From the NCBI GenBank assembly GCA_028753945.1, contig JAPNXP010000010.1:6079042-6143041 (forward strand): a DNA stretch of 64,000 nt, given 5' to 3'. The notes under the pieces were generated by a model, which was not told the origin of the DNA, made no database searches, and saw only the letters and a list, made by a program, of their open reading frames with translations. This document shows, piece by piece, positions 1 to 64,000 of this stretch (position 1 is the stretch's first letter; every line of letters begins with the position of its first letter). Source of the stretch: Hexactinellida sp. DTS-2022 (lineage: Eukaryota > Porifera > Hexactinellida). Both the position numbers and the translations under genes were made by a program.

Positions 1-657
1 AATATAGTAAAACATTTTCATTATTTGTTTGGTGTCATTATTTGAAGGAATAATTTTGTTGAATTTGGTAAGAAGAATTACACATTCTTTTTCTGTTGCT
101 AGGTTTTGTAATTTTAGATAAGAATTGTAACAATCTTTGTGAGTTCGTAACAAATACTCTAAATAATCATTTTGTGAATTTAGATTCATAATAAGAGCTA
201 AGTGAAGAATTAGTAAATGAAAAATTTCAGGAAATTAGGACATTTAGAAAAGCCTCAAAATTATACCCTCCTCAACTAATTTTTAATTTTTGGAGGTAGA
301 AAATATTTTTTGAGCACAGATAATCTAAAAATTGAGCCATGGTCCAGTCAAATTGATTTTTGAATAGTCTTTATTTATATGAACTGAAAATTAATATAGG
401 TAATGAGGGTTGTAGTTTTATATGTACAACATTTTTTTACAATTCTTAGTTCTTGTAAAAATTTAAAATTTACCAGTAACTGAGTATATTCTCGAGAATT
501 TGGATAAATCTAAAAATAAATCAATGACTAAGTTGCTCCAAATCAAATGAAAATCCAATTTATTGAATACATATTTACACTATGGATAATAATTTTATTG
601 AATATGCTTTTGTTTTTTGGATGGACTATGAATGGCTGATAAATGTAAAGTTTCCCT
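1..657. other. No gene seen (left edge)
   Basis: This AT-rich stretch has no ORF, splice-linked exon or RNA gene that I can support. It may be intergenic DNA or the tail of an upstream gene. Confidence 0.4.
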
Positions 658-787
658 ATTCAAACTTTTCATAACTCTTCCAAAGGAGGGGGGTAAAACT
701 AATATGTGACAAACCATCCTTTATATATTGCAAAATGGTCAAAAAGCGTGAAATAGGAGGGGGGTTGTCTAATTTTCGGGAATTTTG
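658..787. repeat. Family I dispersed repeat, copy 1
   Basis: This copy contains the family words TCTTCCAAAGGAGG, ATGTGACAAACCATCC, CAAAATGGTCAAAAA and CGTGAAATAG. Other copies lie near 2266, 19010, 54752, 62676 and 63019. Complete copies begin with a GGGSCGTTCAAACGTTACGTAACG-like end. It lies just upstream of the NSD-like gene. Confidence 0.6.
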
Positions 788-817
788 AATTACGCAAGAT
801 TTCCTCATTTTCTTTTA

Positions 818-885
818 CAGTGGTTGCCGGTTATAAGAACATCGTCGGGAACTGCATATAATGTTCTTATAACCGACATCTACTG
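818..885. repeat. 68-bp TA-flanked MITE, family D
   Basis: Inverted ends (CAGTGGTTGCCGGTTATAAG on the left; the right end reads CAGTAGATGTCGGTTATAAG in reverse complement) are flanked by TA on both sides. At 68 bp it is almost all terminal repeat. It ends about 93 bp before the NSD-like start codon, so it may sit in the promoter or 5' UTR. Related longer copies lie at 39002 and 54615. Confidence 0.75.
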
Positions 886-978
886 TATTGCCTCTATAAA
901 CCAAACAATTGGGAAAAAAGTATATTTTGTATATTTTGTTAGAATATACTCACTATTTCCTAGCTTTATTTATTACGA

Positions 979-3900
979 ATGGCTGAAAACCAAAGAAATA
1001 ACGATGCCCCAATTTCGCCTGAAATTATTCATTCAGTCCCAATGGATTTGAAACCAGGAGACACTATTTACTGTTCAATTCCTAAATTGGGTTGGATAAA
1101 GGGTAAAATAGGTACACAACCCAAATCCCAATTATCTAGGGTTAGTAAGAATGGCACAACTTATCAGTTCATTGATTTGAGTGCTGCGCCAATTGTATCA
1201 TTATGGGCGCCAAAATCTATACTTTCTATTGTGCCTTCGCTTTCCCCATCTCTGCTACACCAAAAGAAAATAGAACAAAAGACTAAAATTAAAACTAATG
1301 AAGTAATTGATATTACTATTCAACCCAAGAATTTAGTAAAAGCGCCGGAAAATAAAATCGCAAAGGGAAAAGGGAATCTACCTATCAGGAAATCGGTGAC
1401 ACTTCCAAATAAACTGAAAATAAATAGAATATCGAAAAAGTAAGTTGTGTTTGTTTATAAATTATGCATTTTATAATAGATAGTATTTATAAGGAATTAC
1501 TTATATATTGGCCAACACCTTTTATAATGAAATTTACAGACACTAGGTCATTTTGTGACATCAAAATTTCACTTTTACGAAGCCGAGTTTTTATTTTGAA
1601 AAGGTGTTGGCCCATATAAGTAAGTCTTTTATTATAGAGTATATTTATAAGTATTTTATCCATCTTTGAATAAAATTTATTTTCCACAAAATTTCATTAT
1701 AATGACTTCACGATTTACATACGTACTTATAAAACTGTTTTTTCTATTCCTATTTGTCATAAAATTTTCAGGCACTGATGATTATTTCTCAACATTTATA
1801 AGAATTTTTGTATGGCGATTCAAAATATATTTCACATATAGTTGTACGTAACATGTGATTATAAAATATAATAAAACTTCTCCTTATATACTAATTCTTT
1901 AGGCATAAACACATTTCGCCCAATCAATCTTCAGAGAATTCACCAAAACAAACTACCAGCTGCCACTCAGAAACTCCGGAAGGAAGATTCAAATATGATT
2001 TTTATTCACAAACAGCTACCAACCAATCAAAAGGAGACTTTACTCAACAATACCAAACATTCGAATTTCCAATGCCAAAAAAAGCTATCCCATTCGCAAT
2101 TCCATCTCAAAAATTAGGTAATTATTGAAAGTACTATGTATATGCTATGGATTACTAATTACTAATGTTACTGTCAGGCCTTAATACAATAGCTATGGCT
2201 AATAAAAACTGTTTATAGGAACTTAACTAATTATATTTCATTAGGACTTAAATTCATGTGTTAAAGGGACCGTTCAAACGTTACGTAACGTTTCCAAAGG
2301 GGTTGGTTGACCAATGTGTGACAAACCATCCTTTTTATGTACAAAATGTAAAAAAAAACGTGAAATAGGGGGGTGTCCCAATTTTCAGGAATTTGGAAAG
2401 GTTCGCTTAATTTTCGATTTGTTATTGTTTAGGTGTTTGTTTCAAGTGTGGAGATATCGATAGCAACATAATAACTTGCGAAGGGAAATGCCAACGCACA
2501 TTTCATTCAACCTGTTTTCCATCAGAAGATATTTGTATTTGTATAGAGTGTAGTAACGATGAGCTTATTTGCCCCAAATGTCAACTTGTAATGGAAAAAG
2601 ATACAATTAGTTGTAGTGTTAAGAATTGTGATACAAAAGTGCATATAAAGTGTGCTCATAAGAACACCAAGAGAGATACAGATAATAATACTGGAGCCAT
2701 AGATACAGGTTATACACTATGGAATGTAGATATTATTTACCATGTCTACTTTAAAATTTTCATATTTTATTTGGAATTAGAGTAGAACTTCGTTAGTAGT
2801 ACACCAAGGAACCGTCAAATGTGTACTCCTTATCCGGAATTTGTATTTGCTGGTATCATTTGTATTGAAAAGGCTTTGAAGGGGGCTGAAATAGTTATGG
2901 ATTAACCGGAATTTCGTATTAACCGTATTCCTACTAACGAGGTTCTACTGTACTTGTATATCGGCTAACACCTTTCTAATGACACTTTCAGCCATTATTA
3001 AGGTCAATTTTCTAGCACCAAAAAGTCGCCTTTGCGAAGCCGTGTTTTATATTGACTTTATCCCATTTTATTTGGTCCAAAATTTTGAATTTTTTTTTTT
3101 TTTTAAATCACCCAAACATTCAGGACTACTTTTCAATATAGAACATGCTTCGTAAAGGTGACTTTTTTATATAAAAAATGACCTTATCAGTGTCTTAAAA
3201 TTACATTAGAAGATTTATTATTATTATTATTATTATTATATACAGTCGACTCCGCTTAATAGAGCCACCGGTTAATAGATTTGACCGCTTAATCGGGTCA
3301 AAGTTTCATAGGATTTATAGGACGGAATAACATTTTAGCTTAAAATATTTTCGGTTAACAGATTTATCCGCATAATCGGGTCAAAGCAACCTGGTCCCGA
3401 GGTGACTCTATTAAGCGGAGTCGACTGAATATCACTAATCCCAATAATATTTCCTGTTAAACAGACTCAACACACAAATACAGCTGCCCCCGTCACATGT
3501 GCCTAACGTGTTTCTACACAGAAGAGCAGCTGTACAAATCCTCATCCCTCATAACATGCGTCCGCTGCTTAAGTTCCTATCATAACAAACACGGTTGTTT
3601 GCCTTCTGGTTGTGAGTTGCTAACCAACCAATCTATGATCTGCTATAAGCACTGCTCTAAGACTATTGCAGCAAGTGTGCTTAATATTAATTGGTGCTTC
3701 GAATGTGGAATATCTGGTGTCCTCATTTGTTGTGAGGTGAGTCATATTTTAACACCTTCAAGTTTGTTCATACTTTCAACCAATCCCTGAATTTTACAGT
3801 AGAACCTCGTTAATACGAACACTATTTCAGCCCCCTTCAAAGTATCTTCAATACAAATGATATTGAATAATACGAATTCCGGATAAGGCGAACGCATTTT

Positions 3901-6667
3901 GATGGTGGTGTTCTTACTAACGAGGTTCTACTTTAATTCTTAAATTACAGTCAGGTCTGCTTATTGTGAACAAGATTTCGTCTGCTTAATATGAAGATTT
4001 TTTTATTATGAACAAGCCCTATGGTCCCAATTTAACAACTTACATAGGGTTTGTATTAAGTTGAGTTCGCCTATTATGAACACAATTTTAGGTACTTTGA
4101 ATATTAATAATAAGTAGTACCTGACTGTAATTATATAATTTATAATATTTCCCTCGAATTAATTCCTAACATTTCTATATATAGACCTGTCCGGCCGCCT
4201 ACCATATATCCTGTATCGACACTAACCATAATGCTGTGTCATCATCAGAAGACAAGTGGTACTGTAGAGAATGCTATCACTGCTATAAGCCTACACCAGG
4301 CAGCATTGTGTGGGCTAAACACGGGAACCATAGATGGTGGCCCGCACAGATCTGTGGCGAGTATGATACTCCGGAAAACATGCAGGTTAGTTGTACAGTC
4401 TGTTCTCTCTAATAGTCCACTTTTCTAATACTACAGTCGACTCCGCTTAATAGAGCCACCTCGGGACCAGGTTGTTTTGACCCGATTAAGCGGAGAAACC
4501 GATTCACCGAAATATTGTAAGCCAAACTGTAATTCTTTCCTATAAATCCTGTGAATTTTGACCCGATTAAGCGGTGGCTCTATTAAGCGGAGTTGACTGT
4601 AGTCCACTTATTTACTTGTCCAAATCAACTATTTATATTTCTGTAATAGTCCATATCCTCTAATAGTCCACTTTGGGCCAATTTCCCAACTGTGGACTAT
4701 TAGAGAGAACAGTGTGTACTTGAATTACTTATCCACCTATCATCGGCGTTTGTATTAAATAACCTGGCTAGTTTCTACCGATTGTGTTTTTTATAAACAT
4801 AAAAAACAATCGGTAGAAAGTAGCGTTGTTTTTTAATACAAACGCCGATGTTCGGTGGATAAGTAAATTCGTTATACTTTGTAGCCATTGAGTGATAACA
4901 CAACTTGATTTTTGAACGTTTTTTTAGATGTTTGCCCAATTTGATGCATTTTGGGCCATTTTATTTAGATTTTGTATATATTTTGTACATTTGGGCCATT
5001 TTTAATGAGATTGTACATTTTTGATTTTTTAGCCATTTTTGCACATTTTTTAGCCATTTTTGCTATTTTTGGGCCATTTTTTGAGAAATTTTATATATTG
5101 TCTTTTTTCAATCATGATAGCCAAGATATGACTTATATTCGTTCATTCAACCGTTAGTTTTTTGTCAGAATTTGAAATATGAACTAAGACCAGCTAATAC
5201 TGTATTTATGTACAAAATATGATCTTTGTAGTCTATACATATTTTGGTGAAATCATGGGATTTTTAATAACTTTATGGTCAAATTACTACAAACTTTATC
5301 CTATCTAGGTAACAGAACATTCCATTGGCGAATTTGTAGTTCATTTCTTTGGCACAGAAAACTATGGATGGGTTCATCATGGTAGAGTGTACCCTTTCAT
5401 AAAAGAAGATAAATATATTTACGGCAGATCTGTGAAAGGAATTAACATTAAATTTCGCATAGCAGTTGAGGATGCCAAAGTCGCTTTATCATTGCATGAA
5501 GATGGAGATATATCACATAATAATCGAACGTCAAATAAATTTATCCGAATTAAAAACAATAAATTTTTGACAACGAGACCACCAATTATTCTCGCTGATT
5601 CTTGTAACTGTACAGTAGAATCTCCATGTATTTCTGACACAAAATGTATAAATCGAGTTTTAAAAACCGAATGTTCAAAGGAAAATTGCCCTGTAGCCGA
5701 TATATGTGGGAATATGCGACTTCAAAAACCTGAAGAAATATCGACAACTCCATTTTGGACAGAAAGTAGAGGTTGGGGACTTAAATCTTTAGAACACGTT
5801 AATACGGATCAATTTGTGATTGAGTACAAGGGTGAAATGATAAATTACTCTATGTGTCTCGATAGAATTAAAACCACTCAGGAAAAATGTCTAACTAACT
5901 TCTACATGCTAACAATTGATAAATTCTTCATTGTAGATGCTTGTTTCCGTGGAAATAATGCGAGATTCATGAACCATTCTTGTGACCCAAATTGCAGAAC
6001 TGAAAAACGAATAATAAACGGTGAAACACGTATCGGCCTATTCGCAAACCGTGAAATTTCATTGGGCGAAGAGCTCACATTCGATTACCAATTGGATTGC
6101 CTAGGAAATGACCGTCTTGCTTGCAAATGTCGAGCTACAAATTGCTCCGGTTACATAGGATTACGACCGCCCCCTACTCTCCAATCAACTGACAATCCCA
6201 TTGGTGTTAACAAAGGTAGCAAACGAAAGGGGGGCCCAAAAACAAGCGCGGGTCGCCGTAAAAAACGTGTTCGAATCGTTAATAAGACACACTTAGTTTT
6301 ACACGATGATGACTGTTTCGTTTGTCAAGATGGTGGTCTTCTTATCATGTGTGATTTCTGTCAAAAAGCGTATCATTTAGAATGTGTTGAGCGCACTGAA
6401 TTACCACGTGGACAATGGAAATGTCCGTGGCATTTCTGTAATGTTTGTGGTGGAAGTTGTGTGATCCAATGTCTCATTTGTCCAAATTCCTATTGTACTA
6501 CTCATACACCATCCGATATTTCAATCATGAAGAACCAATTTTATTGTAAAGACCACACTACAGTGGATATTTCAAATTATTTCTTGCTACACCCACAAAC
6601 TGAGCTAAATGTTAAAACTGAATGTGATACAAAACCCTTGTTAATCACTGACAATCCGGTCTCTTAA
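979..6667 (+). CDS. NSD-family histone H3K36 methyltransferase, six exons
   Basis: Exons are 979-1439, 1903-2117, 2433-2708, 3465-3736, 4185-4385 and 5309-6667. All junctions are GT..AG and the phases join into 927 residues. Exon 1 encodes a divergent PWWP-like fold (about residues 25-85: GDTIYCSIPKLGW, then FIDLSAAPIVSLWAP). Exons 3-5 encode a run of Cys/His PHD fingers (about 227-445). A second, clear PWWP follows (about 445-510, HRWWPAQI). The last exon holds AWS (about 575-620, Cys-rich), SET (about 625-745, with RGWGLK, RFMNHSCDPNC and LTFDYQ), post-SET (CKCRATNCSGYIG) and a C-terminal PHD/C5HCH pair (about 811-895). This is the NSD1/2/3 order, compact and without an HMG box. The product should methylate H3K36 on chromatin. 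SET cofactor and post-SET Cys residues are present, so it is probably active. AATAAA overlaps the stop. Start choice: first in-frame ATG of exon 1; an upstream non-coding exon or trans-splice site (TTTCCTAG at about 955) cannot be excluded. Confidence 0.92.
1500..1620. repeat. MITE, family H (intron 1)
   Basis: Inverted ends (CTTATATATTGGCCAACACC and its complement) are flanked by TA. It sits in intron 1 of the NSD-like gene. Relatives lie at 2953, 10777, 16491, 51762 (half) and 58754. Confidence 0.75.
2266..2400. repeat. Family I dispersed repeat, copy 2 (intron 2)
   Basis: It begins GGACCGTTCAAACGTTACG and carries the family words ATGTGTGACAAACCATCC and CGTGAAATAG. It occupies nearly half of intron 2 of the NSD-like gene. 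Confidence 0.65.
2781..2950. repeat. MITE, family B (intron 3)
   Basis: The left end GTAGAACTTCGTTAGTA and right end TACTAACGAGGTTCTACTG are inverted repeats, with TA after the right end. The interior contains TTATCCGGAATTTGTATT, as in other family B copies (3797, 10908, 58391). Confidence 0.7.
2953..3195. repeat. Degenerate family H element (intron 3)
   Basis: It starts CTTGTATATCGGCTAACACC immediately after the TA that ends the family B element. It contains inverted inner blocks around TTTGCGAAGCCG and CTTCGTAAAGGTGACTTTTT. The right end is decayed and is followed by a (TTA)n microsatellite at 3208-3240. Confidence 0.5.
3243..3427. repeat. 185-bp MITE, family A (intron 3)
   Basis: Its left end CAGTCGACTCCGCTTAATAG is matched by an inverted CTATTAAGCGGAGTCGACTG right end. 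Internal copies of the words CGCTTAATCGGGTCAAA and GGTTAA are present. TA flanks the left end and the right flank reads AATA. Copies also occur at 4434, 28822, 61854 and 63451. Confidence 0.85.
3797..3933. repeat. MITE, family B (intron 4)
   Basis: Inverted ends CAGTAGAACCTCGTTAATAC and CTTACTAACGAGGTTCTACT enclose the interior GAATTCCGGATAAGGCGAAC. TA precedes the left end. Confidence 0.8.
3948..4127. repeat. 180-bp MITE, family C (intron 4)
   Basis: It is flanked by TA on both sides. Ends are CAGTCAGGTCTGCTTATTGT and an inverted ACCTGACTG. The interior has repeated TTATTATGAAC / TTCGTCTGCTTAAT words. Other copies lie at 6879, 45340 and 60824. Confidence 0.8.
4396..4716. repeat. MITE, family M, interrupted by a family A MITE (intron 5)
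   Basis: Ends are CAGTCTGTTCTCTCTAATAG on the left and CTATTAGAGAGAACAGTGTG (inverted) on the right, flanked by TA. The element is split by the family A insertion at 4434-4599, so its unbroken length would be about 155 bp. Confidence 0.75.
4434..4599. repeat. 166-bp MITE, family A, nested in family M
   Basis: It has TA on both sides, with ends CAGTCGACTCCGCTTAATAG and TATTAAGCGGAGTTGACTG. Its position inside the family M element means it inserted later. Confidence 0.85.
4728..4863. repeat. Near-perfect 136-bp hairpin element (intron 5)
   Basis: Two arms of about 65 nt are reverse complements with few mismatches, around a tiny AAAC loop. Ends read CTTATCCACC and GGTGGATAAG, with TA on both sides. 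The arms share ATCGGCGTTTGTATTAAA and TTTCTACCGATTGT. Transcribed in intron 5, it would form a long stem. Confidence 0.85.
4925..5095. repeat. Degenerate short tandem region
   Basis: Repeated TTTGGGCCATTTT, TTAGCCATTTTTG and TTTTGTACATTT words make a T-rich low-complexity run within intron 5. No coding sense is seen. Confidence 0.5.
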
Positions 6668-6878
6668 TAAATGCATGCTTTGACCGTGAAAAAAATAGGA
6701 TTGAAGATTTTAGTATTTATTTTAACCTGACTGAAATGTAATTGTGTGCTTTACTGTGTTTGTGTTTGTTTGTTGTTCTAAAGCAATGTAGGAACTTTTA
6801 CAATTAATATCAATTTATGACCAATCAAAACTATTTACTATTTGTTGTTTGTGCTTAGTAATAAAGGGTAATATCAAA

Positions 6879-7071
6879 CAGTCAGGTTTGCTTATTGTGA
6901 ACAATTTTTCGTCTACTTAATGAAGGTTTTATTTAATTATGAATAGCCCTATGGTCCCAATTTAACAACTTGCATAAGACTTGTATTAAGTTGAGTTCGC
7001 TTATTATGAAGTCTCTTTATTATGAACACAATTTTTGATCCCTTGAATGTTGATATAAAAGAACCTGACTG
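6879..7071. repeat. MITE, family C
   Basis: Ends CAGTCAGGTTTGCTTATTGT and AACCTGACTG are inverted; TA follows the right end. It lies between the NSD-like and PTB genes. Confidence 0.75.
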
Positions 7072-7315
7072 TATATATATATGGCATTGCAAAATAGTAA
7101 AATAAAATATAGTTATGCAATGTAGTTGCATTGTATCTAACTCGCATATTTTATGTATTCCGATCATTCCACATAACAAAATCAAAAATTTAGGCTAATT
7201 TATGCGGGCCATCATCAAAATTTTGTCTTCCAAAAATTTTGCCAAAAATTATCCCGAATGTATAGATTTATTTCTCCTTAATTTACTAACAATATTTAGC
7301 TAATAACAACGCAAA

Positions 7316-8587
7316 ATGTCAATTCGTAAGTTTTTCGGGGATCTAGCCTCTAAGCCTCGTAACACTGACTATCGAGTTATACGTTCCTCAATCCCAATAA
7401 CAACAACACCTGAAAAAACAACACGCGAAAAGATAATTGAACTTTTCAACCAATATTCTCAACATGAATCTAGTTTTGATGCTAGATATATTGGCTCACA
7501 CAAAATACATGATCCACGTGATACACAATTAGTGCATTTAGCAATTGACCTTATTAGGGATGGAAAACGATGTTTAGGTGGAAAAAAACGTCAAGTTGAG
7601 TTGCATATGAAATTAGGCAATGGGATATCAGTGTTTGATGAAGGTGAGTCGACTCTGAAATTAAGATTTCCAGTTTATAAACTTGTGTACGCATCTAAGG
7701 CACCAGATAATAAGAAAGTGTTTGTGTTTATTTGCGATACTTCCACTAAAGAAAAGAAAGCCTATCGCTTATACGCTTTCAAATCTGATGAAAAAACAGC
7801 TGATCGAGTTATAAAAACACTAAAAGAAATGTACTTTGTTGTACATAAAATACATCGAGCTAAAAAACGAAAGAAGAGAGCTTTAGAAATGCAAAAACAG
7901 GACTTACCTTCTCCAAATTCTATGTTCCCTTCTGCTTTACATTTGCCGCATCAACCGCTATCCTCTTATCTTTCAGAACACGCGCTTGATGAACAACAAG
8001 TTGTATTTCCAACAACTTTTGATGCCACAAATGTGACCTCTGAATTGGATTCAATGATTGAAGAACTTTCTTTGGAATCGAAAGCACTTGAATCGGCCTC
8101 ACCCAATATTTCAAATAATCCATTTTTCACTCCAGATATCGGACAACTCAATTTCGATGATGATTTCAATCCATCGCCTGAATCTAAAGCGAATAACCGT
8201 CTTTCATTTTTCGATGGTTTTACTTCAGTTGAAAAATTAGAATCGCCAATGCCTACTAATCCTACAGAGAATAACAGCGATGATTTCAACCAATCAGGTG
8301 CTACGCCTGCAATTGAAGATGAATTCATTTCAATAGCCAAAAGAAATGTTTTAGGCGCCAATTCAGGTAGCAGGAGTAATTCATTCACGAAATTATTCCA
8401 GCGGGAAAGAACTAGTTCTTATTCCAAATTAGAATCTAGCATAAGTCCCACTGGTGTAGAGCAAAATGGAACTGACGGGATTGAAAATGGAACTATTAGT
8501 GAAACAGTAGCTAATCCGTTTTCAGAATTGATGCCTCCAAAAGAGAAAATACCTGACACAAATGAAAGTGACCAAGATGCTATTTGA
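7316..8587 (+). CDS. PTB/PID-domain adaptor with C-terminal NPF motifs
   Basis: This single exon encodes 423 residues. A phosphotyrosine-binding fold covers about residues 52-185: FDARYIGSHKI starts strand 1, KLVYASKAPDNKKVFVFICD is the mid sheet, and the closing helix is DEKTADRVIKTLKEMYFVVH. A basic KKRKKR stretch follows. The rest is a Ser/Asn/acidic disordered tail with two NPF tripeptides (about 267 and 399), the known ligand of EH-domain endocytic proteins. The layout is that of Dab/Numb/GULP/NOS1AP-type adaptors linking NPxY receptor tails to endocytosis; I cannot choose a subfamily. Start: ATG preceded by AACGCAAA, with AT-rich leader and no earlier in-frame ATG. The 3' region is rich in AAAC repeats (8637-8670). 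Confidence 0.8.
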   Translation: MSIRKFFGDLASKPRNTDYRVIRSSIPITTTPEKTTREKIIELFNQYSQHESSFDARYIGSHKIHDPRDTQLVHLAIDLIRDGKRCLGGKKRQVELHMKLGNGISVFDEGESTLKLRFPVYKLVYASKAPDNKKVFVFICDTSTKEKKAYRLYAFKSDEKTADRVIKTLKEMYFVVHKIHRAKKRKKRALEMQKQDLPSPNSMFPSALHLPHQPLSSYLSEHALDEQQVVFPTTFDATNVTSELDSMIEELSLESKALESASPNISNNPFFTPDIGQLNFDDDFNPSPESKANNRLSFFDGFTSVEKLESPMPTNPTENNSDDFNQSGATPAIEDEFISIAKRNVLGANSGSRSNSFTKLFQRERTSSYSKLESSISPTGVEQNGTDGIENGTISETVANPFSELMPPKEKIPDTNESDQDAI

Positions 8588-8827
8588 ATTCAGATTTATA
8601 GTTTTACAGATAAACAAAATATTTTTTCACTTGTAAACTAACAAACAAACAAACAAATAAACAAACAATACCCCTCCCCTTGATTCGTAATTCACTTATT
8701 ATTTTAGCTAATTTTAGTTTGTTTCTAAATACATTACTTGAATTATACAGATTTATCACTTATAATACTTTATTTCTTGTTATTAAATATGTATCATTAA
8801 AATTGTTTATTTAATGTAACTTATATA

Positions 8828-9054
8828 TAAATTACCCGAATAAGCGACGGGTCAATAAAAATGGCATTTGTAGGATAAAATAAATTCCATTAGTTGATAA
8901 CTGAAGTGTAATTCATTTATTTAGCAAATTTAAGTACGTTTACTGTAGCTAAGAACCATTAAAAATCACCTAAATATATTTTTTCTGTATTTTCAAAAAG
9001 TTGAGAATAAACTTGGTCCACGAAAACAATAAACGCTTATTCGGGGAAATACTG
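8828..9054. repeat. MITE, family J
   Basis: Left end TTACCCGAATAAGCGACGGG and right end AACGCTTATTCGGGGAAATA are inverted; the right end closes with ACTG then TA. A second copy lies at 33408-33656 with the same inner words (GTCAATAA, ACTGGAGTGTAAT, CCACGAAAACAAT). Confidence 0.7.
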
Positions 9055-9096
9055 TAACTAACCATAGGCTTCAAGTTTTGGAAAATATAATCAAAG

Positions 9097-9137
9097 ATGG
9101 GGGGGCCCACTTGGGGGGGTTGGGGGGGTCTGGGGGT
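9097..9137 (+). other. Strong G-quadruplex candidate
   Basis: Four long G runs (7, 7, 7 and 5 Gs) are separated by loops of 7, 2 and 3 nt. In DNA this AT-rich, such a tract is conspicuous. It is not next to an obvious promoter. Confidence 0.6.
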
Positions 9138-9139
9138 CT

Positions 9140-10072
9140 TCGATAATTTATTCTTTTAATCCAAGGTTAGAATTAATACAAGCCTAACTATCTACTTTCA
9201 TAACAAACCCCATGGTATTAATTATGTAATCGGAACAAATATAGTATAATTAACTTTTTTGAACCTCAGAAAATACATCCGATTAATATTAATTCAATTA
9301 AATGGAGTTTAATTTGCTTATTTTGTATCCATTAATTGACACAATAATTATCAATATTTCGACCCTAATTTCATTAATAAAACAATTAAATACACAAATA
9401 TTTCCTGTGAAAGACAATTAGCAAATATTAACCGTAACAAAGCACCATAATATTACTTATATATAATTCATATCCTATTATTAATCATGCAATTCATTCA
9501 GGAAGTATATGGAATTCATTGTAGGTTGTAACTTGATAAAATTCGTCAGACATCTGTTATATTTTCGAACAGTCATTAAATTCATTAAACTAGAACTTCA
9601 TTTATGTTTATCGGTTTTATTAATTGTTATGAATTTTGATGAAATATTTCACGAATAGACATTCCTTTAATACATTAGCATCACTACAATAGTTGCAGTT
9701 TTTATTATAATAAATTAATATACCTATATGGTTCAATCTTGTTTAGTTTGTGGCATTATTTTGAGGTCACACGTGAATTACAAACTACCTACTATATTTC
9801 CATTTTAGTAAATTAATTGCAGTGATTGAGTTGCGAATTCTAGAATTATTTGATTAATGTTGTTGTGAAGTGATTTTTTAATGCCTTTTACATTTAGTGG
9901 ATATTTTTGTGGATTTTATAAAATTTTGGTTATTTTGTGTCTAGGTGAGCTACACGTAATTTGGAATTATTTTCAAAAATATTACAGAGTCAACATTTTG
10001 GCGCCTAACACTATGACTTGCACTTGATTAAAAGTGTAATTTATAGAAATATGTGAAAGTTTTTAATAAGTA
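9140..10072. other. No gene seen
   Basis: AT-rich DNA with stops in all frames and no recognisable repeat boundary. Confidence 0.4.
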
Positions 10073-10218
10073 CAGTAGACTCTGTTAATAGGAAAATGGA
10101 TAAGGGAAATATCGGTTAACGAGTACAAAGTTAATTCCCTTGCCTATACAAATGCAGGCAAGTGTGTCCGGATAATAAGAACATATTTTGGCTGTTCCCT
10201 GGTGTTCGTATTAACGAC
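10073..10218. repeat. Degenerate CAGT-type MITE
   Basis: It begins CAGTAGACTCTGTTAATAGG and carries family-B-like inner words (TCCGGATAATAAGAACA, GGTGTTCGTATTAACGA). The right end is eroded. Confidence 0.5.
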
Positions 10219-10776
10219 CAATTTATACCTACTTTATACCTAAACATATGACCATATCCCGTCTAAAATACCAATTACCCAGTAATGTCGTTATAATAAT
10301 TCCTATTTATTACATAATTAGGAATTTTATTGGTATGCGAGATAAAGGGAATTGATTATTATTCAAAACTTATTTTGATTCAAATGTTTTGATTACATTT
10401 GTTTGTTGCCTTCTACACCAATTTAAGGTCAAACCACTCTATATTAACAATGTGTTAATTAAACAATTCAAAGAAACACATTAAGAGAAAATATATATTT
10501 CCCTAACAACGAATTTAGCGATCAACTATGTAGGTATTTATCCACGTACTTTTATCTCTTGATTGGGATTTTATTGCTTCTAAATACGCCAAGATAATCT
10601 GTCATATTTCGTTAGATTCAATACAAATGGCATAAGAAAAGGCTTCGTTAATAGTTGGTGATACAATTGCTGTTAGGTACCTTATAATTTAGCTAACAGG
10701 TAAATTATGGTACATAATTTGCTTAATGTTTTCTACTTAATATTTCAGTCATTACAACCTAATAAAAATGGGCTTA

Positions 10777-10898
10777 CTTTTAAATTGGCCAACACCTTTA
10801 ATTATACAACTCGGCTTCGAAAAAAATAATTTTTGATGTTTAAAAATGACCTTGCCAGTCCCTGAAAATTTTATTAGAAAAGGTGTTGGCCATTATAC
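10777..10898. repeat. MITE, family H
   Basis: ATTGGCCAACACCTTTA on the left and AAAAGGTGTTGGCCA on the right are inverted repeats around TCGGCTTCGAAAA and AAATGACCTTGCCAGT. Confidence 0.7.
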
Positions 10899-10907
10899 TT
10901 ATAAATA

Positions 10908-11056
10908 CAGTAGAACTTCGTTTGTATGAACAACAAGGGACCGTCAAAATGTGTTCGTCTTATCCAGAATTAGTATTATCCAATATCTTTTGTATTGAAA
11001 AGTCTTCGAAGGGGACTGAAATAGTGTTCGTATTAATTGTGTACGAGGTTCTACTG
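10908..11056. repeat. MITE, family B
   Basis: Ends CAGTAGAACTTCGTTTGTAT and GTGTACGAGGTTCTACTG are inverted, with TA before the left end. It lies about 10 bp after a family H element. Confidence 0.75.
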
Positions 11057-12830
11057 AATACTACTAATTCAATAAATTTATATTTTCCGTGCTAAAATTA
11101 AGAATTCGCCTAAATAAATTTGTTCTGCTTTTGTTCTGTCATGGAAGTGTGTTTGTAGCCAAATTTATGCTTACACACTTATGGCGCACTCGTGATTGAA
11201 ACAGTTTTCAAGAGAAATAAACTTTTACCACATTTCCTTATTGAAACTGTGAATTATAACCAAAGTTTCGTTGACAGTAAAATACTGTGCACGGAAAAAT
11301 CAAATTAGATGTAGGCTAATTAAGCCACCATCCTACTTTTCTGGTGGCTAAAGAATAAATAACGGTCGGTTTAACAAACCACTGATGGCTTAACAAACTT
11401 CTGATGCCGTAAAATAACACGAATATTAATAACAAATAATGCAACGAAAACATAATCTTCATAAAGTCAAATAATCTACAATTTATCCTGGATTAGTTAA
11501 GCCTCCAAAGGCAAATTTCGTGGCTAACCAAACCACCTAAAATTTGTCGACCACTTGAAAAAAATATTTGCAGTGGAAATTACTTTTTATACAACGTCAG
11601 GTACTATAGTAGTTTGGACATAATTCGTTCAACAATTAATTATGCAAATATCCATCAACCATTTACACAAGTTTATGTCCAATTTTAACCGTTATGTCTT
11701 GTAAAGCGATGGACTATTAACCGAGTAAAATTCTAGTTCCATTTTACTAAACTTATTCCAACTATTGACTCTATATATCGTAAGGTATTATTTTAATATC
11801 TACATGGATAATGACTCTGCTACTTAAATCATTCTACGTGCATTTTCATACATGATATTAATTACTGACCTATACAGACTAATACAATTTATTATTGTTC
11901 TATAGAATTTCTACAATTACATACTATAATCAATATAGAAAATTTGTTTGCACTTTATACTTAATCGTTTGACCCTCCCTGCATGCTTGTTAACTTCTAC
12001 TAAAAGGTAGATTTATCATGCAAATATTTGTTTGATTTTTACTGTGCCGACTATACTACGTAGTGGTCAGTAATTAAATCTTTTTGTGTGTCAAACCATT
12101 TGACTACATTGTGTAGAACCCATGACTTAAGATATTAATTTCAGGGGTAATTTATTTTCTGATACAATAACGTAGATTCTCATTATAACGAACACGGATA
12201 AGGCGAACAAAATTTAATTCTTCTAGTTTATACAAATGCTTGCAAATTATTATGATTGATACGAATTCCGGGTGATACGAACAGATTTACTGTCACATAA
12301 TTATATTAAACTTATTGTATGTTCCTTATAACTCAAAAATAATTCAAAGAACAACGAATTTATTTAAAATTCAGCGCCAAATTATGTTAAATTCAAAAGA
12401 ATTAGGCTTTCAAGAAAATGTTATTCATTGAACTATGATTTGATTATGAATATAAAATATTTCAATTGACTAGACAAGTTAGCTTAGCTAAGGATTATTC
12501 TTAGAATTTTAGATTGATAGTTTATTATGATTTCTTTTTAATTATTATTTAGGTGCCATGTTCAGGTTTGTTGTATTCGAAAATTAAATAGAAATAATAT
12601 ATTTAGAAAAAACGTATAGTGTTCCATTATGATATTGTGTTCTCTTTGACTAAAAATTTGTTTTTAAACCACATTTTTTCTATGAATAATAATGATTAAA
12701 CTAACAGTTCATCCAATTTCTTATAATTTGCAATTAATTATCTACTTTCCCTCAACTATATTTCCTGTTTAAGAAGTAATAATCATTAATTGTAATTATA
12801 ATCCATGAATTAATTAAATCATACCAACAG
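11057..12830. other. No gene seen; one degenerate MITE
   Basis: AT-rich DNA without a supportable gene. A worn CAGT-type element covers about 12171-12292 (TTATAACGAACACGGATAAG inside, TTTACTG at the right end). Confidence 0.4.
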
Positions 12831-12838
12831 TATATAAA
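12831..12838 (+). promoter_or_regulatory. Isolated TATATAAA box
   Basis: This canonical TATA sequence resembles those before the single-exon genes of the window. Its only nearby ORF is the 24-codon hydrophobic frame at 12923. Confidence 0.3.
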
Positions 12839-12922
12839 TTGCCTAGGAATCACCACACAGTTCTTTTATTCGCTGTTTTTAACAGGAAAGATTTCATACA
12901 ACATTGTTTGCTGTGAATACAA

Positions 12923-12997
12923 ATGGATTCTCAATTCATAATTGTTCCGATCATCTGTTTGACAGTTATTTATTATTGTCTGTTAATTGAATTTTAA
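12923..12997 (+). CDS. Possible micropeptide (24 aa, hydrophobic)
   Basis: A short frame encodes a 24-residue, mostly hydrophobic peptide (core IIVPIICLTVIYYCLL) that could span a membrane. It starts 84 bp after a TATATAAA box. Support is weak: the peptide is short enough to occur by chance in AT-rich DNA, and no relative is seen. Confidence 0.15.
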   Translation: MDSQFIIVPIICLTVIYYCLLIEF

Positions 12998-13381
12998 CTT
13001 AAATGGGAAAACTGATAATTAACTCTATAGTGGGATTGAAGTAAATCTAATCAAGGGTTTTATAAGGTGTTAAAATTCACTTTATTTAATGTTTTCTTTA
13101 TCGAGTATATTTTCTTAATTAATTGCTCGTAATAAAATTGCTAATTATAAAGTTATCAGTCAAATTACTTTATAAACTTGTGTTTTTAGGAACAAATCAT
13201 TTAGACCTTGTTTAACACTTCATGTTAATTAAATTTGTCAACATATAAATTATCGATGCTCCAAAAGATTTACATAAAAGTTATATCCCAAAATTAAATT
13301 TTTTCATATTAATAAACCATTTGATGTTCAATTTATAACCAAAATAACTTTACATTAACTAAAATTAAAAATGCTCACAAG

Positions 13382-14314
13382 TTAATTTGAATTCTTATTT
13401 ACACTCAAATCCCCGATCGATTTTCTAACTTCATCAAATACTTCAGTTGCAAACGATTTCTGTTTTTTAAAAGATTGTTCAAGTATCGATTCGGAATTTG
13501 TGTGTAATAGTTGAGGAAGGTTCAGTTTGCTATAAGCGATGTGTCTCTGACTGGAATGTAAATAATCCAGGAATGCAGAATGAGGTCTTTCGGGTAGAAA
13601 CAACGAATATCGATTGAGTACAGGCGGGCAATCGATTTCTGAAAAAGATTGTTCAGATGAAATATGAATTGTTGAGTTTGGTATCGTTTTTGGTGCTCGA
13701 TAGAATTGTCTGTTGAGGGTATGAATAGGCGTATCATCGAGTGATGAATCCTTGACAATGGATTGGTCGGATGAAATTGAGTTTACATCCGAAACATCAG
13801 TAAGTGGAGTTGAGTTTTCTGATTTTTCTTCGGTTCCAATACTTGATTTCGTGCTTGTGCTTTCAGTGTTACTTGTAACTGTTTCCAATCTCGGGCGACA
13901 AGAAGTTGATTTTGGGAAAACGCTCATATCTCCATCCATGTCATCATCGGAACAAATCGAGAGATCAGTAAAATCTTCAAAATCTTCACATCCAAATTGA
14001 TAATCAAGAGGTGTTAAAAGTTGACTATTTATAGCAATTTGTTCTAGATCGATATCACTGTCAAGTCGAGTACATCTTGACATAAGTTCACCATTCTCGA
14101 TTCTCATTTTTAATAAATCTTGCTTGATTTGTGTGATATTGTCATCAATTCGCATTTCCCTTCTATTTAAACTCATTAATTTTTTGGTTGTTTGTGCTCG
14201 ATATTCTTCATGAGCTGAAGGTACAAATGAAAAATCAATTTCTCGACGTTCAGTTGGTTTAGGTCCCATTTTCCTGAATAGGAAGGTTCTTAATTTCCGT
14301 TTGATTGAAGGCAT
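13382..14314 (-). CDS. MPS-start coiled-coil protein, paralogue 1
   Basis: This single exon encodes 310 residues. A basic N-terminus (KRKLRTFLFRK) is followed by a heptad-rich helix (about 35-105: YRAQTTKKLMSLNRREMRID, then DNITQIKQDLLKMRIENGEL). Next comes a long acidic, Ser/Thr-rich disordered stretch. A short conserved helix ends the protein (FATEVFDEVRKSIGDL). The 36918-37613 gene shares the MPS start, the coiled-coil pattern and the C-terminal helix, so the two are paralogues. I recognise no known family; a scaffold or cytoskeletal linker is a guess. A TATAAATA box lies 43 bp before the ATG. The antisense frame inside it is a shadow. Confidence 0.7.
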   Translation of the reverse strand: MPSIKRKLRTFLFRKMGPKPTERREIDFSFVPSAHEEYRAQTTKKLMSLNRREMRIDDNITQIKQDLLKMRIENGELMSRCTRLDSDIDLEQIAINSQLLTPLDYQFGCEDFEDFTDLSICSDDDMDGDMSVFPKSTSCRPRLETVTSNTESTSTKSSIGTEEKSENSTPLTDVSDVNSISSDQSIVKDSSLDDTPIHTLNRQFYRAPKTIPNSTIHISSEQSFSEIDCPPVLNRYSLFLPERPHSAFLDYLHSSQRHIAYSKLNLPQLLHTNSESILEQSFKKQKSFATEVFDEVRKSIGDLSVNKNSN

Positions 14315-14357
14315 TTTGTAAATATTTTATTAATTAAACTACTTGATTGTCACCAGA

Positions 14358-14365
14358 TATTTATA
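14358..14365 (-). promoter_or_regulatory. TATAAATA box of the 14.3 kb gene
   Basis: On the minus strand it reads TATAAATATCTGG and sits 43 bp before the ATG. It is almost the same as the boxes at 37665-37672 (TATAAATACTTGG) and 47137 (TATAAATACTGGG). The short distance implies a 5' UTR of only about 10-20 nt. Confidence 0.6.
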
Positions 14366-16490
14366 CTAGTGTGGCTATTGCAGTGAATTGAAATGGGTTC
14401 TCATTAGAATGGCTACGGAACTGAGATTGTGCCTAATACTACATTAATAGGGCTGCGTATAGAAAGTATTGATTCAACAGTTGTTATAACTTCCAAGTAG
14501 TTTGGGAATTTATCCATTACTAATCTTGTGTGTTTATCGTGCATTTATGGCTTGAAAAGTATCAGGTTTCTAATTAATCTCGGAATATTTGATTGGTTTT
14601 CGTAGGAGCAAATTATTGATATATTTTTTGTCAGTTTAACATTTTAGAACCAGTTCAATCCCAAGTTTTTTCGATGTCATTGCCTTTTACTCTGTTTTAC
14701 TGTACATAGCTAATCTATTCATTTCTTATAATAAGTGTGAGATATACACAAACATTCAGGTTATAATTGCGCGCCTAAAATTATAATCGCCTGAATTATG
14801 TGCGCTTAATCTGATAGTTTTGTCTAATTAAATTTCCGCTGCCTAAATTATAGTAGTCTCTCGTTATTAGGAACATCAGTCGAAATTTACTAATATTATC
14901 CAGAAATTCGTATTAACCGGAGTCACTTGGATGCATTTGTATAGGCTAGGGAATTAAATTTGTACTCCTTAACCGATATTTCTTATCCGTGTTCCTATTA
15001 CGAGAATCTCATTATTGCTAGGCAAATGACTCTTTACTGGCAAATTATGTTATTCCTTCTGAGATTGATAAAAATGTGTTATCTGTCAATGGGTACTCAT
15101 TTCGTTTATGGATCCATTTTAATAGTGATCCCATTTGTCTGAACTTCAGCCTAAGCGAGATTTGCCCTTTTGGGAACCTTCGAACCATTTTTTATCAAAT
15201 TTAAGTGATTTTGTATATATATTTCTGCAATCTATTTCATATTTAACATGCACGATCGGTTAACCCAAGCCATGGAAGTATTGTATAAGTTTGAAAAGTA
15301 TTTCTTTTGTCTAGAAACCATTTAGTGGCATTAATATTGAACTATTGAGCAAAAAAATACGGATAATTTCATTGTTTATATTGGTACATTTTTTGTTGTC
15401 TGTTAAGGGATTGACGTGTGATATTTGTTTACCTATCACACGTTCACTTGTATATGGCATCAATTCTCTGTTTTGGTGAGAACTTTGGGTGTTCGATGTC
15501 TTTGTAGTGAGATGTCTATACAGCATGGTTCCTATTAGAAGATTAAAAATGTCCGTTGAACAGAATGTAATCCTCTAAATGAATAAATGTGTCCGTTATT
15601 GAATCAAGGTTTCAGTTAGGTATTTATTAATCTGACAAATGAAGCCAAATTCTTGAAACTAAAAACAAAATAATTAACTGTTATTTAGCATTGGTAGTTG
15701 CTTTCATAATTAAAGTTTTATAATTGCTTGCGAACCTATTTAAATATCTTCCTAATCACATTAATATTTAATTAATTTTAAGATTCTCTTAATATTCTTT
15801 CAGAACTGTTAATTAACCAAATTTCTAATCAATTTACTTCGAGGAACTAGTATACCGCTAAGTTGATTTACTTTTCTTATTCAATTGCATTGACATTCCT
15901 ATTTGCCAACGAGGAGGAATTAATTTTGAGATAACTTTGGAAATCTTATTCGTATTTAAGCGGGAAATAATCTGGCGCTTAAACTCCATTACTCCAATAA
16001 CTAAATTAAAATTCCTATCGAAGATTTGTCTAAAAACATTTCACAATTACTCCAAATATTCAGACTACTATAACACAATTTATGATGCCTAAAATAGTAG
16101 CAATCTTATTAACATGCTTTGCTATATAGTATTATTCCTGGACAATGCTATGAGTACTTTCTATGAGGTCATTAGAAATTTCAGAAGAATCATAATATGA
16201 AACTATTTTTATTTGCTTACCTCGAGATTGATTAAACAACATCTACAATGTTTTGCCTAATTAGCTGATTAAACAAGAATCATATTTTCATTTTTAATCA
16301 CGAATATTCATTCACGTGAGCAATCACTTGAATAATACTGATTAAAATTTTGCCCTTTATATCTTCCGATATTAAACTTTCACAATTGTAAAGGGTCAAC
16401 TAACTCAACTTACATTTGAATCATTTTTAATATCGATATCAACTTGTCATTCACCTCGAGTTTGACCTAATCCTTATAAGAAAAGGAATA
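14366..16490. other. No gene seen; one degenerate MITE
   Basis: A worn CAGT-type element covers about 14852-15013 (TCTCGTTATTAGGAACA left; TTCCTATTACGAGAATCTC right, inverted). The remainder is AT-rich and shows no supportable gene. Confidence 0.45.
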
Positions 16491-16768
16491 CTTATATTTC
16501 TGCCAACATGTTTTCAAACAAAACCCTGCTTCGAAAATGTGAATTTTTGATGTTTAAAATAGCTTGCAAGTGCCTTCAAATTTACTTTAGAAAGGTGTTG
16601 GACGATATTTATGTAATTCCTATAAAAAGCAAACACTTTTCTGTAATGAATAATTTCCACATTTCACAGTTGACTCGTTTTTTCGTACCCTTCTTTTGTA
16701 ATTTTTGTATACACATTTGAAAAGCAGGGTTTTATATTGAAAGCTGTTGACCGACATATAAGAAAGGC
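16491..16768. repeat. Family H composite
   Basis: Left, middle and right blocks match family H (CTGCCAACATG at 16501, AAAGGTGTTGGACGA near 16590, GCTGTTGACCGACATATAAG near 16743). This suggests one element expanded or two overlapping copies. Confidence 0.5.
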
Positions 16769-16891
16769 CCTTGCCAATACACACTCATCTTAATACAACT
16801 GAATACAAAATAATTTATACAAAAAACCAACATTAAACAATGGATGCATGCAAGGTGAACTGAATAGGATTAGAACTCAATTAGTTATACA

Positions 16892-18469
16892 TCACATACT
16901 ATCTGTCCTTGCAATTCTATCATTAACAACACCTCTAAGCACATCAACTGCTGACATCCATTTCTCACGATGCAAATCATTCTGTGCTTGTATTTCATAA
17001 ACTCTATCTGGTGTGTTAATAAAGAAAACACCACCATCTCTATCTTGTTTTGATCTTGGTGCCTTTTCTAATGATTTGATATTAACTAGGCTTATATGGC
17101 CCTTCAATTTATTACTTGAAGGATCGTAGTAGCAAAGGTTTTCGTTTTCACAAGAGAAACATCTTGTACGGAATTTTTTCCCTGTAACACCACTGACACC
17201 ACGTTTATTAAGGGTTGACCTTATATCTCTTTCTGCTTGAAGGATTTTTGATTTGTATTCAAGATTTTCTTCTGCCTCCACATATTCTTGTTCTTTCGCT
17301 TTTTTAAAATCGTATTCTGATTTTTTGCGATCTAATGCTAGTTTTAATTGTTCGTTTTCACTTGTTAAGAAATCCTTTTCTTCAAGAAGGACATTTATTT
17401 TGTTTTCAGCCTCCATTAAGATGTCCGCTGTTCGATTTTTAACTGACATAGTAGAACTTTTGTTCTTAGAAAAAGTAGAACACACCGATACTCTATCACA
17501 GATCGTCTCAGTTTCCAATCGTTCTTTTATAGAATTCAGGCCGGATAATTTCTGTATTATTTCTCCATCAAGTGATAGTATCAATAAATGTATGCATTCC
17601 TCGTTTAAAAATGCACTCACGACATCTTGTAGCATTTGAGAGCCTCGAATAACTGGAAATTCCAATTTTTCATTTATGACAATCTGTGTTAATTCTTCTG
17701 TATTTTGCATGAACGAAACGTAAATAATTTCCATTTCGTGCCTGTTTAATTTCGTTTTAGTGGCAAGTTTTTTGGCTGTTTTGAAAAGTTCGTTTGTATC
17801 CTCTAAACTTTGATTTAATATCAAATAAATTGTGTCCGAACACAATATTTCTTGAATATTTTGCTGTTTCGAAGCACCGAGTGTTATGATGTCATCATTT
17901 GATTCCTTCAAAGCATTGAAAATAGTTTTAGAATTGCTCGGACGTTTTCTGGGTAGCGTTGCGTAATTCGGAACATCTCCACTTTGCAAAAATTCAAATT
18001 TTAAGTCTAAATATAGAACTACTTTAGTGGCATATTTCAATTTCGGTATCAAATCGATCATAAGTTTCGTTGACATTGTATTTGTATTAATATGATCACC
18101 TAAATCAATTTCAGCTTCGGCAATTGTTTTCCATTTACTAGAAAATTCAATTTCTATCGCATAACTACACAGGGTCTTTTCATAATTTGTACTTTTCTTA
18201 CTTTTAAAGATTGTAAGTTGAAGCATAACATCATCAGGTGTGTTTGCGAAATCTAAGCGCCACAAATTAGATTCTTTTTCCTTATGAAAGGTGTTAGTCC
18301 AAGATATATCTGTACCTTTGCTTGAGTAATCCACCGATTGATTTTGTCGAGACCATTTGACGTTTATCCCTTTCGGTTCAAAAGCATTTGTGAATTCGAA
18401 TTCTGCATATTCATATACCGATTTTACATTGAATAACAGGCCTTGATATTTCTTACTTCGTTTGAGCAT
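16892..18469 (-). CDS. NT-C2 / thioredoxin-like / coiled-coil / PH protein, paralogue 1
   Basis: This single exon encodes 525 residues. An NT-C2-type domain (about 10-165) has FEFTNAFEPKGINVKWSR and paired beta strands as in the EEIG1/EHBP1 N-terminus. A middle domain (about 205-310) resembles a nucleoredoxin/tryparedoxin-type thioredoxin fold (EIIYVSFMQNTEEL; HLLILSLDGEII) but lacks the CxxC active site, so it cannot be redox-active in the usual way. A charged coiled coil (about 350-410) leads to a C-terminal PH domain (about 420-512: KRGVSGVTGKKFRTRCF ... VYEIQAQNDLHREKWMSAV). The likely role is membrane/phosphoinositide and partner binding, inferred from the domains. The 51940-53655 gene is a paralogue with the same order. 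A TTATAAAA sequence lies about 70 bp before the ATG. Confidence 0.75.
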   Translation of the reverse strand: MLKRSKKYQGLLFNVKSVYEYAEFEFTNAFEPKGINVKWSRQNQSVDYSSKGTDISWTNTFHKEKESNLWRLDFANTPDDVMLQLTIFKSKKSTNYEKTLCSYAIEIEFSSKWKTIAEAEIDLGDHINTNTMSTKLMIDLIPKLKYATKVVLYLDLKFEFLQSGDVPNYATLPRKRPSNSKTIFNALKESNDDIITLGASKQQNIQEILCSDTIYLILNQSLEDTNELFKTAKKLATKTKLNRHEMEIIYVSFMQNTEELTQIVINEKLEFPVIRGSQMLQDVVSAFLNEECIHLLILSLDGEIIQKLSGLNSIKERLETETICDRVSVCSTFSKNKSSTMSVKNRTADILMEAENKINVLLEEKDFLTSENEQLKLALDRKKSEYDFKKAKEQEYVEAEENLEYKSKILQAERDIRSTLNKRGVSGVTGKKFRTRCFSCENENLCYYDPSSNKLKGHISLVNIKSLEKAPRSKQDRDGGVFFINTPDRVYEIQAQNDLHREKWMSAVDVLRGVVNDRIARTDSM

Positions 18470-18536
18470 TTTGATTATCAGAACTGGAATTATTTCTTTT
18501 AATACAAGATTGTAATTCTATCCGAATTGTGCCTAG

Positions 18537-18544
18537 TTTTATAA
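18537..18544 (-). promoter_or_regulatory. Probable TATA box (TTATAAAA)
   Basis: On the minus strand it reads TTATAAAACTAGG, 67 bp before the ATG of the NT-C2/PH gene. It is less like the shared TATAAATA form. Confidence 0.35.
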
Positions 18545-19007
18545 GGAAATTGAGATTAATTTTCCTTTGAAGGGACATTTTATATCTAGCTCAATATTAG
18601 ATAATATCCTATTAGCAAATGAGCTATTAATGTAAGAAATCAGTCAGTGCAAATATAATGAACTTATTAATAAATCAGTTCCTATTAAAGTTCCATATTT
18701 ATCACAACTCAAGGTATATCTTATTATTATATAATAAATATTTTACTCAATTAACTATCCTATGATATAATTATAATTGTAATCAGGTTCTTCATAAATT
18801 TGGATGCTTATTTCTAGGCGCGCAGAAATTTGATACTTTGAAAAAAACATCATTTTAAGCCTCCAGCATACTGCTAAGGAATTTAGGCGGGCTTATCCAT
18901 GGAGCCATGTAGGCATGTACTACCTTGGTATCATCCTTTCATGCTTATACGTATAATTGTCAGATCCCATTAATTGCTAACATAATATATGCTTATGAAC
19001 CTACAAC

Positions 19008-19078
19008 GTTATGTAACCGATCCAAAGTGGGGGCTAGCCAATATGTGACAAACCATCCTTTATAATTACAAAATTTAC
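19008..19078. repeat. Partial family I repeat
   Basis: It contains AACGTTATGTAACCGATCC and ATGTGACAAACCATCC and is truncated at the right. Confidence 0.5.
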
Positions 19079-19394
19079 CTTGTTAATTCACAGTATAATA
19101 ATTTCATTTAGTTCCTCAAACAATTCATTTACAGAATACAGTTTAACAAGTAATGTTAGATCGAAGTTAGGGAAAGGATGAAATCTTGGTTAATCCCATC
19201 ATTATTAATTTCAGTTCCAATACAAAGCTTCCAGTAGCCAGTACTCCTTTGCAAATAGACAATATTATCATTTAATTTCATTTAATCAAACAATTATTAT
19301 ACAGAATACAGTTTAACAATAACAAGCTAAGAGGGTTTAGGACTTTAGTTAGCAAATAATTTTTGTTCTTGGGAAAGGATTAGGTATGTTTAGG

Positions 19395-20600
19395 TTAGTA
19401 TTTCTGGAAGCAATCGTTATAATCACCATGACACACACAGATAATATTATCTGTGTTGTCTAGTGTAATACCGTTTAGGAATGTGAAGTGCCCTTTGCCC
19501 AGAGAATGCTTGAATACTCCGTCAGGTGAGAAGATACGGATTTCGTTGGTTGAGTTATCAGTAATTATGAAGTTACCTCTCTTATCTATTGTGAAGAAGA
19601 AGGCTGTTGTCATCTGTTGTTCCAGTCCTCTTAATTCTATCTTCCTCAGATAAGTACCGTCTCTGTTGTAGCAGTAGATAGTATTCTGGTCGAGGGATAT
19701 AATGTGGAGAGTGTCTGAGTGTATAGCGATATCAGTGGGGGAATTGATTTCTTCAGAACCGAACTGTTTAACAAATTGGAGATCTAAGTTAAATACTTGG
19801 ATTCGTTGTACATTAAAATCACACACATATACGAATCCCGCTTCATAACACAATCCTGATATTCCTGTAAAGTATCCTGGTGCAGTACCTCTAGAGCCAG
19901 TTTTCTTAATGAACTGTCCGGCTAGACTAAACCTCAACAAACTATCTGTAGCCCTATCTGTCACAAACACTCCATCTTGTGACACACAGATACCATATGG
20001 CTCTTTCAAGTGGTCAGTTCCGAATGAGCGCAGGTATTCTCCATCTGTATTCAGTACTTGAATACGACAGTTACCTTTATCAGCAATGAAAACTTCATTC
20101 GTGTTTCTATCGACTGATATTCCTCTGGGCGCCCAAAACTCGCCATTTCCTCCACCAATATTACACTTCTTAAGAACAGGGTTTTCTCTCCCCACATACT
20201 CTGGTATCAGTTCTATCAACTCAGTCTCTTGTATCGACTTTCGAATCTTACCAGAGAGACAACGAAACTCAATTAACTCCAGATTTTCCACTGCTACCTT
20301 CAATTCTCTTTTGGCGCGTATCTTCGCATCGATTCCTTCCCTCAATGAGTCTAATTCCCCGCCTAGAATATTGCTAGTCATCACAGTCACCGCATTATCT
20401 CTCACGATTCTCAGCTGTTCCATTGCCGCATCCAACTCAACATTCCTATCGTGTCCCTCCTTCATTCTCGCTAGTCTTCCCAGGAGATTCCGTCTCTTCT
20501 CCGCTAGCAGCAAATCCAGCTCATCAAACGTCCGTTCTATTTCCAGTTTCAGAGCTTCTAGCTTAGCATCGATATTCAGTGCATCTCTATTAGCAGCCAT
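19395..20600 (-). CDS. Coiled-coil NHL-repeat protein, tandem copy A
   Basis: The protein has 401 residues. The N-terminus (about 9-120) is a charged coiled coil (KLEALKLEIERTFDELDLLL and following). The C-terminal two-thirds form about six NHL blades, with recurring patterns such as PRGISVDRNTNEVFIAD, CRIQVLNTDGEYLRSFG and IRIFSPDGVFKHSLGKG. This is the coiled-coil plus NHL half of a TRIM-NHL protein; no RING or B-box is visible in the frame or just upstream, so E3 ligase activity cannot be claimed. The NHL propeller usually binds RNA or protein. Start: MAANRDAL; copy B lacks one of the two alanines. An upstream exon carrying a RING is possible, but a family K repeat and the hAT element occupy the upstream DNA. 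Confidence 0.85.
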   Translation of the reverse strand: MAANRDALNIDAKLEALKLEIERTFDELDLLLAEKRRNLLGRLARMKEGHDRNVELDAAMEQLRIVRDNAVTVMTSNILGGELDSLREGIDAKIRAKRELKVAVENLELIEFRCLSGKIRKSIQETELIELIPEYVGRENPVLKKCNIGGGNGEFWAPRGISVDRNTNEVFIADKGNCRIQVLNTDGEYLRSFGTDHLKEPYGICVSQDGVFVTDRATDSLLRFSLAGQFIKKTGSRGTAPGYFTGISGLCYEAGFVYVCDFNVQRIQVFNLDLQFVKQFGSEEINSPTDIAIHSDTLHIISLDQNTIYCYNRDGTYLRKIELRGLEQQMTTAFFFTIDKRGNFIITDNSTNEIRIFSPDGVFKHSLGKGHFTFLNGITLDNTDNIICVCHGDYNDCFQKY

Positions 20601-20659
20601 CTCTTCTATAAACTGAATGCAATGCAGATCCTATACAGGTCTCAATATAATATTACTAA

Positions 20660-20825
20660 TGCGACCATGCTTTCAACAGGCAAATTTATGTGCGCCTAGT
20701 TTTAGTTAGAGCTCGCTCACACGCGCCTAAATTTCTCAATTGGTTTACATTTATCGAAATGTCTTTCGATTTTCACGCGAGTAATTTTAACTTTCATTTC
20801 AAAATTTCGCGGCTGTTCAAATACT
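20660..20825. repeat. Family K repeat (copy A upstream)
   Basis: Blocks TGCGCCTAGTTTTAG, GAGCTCGCTCACACGCGCC and TCGATTTTCACGCG match copies at 24236, 38085, 39228 (inverted) and 56811 (inverted). It was present before the NHL duplication, because the other copy has it at the same place. Confidence 0.7.
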
Positions 20826-20878
20826 TTGTAGGAAAAAAAAATTGGGGGAAAAACTCCTACGTTGGATGCCATACTACC

Positions 20879-21726
20879 CAGTGATGTGCTCCGTTACTAG
20901 TAACGGAGTAACGGTAACGGTAACGGTAACGGTAACGGAAAAAGTAACGGTAACGGAAGAAAAAAAGTAACGGTAACGGAAAAAAGTAACGGTAACGGAG
21001 GAAAAAAAGTAACGGTAACGGAAAAAAGTAACGGTAACGGAAAAAAGTAACGGTAACGGAAGTAAAAGTAACGGTAACGGAAAAAAGTAACGGTAACGGA
21101 AAAAAGTAACGGTAAAGGAAGAAAAGAAGTAACGGTAACGGGAGAAAAAAGTGTAAGGAAATCATTTACATTTATCTTTATTCAGTCACTCTTACCATTC
21201 CATTACCGTTGCTCTCTTACCGTTCCTATGTTAAACTTTTCCATTACCGTTACTCAGTTACTCCATTATTCCGTTATTCCGTTATTCCGTTACTCCGTTA
21301 TTCCGTTATTCCGTTACTCCGTTATTCCGTTACTTTTAATTAATTACTGTTATCTTTAATTACATTACCGCACTGTTACATCGTTATCTTTAGTCCGTTA
21401 CTTTGTTACTTTTAATCAGTTACCGTCCGTTACATTAAGCTAAAGGTAACTGATTGAATGTAACGGCTTAACGGTAACGGAAGAAATAAAGTAATCGTAA
21501 CGGGGGGAAAAAAGTAACGGTAACGGAAGAGTTAAAGTAACGGTAACGGAAGAAATAAAGTAACGGTAACGGAGTAACGGTAACGGAAGAAATAAAGTAA
21601 CGGTAACGGAGTAACGGTAACGGAAGAAATAAAGTAACGGTAACGGAGTAACGGTAACGGAAGAATTAAAGTAACGGTAACGGAGTAACGGAGTAACGGA
21701 AGATTTAGTAACGGAGCACATCACTG
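20879..21726. mobile_element. 848-bp non-autonomous hAT element filled with GTAACGG repeats
   Basis: Perfect 20-bp inverted ends (CAGTGATGTGCTCCGTTACT and its complement) are bounded by an exact 8-bp duplication, ATACTACC (20871-20878 and 21727-21734). The 8-bp size and CAG..CTG ends identify the hAT superfamily. The interior has no transposase: it is almost wholly tandem GTAACGGTAACGGAA-type units (20900-21150 and 21440-21710), with a reverse-orientation CCGTTACTCCGTTATT block between (about 21190-21430). The paralogous site in copy B (about 24421-24428, TTACTACC) is empty. Confidence 0.92.
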
Positions 21727-22972
21727 ATACTACCTTCGTAGGGAAAATTCCAAAAGTCTAAACCAAACTTTGTGCTACCTACGATTTTTAAGATGCTCGT
21801 CATGAATAATAGTAATTAGTAATATTGTAAATACTAAGTAATATAATTACTCATCTATATAGTGTAGTTAGAATATTAATGTACATATTTAAATTTTAAA
21901 TATATTTACGAATAATCAATAAACTCACCAATAATGCGATAGTGTTTCAATTAACGAGAATTTGTTGTGTTTGTTGTAGTTGTTTGTTAGTTGTTTGGCG
22001 TCAATTAGTTATTCAATTAGTTTATATTAATCTATTCATTACAGAGTACTGTAAGTGGCACAAGATGAATCTATTGTGGGTCTCCTAGAATACTTTCCTA
22101 TCAGATTACACCAGTTCTGCTATAATTAGATACTAACTGTAATACGAGTATAGTAATACAATAACTACACTACCATAGCATGCATTATCCTTAGTTTAAC
22201 TGATATAAAACCTATCTTTAGTCTACGAATATATTTGGGACCATGGGGTGTGTTACCCAATAAATTTATATGGTCGCACCAATTTGAGATCATCTTGATT
22301 CTATTTGAATCCTCATCTTAAAAATATTAAAGTATGTACCTTCAAGGGCCTTTAGTTAATGAAAGGACATTCATACATGATACATCGATTCATCATCCTA
22401 AAAAAATGTACTATATTAGGTATGTTATTTTTATGAATTAGTGCCTAACCTATTACCTGGCTACCTTCCAGATAATCCCATGTACATGTACATACAATAG
22501 CTTCGCCATATTAGCATTTAGGAACCTTTTCAATAATTGAGATCCTACTTAAGTTTAATATAATATTACTAACATGTCGAGATTTAATTGTATATTAATT
22601 TACCAACGATCCTATAATGTATTCTGGACCGCTCGCGTAATTTTGGATGTTAATTTCTAGGCGCGGAGAATTTGAAAAAACTCATCGTTTTAAGGGTACA
22701 ACAGTCATGCGCTAGGGATCTAGGCGAACTTTTAATTAACCCAGGATGAAATCTTGGTTAATCCCATCATTAAATAGGTTTCAGTTCCAATACAAAGCTA
22801 CCAATAGCTATGCTAAGATCTGTACCAGTACTCCTTTGCAAATAGACAATATTATAATTTCATTTATTTCAATCAAACAATTAATTTACAGAATACAGTT
22901 TAACAAGGATAGGGTTAGGACTTTAGTTAGCAAATAATGTTAGTTCTTGGGAAAGGATTATGTATGTTTAGG

Positions 22973-24175
22973 TTAGTATTTCTGGAAGCAGTCGTTATCA
23001 TCACCATTACACACACAGATAATATTATCTGTGTTGTCTAGTAGAATACCGCTTAGAAGTCTGAGGTGCCCTTTGCCTAAAGTATGCTTGAGTACTCCGT
23101 CAGGTGAGAAGATACGGATTTCGCTGGTTGATTGGTCAGTAATTATGAAGTTACCTTTCTTATCGATTGTGAAGAAGAAAGCTGATGTAATTTGTTGTTT
23201 CTGTCCTGTTAACTCTATCTTCTTCAGATAAGTACCGTCTCTGTTGTAGCAGTAGATAGTATTCTGCTCGAGGGATATAATGTGGAGAGTGTCTGAGTGT
23301 ATAGCGATGTCAGTGGGGGATTTGAGTTCTCCATAACCGAAATGTTTAACAAATTGGAGATCCAAGTTAAATACTTGGATTCGTTGCACATTCAATTCAC
23401 ACACATATACGAATCCCGCTTCATAACACATTCCTAATATTCCTGTAAAGCATCTTGGTGCAGTTCCTCTAGAGCCAGATTTCTTAATGAACTGTCCGGC
23501 TAGACTAAACCTCAACAAACAATCTGTAGCCCTATCAGTCACAAACACCCCATCTTGTGACACACAAATTCCACATGGCTCTTCCAATTGGTCAGTTCCG
23601 AATGAGCGCAAGTATTCTCCATCTGTATTCAGTACTTGAATACGACAGTTAGCTTCATCCGCAATGAAAACTTCATTCGTGTTTCTATCGACTGATATTC
23701 CTCTGGCATTATGAAACTCTCCATTTTCATTACCAATATTACACCTCTTAAGAACAGGGTTTTCTCTCCCCACATACTCTGGTATCAGTTCTATCAAATC
23801 AGTCTCTTCTATCGCTTTTCGAATCCTACCAGAGAAACAACGAAACTCAATTAACTCCAGATTTTCCACTGCTACCTTCAATTCTCTTTTGGCGCTTATT
23901 TTCGCATCAATTCCTTCCCTCAATGAGTCTAATTCCCCGCCTAAAATATTGCTAGTCATCACAGTCACCGCGTTTTCTCTCACGATTCTCAGTTGTTCCA
24001 TTGCCGCATCCAACTCAACATTCCTATCGTGTCCCTCCTTCATTCTCGCTAGTCTTCCCAGAAGATTCCGTCTCTTCTCTGCTAGCAGCAAATCCAGCTC
24101 ATCAAAGGTCCGTTCTATTTCCAGTTTCAGAGCTTCTAGCTTAGCATCGATATTCAGTGCATCTCTATTAGCCAT
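22973..24175 (-). CDS. Coiled-coil NHL-repeat protein, tandem copy B
   Basis: The protein has 400 residues from the ATG at 24175; the frame stays open upstream, but only from a GTG, and the homologous ATG of copy A sits at this point. Coiled coil and NHL blades match copy A closely, with scattered substitutions (for example GNENGEFHNARGISVD and GKGHLRLLSGILLDNT) and no frameshift or stop. Both copies therefore look functional and under constraint. No RING or B-box is seen. Confidence 0.85.
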   Translation of the reverse strand: MANRDALNIDAKLEALKLEIERTFDELDLLLAEKRRNLLGRLARMKEGHDRNVELDAAMEQLRIVRENAVTVMTSNILGGELDSLREGIDAKISAKRELKVAVENLELIEFRCFSGRIRKAIEETDLIELIPEYVGRENPVLKRCNIGNENGEFHNARGISVDRNTNEVFIADEANCRIQVLNTDGEYLRSFGTDQLEEPCGICVSQDGVFVTDRATDCLLRFSLAGQFIKKSGSRGTAPRCFTGILGMCYEAGFVYVCELNVQRIQVFNLDLQFVKHFGYGELKSPTDIAIHSDTLHIISLEQNTIYCYNRDGTYLKKIELTGQKQQITSAFFFTIDKKGNFIITDQSTSEIRIFSPDGVLKHTLGKGHLRLLSGILLDNTDNIICVCNGDDNDCFQKY

Positions 24176-24235
24176 CTCTTCTATAAACTGATACAATGCA
24201 GATCCTATACAGGTCTCAATATTACTCACGCGACC

Positions 24236-24370
24236 ATGCTTTCAAGAGACAAATATATATGCGCCTAGTTTTAGTTTGAGCTCGCTCACACGCAAATTTA
24301 ATTCTCAATTGGTTTTACATTTATGGAAGTTTCTTTTTCGATTTTCGCATGCCTATAATCAACGTTTCCT
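24236..24370. repeat. Family K repeat (copy B upstream)
   Basis: This is the counterpart of the 20660 copy (GCGCCTAGTTTTAGTTTGAG, GAGCTCGCTCACACG). A run of 12 Cs follows at about 24397. Confidence 0.65.
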
Positions 24371-24499
24371 CTCTATTTAACACGCTTGGTGAAAAGCCCC
24401 CCCCCCCTTCGTTGGGTCCCTTACTACCTTTGTCGGGTAAAACTCCATGTCAAAACCAAATTGTGCAACCTACGTTTTCTATTATGTGCTCTAATGAAC

Positions 24500-25160
24500 G
24501 TTTGCTCGATGTATACCATAAATAATATCGTACACCAGTTTACAGGTTCCATACGATGTTGGATGTACTACGTAAAATTTAATACTTGCTGCCTTACTTC
24601 CCATTTGCATAAAATTAATCCAAAGTTACTGCTTTTGGGGGGTAAACTTGATTATAATTTCACAGTGTTCCTATAAACCTCCAGGATCCTCATTGGATAC
24701 CCTTGGAATCCCTTTGAATAGTTTCCCCATTCGACAGCAACCCAGATTAATTTCAAAGGTAGATTTCCTATAATTCAACACCCACTAGGATACAATTTTC
24801 CTAAACTATACTACGTGCATTGTTAATTTTTATATTTACTGAAGCTACACAAAATGTGTTAGCTTTAAATTATATCATGCCCAAGGGAGTAAAAAATCTA
24901 AAATTGCAGCTGTGCATCGTTGTGCTTAAGGATTTTCACTCGATCACCAAATATAGTGCATCTAAAATAAAATGCTGTCGGCACAGCTGTATTTTAGATG
25001 TTTACCCAAGTTAATAAAGCAATAATTATGTATTTGATGCATGGTGAACACGGTTAGTATGCATATTCGGACAATACATACTTATTCCTTCCCCAGGGGA
25101 TATGTTATAATCGAGATTAATATATTTATTAGCTATTTTAATGTATGGACCCATACTTTT
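24500..25160. other. Copy-B-only segment
   Basis: Flanking DNA aligns with copy A near 21790-21800, but this segment has no match there. Either copy B gained it or copy A lost it. It has no clear inverted ends and no convincing ORF. Confidence 0.5.
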
Positions 25161-25610
25161 CGTCATGAATAAAAGTATTTATTAATATTGTAAATAAGTA
25201 ATATAAATACTCATCAATATATTAGTGTCTGTTAGAATATTAATGTACATATTTAAATATATAGTATTTACGAATTTTCAATAAACTCACCAATAATGCG
25301 ATAGTGTTACAATTAACAAGAATTTGTTATAGTTGTTGTTGTTTGTTAGTTGTTTGTTAGTAATATGTTATTCAATTAGTTTAAATTAATATTCCATCAC
25401 AGTGTACTGTAAGTGGCACAAGATGAATCTATTGTGGGTCTCCTAGAATAATTTCCTATCAGATTACACCAGTTCTGCTATAATTAGATACTACACTGTA
25501 ATACGAGAATAGTAATACAATAACTACAGTATCATAGCATGTATTATCCTTAGTTAAACTGCTATAAAACCTATCTTTGGAAAAATTTGAGACCATGAGG
25601 CAAATTTTTC

Positions 25611-26003
25611 AAATACACCTTTTATAAGCTGGGTTTGTATATTGAATTTTTTTCCTATTTATAAGCAAGCCCGGGATTTAAACCAATGTACATTTAATTC
25701 TTGGCATTCGTTTTAGGATTTGGCTGCCATAATAAGTTGGCAGGTATGTATACGATTGTATCCAATTTACTGTTATATACTATTGACAGATTGACACTAT
25801 ATATATTTCTTAACAAGTGCCCTTGTTTAGAGCATGAAAATAGTCTCGAATTAATTCCTAATTTCCACGTAAGTCAAACCTTTGCAGAATTTTATCTCGA
25901 CATGGTAAGTATAGTAATACGATCCTACAATGTCTAAGTATGCCCAGTAGTTAGTAGTATAATATGATGATATCTCAACAAGAGTTATTACTTGTATTTA
26001 CTG
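25611..26003. other. Leader/intergenic region of the p22phox-like gene
   Basis: No independent gene is supported. A GTATGT donor-like site follows GGCAG near 25745, so a 5' non-coding exon of the next gene may lie here. Confidence 0.3.
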
Positions 26004-26675
26004 ATGGAAGAAGATAAAGAAGTTAAATGTGGAGGTTGTCCTGAACCCTGTACAAACCAGTGTGGCGATTGTACGAAGTATTTTTGTGCTTGTCCACCGA
26101 CATCTCGTGTATCATATGCTACGTGGGCAAATGAACAGGCATTTTGGGCTGGCTTGTTTATTTTGGGAGGAAGTTTAATAGTTATACCTCTCGATTTAAG
26201 ACCTGTAATACCAACTGCCCTAGGGCTTTATACTCGCTATATTATGCTACCATTTTCACTGTTGGTTCTACTCATTGAGTACCCAAGGGGCAAAAAGAAG
26301 CGAGGAAATATACAATGTCGGATTTTCCAGGAATATATCGCTCCAATTCCTTATTTTTTCCGTTTTTTAACTCGGAATTTGTTTTTACGTTCGCTTTTCT
26401 ATGCAGTATTCAGTGTACCATGCTTTTTCATCCTATCAACTACCCTTGGTGGTATGACTCTTTTAATTTCGGCTTTTTTCTATTTTATCGCTTCGATTTT
26501 CAGGGAAAATTGGATTCCCCCTGAACTTGCTTACGGTCTTGATTCTAAAAAGAAAGTTGGAAAACTCGGCAATCTTGCACTGAAGCCATTAGTCCCTGCG
26601 CCACCACAAGAAGAGTTGCCAACTTTGCCAGTGACCCATTCCAGCGGAGATTTAATCAGTACTACTGATCCATAG
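26004..26675 (+). CDS. CYBA: p22phox-like cytochrome b-245 light chain
   Basis: The protein has 223 residues from the ATG at 26004 (the frame upstream opens only with TTG). Family landmarks are in order: WANEQAFWAGL at the first membrane segment, then LLIEYPRGKKKRG, RNLFLRSLFYAVFSVPCFFI with LSTTLGG, a further hydrophobic segment, and FRENWIPPE. A proline-bearing tail follows (LVPAPPQEELP), as in the p47phox-binding region of vertebrate p22phox, though shorter. p22phox stabilises NOX1-4 type NADPH oxidases in membranes and docks their organisers. Unusual here is an N-terminal 35-residue extension with eight cysteines (CGGCPEPC, CGDC, CAC). No NOX gene lies in the window. Confidence 0.85.
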   Translation: MEEDKEVKCGGCPEPCTNQCGDCTKYFCACPPTSRVSYATWANEQAFWAGLFILGGSLIVIPLDLRPVIPTALGLYTRYIMLPFSLLVLLIEYPRGKKKRGNIQCRIFQEYIAPIPYFFRFLTRNLFLRSLFYAVFSVPCFFILSTTLGGMTLLISAFFYFIASIFRENWIPPELAYGLDSKKKVGKLGNLALKPLVPAPPQEELPTLPVTHSSGDLISTTDP

Positions 26676-28821
26676 TTTGTTGTGTGCAGAGTGTGTTGTT
26701 GTTATTTACATTTAGGTTTTGCTATACTACAGAGTGTGTATTTTATACTGGGTTGTTTATGATTAGTTGTTTGTTAGTTTTATTAGGAATGCTTTTTTCA
26801 ACGTTTCATGTTGCGATAGATCTAAGCGCCTTAACTTAAGATTATTTTGTATTATAAAATTCGCGCTCTTAGAAAGAATAAAATTTACGCACCTAAAGTT
26901 TTGTGATGAATGGTGCAACCTTTTCTTTGTTTTGAATTTACCATTTCATAAGATATTTTTCATGGTACTTATCACCAAAAAATTTCGGATCAGAAGTGAG
27001 AACTATGAATGTCGCTAATAGAACTTAGCAAATTGTTATTATGATATTTACCTTACTAATCCGAGGTATTTTTATTGATTCATAATTCATTATTTTACAA
27101 AGATTTTATCCAAGGTTAAACGCGACAATTCTTAGCGCTTGAATTTAGGCGCCTAATAAAGTAAGTCATTTGGAATGATCAACATTTGCGCGCCTAAAAC
27201 AAACAACCCATAATTAGGCGCCTGATTTTGACGCAGAAACGAGTTCAATGAATTTGTTTTATTAAAAACCCATAGCTTTAATTCATGGTTACCTTGTAAT
27301 AGACTAACTGACTAACTGAATTATATAACCATATGATTTATCCAAAAGGTGTTTTTGTACTTGTAGATATTTCTATTGTTAAAAAGGTATTTACCGTTTA
27401 GTTTCTAGAAAACATATAAACAATACACCCTAAATAGTTTGTGAAATTGAAAGCTAATTATCTGTGACATATTAATTGAAAACAGGTGCATAATATGAAT
27501 CCATAATTGTATAGTTTCTTAAGTTAATCAATTGGAAATATAAGGTTTATTGGTATTAATACCAAATGTAAACTTAATTACGCTATAATTAATTTAGTTA
27601 AATAAGTGGAATTTGAACTTATGTCTTGTCTGATTGATATCGATTCGACGAATAGTTTTGTTGATACTTGGTTGCTAACGAATTACATAGTCAATTCAAG
27701 TAAAATTATTTCTTAATATTTTTTGGAAATCGATTGATTTAATAATGATTAGAATTTGAACTGTTGCCTTCTAATTGTTACTGATTCACTGAAAACTATG
27801 TTTACTTTTCGTTGCTAACGTATAACAACCAATTAATATTGTATTTTTGGTAGCTTATTAATTAAAATGATTGAGTAAAGCAATTTTAGGCCAACCACAT
27901 TAATAGTAATTGTAACTGACATAGAGTAAGCAAGGTCACTAATTGTTTGCAAAATACGATTAATTGGGTCATTAATAAATAACTTATAATTCATTCTAAT
28001 CAAATTAAGTGAATGTCAGTTAGTTGATATAGCATCAATGTGTTTGATCTTTAACTGAAGGCAAAATTTCTTTAAAATTTAAATGATTTATGAGTAACCT
28101 AAGAGTTATGGTTTGAATTAAATTGAAAGTTTTTTTGCAAACTAAGTTCGAGTTTTTAAATCTTTACGACTATTGGTTGTGGACGTAGTAAGTGATCGTT
28201 GGAAGTAAGCGTTTATATGAATTGAATTAGTAATGTATAATTAAGTTCTTGTACGTTTTGGTTGAAACTAGGTTCGCCAAATATGTTGAAAGTTTCAATA
28301 ATTTAAACATTCCTGTTTCTGTAGTTAAAGTGTGTTGAGGTGACTTGCGAATTTACGTAGAGAAGGAAACTGAAAAATTAACCATGCTGACACGTAAGTT
28401 TCTTATCGACAATATACGTAAATAAATATATAACAAAATGTACATCATTTTGTACCACAACTTGACCGATCAAATTTCTAGGAATAGCAACTGCTCTTGA
28501 ACTACGTATTACTTTGAAAATTATGGAATTTATTCATTTTGATTATGATAATATTCATGAATAATCTAACGTGTATTACGACTAATTTGAACTGTAGTAT
28601 TCATTGTAATGTAGCCAGAAATAATTTGTCTTCTTACAAATTTGCATTTTCAATCTTTGGTTGCAATTATGTATTTTCTCACTTTTTATAAAATCAAAAA
28701 TGATTTTATGAGCGTTATTTCTGACATTTAAGAATTGAAAATACTTATTAAAAACGTTACAACTGAATTTAATTGATAACGAAATTTCATTTTATATACA
28801 GTAAATGGTAGAAAGGAAATA

Positions 28822-28970
28822 CATTATACTCCGCTTAATGGGGTAAAAATTTCACAAGATTTGTAGGACGGAATTACAGTTTACTCAAAATATTTTGGCT
28901 ATTAGATTTCGCCGCTTATTGGGTCAAATTACCCTAGAACAAATCTGACCCTATTAAGCGGAGTCATCTG
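28822..28970. repeat. MITE, family A
   Basis: TTATACTCCGCTTAATGGGG on the left and CTATTAAGCGGAGTCATCTG on the right are inverted, with TA after the right end. The interior has GATTTCGCCGCTTATTGGGT. Confidence 0.7.
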
Positions 28971-31900
28971 TAATTGTAACCCAATATAAGAAATTTTCCT
29001 TTAGAATAACATTTAGAGTTAGCAAAAGATATTTTTCCTTTATTTGTAGTTTTAATCTTTAATAACTTACGAAGTGTAATTCCTATTAGGAAGCAAATAA
29101 AGGATTCACGTCTATATCAAGTTTCATTCAATCTTTGCCAGTTGACAATGTTAATTATAGCAGACATAGTTAAAAGTTCAAATTTAACAAAGTAACACAA
29201 ACGATATCAATTTTCAATAGAATATTTGGAAAAATTATTATGTATTCTTTCCAGTAAAAAAGTTGGGTATTCTTATTCAAAATACTGTAAATTATTCCTT
29301 CAAATGCACTTATCATGTTGTTTATCAGCTTCTATTAAAATGCATGCTAATTAAAGATAAGTTCATTTGAGTTTATTAAAACTGATAACAATCAAACACA
29401 TAAAATGGCCATTTTTTTCAAATATATGGGTTCAATCAATTTAAATTAATAACTAAATTTTTTTGAAACTTTTTGGAGTAGTTCAATGGAAGTATGTAGG
29501 ATGAGAGTTCATGAATGTTTCTATTGATTATTATTGTAAATAATATAACATTATTCGTTTATATATAAAAACAATTTGCAAATAAACGTATAAACCAGTC
29601 AAAGTTTACCTGTTAATAATGCTAAATTTGTATTTTTATACCAATCGAATGCTACCTTTGCTTAATAACACATTCCTCTTAGTTCTCTCCATATACATCA
29701 AATGCAAAATATTTAGAATATTTGAAATTCTTCTTCTATTTTCCTTAATTAAAGCTCACTGGTTGAGTCTGGTTCACTAACATTATTCTTTCGATGATAC
29801 TATTCGTATATTAAGCTGTTAATTTTTCTATAAAAATATTTAAATTATTGTCAACATTAAAATTATGAATTTTTTTAATGCAAGGGCCTTTAAAGAAAGT
29901 TTCATTAAAAGTAAATATTTTGGGCGCCTAAAACTATACATTTTAATTTATACGCCATTTGATGTCCGTGAATAAGACCTTAAATCAATATCCCGGAGAC
30001 GTATAATCCTTTGTTCTTCTCTATACTGTAACCAAATAATTCAAATATTTGCTAAACACTACAACTTAATTAATCCGACCCCCTATAATCAGGAATTATC
30101 CTTAATCAGACACAAAATTCCTATCCCAATGAGCGTCGGATAATGGCAATTTCACTTATAATCCGGAATTATCCTTAATCTTCATGTTGGTTCTAATCTA
30201 ATAGTTCAGTGGACTTTGCAAGCATAATTTAGAATTGAAATGGAACTAGGCGTATTTATGACTTGGTATTTCTTTTTGAATTATTTATGATCGAATACGT
30301 GTAACGAATATGAGAATTCCTTTAGGTGTATATGATTACACTCATGATTAGTGATTGCTATAATATAATTGTAATTACTTTTGAAAGTAGGCCATTTTGA
30401 AACTAAGGTTGTTCCTTTTCATAGATTGTCATTTTTAATAATTTTCAATTTTTGAACTTATTATAGAAATGAATATTATTTTTCTTTGAGAAGTTATTCT
30501 CTAAATGAGTTTACAAATTTATCTCAATATTTAAAAAACAAATACTGTATCATTGCACCAAAAAGGGTTCATAGAGAAGAGTGCTACGTATTATATTTTG
30601 AGGCGCAAATTCTATGATTTATTGCATCTAGGCGCGTAAAAAAAATCGCGCAACATTTTGAAACTATCCATAGACTTAACATTCGTAATCATCGTACAAA
30701 ATTAGGCGCTAAATTTTGGACCATAAAATTATGGAGCATTTTTGGCGTTTTTTTATCATTATTTGTGTTGAATATAATTTAGGCACTAAAATTTTTTGGT
30801 TCCAAGACGAATCCTTATTCATAGGGCATGTGAAAATAATTCCCATTCCCCAAATGCCATAAGTTCAATCTAATTTGGTCAAAAACTTTGTTATGAGAAT
30901 CCCTTGATGTTATATTATCTGGTGATAAATTATTAATATCTCACTTGCTAAATTCCAATGGTTCTTTCAATTGTTTTAATCAGTAGGCGGTTTTATTAAC
31001 ATTTCAGCGATTTTATGTATTACAAATTGAATAGAATTTATCTTTGGAAATATAATGTCTATATCGTACTACGTTTATCAGTCATGGTAATTAAAATAAA
31101 TGATCATAGATCAAACAAAAACATTCATAGACGTCTTTACATGTATATATTCTATAATTTATATTTAATTTAAGGAGAGTTCACTATTATACGATACTAA
31201 CACATTAAATATGTAATAGGATCTTAATTAATGGATAATTTCTTTATGATCATATTCTCAAAATAATTGCAACGACGTTAAATTGAGGTTACAGGTTGAC
31301 GAATATTGCTATATTTACCTTTGTATAACCGTAAAGAATGTTTCTCACATGTTTATTTATTGTTGTGGATTTACATAGAGACTTCCATGTTATTGTGTCT
31401 ATCCAATAATTGTTTTGCTACAATTGGAAGTCAATGGTTCCAATTTGCTTGTCGCGATAAAAAAAATTTCTAGCTTAGACGAAAACTATTTTTTGGCTTT
31501 GAAAATTGGTCAATGAGTCTGCTGCGCTACCATATAGAATATACATAATTACAGTAGTTTTATGAAATATAATAGTTCAGTGTAATAGGAACAATAATTA
31601 TTATTGAGTAAATATTTATAAAATTAGACTTTGAGGTAAAGACTTAACTTTCTGACAAATATTTAATTCTTTTCTAAAAACTTAGTCATTATTTTTCAAG
31701 ATGATGTTTACACTTTTACTGTTGCAAAATTGTTTAAAGGTTAATTGGTAGCAACATAATAGTGTGATTGAAATGTTTGGTGATTTAATTTTTATTTGTT
31801 TTTCTTGAATAATAATCGAGTTCATAAAATGTCCTTAAGTTTGTCAGTTTTTTTGGAACTGTTAATTCGAACTAAAGGAAACTTGTATGTAAATATCAAT

Positions 31901-32464
31901 ATATTATAGAAGACCATTTTGTTGTTTCGTGACATTTAAATAAATGCAAAATTGATGGAATTAGGAAGAATTAAGCAAATTTAATATAGACTAATAAGAT
32001 CATATTTATATAGAAAATTGCACCTGCTATTACATAGCAACCCTTTAGCGGTTTTGGAATTACTTTAATGAATTTTAATGAATTCTTATTTAATGAATTC
32101 TTATTTTAATGAATTCCTACCTAAAATAGTTTACAAATTGTTGTCGATTATTATTATCAAATATTGTGGGATAATATTCAGTATGGTTGTTACGCACATG
32201 CTAATATAATAAGTCAAACACATGTAATTCCAAATGCATCTGAATTAGTTGAATTCAGGTGTTTAATTAAACATAGAATTTCTTGGTTAATTACTGAAGA
32301 CAATATTGATGTGGTTTGTCTATAACGAGTGACCTTTGGGAATTTATTCAATTGCTTTTCACATGAAACAATAGTAACTTGTTAGTTTGTAATTATATAT
32401 GTAAGATTTGTCGAAAGAGTTTACATATGCTTTGCTATGTTATCAAAATGAACCTGGAAACCTC

Positions 32465-32493
32465 TTTGTTGTTGTTGTTGTTGTTGTTGTTGT
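32465..32493 (+). repeat. (GTT)n microsatellite
   Basis: Nine perfect GTT units stand alone in AT-rich DNA. Confidence 0.8.
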
Positions 32494-33407
32494 GTTAGTT
32501 AATTAACTAATTAATGTCATTATTGTTAACACAATTTTATTTTAATTTATGTGCTGAATAATCAATTATTGGAATAATTAGGCGGACTCATTAAAATTCG
32601 TGTTATTACGATTACTGATTAGTAATCTTTTAATTCATGAATTTGTATTTTCCCAAAAATATTAGATGAGAGTTGATTCACAAATTTACACATGTTAAAC
32701 CTTTGCATTACATTGTAATAACAATGTAACCTAGGAAATGACCAGACTTAATCATCAAATTTCTTCAAATAAGTAAGATTTTAACTAGTATATAACTCCA
32801 TTATATCCTGTTAATTATATTGAACTGCAAACTTTATAAAAAGGTTTCTTATATTAAAAGTAATTTAAAACGAAACCCTTTGACAAATAGTGACTGTTTA
32901 GGGAATCTTTTTAATACAAGTCTATGGATCAATTGTCCTATTGTGTTGTCCTAATACTTGGAAAAGTATACACAATGAACATTTATGGTCATTCATTTCA
33001 ACAGTTGAATTAGATTTAATCATCTTTCAAATAGAATCCTTTCCTGTTAATCTAATATGTAACTTCGATGTAGAAAGTTAATTACATTAAACTCGTTTGT
33101 ACCATACTATACGGCCTTATACAGTATACTATGGTTACTATAGCAAAGTTAATTGCTACATTACGTATTTCGATCCCCTACAAAGGAAATAAGACTTCAA
33201 AGCCTTTTAACACCTGTTAATACGGATATCAGATAATGCGATATATTTCGAAGGTCTCTATGTTATAATGAGATGTGAGTGATGATAACGTATATTATGA
33301 AATTTAGATATTCTAGGGTAACTGAATTCTGTTTAATTAAGCAACTGAAAAGTGCTTGATTATTGGCTTTCAAATACTTTGGTAACAATTTGGATTCGAA
33401 CTATGTA

Positions 33408-33656
33408 GTATTTCCCTGAATAAGCGCCGGGTCAATAAACTGACATTGGTATGATTAAAAATTAAAAATTAAATACATTAGTTGATCACTGGAGTGTAAT
33501 ACCATTGATTTTGGCAACTTCAGTAGGTATACTGTCAGTGAGAACCATTAGAACCGACCTAAATATTATTTTCTGGATTTTTCAAAAGAAATCCGGATAA
33601 TTTTGGCCCACGAAAACAATGAGCGCCCGGGCGCTTATTCAAAGCAATACGGTATT
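33408..33656. repeat. MITE, family J
   Basis: Ends TATTTCCCTGAATAAGCGCC and GGGCGCTTATTCAAAGCAAT are inverted. The interior matches the 8828 copy. Confidence 0.7.
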
Positions 33657-36600
33657 TATTATCAAATGTGACAATAAACAACTGATTTTCATCCAGGGCC
33701 CTTGATGAAATGGAACTGAGTTTCGCGTTTGAATTTAGCGCATAAAAAAATCTCAAATTTTTTCGGGTTGACAAAAGTATAAAAATTTACACACTAGATC
33801 GAACAAAGACCCCTTATATGGAAAATATGCAGAATAAGTTAATGTGATGCGTTCCTTTGTTTAGAGAAATCATTAATTGTTTTTGTTTACGTCACAACAA
33901 GTGTCTTTTTTGAATTTTAAAGTGTTTGCAGGGAGATGGAAATTTAAAGCCATATTTATGTAGAAAACATATTTGATGAGCAAGATTATTCGCATTTAAT
34001 AGTACGTGAGTGTCTTGTCAGAAAATTAGTTGGACTCTGCTAATTTTGTATGAAAAGTAGGTCAATAATATTTGTCTATCAAAGCAAACAGGTCTTCGGA
34101 CCATCACGTTTGAATGTACTATGATATTAGTTGCCTGTCTCTATTAGTGATAATTATTTTGGTGTAAATTGTACAAAGACACTTTCTGAAAGTAGTGATT
34201 TGAATTGTTTGGTTCAATGCTTAATCATCGTATCGTTCGAGAGTTCACAGCTTGAAATTTATACATTTTAGTGGCGTACTGAACTTACAAACCCACGAGG
34301 TTTGAAGGTTCATTTTTGTTTTATAATTAACCATTTTATTGAATCAAACTAGAACAAATAATCCAATCAATTTCCAGTGTTATATGCAAATAAAATTGTA
34401 ATATGCTGTTATTTAATTGGCTAATGCATTTGTCACTCCCTTCCCTAAATACCGAGACATTTAATTGGTTAATTAACAAATGATGCTATATTCAATCAGC
34501 AATTTGGTTATCTACAATTGTACAATGAAGAAAATAATATTTAGATGGTAAATTATTCAAAACTTTGTACTACTTAACTATGTAATTCATTCATTCCATT
34601 ATATTTCCTTGTGGTAATTTGTAATGATTTAGATTGTTCGAGCTATCTCAAATATTGAACTTCATGACCAAATAATTCGCCTACTGTACATATGCCGTAA
34701 TTAGCATAAAAGATGTATTCGAACGAGTGATTTAATCAAATATATGGTTTAACATTGAATAAATTATATTTTGGTTAAAGTATGAAATAAAGTATTAACC
34801 GTTGGTTAGTTTAAACCTCCATTTAAATGTTTTATCTTTAGAGAGAATTTTCTAAATTCAATTTATCTAGCTGTTAATTAAATTATTAAATCCCGTCTAC
34901 TACGTCTAAATACGTCTATACAAATTCAAATACTTTGACCAATTAATATCCATTTACTTAGTGCAATCTTAAATTCCACAACACCATAACTACACTATGC
35001 AAAATTTCAAGTTACATTTTTTGTATAGACAATGACAAATACAGGAAAAGTTGATATCTACGTAAATACATACAAATTAGTATTCAGTGAGATTGACATC
35101 AGTGCAATACTTTTGAAAAGAAACTGGCAAATAATAGACTTTAAATTAAAGGAAAAGATTACCCGATTAGCATAATCTGAAGGTTTTCAGGTTGTTAACT
35201 AATAATTTATTGAGGGATTCTTATGCCCACTAATTCTTTTGGTAACTTTTGAAAGGTTGCCTTGTTTGCCAATTAAACGTAGTCGATTAGTTTTCAAGAT
35301 TCTTAATTTGTATTCTATGAGATTAGAAAGACACCTAATATTTAGGTTGTTTTACTTTTCTCACTTTAAGCGCCAAAAAATTTCCGGGTGTTCTTATAAT
35401 CAGATTTTATAAAACTCCTTGTGGCTTTTTGGCGCCTAAATTTGAGCACTAAAAACATGGTATAATTAAAGGAAACTAGGTTTGTCAGTTTCAAAAATAA
35501 TTTAGTGCCTTTTCGCCTACCTTTCATGGATGTATATTCAGCTGGAGTTGATTGTGTAGAATATCCAATCAAATTCATCACTCCAGATGTGAATATTTCA
35601 TAGTTATTGAGTCACTAATTATCATTTTTTTGACCAAAAATTTAATTGCGAAACTGCTTGCATATTTTCAAGAGTAGGTTAATTTTGTGGACTATTATTT
35701 CACAAATTAACTCAACATGGAAGTTTGCAAATTAAATTATTACAAGCTGCTTAATATATAAGATTACTAACAAATAATTAATAATTATGAAATCTCGAAT
35801 GGATGAAAAATTCAGAATTCGGTTGAAGATATGTATCACTTACAAATAGTTAGAAAATTTATAAATTATACATCTATTTCAAGAAAAAGAATTACTCTTG
35901 CAAAAAATATTTTATTTAGGTAGAAAAATAGAGGAGAAATTTAAAATAGTGTTGACTTCTGTTATAGGAGCATTTTGTTAATACTTTACCAGAATAAAAT
36001 TTTTATATCGTGTTGCAAGAAATTGTAAAGGAATTGACAACCAAGTGATAGACAAAACACCCCATAATTTGACCCCATAATGAAATATTAATATATCTTC
36101 TACTATCAGTATGAATTTATTGAAATACAAAAAATTACCAAAAGCTTTCAAAATTGGTCTCAAAATTTGGCTACATCGGGAAAGTATATGTAAGCATCAA
36201 CTAATTTCTACATTTATTAATTTTAATATGATGTCAATTGGAATTTATTATCATTCTAATTTTAGGAAACTTTATTTTACTCTAGAAAAAAAATCATTTT
36301 GCAATTTTAAATTAAATTATTGAGATGTCTCCAAAAATTACAGTTAAGTTCTAAAATTGGAAGATATTAGGCAAATTCAAATTTTCCACTAAAACGACGT
36401 TGATCGTTTGTCGAACATCTGCAGTTTCACTAATTTCAATGATTAATCAAGTGGAAAATTCAAAATTAGATATTCATACTTTCTAAACTTGAATTATTCA
36501 TCTGTACTGTATACAGGTGTGTATTTAATTACAGTAATAACCAAACGTAATTTGCATTGAATACCACAAACGATCCATCTGTGAAAAACAGGAAAATTTA

Positions 36601-36917
36601 TTGTTTTTCCAAGGCTAATTATACTGTCTGTACCAATTACAGATAAAAATATGTTAAATGAACTTCTGATTATGGTTGCATTTTGCATATCCCTTAATGC
36701 TTTCACTAAGTTTTAGCAATCTAATTGTATTAAGTATTTGCCAGCTGTATTTCACAATAACATAATTACTTAGTTTAATGGCCGTTATGTCGATTAGGCT
36801 TTCAAAATATTTTAAGTTCCTATTTTATCCAATTAAATACACTTTAAATTTTGTTGTTTTAAATTTTAATTAATTAAATAAACTCAATGCATAAAAGTAA
36901 ATGACAAATATTGAAAT

Positions 36918-37613
36918 TCATATTTCAGTAATAGTATCTCTAACTACAGCGAATACTTGCTCAGAGAACGAGTCTGATTGGGCGGATTTGACTGCCATTA
37001 GGTTACATTTTAATATGCGAACAGGCCTTTCGCTTTTATATTTAATTCTACGTTGGAAAGTGTATTCTTCCGTAAACTCATCATCATCTGGGCTTTCGAA
37101 ATCTGATTCGATTGAAAGTCTTTGAATTTCCTCACTCAGTGCAGTTCCCGGTCTTGTTATGCTTTGATCAGAATGTGACTCCTCTAATCCGTGATGGACA
37201 GGGGTTGACGGTTTTGAAAATTCAGGATTTGAGTTGCATATGGAATCATTGTAGTATAGATGATCGGTTGAAGCGTATATTTGTTGGTTTAAACGTCTTG
37301 CACGTTCATTCTCAATATCACGATCTAATTTCTCGACATCTAATAAAAATTCTTGGCTCTGACAATGCATTTGGTTTAATTCGCGACGAATTTGGTCCAT
37401 TCTGATGTTAGTTTGCATTCCGTTTCTTTCCAAATTCATTTGCTTGAGATAACTTTCTTTCTTGTAATCCCCGATGAAATGTAGATGGTCGATTTGTAAT
37501 TTCTCATTTCCAATGGCACTCCCTCGCCTCTTAAAATCTCTGTTTAAACTCTTTGTTGACCTTGGCATTAAATGGTTGAATTTTGTTATTAGTGAAGGCA
37601 TCTTAGTGTTCAT
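36918..37613 (-). CDS. MPS-start coiled-coil protein, paralogue 2
   Basis: This single exon encodes 231 residues from the first ATG, or 228 from the second (MPSLITKF), which aligns with the MPSIKRK start of the 13382-14314 gene. A heptad-rich helix (about 45-110: MDQIRRELNQMHCQ, FLLDVEKLDRDIENERARR) is followed by a Ser/Thr/Pro and acidic linker (FESPDDDEFTEE) and a C-terminal helix (FSEQVFAVVRDTITEI) that matches paralogue 1. The function is unknown. TATAAATA lies 51 bp before the first ATG. Confidence 0.65.
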   Translation of the reverse strand: MNTKMPSLITKFNHLMPRSTKSLNRDFKRRGSAIGNEKLQIDHLHFIGDYKKESYLKQMNLERNGMQTNIRMDQIRRELNQMHCQSQEFLLDVEKLDRDIENERARRLNQQIYASTDHLYYNDSICNSNPEFSKPSTPVHHGLEESHSDQSITRPGTALSEEIQRLSIESDFESPDDDEFTEEYTFQRRIKYKSERPVRILKCNLMAVKSAQSDSFSEQVFAVVRDTITEI

Positions 37614-37664
37614 GTAGTTGTTTCTAGATTTGTTGTGTAGTTGATTTATGTTGTTGTAGCCAAG

Positions 37665-37672
37665 TATTTATA
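37665..37672 (-). promoter_or_regulatory. TATAAATA box of the 37.6 kb gene
   Basis: The minus strand reads TATAAATACTTGG, sharing 11-12 bases with the boxes at 14358 and 47137. Confidence 0.6.
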
Positions 37673-38084
37673 CTTATTCAGTTACATTAAACTAGCGTTT
37701 TATGTACTCTGCTATCAATAGCTATATTTCTTGCTATAAGTTAAATCCTAATTCTTTTGAATTCATAATTAAGCTATGGTAATATTAATAACGCCATATT
37801 TACGCACTGAAAAGATCACTATTATTGCGCTAATTTTCGATTATCGGATAATTTAGCTTTACTTTTGCAATTTTAGTAAAAATAATGGTAACAACATAAT
37901 CACCTGCCTTTACTAATTAATTTAATTTAAAAGAATAAGTGTTTATTGTATTTTTCCTTCGTCACCCACATTTTGCAAAAAAATTATGTGCGTAATTTTC
38001 TAAAACTAATGTCACTTCTAAAATTAGCTCTAATTACTTGTAAAATATTTTTTTGCAACATTTCTTTATTTTTGCACATATTCC

Positions 38085-38252
38085 GACCAGGCTTTCATCC
38101 ATGCAAAATTTTCTGCGCGCCTAGATTAAGTTTGAGCTCACTCACACGCGCCTAAATACTCAATTTATATTACATCTATGGGAGCATCTCTCGATTTTCG
38201 CGCGCCTAGAAAAGTTTCTTTTCAAATTACGCGCCTGGATGAAACCCTGATT
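38085..38252. repeat. Family K repeat (one arm of an inverted pair)
   Basis: It carries GCGCGCCTAGATTAAG, GAGCTCACTCACACGCGCC, TCTCGATTTTCGCGCGCC and the end word CCTGGATGAAACCCTGATT. Confidence 0.75.
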
Positions 38253-39001
38253 CCAATTATAATCTAAATTTCTATAAATACTAAAAGTATCTTATACCAC
38301 ACAAATGCTGCGAAAAAACTGGTTACTAGATTGTATAATCACATCATGAGTCTGAAATTATGGTCACTACCTGTCTATAACGGCCATTTTTTGTCCATTC
38401 TTTTGGTGGGCCGTTGTAGACAGATCTCATTGTACCATGGATTAGACATACAGTAGTGTTCGCATAATTGCAAGTCGCTTTTATACGAAATTTTCTTGCA
38501 TGTTGGTATTCTAGATCAGAATTAACATTAATTGGTGATAAAATAAACTTGCTAATAGAGCAATTGATATTAGGGAAACACAACTATAGCCTGTTAATGA
38601 GTAAGAATTTTAGTGAAGTCTGTCTAATAACAACAGTCTACTCAATTTAAAGCCTACATATAAAAGTATCATGGATACGTTAGTATTGGACTATCTATAT
38701 TACTAACTATTAAGTCAATGTTGCTATAGGCTTTATATAATAGTAGACTATGGCTTGTTAGATTAGTGGCATTATATTCATGTATCCATTGTACTAAATA
38801 TCATGTTAGTTTCAAACAGATATTAGTCAACTATTAACTAGGGATCTGAATTAGTTATAATCAATGCCTTATCCAAGGTTATAACTTTGTATCTAAATTT
38901 TGCACTTGAATCAATATTCCTGTTTCATCATATTTTGAGTTATTTCTATCAGTAAACCGTTAATATGCAACAATCGTGATATTTTTAGTCATTCCTATAT
39001 A

Positions 39002-39160
39002 CAGTGGATGCCAGTTATAAGCACATCGTCGGGAACTGCACTTAATGTGCTTATAACCGACATGTTCTTATAACCGACATAAATTATATAGGGTATATGG
39101 CAACCGTTTTCCAACATAGTGTGCTTATATCCGATATGTTCTTATAACCGGTGTGCTTAT
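39002..39160. repeat. MITE, family D
   Basis: It starts CAGTGGATGCCAGTTATAAG after TA. Repeated TTATAACCGACATG and TTATATCCGATATG words follow. The right end is less clear. Confidence 0.65.
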
Positions 39161-39227
39161 ATCGTACTATGAAGCAATTATGAAGTTTATCTAGGGAGTA
39201 TAACTTGAGTCATTTCAATTACAATCA

Positions 39228-39414
39228 GGGTTTCATCTAGGCGTATGCGACGCGCCTCCAGGCGCGTAATTTCAAAAGGAAACTTTTCTAGGCGCGCGAA
39301 AATCGAGAGATGCTCCCATAGACGTAATACAAATTGAGCATTTTAGGCGCGTGTGAGCGAGCTCAAACTTAATCTAGGCGCGCGGGAAATTTTGCCTGGA
39401 TGAAAGCCTGAAAT
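39228..39414. repeat. Family K repeat (inverted relative to 38085)
   Basis: It reads ATCAGGGTTTCATCTAGGCG, GGCGCGCGAAAATCGAGAGA, GGCGCGTGTGAGCGAGCTC and GGATGAAAGCCTGAAAT, the complement of the 38085 copy. Confidence 0.75.
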
Positions 39415-39417
39415 TTA

Positions 39418-39577
39418 CAATGCAACCTCGATTTTCCGAACTCGTCGGGACCAGTCAAAACGTTCGGATATTTTATGGCTGAACTAATTTATAGAATAAC
39501 ATAGGGACCAACCAGGTATGTTCGAATAATTGAAGAGTTCGGTTAATCGTAGTTCGTATAAAATCGAGGTTGCATTG
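39418..39577. repeat. 160-bp MITE, family F
   Basis: Ends CAATGCAACCTCGATTTTCC and AAAATCGAGGTTGCATTG are inverted and flanked by TA on both sides. The inner words TTCGGATATTTTATGGC and AGTTCGGTTAATCG fit the same grammar as the other families. Confidence 0.8.
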
Positions 39578-42500
39578 TAATATGCAAGAAACGTTTCAAG
39601 TGATGATGATGATTGACATTATTCTTGAATTTTGATTAAAATGGCTAACTATATCTTGCTAGATAACTTCCTAGTTGTTTTACAAGGATGACTCAAAATA
39701 TTACTATGGTTGCATATCCACGGTTTACTAACAGAAATGACTCAATTTATCACGTGACTTAAAGCATCACTAAACGGGTCTAAATTTATGGTTTTACTTC
39801 ATGTCTATGGTATGTTCAAATTATTGTGTCTAAGAGCTATAACTAAGGATTAAAGAGAACAAAATGTAGTGCAATTTAGAATTTGCTTTATTTTTGCAGT
39901 CATCATGACACTCCTATTAATTTGTATGCCTCACAAATTAAGACTATTTGTTAGTTAAAGTATAATAAAGTATATATTTTTTGCCCCGGAATTTGTCACA
40001 TAATTTCCGATTTAACTACTGTGTTGAAAAGCTATATTAAAGTGTAGCTCTATAAGAGGATTACAAGAAAGTAAGCTACGTAATTCGACTCAGTCATTTT
40101 TAAGATATGACGAATTGTGGACTAATACATATGATTAGTTGATTATACATATATTCATTCAGTTCTACCTTGTCGCCTTAAATTAGGCGCCATTTCAAGC
40201 TAGGATGAAAATCTACTGTTATTTATGGCGCCAAACTAATACAAATATTACTTTACATAAGAAATAAAATTAATGGACATCGTACACTGTTCTGTTACTA
40301 GAACTAATGCAGCTGAACATTACATTCCAACATACATTGCATGTAGAATTTAGTTAAATATTTCAATGTGGTTGAGTAAGAAATCATTTTGCGTGTTATA
40401 CCCGAGGATTTATATTGAGTGTTGATTTAAAATAATCATGAAGATGTGGCAATATTTGTCAACGTATTTCACGAGTTGTTTAATTAATTTAAGAGAATTA
40501 GTCAGAAGTATTAGATAATATTCTCATTTAATTGGATGACTAGATTGCGTATGGGAACTGATGGTGTATTTTCTCCGAAATTTATAGTCACAGACTTGTA
40601 AATGGAAAAATTAATTATTTTCTTAGACAAAATGCTGCTAATTCGATGGAAATGTTATCATTTATAATCTGACCATAAACTAATTTGTTATTAATTAATG
40701 AGAATTAAATTGTGTCACCATTTTTTGACAAAAAAATTTGGTATTCTAGGGTACTTGGATATTTATAGAATTTGCAGAAAATCTAGTAATGTAATTAGTC
40801 ATTGGTAATTACCACTATTCAAGCTCAAGTTATAAACAAATTTTGTGCAATAAGCTGCCAAATCATGAAAACAAATTGTATTACGAATAAACAAAGTTGA
40901 CTTTGCCTAGTGTGATCCCAGTATGATTGGCCAAATTTTGCTGAATAGCCTAACTTAAATGCAATGTTTTCATAGAATTTATGTGAATGGGAAAGCAAGT
41001 TATCTGTTTTTCTCACAAACATGAAAATATTATGATATAAGCAGATACACAATTATTAATCTAATTCCATAAATTAATCACCATCATCAAACTCAAATTC
41101 CTTAACACAATTACACCATGCTAATTATGTTTGATTGAAGTACACTATACCCATTAAACCACCTACAAAAGTAATACCATACCTTTGTAACAATATTATG
41201 GGTCAACATTATGTTCCCTGACACATACCCTACTCCCACAAACCCCCTTAGTTCATTTGGGATCCAATTAAACCCTCAAATCCTTAGAAATTGTCCAACT
41301 TAAGAGTATTCATTATCATAGGGCATGACTTTATGTTTATACTACTTTTAAATGTATCATTTCTTTGAGTTATGATTTTAGCAAATTATCTTTAAATATT
41401 ATATTACAGAATTAGATAGTTCATAAGCAAATGTGGTTGGGTTATAGAAATATATGATTACAAAATGGGTGTGTTATAATTGTGTGTGTTACCCAACTCA
41501 TTCACCTGAATAGGAATACTGAAAATAAGGAGTGTATCGAGATGAAAGAATTGGTGTAATTAATTTCCAATAAATTTAGGGTAGAACTTCCTAAAAGAAA
41601 ACTTATCTGTTTTGATATTATATAATGTGTTTAGGAGTTTATTATTTATTAAATTTAAACTCAAGGGCCCTGATTTATGTTCAAAATAAACCTTAAATCT
41701 AACTACTTTGTAACAATCTTTTCACTGTTAATTTACACCAAAACCCTTTGTTTAGAATTTGGGATTAGGATTAACCCATTGTACCTTAGGATAAGGCGTG
41801 TTTAGGGAGTTCTCAATTAATCCTGAAGTTACTCTTTTGAATCAACCTTTTAATACAAAACCATTTCGTTGACTTAAAATCACACCTGTATTAGATAAGC
41901 CCAGAATAATTTGAATAATTTTATAAGTTTTCTTAGAACAATGATTCACCTGTTTTTAACTGGTACCATTGTATCTAACAAAGTTGGAAGATTCGTACCT
42001 TTCTATGGTTTCATTAATTGCCTAATTTACACCTACACGGAAGTAATTTAAATAATTACATAAAAATGGGCTGTCAAATAGTAAATTAAAAGGTCAGATC
42101 TCACTAAAATTATGTATACTTTTTGATGAAAGGAACAAAATGTCCTTGAAATTTTGATACAAGCAAATTACTGAAAATTACTATATATAATTATTCTGGA
42201 TTAATTCGTGCTTGCTGAATGCTGCAAGGGATATCGCACGGCTATTCTTTAAAAAGTTAGAAATTTAACAAGAGATGTTGAAACTAACCATTATGTGGAA
42301 GAATGTGTTACGTTAAGTTACATCCAGACGATAAAAATACGATTTACTTAACTGGGGTTTCAAATATATTTGAGCACTTTTCCCTACTTGGAAAAATGCT
42401 GTTTTCGTCACCTGAATTCACCTTTTCTGTTTTGGAATCAATGCTTTTTGTGTCCTTACTATAATCATGTTTTCACACCTTATATAAAGGAATATTAACC

Positions 42501-45339
42501 AGAGAAAAAATGTGTTATATATTATAGTGAAACTAATTTCAATCAGCTTGTATTAAATATAAAATGATTGATTTTATAAAATTATGAAGAATAAGGATAT
42601 CGTATTATGTGTAATTTCCTAATAAATTGATTGGGCGAATTTATAAATCTTCGAACTTTTAGCCAATAAAATGCTGTACTTTATGCATAATACAAAAAAA
42701 GGTTAACTGTAGTATTTAGAACATTATTCATATATATTGTAAGCAAGAGAAAAACAGATGTTCTTTAGTTGCATTAACTTAATGAGGAATTTGTCATTTG
42801 AAATCTAATCAAATCCCCAATAAATCGATCGCAAATTTTGAGTTAAAATAATATTATATTTAATTATACACTCAATGCGAAAATAACAAATCAATATCTA
42901 TACTACGTAAGTGGGTTATTGGAATGTTAATTGATATAAACTTATACAGAGATCTCTATAAAGGAACTGACACTTGTTAAAATATGTACGTACAGACCCA
43001 ATAAATTCCTTTGAATAATTGACGTTCAATAATTTACCCAGATTTAGTACTGACGTTAAGAGATCATAAAAATGCTTTCAATTCATACACATTTGATGTA
43101 CCAACAGAAAAACATTTAAAATTATTGTATAACTTCTCTAATATCAAATTTCTCTCTTCCTATTCTGATTGCATTGCATACTCCTACCTACTTAGCTGGC
43201 AATAAAACATGCAAATATATGTCGACAAAAAATAGATATTTTTATAACTTCATCATGACATACTTCCATATACGTATATGTATGTTGAGGTGTACCAGAG
43301 ACCCAGAGTATGTATATATAAGATAATTATAGATTGCATTTTGTAAAGAATACTTGATTCATTTATAACTTGCTCAATAAAGTGATAATCATTTGGATAT
43401 CAGGTTTGTCCCATAGACACAATAAAAAGTTATTGTACCAAATATAAATTTTGAAAGTACCCTTTTTGTGTCAATTTTATAAATACTAGCCTTGGTACGC
43501 GCGTTTGTCCGCGAAAATTAAATTTTGGAGTAGGATTTTTTATGATAATTTATTTGGAGTTTGACAGGAGCAATGAAAAAATCCGTTATTGCTAGACTGA
43601 GGTCCCCCAAAGCATTTGATTAATGAATGGACAAAATGTCACTTTAAGACCACAAAGCATTAAATTGGTTGATAGAGATATCATCATAACATTTCACAAG
43701 TGTTGAATTTTTTGGATTTGATATTTTTACGTCAAGGTTCTCGACGGATTGCGTCGTTTGGTCCCTGTTTTAATTTCCTACGACCAACGGTTTATATCGA
43801 ACGTCTAGCTACAGACAACAATCTGCTTAATACTAATGATTCTGACTGTGAATTAAATTGATGAATTGGCCAATCAATTTTCTGAAACTAATCAAAATTC
43901 TAAGCAAATAATATGCTTTGGTAGATGTGAAAAATGTAAACAAATGTAAATATAAATAATAATATTTTTTTATGAGAAACAGGCTATATTGTTGCTAATT
44001 ATCTGCAAAAAAGTTTTTGTTTTCCAAAAAATTTGAAATGCAAATATTTACACCTATGGCAAATTCACAATTGTTGATATCCTTAAATTAGATAGTTGCA
44101 TTAATTCTTACAGCTGTAAATATTGCCCAAATATAACGATAGCATTACTTACTATTTGATAATCTACCGAATTATGGAAATTTGTCGTAAATATGGTAAA
44201 TAAATATTCATAAATTCAGTCAGGCCAGGTGTTTGTCAATTTATTTGTTTTGCATGGTTTTTGGTATTGGAACTGAATGGACACCATTAAAACACAATTA
44301 CGTATCTAGACTATCATTACAAACATCACATTTAAAGTTAATGTTCATTTTGTGGACCTATAATGGAAAATATTGCGATGTTAATTAAAACAGTTCTTTT
44401 GGAACTATATCTAATTCAGGCGCGTAAATTCTGATTAATATATTTTTAGGCGCCAAATGTTGGAAAAATCATTTTAGGCGCACAATATTCAGGCGCTAAA
44501 GCATCCTCAATTCTAATTAGTTCTTATTGGAATTATAAAATAGGATCACAAATTTGACATCAAAGGGGTCACAATTTGCCCTAGGGAAGGTCTTTTATTT
44601 CTTTGAAGAATTATTATTGAATTAAGGGCCACATTTGTACAGATCTTTTGGCCCATTTTTAAATAGGATATGTATAAGAGTAGGCGTATATAGTGGGGGT
44701 TAATGGAGCATGATCTAATGTTTGTTATTTTGATGTACATTTTGATGTAAATCCACTAATTACATGGAGTAGGTTATAATAGGACCTATGAACTTATTTA
44801 TTGAATTTATTTGAGTGATAATTCTGAACAGAGGCGAGATTAGTTGACATTATTCACAAATCGCAATTCTAAAGGAAATATTTATATGATTAGATCTAAA
44901 TTGTGCAGGTGTTTTCAGGAACGATATATCGATAAAATATTAGTCAATTTTAATCTAATACTGCTTAGTTACATATTTGGTATATTGGAATCCATTATGA
45001 AATCATCTATATTTGTAACAATATAAATTGATTGGTCAGCTCAAATTCCTTAAATGAATGCTTTTTGAAGTAAAACAAAAAACCTTTTAATAAAAAAAAT
45101 GTTAGTCAAAATAGGGTTCAAGTTTCAAGTGATAGAGATTTACGAAATGTAAACAAGTGGGTTTATTTAGACTAAAATATTCATGAATATTTGTTAAAAA
45201 TATAAACAATTGGCATATTTTGACTGAAATAAATGTTTGAAATTTACTTAAAAGGATTTTTGTTTGAAATAAAGCTATTATTTTTATTTCATTGAATACT
45301 TGGAATTAATTTGGGATCAGAAATTCTACCTTGGTACTA

Positions 45340-45530
45340 CAGTCAAGTTATTCCATTATGAACATTCAAGGGATCAAAAATCATGTTCATAATAGAGACT
45401 TCATAATAAACGAACATAACTTAATACAAACCTATGTAAGTTACTAATTTGAGACCATAGGGCTTGTTCATATTGAAAAGTTTTTCACATTAAGCAGACG
45501 AAAAATTGTTCACAGTAAGCAGACCTGACT
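45340..45530. repeat. MITE, family C
   Basis: Starts CAGTCAAGTTATTCCATTAT after TA; ends GCAGACCTGACT. The interior words (TTCATAATAGAGACTTCATA; TAAGCAGACGAAAAATTGTT) match family C. Confidence 0.7.
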
Positions 45531-47136
45531 ATTTCTATTCATAATAGGTAGTACAACCATGTAAGTTAGTCCAATAACGGCGGAAATCAGCTGATCGTTC
45601 TGAGCGATTCAAGGAATTTTTAAAACTGGTTCTGACCGAATTAATTAATAATCGAGTCATAATTAACCCAATTAAATATGAAAATACGTGGATTCAATTT
45701 CAGGTATCATTAGTCTGTATGTAAATTAACTCTATTAGTTATACCATGTGAAGTTATTGTAATTCAAACAATTCACTTACAACGCTAGTTCGAATTAATA
45801 TGCACTTGCACTTTACTTTCAACCACTTTTTATCAATCGCATAATCATTGAACAAATTTTGCATAAATAGCTGGATTAACATTTGTATATAAATCAATCG
45901 GTCAGATTTTGTTATTGAGAAAGCTTTCAGGTGAGTTTTAAATTTATTTAGTCTATAGCAATGTCTGGTTGCAATAGGAATGTGGTTTAAATGTCTGTGT
46001 TTGCCAGTGATATGCATATAATATGGTAATATACCAACTGATTTTCCATAAAATATATTTAATAGGATTTAAAAGTTATTTTGGTGATAATGAGCACGTG
46101 TATTTGGTTACGAATTTAACAATAGTTCCGATTACAAGTTTTGAAGGAGTTTGATCAGTTTGCTGTTTCAGAGAATAACTAATTTAAATTCAAATTTGGT
46201 AAACACATTTTTCATGTAGACAAATAATTGTAGTGAGAAGTCTTTCAATATAACATTAATTCCAATTTGCATTCCAATTTACACTAGTGTCTCGCAACTA
46301 ATATTTAATAAGACAACAAATCATTTTAATTGATAATTGTGTAAGATTTGAATAATTTACATGTCTGTCTCACCAAAATTATTTTAAAGAACGAAATCTA
46401 GGCCAAGTGATAATGTCACAAACCGCACTTGTTAATCACCCACAAATAATACCTCAAATATAATATTATATAATGTTATGCAAATTTTTATGCAACCACT
46501 TTCATTAACATTTCACAAAAAAAACAAGTTTCGTTCAAGATTCAGCCATTGTACTTGATAATTTATATTTAAACACTATTCTAACAGACACAAAAATTGG
46601 AACCACAGCACTAAATTCATTCTTAAACCATATGGAGGTCCAAATTTTATGCAAATTTATGTTGACATGGATAACAGAAATTGTTGCAAATTCTAAATAA
46701 ATTGCATACTTTATATATGAGCTTTCTTATATGTAGTTCAATGTAGGTTCATGTTATTCCAACAAAAGATCATACAAACGGTGATTAATTGAATAATTTA
46801 CAAATGTGTTATCGCATACAGGTGTAGGCTCATTAAGCTACGCTGAAGATATTACATTTCAAATGACATATTAAGTAACTAGGGTAGATGATATTCTTCA
46901 AAGTAAACAGTTATCTTTAAATTAATAAAAAACATAACATACATTCCATTTGGTGCCTTAAGTAGTCCAAATTAAACAATAATTTTACAAGTATAAATTG
47001 TGAATGTAGTCATTGATACTGTTAATAATTCTGAGAAAATCCTTACTAAACTCTCATGGACAAAATATTCAATTACTTTCTTGGTTTGTATACAATAGCC
47101 CTTTGATAATCAATACATACTGATAAGCAATATTAA

Positions 47137-47144
47137 TATAAATA
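47137..47144 (+). promoter_or_regulatory. TATAAATA box of the PEAK-like gene
   Basis: TATAAATACTGGGG lies 36 bp before the ATG, close in sequence to the boxes of the two MPS-start genes. Confidence 0.6.
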
Positions 47145-47180
47145 CTGGGGATTTTTTCCAATCTAATTAACAACAATAAA

Positions 47181-50100
47181 ATGAATAAAATTGTACTTTG
47201 CAACCATTTCCAGGCCCAGATTTGGCGCCCTAATGTATGTACAAATTGTTTTCAAATAGAAAGTCAACACGACAACAGCGCAAAACAAACAACAACAGCA
47301 ACAAACGATTGCACAGAACAAAAACGACCAAACGGAATTCTAAAACTAACAAATTTCAAGTCACTCACTCCAGAATTTCCGCCTCGCCATTTCAGGACAA
47401 ACACTCTACGATCTGATTGGTCAACACCTCAACCACAGACGAAGATAAAACACTTTGAATACACAATACAAACAAAAGGATCTAAAACACTAAACAGAAA
47501 CGAAAAAGTTAATCATATACCGCCTTTAATAATGAATATTCCACTTTCAAGTCGAACAGAACCTGATGGCCAATTAGACGAACCAATCACGAGCTCACCA
47601 CCATCAGTGTCAAATGGAATACAAAAGAAAAAATTCGTTGCACCATTCCAAATTCAAACACAACCACAGATACCAAATAAAATATCTATAACAAGCAGCA
47701 ACTCATCAAACAGCCCACGTACACCACAAGTGCTACCATATGCTGTTTCGATTGTAAATGACAAAGAGGTACAAGATTGTTACCATTTCAATCAACTCGA
47801 ACAAGTCTACAACGAAATACAACTAACACCAAAAAGCAAACAACCAACAAATGATAAAGCGAACCAGAACCAAACTCAGTTCAATTTATACCAAGTTAAC
47901 CCTCCACACGGGGTTCCAGAAAAGATCACCAGCAAACCAACTGTGAGCAAACCCATGTCGATTAGCACTGATTCTGGAACTGAAATGGATTCGATCACAC
48001 CAATAATACCACAGATCGATAAAACAAGCTTGAGGTCAAAATCAAAGTCAAAGTCCTTTATGAGTCTACTTTCGCCAAAAGTAAGACGGCGACATAAATC
48101 GGACTGTCCCAAAAACAGTTTCGACTGTCCCGATTCCCCAATAAACACACGGTCTATGACCGGCGTGATGACGGCTTGTATTCCAATCCGACTCCCGAAA
48201 TGGTCCCAAATTAAACGATCCAAAACCAAGGAAAAAAGGAGCCCGCGTAAAAGGGAGTTTTGTAAGGAAGATATCCATATTTTGCCGCCTAATTCGGTTA
48301 TACCACAGTTGCATCAAAATGTGAAATTACCAAATGATTCATCGCTAGTTGCCGAGACATCACCTACTGACTATGGGCTCACAAGCCTAAATTTTGACCA
48401 ATCCAATTCGCTGGTTACCACACCAAAGAAAAGCTCGAATATTAATGGTCTCTTAAGTCCGATAAAATCGGACTTATTCAGTCCAACTGAGAGTCAACCA
48501 TCACACCAATACCTGCCACTAAATCTCGTGCCAATGTCGGCGTTTAATCACAGAGAAGAGTTGCATTCTCGTTTCCCAGCTTTCAGTCTCGAAAGCCCGC
48601 TTGATATTAACTTCGGGAAAAGATCAAAGCCATTTCCATTAACACCAAACGCTTCACAGGAAAGGGAAGAAAAGAGTTTGCATTATGAACGGCCTATTTT
48701 GAAAGAATTCCCTTCACCAATCTCAAAACGTGGCAAACAACCCAACAAACCCATTAGAACATTCCACACAGATAACACGCATCTCCTAAGATACAAAAGC
48801 AAGAGTGAAATGAATCTTGGTGTCGTTGGCGTCATTGACAGAATGCAATTTCGAAGCCAAATGGGTGGAAATATCACGCCGTATGGTGTCAAACCTGAAA
48901 TCCCAGCCTTTCCACCAAACGCATCACAAGATGAAGTGAAGCGGAGTTTGGTTAATGTGTCCAATGTGGGATACATGCTACCTCATCCTAATGCCGCCAC
49001 TACTAGACAGCCGTCGAACCGGTATAATAGGCATGTACGGACCGGTAGTTTGTACGAAAACGCCGATATTTGTGTTCCTCAAATCCCCAGTGTGATTCAA
49101 GAGGGCCAAGCAACTTTCGATGCCGGTAGTACAGGAGACCTTTTGGACCCACAAAATAAAACAAATCAACTAACGAGGCCTTCTAGCATTTCCACTAGCG
49201 ATTCAGGGTCATATGTACAAATGCGGATTGACCAATCAATTTCTGATGAGATCGGGCAGGCAGTGACTTTGTATAAAAGGATTGTGAACGAAAATTCCAA
49301 ACTTATCCGTTTGTTTTCGGATCAGCTGTTTAAACAGCAGATGCAAAGTATGGATTGGGAAAACATAAACTGGGACACCGTAGAAATTGTCGATAACCAA
49401 CGTCCACCTTTGAATATCGCCATTTTAGTGCAACAGAATGAATTTCAGAAGGAATTCTCGCTTTGGCCGAAAGACCTTAATCCGGACGACATTGCATCCC
49501 GTGCTTTTCAATCCATTCAGTCAATTAGTAGTTCGATACCTCGTAGCCCTTATGTGTTATACGCACACTCGCTAATCACCATACCAGATGAGTTAAAGGA
49601 TAAATGCCAAAGTCTACAGCTTAATGAAGTGGCATGTGTTCTCGATCAAACACGTGCAGGTTCTCTCGAGCAACATTTGATAGAACACAAGCCATTACTG
49701 GATTTGGATCCTGAAAAATACGAGCGAAATATTGTCATATACCTCATACAGATACTATCGGGTGTAGCGCACATGCATCGACATAAAGTGGTACATAGGG
49801 ACCTAAATATGACCGATATTCTCTTGTCAAGGGAAACGGAAGCCGATGAGATTCTCCAAGTCAAAATATCAGGATTCACGTACGCACTTCATCGCACTGG
49901 TCCACCAAGGTCACAACCGTTTTTGTACAAATTTGACGAACTCCAATGGTTAGGGGGCGACGAGACAAAACTTCCGCCGGAAATAACGAACGCACAGAAT
50001 AATGTTCCAGAGCTTAATTACTCCGGAACTGATTGCTTTGCTGTTGGCTGTCTCATTTATGAGATGATGCATGAACGTAACCCGTTTGATGACAATAACT

Positions 50101-50495
50101 TAATCGTTAATTCTTATACTACTGAAGAATTACCAAACTTTGTGCAAAGATCGAAATACACTGGATGGATACAGAAAGTCGCGAAAGGACTTTTGGAAAT
50201 GAACATTCAAAGACGATTGGATGCTAATTACGCTCTCGCGATTCTCCAGGTGCTGATATTCGATGGCGAAAAGTTGTTAACCGACCCTGAAATAAATGAA
50301 AAGAAAATCAAAAGTTTCATCGCAGATTTACAAGGAAAATATTTGAATCGGATCGTTGAAAAAAGTTCATTGACACTGCTAACAGGCAGGGCTTTGGAAA
50401 TGAATGTTTTTGAGAAAATCGAACTGAATTTTATAGCGAATTCTCAATCTTACACTATCGTAAGAGCGATAAAACATTTTCAAAATATTTCATAA
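47181..50495 (+). CDS. PEAK1/PRAG1-family pseudokinase scaffold
   Basis: This single exon encodes 1104 residues. The N-terminus has the Cys pattern CNHFQAQIWRPNVCTNCF (residues 7-24), which also opens PEAK1. A long basic, Ser/Pro/Asn-rich disordered region follows, with a possible Grb2-SH2 site YENA at 625. A helix before the kinase fold (about 690-720: SDEIGQAVTLYKRIVNENSK) fits the SHED region. The kinase-like domain (about 745-1050) keeps HRD (872-874), but the catalytic-loop Asn is Asp (HRDLNMTD) and DFG is GFT (898-900), so catalysis is unlikely. FAVGCLIYEMMHERNPFD matches the family C-lobe. PEAK proteins dimerise and scaffold Shc/Grb2/Crk signalling to the cytoskeleton. AATAAATAAATAAA lies about 55 bp after the stop. 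Confidence 0.85.
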   Translation: MNKIVLCNHFQAQIWRPNVCTNCFQIESQHDNSAKQTTTATNDCTEQKRPNGILKLTNFKSLTPEFPPRHFRTNTLRSDWSTPQPQTKIKHFEYTIQTKGSKTLNRNEKVNHIPPLIMNIPLSSRTEPDGQLDEPITSSPPSVSNGIQKKKFVAPFQIQTQPQIPNKISITSSNSSNSPRTPQVLPYAVSIVNDKEVQDCYHFNQLEQVYNEIQLTPKSKQPTNDKANQNQTQFNLYQVNPPHGVPEKITSKPTVSKPMSISTDSGTEMDSITPIIPQIDKTSLRSKSKSKSFMSLLSPKVRRRHKSDCPKNSFDCPDSPINTRSMTGVMTACIPIRLPKWSQIKRSKTKEKRSPRKREFCKEDIHILPPNSVIPQLHQNVKLPNDSSLVAETSPTDYGLTSLNFDQSNSLVTTPKKSSNINGLLSPIKSDLFSPTESQPSHQYLPLNLVPMSAFNHREELHSRFPAFSLESPLDINFGKRSKPFPLTPNASQEREEKSLHYERPILKEFPSPISKRGKQPNKPIRTFHTDNTHLLRYKSKSEMNLGVVGVIDRMQFRSQMGGNITPYGVKPEIPAFPPNASQDEVKRSLVNVSNVGYMLPHPNAATTRQPSNRYNRHVRTGSLYENADICVPQIPSVIQEGQATFDAGSTGDLLDPQNKTNQLTRPSSISTSDSGSYVQMRIDQSISDEIGQAVTLYKRIVNENSKLIRLFSDQLFKQQMQSMDWENINWDTVEIVDNQRPPLNIAILVQQNEFQKEFSLWPKDLNPDDIASRAFQSIQSISSSIPRSPYVLYAHSLITIPDELKDKCQSLQLNEVACVLDQTRAGSLEQHLIEHKPLLDLDPEKYERNIVIYLIQILSGVAHMHRHKVVHRDLNMTDILLSRETEADEILQVKISGFTYALHRTGPPRSQPFLYKFDELQWLGGDETKLPPEITNAQNNVPELNYSGTDCFAVGCLIYEMMHERNPFDDNNLIVNSYTTEELPNFVQRSKYTGWIQKVAKGLLEMNIQRRLDANYALAILQVLIFDGEKLLTDPEINEKKIKSFIADLQGKYLNRIVEKSSLTLLTGRALEMNVFEKIELNFIANSQSYTIVRAIKHFQNIS

Positions 50496-51473
50496 TAATA
50501 TTTTACATTTTTATTGATTGTACATAGAAGTTGTTTTATTCTCATGCATGTAAATAAATAAATAAAATTAAATCAAAAATTATTGATTGATAAAAACAGC
50601 TATCTAGTAGCAGGTGAGGGGAATTTTTATCGAATGATTTTCGTGAAGAAAGTAATACTGTATCAAATTTATTACAAGTAGTTTCTAATTTTTGAAAAAA
50701 TTCAAATAATCTAAAAATGTGTCTGTCATCATATTCGGTGGAAATACAGATAACTTAATGTTGTCTCTTAAAGCGAACCACTTTTCAAGGGCACAAAGTA
50801 GGTTATAGTACATCAAGCCCGACAGAAAGCAATTTTATTGGTTCGGACAACTTGAGATCTTTGTGATCACCATGTTGGCCTCTAAAAGTTAATTGATTGT
50901 AAGTTGGAAAAAATATTGATGAGACTACACCGTCTATTGAGAATATGAAGGAAAACTTATTTACAACGAATATAACAGGAATTTTCACCCATGGATAATA
51001 GCCCATTTTAGTGGATTGTTGTGCAATCATACTAAAATAATGGACCATAGATTAAAGGCCTTTAATTAATACTTGATACACTGAAATGACAAATTTATAT
51101 TACTTTACAATCCAACACAGTTAATAGAAGACAATTCATCACCGATTCCTTGTGGCATTTACCCAGGTGTCACTCAATGTTTAATACAGGGTTGAAATGG
51201 ACGAACTTTCTAATCCATTTTATGTTCCTCTAGGTAAGTATCGATCTCATGGAATACCTTTGTGGATTGGGACTATAAACTAGTTGATAATGAACCAAGA
51301 ATATTGACCCAGGATGCGATTTCTTATATAATGATCAACGACTTTGGCCAAAAATTTGGTCACGAATTTTTTCAAGCGCTTAAAGGCTAAGTTTTTCTCC
51401 TGCTATGATGAACTTTGGGACCTCACTATTCATACTGTCACCACGGCATATCTTAGGTCACGTGGTGTCTCAC
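50496..51473. other. No gene seen
   Basis: 3' UTR and intergenic DNA; no supportable ORF. It leads into the hammerhead ribozyme locus. Confidence 0.4.
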
Positions 51474-51537
51474 TACACAAGGGTTTCGGCCATCCATAGG
51501 CCTCATCAGGAGGGCGGTTTAGCCCTCGACCCGTGTA
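51474..51537 (-). ncRNA. Hammerhead self-cleaving ribozyme (stem-III-open, type III layout)
   Basis: Reading the minus strand from 51537: the 5' strand of stem III (TACAC, GGG), then the cleavage triplet GTC (cleavage expected after C51528). Stem I is a perfect 6-bp hairpin, GAGGGC/GCCCTC, with loop TAAACC (51527-51510). The invariant CTGATGA core is at 51509-51503. Stem II is GGCC/GGCC with loop TATGGAT (51502-51488). GAAA follows at 51487-51484, then the 3' strand CCC, a TT bulge and GTGTA (51483-51474). The two stem III strands pair as GGG/CCC and TACAC/GTGTA, plus the A-U next to the core. All conserved core bases are present. Hammerheads in animals usually ride on Penelope-like or retrozyme-type elements; no partner ORF is visible nearby. 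Confidence 0.85.
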
Positions 51538-51790
51538 TCCACTCACTGCTATCTTTGTTCCCGATGCTTTGACCTTACGTCATTTTCATTCGGGAATGTC
51601 GCAATCGCAAAAATTTGAAAGGAATTTTTCAAGGAGCGCAAAAACTAGATTAGTAATTTAGATGCGAGTGAGTGGGATCAAACAATATCTAGGCGCGCAG
51701 AAAAAATTTCCTGGCTAAAAAATTTTGCAGAGGTGAATTTTGAGTGTGTAAAAATTACAATAGAAAGAGGTGTTGGCCGATATATCATTA
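51538..51790. repeat. Degenerate repeat patch: family K remnant and half of family H
   Basis: A GC-richer stretch flanks the ribozyme (to about 51600), then a worn family K block (GCGAGTGAGTGGG, AGGCGCGCAGAAAAAAT) and a family H right half (GAGGTGTTGGCCGATATAT). Confidence 0.5.
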
Positions 51791-51939
51791 TAATTTTTTT
51801 ATCAAAAAAATTAGAATAACAATAAAACAAGGATTTTCAAAACTAAATAATATGAACTCAACATATATAAAACAACAAATCTACAACATTATAAACTAGA
51901 TATACATGCTAGAAAACCATGCATATAAACACAGTTATG

Positions 51940-53655
51940 TTAATCCGATTCATTTATAGTCTCGTCTATAACAGATTTAGTCCTTGAGTTTTCCACTAAA
52001 AACTCAACAGCAGAAATCCATGTGTGCATGTGGTTAGTGTCACGAGCTTGAATTTCAAAAATCCTTCCAGGAACCGTAATTGAAAATGAAGCGGAGTTTT
52101 TATCCTGATGGTCTTTTGGAACTTTCAGGATGGAAATTATTTCCGGTACACTAATAAACCCTTTCGTCTCGTTTGTCTTTGGGTCGATATAAAGAATTTT
52201 ATTGTCTTCGAATTGGAAAAATCTTGCGCGCCATAAATGTCCAGTCATCCCTCTAACACCACGTTTCATGAGGGTACCCCTTATATCCCTTTCGGCCTCT
52301 AACGATTTTGTTGCCCTTGTAAGTTTCTTTTCCATCTTAACTTGCTGGCTTATGAGGGAAGTTTGTCTGACTAACTTATCGTTTAACTTTGTAACTTCAT
52401 CCTCAAGTTGTGTGTTTGAATTTGTTAAATTATATTTGTCCGTTTCAAGACTCACAATCACTCCTTCCTTCTCCTTTATGATTTCTGCAGTTATGTCTTT
52501 TGCTTTTGATGGAATAGATACTTCATTTGTGGTCACAATTGTAGAAAAAGAATCAATGGACAGTGAGCTATAGGTCCTATTTGTGAGAGACAACCATTTT
52601 TCTGTCATTTTAAAACTATCAGGTGACTCTAAACAATCAATGATTGACGCATCATTGAATTGGTTGACTATTCGTGAATCAGATAGCACTAACATATGTG
52701 GCGCCTTGGTGATCTCATAATGTTGTGTAATGGCACTGGATAATTCTGATTGTGGTTTAATAGCTGGACATTTTAAGTTGCAATTCTGGATTGTTTCAAT
52801 GAGCGCTTGTTCATCTTTATCCATCGAAACGTAAAATACCTCGACTGCAGTGAAAAAATGCATTTTAATTTGGTTATAAAACGTGTTTAAAGCTTTGGTG
52901 ATTAACTGAGATTTCTCGATCCATTTTCCATCGAAAACTAATATAATTAGTTTGCAGTTTGGTAAGAATTTGAAAATGTCGACGCTACTCGCACCCGGAC
53001 TGATTACGTCATTATGGTAATGCTGTATGTGGTGAGCCAATGAAAATTGATTCTCGTCGATGACAAGACCTATTGTGGACGCATTATCAAAATCAGAATT
53101 CACATTGGACGAGTAGCCAATAGATTCGCTCTCTTTTGAGAAGGTACTGATCATGTCGGCATCTTTTGAATTCCCAGTTTTTACAAACTCAAATGTTATG
53201 CGAACATTTAGTGTAACTGACAAAACGAATTTCTGTTTCGGTTTCATTTCAATTGCGAGGTATTGCGTACTTCCATTTGGATCTGCATACAGTGAAAAAT
53301 CTATATCAGCATTCGCGATCGTTCTTGCTCGACCAAATTCGTTGACGGATTCGATAGTATAACGGTACACTTTCGTTTCAAAATTTACACCTTTTTTGCC
53401 CTTATGTAGGGTTATACGCATATCAGGGTTACAATTACTCTTGTAACTACAGCGGCCTGCTATGTACCCATTGTCACCCTCTCCAGTTTTGTTCCAAATG
53501 GGGGCTTCGCCGAGTTTTAGCGAATCAGTGAATCTTTTATGTCGTGACCACTTAACGTTTATCGTTTCAGGAGAATACGAATTTTGGAATTCAAAATCGA
53601 TTGATTTGTAACAGGAACTAACATTGAATATACTGCTCTTTTTCTTACTAAACAT
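51940..53655 (-). CDS. NT-C2 / thioredoxin-like / coiled-coil / PH protein, paralogue 2
   Basis: This single exon encodes 571 residues with the same layout as 16892-18469. The NT-C2-like domain is at about 8-165 (FEFQNSYSPETINVKWSRHK). The thioredoxin-like domain (about 228-345) is clearer here: CKLIILVFDGKWIEKS occupies the position of the WCPPC motif, then VEVFYVSMDKDEQALIETIQ and APHMLVLSDSRIVN, where the Pro matches the cis-Pro site. The CxxC is absent. Coiled coil covers about 395-450. The PH domain (about 455-560) has KRGVRGMTGHLWRARFFQFE and FEIQARDTNHMHTWISAVEF. Redox catalysis is unlikely; a membrane-linked scaffold is inferred. A TATA-like TATTTATATA lies about 40 bp before the ATG. 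Confidence 0.78.
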   Translation of the reverse strand: MFSKKKSSIFNVSSCYKSIDFEFQNSYSPETINVKWSRHKRFTDSLKLGEAPIWNKTGEGDNGYIAGRCSYKSNCNPDMRITLHKGKKGVNFETKVYRYTIESVNEFGRARTIANADIDFSLYADPNGSTQYLAIEMKPKQKFVLSVTLNVRITFEFVKTGNSKDADMISTFSKESESIGYSSNVNSDFDNASTIGLVIDENQFSLAHHIQHYHNDVISPGASSVDIFKFLPNCKLIILVFDGKWIEKSQLITKALNTFYNQIKMHFFTAVEVFYVSMDKDEQALIETIQNCNLKCPAIKPQSELSSAITQHYEITKAPHMLVLSDSRIVNQFNDASIIDCLESPDSFKMTEKWLSLTNRTYSSLSIDSFSTIVTTNEVSIPSKAKDITAEIIKEKEGVIVSLETDKYNLTNSNTQLEDEVTKLNDKLVRQTSLISQQVKMEKKLTRATKSLEAERDIRGTLMKRGVRGMTGHLWRARFFQFEDNKILYIDPKTNETKGFISVPEIISILKVPKDHQDKNSASFSITVPGRIFEIQARDTNHMHTWISAVEFLVENSRTKSVIDETINESD

Positions 53656-53691
53656 TTTGGATTAATTGTGTAGAATAGTATACCTATCGTA

Positions 53692-53699
53692 TATAAATA
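53692..53699 (-). promoter_or_regulatory. TATA-like box of the 53.6 kb gene
   Basis: The minus strand reads CTATTTATATACG, 36 bp before the ATG, at the same distance as in the neighbouring single-exon genes. Confidence 0.5.
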
Positions 53700-54498
53700 G
53701 ATCAGCTCAGTGTATTAGATTACCTGATGGTAAGGTAATACAAAAAGTGTAGTTTTGTATATTATTTGTGCCCTAATTTACATAATATATTCAGTTTACT
53801 GTATCTTAAATCAGTCTACACGATATTTATCTTCGTTTATATTACAGAGGTAAATTGAGTCATTACTCTCAAGCAAAAACATAACAAGGAATTGCCTCAT
53901 GATTAACAGTGCTTAGCTTATAAACAGTCTCCAAGGGATAGCAATAGGAAATTATGGTTGTAAAGGAATTTATAGGTAAACTAGGCTAAAATATAATATT
54001 CTGCCTTCTAAAGGGATAATATATGAGATAAACCTTTGTAATCTTTGAGATTTTGGTCCCAAAAGATAGATGGGTCAATGGTTTAATGGGTCACAAATAC
54101 GATGGGTCAGGTGGGTCATGGGTCACAAATGTTGACCCAAGGTCCATTCTGCCTGTGACTCGTCGCCATAAAACACTGTGCATTGCAATAATTCGGAAAA
54201 CAAGGGGTGCAATCCTTAATTATAGCCTTTTTGAGAAGCGAAATCAGATATTTTATTATGCTACGGATTTCAGCTTTGTTGTTAAATACTTCCCGATATA
54301 CAATATTAGATGTATAGATTCATTTCCAAGCTTTCTGACCCAACTGTATGGCACCCTTTTCCTGATATCCACTTTGTTATTTGAGAATTAACTATTACTA
54401 GTTAATCCATTGATTCCATTAATAGGTTTATATTCTATTGAATCCATATTCCTTCATACAATATATAGGCCATCTTACTGTTAGGTTCGTATAACAAA
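53700..54498. other. No gene seen
   Basis: Intergenic AT-rich DNA; a short GGGTCA-repeat patch (about 54070-54130: GATGGGTCA, GGTGGGTCA, ATGGGTCA) is the only notable structure. A long open frame across it has no domain sense. Confidence 0.4.
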
Positions 54499-55900
54499 AT
54501 GTCGTTAGTTGAGAATGCCTCAAAACTATCTGTAGAGATGGTTAGAGAGGTGGATACCTTAACAGGGATTAAAAGGAGACTGAAGGAACAGTTATGCAGG
54601 TGAGTATAAAAGTACAGTGGATGCCGGTTATAAGAACGTCGTCGGGAATGGCATATAATGTTCTTATAACCGGCACAAAAGTATATAGGGTTATGGCAAC
54701 CGTTTTCAAGTAGAATGTTCTTATATCCGGTGTCTACTGTACCCTATAAGGGGCCGTTCAAACGTTATGTAACGCAAATTCCCCATAATTTAGACAACCC
54801 CTGATAATGTCATAAAATATCTTACCCGCTTTGGACGTTATGTAACGCCATTTTATCCCAGATGAAATATGTCAAAAAGTATCCTAAACTGACATCATCG
54901 ACAACTTTGGATGCCTTGGAGTTTTATCCATCATAGATCTTTGGGTTGAAAAGAATTTTGTCATTAAATATTTATTTAATTTAAAGATAGATAGTTCCAT
55001 ATTAACGGGATTTAGTCCCATATCAAATTGTGTGATTTGGTCTGTCAGAATTTATGTTTAATTTGGGATATATTGGGAACTTATTTAGACTACAAGTAGA
55101 AGAGAAAGCTTTGAGAGAATTACAGGCTTGCGAATTCACAACAAAAACAAAAACAAGAACAACAGCAACGACAACAACAACACCACCAAGAACAAGATCA
55201 ACAACCAGAAAAGCGAACAAAATAATTAGAGAGGATGAACAGAAAAGGAGAGGAGCTAAGAAAGCAAAGGCGACAAATACAATAGTACTAGATGATGATT
55301 GTAGTCAGCAAAGGAAAAGTAAGTCAAGTATTCTGTAATTATAACAGGTACAGCATACTCTCGTTAGTTGACCACGATGATCCGGTTAATAGACACTATT
55401 CGATTCCCTTCAAAGACTTTTGAATATTAATACGAATTTCGGATAAGGGGAACATATTTTTGCGATCCTTTGGTGTCCGTACAAACTTGTTCAACTGTAT
55501 TTATCACAGGAACGTTGGAATTGTTTTCTCTTTGAATGGTGTGAGAATGTAATGGCAGGGTGTGATACAGAGGGGGGGGGCTGGGATTCCCCCCCTCCAG
55601 GAAAGATGCCCCCATCCCAAGAATTGTCTTATTTTGGCCAATACATGTATATGCTGCTCCTTTATCCAAGGGAACAGTCTGTTTCTAGGAAAGTTTCCCC
55701 CCCCCCCAGGAAAATTTCTGTATCAAACCCTGAATGGTATAGGTATTTCATCAAATGAGGATGACGTCAACAAGCAGACCCTATATCTAGACCTGAGAAC
55801 AGCTGGCAATACAGACAGCAGCAGCAGCAAAGAGGAAATAGAAACTACAACAGAAGATGAAAAGGAACTAACTAATGTAGATACAGAGGGTGATATATGA
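54499..55900 (+). CDS. Small basic-then-acidic protein, three exons
   Basis: Exons are 54499-54599, 55089-55318 and 55710-55900. Splice sites are GTGAGT, TTTAG, GTAAGT and CCCCCAG, and all phases join, giving 173 residues. An N-terminal helix (ENASKLSVEMVREVDTLTGI, then KRRLKEQLCRLQVEEKALRE) could form a coiled coil. A Thr/Arg/Lys-rich middle (TTTTTPPRTRSTTRKANK, KRRGAKKAKA) looks like a nuclear-localisation and nucleic-acid-binding type stretch. The end is acidic and Ser/Thr-rich (SSSSKEEIETTTEDEKELT). The order of helix, basic linker and FLYQTLNGIG / TLYLDL vaguely recalls borealin, but the similarity is too weak to name it. Confidence 0.6.
54615..54739. repeat. 125-bp MITE, family D (intron 1)
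   Basis: Ends CAGTGGATGCCGGTTATAAG and CTTATATCCGGTGTCTACTG are inverted and flanked by TA on both sides. Confidence 0.8.
54752..54850. repeat. Family I-type repeat, short form
   Basis: It starts GGGGCCGTTCAAACGTTATG; a second inverted-type block TTGGACGTTATGTAACGCC closes it. It lies 12 bp after the family D MITE. Confidence 0.5.
55352..55497. repeat. CAGC/CAGT-type MITE (intron 2)
   Basis: It has TA on both sides, starts CAGCATACTCTCGTTAGTTG and ends ACAAACTTGTTCAACTG. The inner words GAATTTCGGATAAGGGGAAC match family B. Confidence 0.65.
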
Positions 55901-56350
55901 TTGGTCGAACTTGTGTACATATTTTGTTGAGAGGACTATGTTTTGGTATAATATAGATACTAAGTTTAACAAATGGAATGCTTGTGATATATTTACTTTG
56001 TTTGCCCAATGTTATTCAATAAATTTTGATAACTTTGTGATTAATTGGAAAGCAATTATAAGATGTAGTATAAAGATGATCTTCAAAGGTTAGAAAAGGT
56101 GATTCTAAAACTCTTAGTAGCTGATTATTTCCTGCTAAAATTATGGTTTTAAGAGCCAATTTAAGCGCCTGAGCAGATTGGAGAAACCCATTAAAATATT
56201 AGTTAATAGGAAGTCAGTTGAACATTTAATCTGATTCCCCAATTGGTTATTAAGTGTCATTACTATGTTTTGTACAATATATGCAGCTGAATGCAGTGAA
56301 ACCTTTCACCAAAACTTGTAAGGTTAAAACCTCGCGATTCATTTGGTTAA

Positions 56351-56358
56351 TATATAAA
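56351..56358 (+). promoter_or_regulatory. TATATAAA box of cathepsin B
   Basis: It lies 39 bp before the ATG at 56398, so the 5' UTR would be very short. Confidence 0.5.
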
Positions 56359-56397
56359 GAAATCGATTGGAATAGGCGAGCTATAACTTTGAGCGAA

Positions 56398-59300
56398 ATG
56401 AAGATAGTTATAACTCTATTTGTTATTTCAGTTATAATTGTTGATGTTGTTTGTAGTGATGACACATTCGAAGGGATCATAGCTAGAGTAAATAATAATA
56501 ACAACAAATGGAGAGCAGGCGTCAATACAAGGTTTCACAATGCACCTGAAGAATATATAAACAGTCAAATGGGAACATTTTTGGAAGATTTCGATTCAGT
56601 AGATGATCGTGATATTTGGCCCGAAGTTGAATTGGAATCTCTACCAGATAGTTATGACGTAAGAGAGGAATATAAGTCATGCAAGTCTGTGACTGAGATT
56701 AGAGATCAAGGTTCTTGTGGGAGTTGTTGGGTAAGTTCACGAGTTTAATTTCCTCAAATAATCGCCCTTTTGTGACAATGTGCCCAACCAAGGTACTAAA
56801 CAAATATGGGCCCAGGGCGCATAAATTTGAAAGAAATTTTCTAGGCGCACGAAAATCGAGAGAGGCTCAAATAATGTAATATAAAATATGTAATTAGGCG
56901 CGCGTGAGCGAGCTCAAACTAAATCTAGGCGCGCAGAAAATTTGTATGGATGATAAAACTTTCCTCGAGTTACTATTTACCAAATTGGATAACCTGCACA
57001 TTTACAAACACAATAAAACATCGATGATTGAATATTAAAATTTCCAAACTATGTACTATTCAAAGATCTACTTCATTAACTTAATAATTAACTCATTGGA
57101 TAGTGCAACATCTGATTAATTAACAGTTGATTGCATCATCACATATTAATCCATTAAAATAATGACTAAATGTGTATTGTCATCGTTACAAATCACAACT
57201 ATACACTATACCAAATCTCTTCAGATTCTCACATTAAATTACCCGAATTCAGAAACCCTGTATGAATGACGTTATAAACAACAACAGTTCATAGTATAAT
57301 TGGCTTATCCAATCTAATTATAGGCCGTGGCAGCTGTGGAAGCTATGTCAGATAGGCTTTGCATAAAACTATCGGAAGACATTAGAATATCAGCTGTCGA
57401 TCTGTTGGCTTGCTGCAGTCAGTGCGGGTATGGGTGCAAGGGTGGTTATCCTAAGCAAGCATGGTGAGTACATTTATGTGGTGTTTAGGGGTAGTTATGG
57501 TGTAAGTTATATTTCTATTCGTATACCAACATTTTGATATACAGTAAACTCCCGTTATAACGAAGTCGGATATAACGAAATGGAGATTTTCCACAAAGCA
57601 CTAAATGCATTAATTATTACCGCTTATACCGAATATCCGGATATAACGAAGGAATTTACAGGTCCCAAGAACTTCGTTATAACGAGAGTTCACTATACTA
57701 CATTTCGATGTATGGCATATCAATACACGTTGATTTATTCTTACATCGAAATGTGTCCATTGAATGTTGTGTATCATATATGATGCATCGAAATGTAGCC
57801 ATTGAATGTCGTGTATCATAATATGATGCATCGAAATGTAGCCATTGAATGTCGTGTATCATAATATGGTGCATCGAAATGTCTGTAGTATATAATTTCC
57901 CTGTATTATATCACACAGGCGCTACTGGAACAGCCCCGGGTTGGTGACAGGAGGCAGCTACAACAGTTCTGATGGCTGTCTTCCCTATCCTATACAGATG
58001 TGTTCTCATCACACAGAAGGAGAGTACCCGAAATGTGGAGACATAGTGTCTACACCAGAATGCATTAGGGACTGCGAACAAGATTATTCTTTGGATTACT
58101 GGGCAGATAAGCACTATGGGAGTAGCTACTATAAGTTGCCAAATAATGAGACTGCTATCAAGTTGGAGATATATGCTAGGGGCCCTGTCGAAGCAGCATT
58201 CAGAGTGTATAAGGATTTCTTAACGTATAAATCAGGTCAGTTACATAGGTTCCAAATATAACAATTGAAATGCTGACCATTAATAGCAAGTGAATTTAGT
58301 TCACAATAGAACTAGATAATAACAGTTCCATTAACAAGCCATATCTACTGTATTAAGGCCTTACAGTAACATTGACTTAGTAATGCAGATACAGTAGAAC
58401 CTCGTTAATACGTACACGGTTTCAGTTCCCTTCAATGCCTTTTCAATTCAAATGATTCCATATTTACGTACTATGGTATTTTCGTGAGCAGACCTTAAAC
58501 ATTGTTGTACGTATGTTACAAGCATATTACAATGCCTATATGTGTACAGGTGTGTATGAACGTACAGGAGGAGAGTACAAGGGAGGGCATGCTGTTAAGA
58601 TGATGGGTTGGGGCAGCTATAATGGAGTGGACTATTGGCTAGTTGCTAACTCATGGAACTCAGATTGGGGAGATAATGGTAAGTAAACAAGTGTTGTTGT
58701 TGTTGTAAGTCAACAATATCAGTCAACAATTAATACAAACAATTTAGGAATTACTTATATATTGGCCAATACAATTTTGATCACTGGAAAGTAATCTTTT
58801 TAACATCACTAAAATAAATGTAGTTATTTAAATATTTGGCCACACTACGTAATAGTTGGCACAGTAAAATTAGGGTTTATATGAAAGGTATTGACCGATA
58901 TAGAAGTAACACCTTAAAATGAATATTTAATAAGTGTGTTTAAGTGTAATGAGTTTTAAGCTAATTAATAGGAGTGCTCTGTAGTTTGCTTTCGTTGTAC
59001 TTAACAGATAGATTTTTCATCTTTTCAGAATGTGGTATGCTCTTATCCAAACTGCTATAATTCTCTTTAACAAACTCAGCGAATAGATTCAATTTCTTAG
59101 GATTTCCTTTCTTATCTGTAAGTGGCACTAATTCAATGCGAGATTTACACAAAGGACAACATTTAGTGCTGGTGTCAATTGATTTTGAGTGTCGACCTAC
59201 AATAAAGTAGCAGTTGACACATTTATATTTGAATTTAGTGTCTATGGAGTAGGAATGACATCTCGTAATAGGGGGTAGGGTGGAGTAAAGTTGCCCCGCT

Positions 59301-60704
59301 TTTTGTGCCCATCCTTTCCAAATTGGACCATGTCCCTCTTTGACACCATTTATGAACCATGTGGCAGCATGACACATTTCATGAATGAGAGTAGATTTCA
59401 ATCTTTGTTCGTCTGTGATTATTTTGGTGGATAAATTGATTGCGATTGCACGCGTGGTTACGGTAGTGTCTCTTTGGAATTTGTATTCGCAATAGCCAGC
59501 TGTTTTTGTTAAGTTCTTGTTCCATTTTATTTGGAGTTCCTTTGGTAGAAGAGAAGTGAATACACTCTCGTTAAATATGAAATACCAATTCTGTCCCAAC
59601 TCAATTTTAGTTAAATTGAATTTCCTTATTAGTGTTGGTGTTTGTGTATGTTTTGTGTCGTTTAATGGTGTGAAATTATTCACATTTGGAGTGAAGAAAA
59701 GTGGATTTAATCTGGGTTTACTTAACGGTGTATAAAATATCTCATTTTCAGAATCAACACTTGAATCGGAATTAAAATCCAAATCTATTGGTGTTGTCTT
59801 TGTGCTATTAATTTCTAAAGATTGCAGGGATTCCTCTAAGCTTTTGATAGGTGAATCCAACTGAATAGTGTCAATATGTCCATTAATATTTCTGGTGCCT
59901 ACTACATGTTTGTTTACGGAAGTTTCGAAGTTGGTTTCATATTCGATATCACTTGAATCGCTGACAATAATAACCGAAGGTGATTCTTTTAAATCCGGTG
60001 ATTTATTTCGTATTTTTGACAGATATTCATCGAAAATAATGTCATCATCATCTGATGAAGATATATATATTTCTCTTGTTTGTTTGTTGTTTGTGTTTAC
60101 AATTTGAGGGGAATCGAATAACTTTCTACCAACTTTACTATGGGATGGGCTAATAGGAATGTTCTCTGCCATAACTAACAAAAATGTTGTTGTGATTGTC
60201 AGTGTGAACCATTAATAAAAACCAAACAAACAAACAAATTGAGTTCTTATAGAATTTTTTTGTCGTTTATGAACTAATCCCTGGTACCAATTTAACAGTT
60301 CCCATAGGATTTGAAAAATCCACAAACAAACAACAAATATAGTTCTTATTGATACATATGAACATACCCTTTGGTTTCAGTTTAACAGTTCCCGTGGGAT
60401 TTAAAGTCCACAAACAAACAAACAACAAATATAGTTCTTATGAAATACATATGAACATACCCTTTGGTTCTCATAAGAATTGTATTAAGCCCAATTCGCT
60501 TAAATGAAGTCTCTCAATAGGAATATATATTGGTCCCCTGGGGTCAATAAATGTCCCTAATATATAGTTCCAGTTCCAGTTCCCTATAATCTCACATATC
60601 GTATTTACTCACTCTCTTTGTTTGTAGGCTATTTCAAGATACTACGAGGCTCAAACGAATGTGGCATAGAACAGAATGTTGTCGCAGGATTTGCTGACAA
60701 ATAA
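56398..60704 (+). CDS. CTSB: Cathepsin B-type lysosomal cysteine protease, five exons
   Basis: Exons are 56398-56730, 57324-57463, 57919-58235, 58550-58678 and 60628-60704; all sites are GT..AG and the phases join into 331 residues, close to the usual 330-340. A signal peptide ([20 protein letters not shown]) and a short cathepsin-B propeptide ([20 protein letters not shown]) precede the mature enzyme at LPDSYDVRE. The catalytic Cys is in QGSCGSCW, the His in [11 protein letters not shown] and the Asn in [11 protein letters not shown]. The occluding loop keeps its paired His (CSHH), which gives cathepsin B its dipeptidyl-carboxypeptidase activity. It should act in lysosomes. The 1.9-kb last intron contains the antisense GCNA-like gene. 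AATAAA lies about 50 bp after the stop. Confidence 0.93.
56811..56960. repeat. Family K repeat (intron 1 of cathepsin B)
   Basis: It carries TTTTCTAGGCGCACGAAAAT, GGCGCGCGTGAGCGAGCTC and AGGCGCGCAGAAAATTTGTA, in the same orientation as the 39228 copy. Confidence 0.7.
57542..57694. repeat. MITE, family E (intron 2 of cathepsin B)
   Basis: Ends CAGTAAACTCCCGTTATAAC and TCGTTATAACGAGAGTTCACT are inverted; TA flanks both sides. The inner words GGATATAACGAAATG and CCGGATATAACGAAGGA are repeated. Confidence 0.75.
57740..57882. repeat. 43-bp tandem repeat, about 3.3 copies
   Basis: The unit runs GATGCATCGAAATGTAGCCA ... GTGTATCATAATAT; the two central copies are identical. It lies in intron 2 of cathepsin B, just after the family E MITE. 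Confidence 0.75.
58391..58480. repeat. Truncated family B MITE (intron 3 of cathepsin B)
   Basis: It starts CAGTAGAACCTCGTTAATAC, then TTTCAGTTCCCTTCAA; the right half is missing. Confidence 0.6.
58754..58906. repeat. MITE, family H (intron 4 of cathepsin B)
   Basis: CTTATATATTGGCCAATAC and GGTATTGACCGATATAGAAG are inverted ends, with TA on both sides. It lies just downstream of the GCNA-like stop codon. Confidence 0.7.
58961..60172 (-). CDS. GCNA: GCNA-like SprT protease, nested in cathepsin B intron 4
   Basis: This single exon encodes 403 residues from the ATG at 60172 (upstream the frame opens only with TTG). The N-terminal half is acidic and disordered, with SUMO-interaction-type stretches ([30 protein letters not shown]). 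The SprT-like domain has [14 protein letters not shown], the HExxH zinc site in [13 protein letters not shown] and a third His in [11 protein letters not shown] zinc ribbon follows (CVNC ... CPLC). The IDR-SprT-ZnF layout and the KTAGYC and [10 protein letters not shown] signatures fit GCNA (ACRC) rather than SPRTN; the HMG box of some GCNAs is absent. GCNA protects germ-cell genomes from DNA-protein crosslinks. It lies wholly inside a host-gene intron on the opposite strand, intronless, which suggests retroposition or intron loss. Confidence 0.85.
   Translation of the reverse strand: MAENIPISPSHSKVGRKLFDSPQIVNTNNKQTREIYISSSDDDDIIFDEYLSKIRNKSPDLKESPSVIIVSDSSDIEYETNFETSVNKHVVGTRNINGHIDTIQLDSPIKSLEESLQSLEINSTKTTPIDLDFNSDSSVDSENEIFYTPLSKPRLNPLFFTPNVNNFTPLNDTKHTQTPTLIRKFNLTKIELGQNWYFIFNESVFTSLLPKELQIKWNKNLTKTAGYCEYKFQRDTTVTTRAIAINLSTKIITDEQRLKSTLIHEMCHAATWFINGVKEGHGPIWKGWAQKAGQLYSTLPPITRCHSYSIDTKFKYKCVNCYFIVGRHSKSIDTSTKCCPLCKSRIELVPLTDKKGNPKKLNLFAEFVKENYSSLDKSIPHSEKMKNLSVKYNESKLQSTPIN
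60240..60560. repeat. Family C-related long repeat, arm 1
   Basis: Blocks such as AACATACCCTTTGGTT, AACAGTTCCCGTGGGATT and ACAAATATAGTTCTTAT are the complement of those in 60824-61218. It contains two internal direct copies. Confidence 0.7.
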
Positions 60705-60823
60705 CAGTTGATCAACCAATACTGAATCTATATACTTATTGTGTATGTTTATTGGAATAAACAGTGTTATGTAATGTGAATTTATTGAGTGAATAAATAC
60801 AGAAATGTAAGATTGTAATTCAA

Positions 60824-61218
60824 CAGTCAGGGTCGCTTATTATATACCCTAGGGGACCAATGTTCCTATTGAGACTTCATTAAGCGAATTTGGCTTAATA
60901 CAATTCTAATGGGAATTATAACCAAAGGGTTTGTTCATATGTATTCATTAAGAACTATATTTGTTGTTTTGTTTGTTTGTTTGTGGACTTTAAATCCTAT
61001 GGGAAATGTGAATTTAGAACCAAAGGGTTTGTTCATATGCATATCATAAGAACTATATTTGTTGTTTGTTTGTGCACTTGAAATCCTAAGGGAACTGTTA
61101 AATTGGGACCAGAGGATTAGTTTATAAGAACTCAATTTGTTTGTTTGTGTATTTCAATTCTTTGGGAACTGTTACTGGAACTATAACTTAACAATATTTA
61201 TAAAAGCGACCCTGACTG
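60824..61218. repeat. 395-bp long family C element, arm 2
   Basis: Ends CAGTCAGGGTCGCTTAT and AAGCGACCCTGACTG are inverted, with TA after the right end. It contains several internal copies of AACCAAAGGGTTTGTTCATA and AGAACTATATTTGTTG. It faces the arm at 60240-60560 across the last cathepsin B exon. Confidence 0.8.
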
Positions 61219-61614
61219 TATATCAAATCAAATAAACAACTAAACACAAAATATAATAGCAACATAGATAATAATAATAGCGATAGAATACAACTAAGAA
61301 ATAATCTGTTCAAACGTTATATGGATAGAAGCTTAGTTTGAAAATAATAGCAGCAAAAAATCAATTCAAAATAATCAGGACTGCTAAAATATACATAAAC
61401 AAAGTAATAGATATATATATGTACACTTATAAAGGGTGGGTATTAATTGGGCCCATCGGTATGCACAGATGCATACAAGGTTTGATCAGCTGCTGGGAAT
61501 TGGGCTAAATCGGTGTAATTGGTATGAGGAGCAATGGGGGGGTGAACACGCCCGGTTTGGCTCGTTACAATGTCTAGGTCTGCGTATAGGAGCTCCTTCT
61601 CAGGGGGGGCCTAA

Positions 61615-61815
61615 GGGTGTTAAATGTGGATATATACTAGGGCATATAGGTGTTAAAACGTGGATATATACTAGGGCCTATAGGTGTTAAAACGTGGATA
61701 TATATTAGGGCCTATAGGTGTTAAAATGTGGATATAAATTAGGGCCTATAAGTGTTAAAACGTGGATATATATTAGGGCCTATAGGTGTTAAAATATGGA
61801 TATATACTAGGGAAT
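61615..61815 (+). repeat. Minisatellite, 34-36 bp unit, about six copies
   Basis: The unit contains GTGTTAAAACGTGGATATAT then ACTAGGGCCTATAG, with few changes between copies. A further piece (ATTAGGGCCTAGG) continues after the MITE at 61956-61990. Confidence 0.85.
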
Positions 61816-61853
61816 GCTCTCGTTAGTTGACCATGATGATAACAATAGGAATA

Positions 61854-61955
61854 CAGTGGACTCCGCTTAATAGAGTCACCACGGGACCAGGTTACTTTGA
61901 CCTGATTAAGCGGAGAAATCTATTAACCAGTGGCTCTATTAAGCGAAGTCGACTG
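61854..61955. repeat. 102-bp MITE, family A
   Basis: CAGTGGACTCCGCTTAATAG and CTATTAAGCGAAGTCGACTG are inverted ends with TA on both sides. It is the shortest complete family A copy here. Confidence 0.85.
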
Positions 61956-62675
61956 TATATTAGGGCCTAGGCCCTAGAGGTGTATAATGTGAGAATTGTA
62001 CATGATTTAATGTGGATATATTGTGGTATAAAGATGTGATAATGTGTTATTCAAGAAAGGTAATAATAGGATTGATGGGTTATTAAAAATTGTGACATTA
62101 TTTCCCGAGTAAATTTATCAAATGTGATACATTATTTCTAACATTGGTTATTATCCATGGTTTACTAGTGTTGTGGTAAATCTAGGAAAAATTGAGAATC
62201 TACAGGAAACTATGATTCAATGCCTTTATCCTATTTACGTGGCTTGAATTTAATATGGCTTTATATAGACATCATAGATCACCTAAATTTGTAACCAAAT
62301 ATATATCCATATTGCGTCATTCTAAGTAATATATTAGGCGCTAAATAATTCTTGATTTTATACCCATGGGTATTAGTAGTTGATGACTTGACAACGTCTA
62401 TGGGTATATGGAATGCCATCAACCATCGAGCCATTATTTATGTGCCAAGGAATTTTTAAGTGACGTAACTCACCACCATTCGAGGTGTTTTGGCGGTTTA
62501 TATGAAAAATAATGGTTTGATGACGATTAAAACTATAGTAAGCTCTTTATGAAATGATCGACACCAGAAATTTCAAAAAAAAAAAATCGTTATTTTTTTT
62601 GAAAAAATTGATATTTTCTGAAATTTCAGTATGTATCATGTTTTTTCAGGAATTACTTTTCTACACTAGTACCAT

Positions 62676-62830
62676 AGGGGCTGTCAAACGTTACGTAACG
62701 CTTCCAAAGGTGAAGGGATTAACCAATGTGTGACAGACCATACTTTTTGTATCACAAAATGGTCAAAAAACGTGAAATAGGGAGGGGGCGACAAATTTTC
62801 CTGGAATTTACGTACGTTTGAAAGCCCTAG
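62676..62830. repeat. Family I element, nearly complete
   Basis: Ends AGGGGCTGTCAAACGTTACG and ACGTACGTTTGAAAGCCCTA are inverted. It has all the family words (CTTCCAAAGG, AATGTGTGACAGACCAT, CGTGAAATAGG). It abuts the stop codon of the membrane-protein gene. Confidence 0.75.
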
Positions 62831-62831
62831 G

Positions 62832-63984
62832 TTAAATTACCTGTTTGTGTACAGAGCTATAAAGATCTGCGGGGTTTGGTTTCTGAGTTTTGTTAATCTG
62901 AGAGTAGGTAGCCTCAGATGGATATATATTATCCGTACTGTGACCAGGACCTGATAACTCAACACTAAATAAACAATAATAACAATAAAGTAAACATGAA
63001 TAAGAACAATAAATTAAGATGTCGTTCAAACGTATTAGGCACCCCCTCCCTATCAATCTGGTAATACAAAAAGGATGATACTTATGTCACACATTGGTTA
63101 ACACCTTAGAAGGGTGCATACGTTTGAACGGCCCTTAAGCAACAACAACAACAACAACAATAATAATAATGAGATACCAAAAAGATTATAACAACTAACT
63201 TGTCATCAGATCTTCTCTGATCAGGATACTTAGAACCTATAATAGAAATAAATATATTTAATATAGAACTAACAGTATGTGGTGAATTTTTTGATGTATC
63301 AAAAAATATAACTCACTTTCGGATTTCTTACCACAACAGATACACAGCATAATAACAACGAGAATTATAATTAATATGAAAAGTATTACAGCTCCTCCTC
63401 CTACTGCTCCGGCTATGACAGCTACAAACAATAATAACAACAATAATACTGTTACTCCGCTTAATTGAGCACCGGTTAATAGATTTCTCCGCTTAATCGG
63501 AAAAATCACAGGAATTATAGGAAGGAATTACAGTTTGACTCAAAATATTTCGCTCAATAGATTTCTCCGCTTAATTGGGTCAAAGTAACCCTGGAACAAA
63601 ACTGACATTATAAATTATAAAATAGAAAAATAAACGAGTGTTAATATCCATGGTCTAAAATCTAAAATTGTGACAAGGCCTTATATCACAGTATATGAAT
63701 ACTGTCACAGGAGTAGACTTATTGGATATCAAATAGGATACAACTCACCAACAGGGAGTCCTTCAGCGGATGTAGTAGGTTGACTAGGTTGACTAGGTTG
63801 AGTAGCATCTAAACAAACAATAACAATAACAATAACAGAGTTAATATAGCTCCTCACTACCACCTACTCATATAAACGAATTGACTAATATTCATACCTG
63901 AGGTTGCATTAGGCACTATAGCAGGTGTACTCGTTATAACACTAACGGTAGGAGTAGTGGGCTGAGTAGTGGTAGGAGGATTCT
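62832..63984 (-). CDS. Single-pass membrane protein with Tyr-motif tail (5' part off window)
   Basis: Visible exons on the minus strand are 63984-63898, 63808-63749, 63421-63317, 63236-63200 and 62964-62832; all sites are GT..AG and the phases join to a TAA at 62834-62832. The visible extracellular part is a Thr/Pro/Ser-rich stalk (NPPTTTQPTTPTVS; PSQPSQPTTSAEG). One transmembrane helix (VGGGAVILFILIIILVVIML) is followed by CICCGKK. The tail carries YSQI and, 11 residues on, YSSV: an ITAM-like or paired-ITIM-like arrangement (final Val is not the usual ITAM Leu/Ile). The 5' exons (ectodomain and signal peptide) lie beyond the right edge, so the ligand class is unknown. A receptor signalling through SH2 proteins is inferred. 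Confidence 0.75.
63019..63136. repeat. Family I element, short copy (intron)
   Basis: Ends GTCGTTCAAACGTATTAGG and TGCATACGTTTGAACGGCCC are inverted. It contains GTCACACATTGGTTAACACC and lies in the last intron of the membrane-protein gene. A (CAA)n microsatellite follows (63139-63160). Confidence 0.65.
63451..63608. repeat. Degenerate family A MITE (intron)
   Basis: It starts TTACTCCGCTTAATTGAGCA and has GGTTAATAGATTTCTCCGC and CGCTTAATTGGGTCAAAGTA. The right end is worn. Confidence 0.6.
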
Positions 63985-64000
63985 CTGTAAATAAACTTAA

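Follow-up and report, generated by a model that had tools for sequence, protein, structure and literature searches.

Sequence evidence for plant-type LTR retrozymes with predicted type III hammerhead ribozymes in a glass sponge genome

The hammerhead locus and its neighbours

The window, as we call the whole stretch of 64,000 nucleotides of glass sponge DNA that was analysed, carries a hammerhead motif on its minus strand, beyond the 3' end of a gene with NT-C2, thioredoxin-like and PH domains. The features of this locus are as follows.

51401 to 51564, minus strand: very probable remnant of a family-A retrozyme LTR with its ribozyme (repeat matches spanning 51405-51564; the 5' end is unrecognisable)
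51474 to 51539, minus strand: type III hammerhead ribozyme with an extended stem III (Rfam match 51478-51535; fold; model built from the genome's own hammerheads)
51527 to 51528, minus strand: predicted cleavage site, between C51528 and G51527, after the GUC triplet 51530-51528 (structure and NUH rule)
51510 to 51527, minus strand: stem I, GAGGGC/GCCCTC, 6 bp, loop TAAACC
51503 to 51509, minus strand: core CUGAUGA
51488 to 51502, minus strand: stem II, GGCC/GGCC, 4 bp, 7-nt loop
51484 to 51487, minus strand: core GAAA, the last A paired to U51529
51940 to 53661, minus strand: neighbouring gene, outside the element, encoding NT-C2, thioredoxin-like and PH domains and ending in the stop codon 51942-51940

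The neighbouring gene has 12 homologues in its search, the only named one being that of the hexactinellid sponge Oopsacas minuta (67%). Joined EF1A exons of the genome also point to a glass sponge: among the 120 matches listed (7998 candidates scored), O. minuta gives the best identity at full coverage (82%, 800 bits). Longer composite proteins rank above it; below it come proteins of 504 and 488 aa (793 and 761 bits, 70% and 73%) and ordinary EF1As, which reach at most 749 bits. A paralogue lies on the same strand at 16892-18517; the thioredoxin-like domain was found only in the second copy, at 51940-53661 (Pfam, E up to 0.001). The window also encodes two tandem proteins that are closely similar by eye (19395-20630 and 22973-24241), with NHL repeats in the first, the one scanned, and an SprT-like protein that matches six ENA proteins at 50-86% and then metazoan proteins, many of them germ cell nuclear acidic protein.

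Read on the minus strand, the motif displays the core CUGAUGA, GAAA and an NUH site, with stems I and II closed and the ends in stem III, which is the type III arrangement. In stem I GAGGGC (51527-51522) pairs with GCCCTC (51515-51510), and in stem II GGCC (51502-51499) with GGCC (51491-51488). The inner part of stem III consists of U51529-A51484 followed by GGG (51532-51530) against CCC (51483-51481), and the outer part of a C51533.U51480 mismatch followed by five pairs (51534-51538 with 51479-51475), one of them U-G. This three-way junction is the minimum free energy fold (-27.6 kcal/mol, z -3.36), equalled by none of 200 shuffles. Hammerhead cleavage follows the NUH rule, and the site predicted here is the one that an earlier note on this DNA had placed after C51528. 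The same note had described a complete hammerhead of type III topology with a 6-bp stem I; all core bases and the three stems are confirmed on the minus strand, as are the topology and stem I, by direct reading and by the match to the Rfam model RF00008.

The Rfam scan that the note had proposed gave a divided answer. At the gathering score no Rfam match was found anywhere in the 64-kb window, whereas an E-value search of 701 bases returned an RF00008 match covering the full model (40.6 bits, E 2.4e-7), under the gathering score of 48.5 bits, which is an annotation cut-off and not a structural criterion. A model made from 22 hammerheads of other families also finds the window copy (35.7 bits, E 6.9e-9, the E-value being rough), as its sole match in the window at E up to 0.01. 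Because the RF00008 E-value and the other-family model both single it out, we place the window hammerhead beyond chance, albeit under the curated cut-off. By sequence and fold the motif is thus a type III hammerhead, for which self-cleavage is predicted.

Dispersed copies and conserved pairings

A search of the genome (112.4 Mb in 18 contigs) with a 201-bp query from the window returned at least 41 matches, itself included, so that the dispersed copies the earlier note had suggested looking for do exist. The other 40 places match the window copy at the LTR level, with 74-89% identity over 54-147 bp, and many matches reach well past the ribozyme (query 6-133, 10-150 and 60-165); they are therefore repeat copies, not merely common motifs. 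The statement that the hammerhead lies alone holds within the window, where it is the only one, but not for the genome. A lone functional ribozyme was dropped as the main reading because this search revealed a dispersed family.

Three families, A, B and C, were distinguished, the window copy falling in family A. As read from the copies, family A has starts resembling TGTCATGTAGC and ends resembling GCTTCATAACA or CATGACA. In family C stem III is, for instance, GUGG/CCAC, with TGTTATAGACAT and CATAACA among the ends; in families B and C stem I is mostly 5 bp with a 3-nt loop. Searched as exact 16-mers, the core region is present at 48 places for family A and at 185 for the B/C type, the reversed-pattern controls giving 0 each. 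In a genome scan with RF00008, which yielded 12,319 first-look candidates, 64 of the 68 scored places exceed the cut-off. At the gathering score only three hammerheads pass in the 14 loci scanned, all of C type, and no family-A copy does. The B/C cores are unevenly spread, with 65 of the 185 on contig C1, which holds 17.6 of the 112.4 Mb, above its share. At L077 (~395-419; C2:4960694 and 4960715) two cores with different stem II lie on opposite strands, their starts 21 bp apart.

The pairings of the stems are conserved, with covariation, among these relatives. The alignment (A2) and its model (R1) were built from 22 of the 58 distinct motifs, all outside family A, and on the window plus 39 loci the model gives 62 matches at E up to 0.01. 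Among the 53 distinct rows, 95.9% of cells are paired, against 84.8% in shuffles and no more than 63.5% when the structure is slid. Both sides have changed in seven of 15 pairs, which 9 of 500 shuffles also achieve. The covariation score is 0.335; shuffles give 0.147, not one of the 500 equalling the observed value, and slid structures do not exceed 0.102. All these figures lean towards the structure because the alignment was fitted to the model. Double changes between families are visible directly, for example from U-A to G-C in stem II.

The genome also holds a multi-copy element of ~6 kb, found at L040 and L041, with no fewer than 12 other loci matching over at least 1 kb. It has an ORF of 1260 aa, with an OTU cysteine-protease domain near the end of the ORF, and a 143-bp inverted repeated stretch. 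A family-A LTR with its hammerhead sits downstream of the ORF; the ribozyme is thus copied along with another mobile element.

LTR elements, the window remnant and rival readings

Full elements are found in two of the families, each with two direct LTRs and a type III hammerhead in each. The family-A element L030 has 302-bp LTRs (300/302 identical), an internal region of 73 bp and the target site duplication (TSD) CTAT; in the B-type element L060 the LTRs measure 222 and 223 bp and agree at 220 of 223 aligned columns, the internal region is 149 bp long and the TSD is ACATG. The GC contents of the two elements are 0.59 and 0.52. The internal region of L030 starts with TTTGGTGCATTGGCCG and has a purine-rich tract at its end; the polypurine tracts (PPT) before the 3' LTR, located by eye, read GTAGGGAAGAGTGA in L030 and GGTGAGAGGAG in L060. 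A tRNA-Gly(GCC) gene of the genome has the 3' end GGTTCGATTCCCGGCCAATGCA, and its CCA-tailed form would pair with TGGTGCATTGGCCGGGAA. L030 matches this complement for 14 bases, followed by a mismatch, and L032 for all 18. The 14-base PBS word has nine exact places in the genome, belonging to families A and B; in eight a core lies 74-108 nt upstream on the same strand, and the ninth is a rearranged LTR of the same kind as the others. In L060, the PBS TTGGCGACGAAGGTGGGAT is complementary to the 3' end of tRNA-Ser(GCT) (ATCCCACCTTCGTCG plus CCA), the gene for which lies in L081. No PBS was identified in family C.

Direct pairs of cores less than 700 bp apart number at least eight among the 48 family-A places and the 100 listed of the 185 B/C places, with spacings of 343-527 nt. 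Between cleavage sites the predicted unit RNA measures 375 nt for L030 and 372 nt for L060; each of the two folds better than its 100 shuffles (z -3.18 and -5.23, respectively).

The TSD is exact in 17 of 21 scored copies, 15 of 4 bp and two of 5 bp (the latter being both B copies scored), and four have none. The list behind these counts comprises 23 copies, two of them unscorable, with ends picked by eye on the family end boxes, which is a weakness. It omits copies without two recognisable outer ends or with an LTR adjoining the PBS or PPT, among others L001, L003, L007, L008, L009, L014, L023, L033, L039, L044, L046, L048, L050, L052, L065, L068, L070, L072-L074 and L077, and further copies of the L004 insertion inside the OTU element. 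When 24 family-A copies, among them the one in the window, were anchored automatically, eight showed an exact 4-bp TSD; without anchoring, the search yielded chance solutions. The palindromic arrays L032 (730 bp long) and L063 (2184 bp, with five cores) have equal 4-bp outer flanks, CAGG and CTAT, as would be expected if one multimeric cDNA had entered per array. Tail-to-tail and direct multi-LTR arrays were seen at L063 (C1:7627500-7630100), L032, L039, L065 and L070.

In the window, repeat matches jointly cover query 6-165, that is 51405-51564, and the 3' end of the remnant, judged by eye against the family ends (...CA), was put at 51401. Direct reading and automatic anchoring revealed no recognisable 5' end, partner LTR, PBS or TSD at this locus; with no second LTR, PBS or TSD there, we take the copy as no more than a remnant, in keeping with a decayed solo LTR. 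We are highly confident that the ribozyme in the window belongs to such a decayed solo LTR of ~160 bp (or to an LTR fragment) from an LTR-type retrozyme, a copy that is probably immobile now. Its triplet is GUC, whereas 26 of the 28 parsed family-A copies have GUA and one of the 28 has no triplet; GUA is cleavable, usually more slowly than GUC. The suggestion in the earlier note of a retrozyme relic is supported, the class being that of plant-type LTR elements and not of animal non-LTR ones.

Other readings of the motif deserve consideration. The ribozyme could have been domesticated for 3'-end processing or regulation of the NT-C2/PH gene, cutting its transcript past the stop codon, much as the earlier note had proposed for a read-through transcript. 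It does lie on the strand of that gene, as the note had stated, at a distance of ~400 bp and not the ~300 bp given there, since the stop codon is at 51942-51940 and the ribozyme starts at 51539. Its core is intact, with GUC where most of its family has GUA, and domesticated hammerheads have been reported in animal transcripts, according to the cited part of PMC6155905. Yet position was the sole basis for tying the ribozyme to the gene; the window copy belongs to a dispersed repeat family and nothing links it to this gene, which makes domestication very unlikely. Had the hammerhead been spread by a DNA transposon (a MITE-like one, or the OTU-encoding element of ~6 kb) in place of reverse transcription, this would account for the short inverted repeats at the family-A LTR ends (such as TGTCATG..CATGACA) and for the family-A LTR located within the multi-copy OTU element. 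That LTR, however, is flanked by its own TSD, ACAG, so that the OTU element merely carries an inserted LTR, and the PBS, PPT, direct LTR pairs and end boxes common with an RT element are features of LTR retroelements. We therefore dropped transposon spread, which we hold to be extremely unlikely.

An origin from an animal-type (type I, non-LTR) retrozyme or a Penelope-like element, the latter also raised in the earlier note, has in its favour that hammerheads in animals are usually carried by such elements, as given in the cited portions of PMC7761336. The window hammerhead, though, opens at stem III and not at stem I, as a type III and not a minimal type I ribozyme in a pseudo-LTR, and its relatives have LTRs, PBS, PPT and TSDs of 4-5 bp; the type I ribozymes, tandem arrangement and lack of LTR and PBS by which animal non-LTR retrozymes are recognised are not what is found here. 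A search with the type I model RF00163 returned no match, a weak negative since its own controls were also silent. Such an origin is extremely unlikely. Our best explanation of the window motif, which we favour with high confidence, is an LTR-type retrozyme, a very small retroelement that codes for no protein and has a type III hammerhead in both LTRs.

Proposed mobilisation, known systems and meaning

How would such elements move? A candidate helper is L087, an LTR retrotransposon with 169-bp LTRs that are 100% identical. Separate open pieces encode, in order, RVT_1, RT_RNaseH_2/RT_RNaseH and Integrase_H2C2/rve, an order that we take to be the usual one for Ty3/gypsy-like elements. Its LTR begins TGTAGTA, as does that of L060, and 30 bp comprising the LTR end and PBS, ACGTTATTACATTGGCGACGAAGGTGGGAT, are identical in the two, 18 of these 30 bases being fixed by the common tRNA, so that the independent likeness amounts to 12 bases there and seven at the LTR start. 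By eye, the LTR of L087 holds no hammerhead core, and its flanks show no exact TSD. On these sequence features L087 may be regarded as a candidate helper whose end boxes are common to one family only, that of L060. A similar PBS box together with an RVT_1 match occurs at L086, with no LTR pair in 8.3 kb. For the tRNA-Gly families, the window's included, no helper was found; L084 and L085 were rejected as such, as neither has an LTR pair in ~8 kb or a hammerhead core. Across the genome, 150 integrase matches were scored from 706 candidates. One integrase, at C4:4427267 (L078), lies near a family-B LTR, and the LTR there (L076) has its own TSD.

The observed basis for a life cycle comprises the sequence, structure and covariation of the ribozyme, the LTRs, the match of PBS to tRNA genes, the PPT, the TSDs and, for one family, a helper with the same end boxes. 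In the cycle that we propose, an element would be transcribed through both LTRs, and its two hammerheads would excise by self-cleavage a unit-length RNA (343-527 nt between cores in eight direct pairs), which a host RNA ligase would circularise. The RT of an LTR retrotransposon, acting in trans, would then copy the circle, with tRNA-Gly(GCC) or tRNA-Ser(GCT) at the PBS as primer, into solo-LTR, full-length or multimeric cDNA, and the retrotransposon integrase would insert these products, giving the target duplication of 4-5 bp.

Retrozymes have been divided along host lines. As set out in the cited portions of PMC7761336 and PMC7229834, those of plants are LTR elements with type III hammerheads and those of metazoans are type I, without LTR, PBS or PPT; the cited part of a 2024 review repeats this division (PMC11722881). 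Plant retrozymes and Ty3-gypsy elements have end boxes in common, with a tRNA-Met PBS (Cervera et al. 2016, cited part of PMC4918200). The sponge elements resemble plant LTR retrozymes, as these are portrayed in the same portions of PMC4918200 and PMC7761336, in the type III hammerhead of each LTR, an LTR length of some hundreds of bp, 4-bp TSDs, a tRNA PBS, a PPT, the non-coding nature, common solo LTRs and Ty3-gypsy end boxes. They differ in their glass sponge host, in a PBS for tRNA-Gly(GCC) or tRNA-Ser(GCT) where plants have tRNA-Met, and in the spacing of cores, 343-527 nt in eight pairs against the ~600-1000 given for plants. Further sponge features are the internal regions of 73 and 149 bp, the 5-bp TSDs of B copies, the B/C stem I of mostly 5 bp with a 3-nt loop, and the palindromic multi-LTR arrays. 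With animal non-LTR retrozymes, as characterised in the cited part of PMC7229834 (Cervera and de la Pena 2020), they share an animal host and a small, non-coding repeat unit bounded by hammerheads; the non-LTR ones are, however, type I, tandem, low in GC and without LTR, PBS or PPT, whereas the sponge elements have type III hammerheads, LTR, PBS and PPT, and GC of 0.59 and 0.52. Type III topology alone is not new in animals, since atypical type III hammerheads are known from HDV-like agents and dipteran genomes; unlike in the sponge ones, helices I and II are much longer in these and a loop-loop pseudoknot is present, and no setting within LTR elements is mentioned for them (cited part of PMC7936874). 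TRIM and SMART elements are likewise small, non-coding, helper-dependent LTR elements, retrozymes being set apart from them by the ribozyme in the LTR (cited part of PMC4918200). Among the open-licence papers listed, titles and the beginnings of abstracts showed no sponge hammerhead, and neither "ribozyme" nor "LTR" occurs in the main text of the genome paper on Aphrocallistes vastus (PMC10282587).

Judged from sequence, then, LTR retrozymes, in print from plants, are present in many copies in a glass sponge genome. We further consider it likely that several families of plant-type LTR retrozymes have recently been active in glass sponges; they would make viroid-sized circular RNAs with type III hammerheads and be mobilised by Ty3/gypsy-like elements, with tRNA-Ser and tRNA-Gly as primers. 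If this is true, the split of retrozymes between plants and animals (type III with LTR versus type I without) would not be a kingdom boundary, and LTR retrozymes would have arisen more than once, or be older or more mobile than thought. The plant arrangement would then occur in an early-branching animal, where it comes with other tRNA primers, a candidate helper and a unit of very small size. Whether retrozymes and viroid-like circles originated by convergence, transfer or deep ancestry would thereby become testable, and the sponge would offer an animal system in which to seek ribozyme-made circular RNAs.
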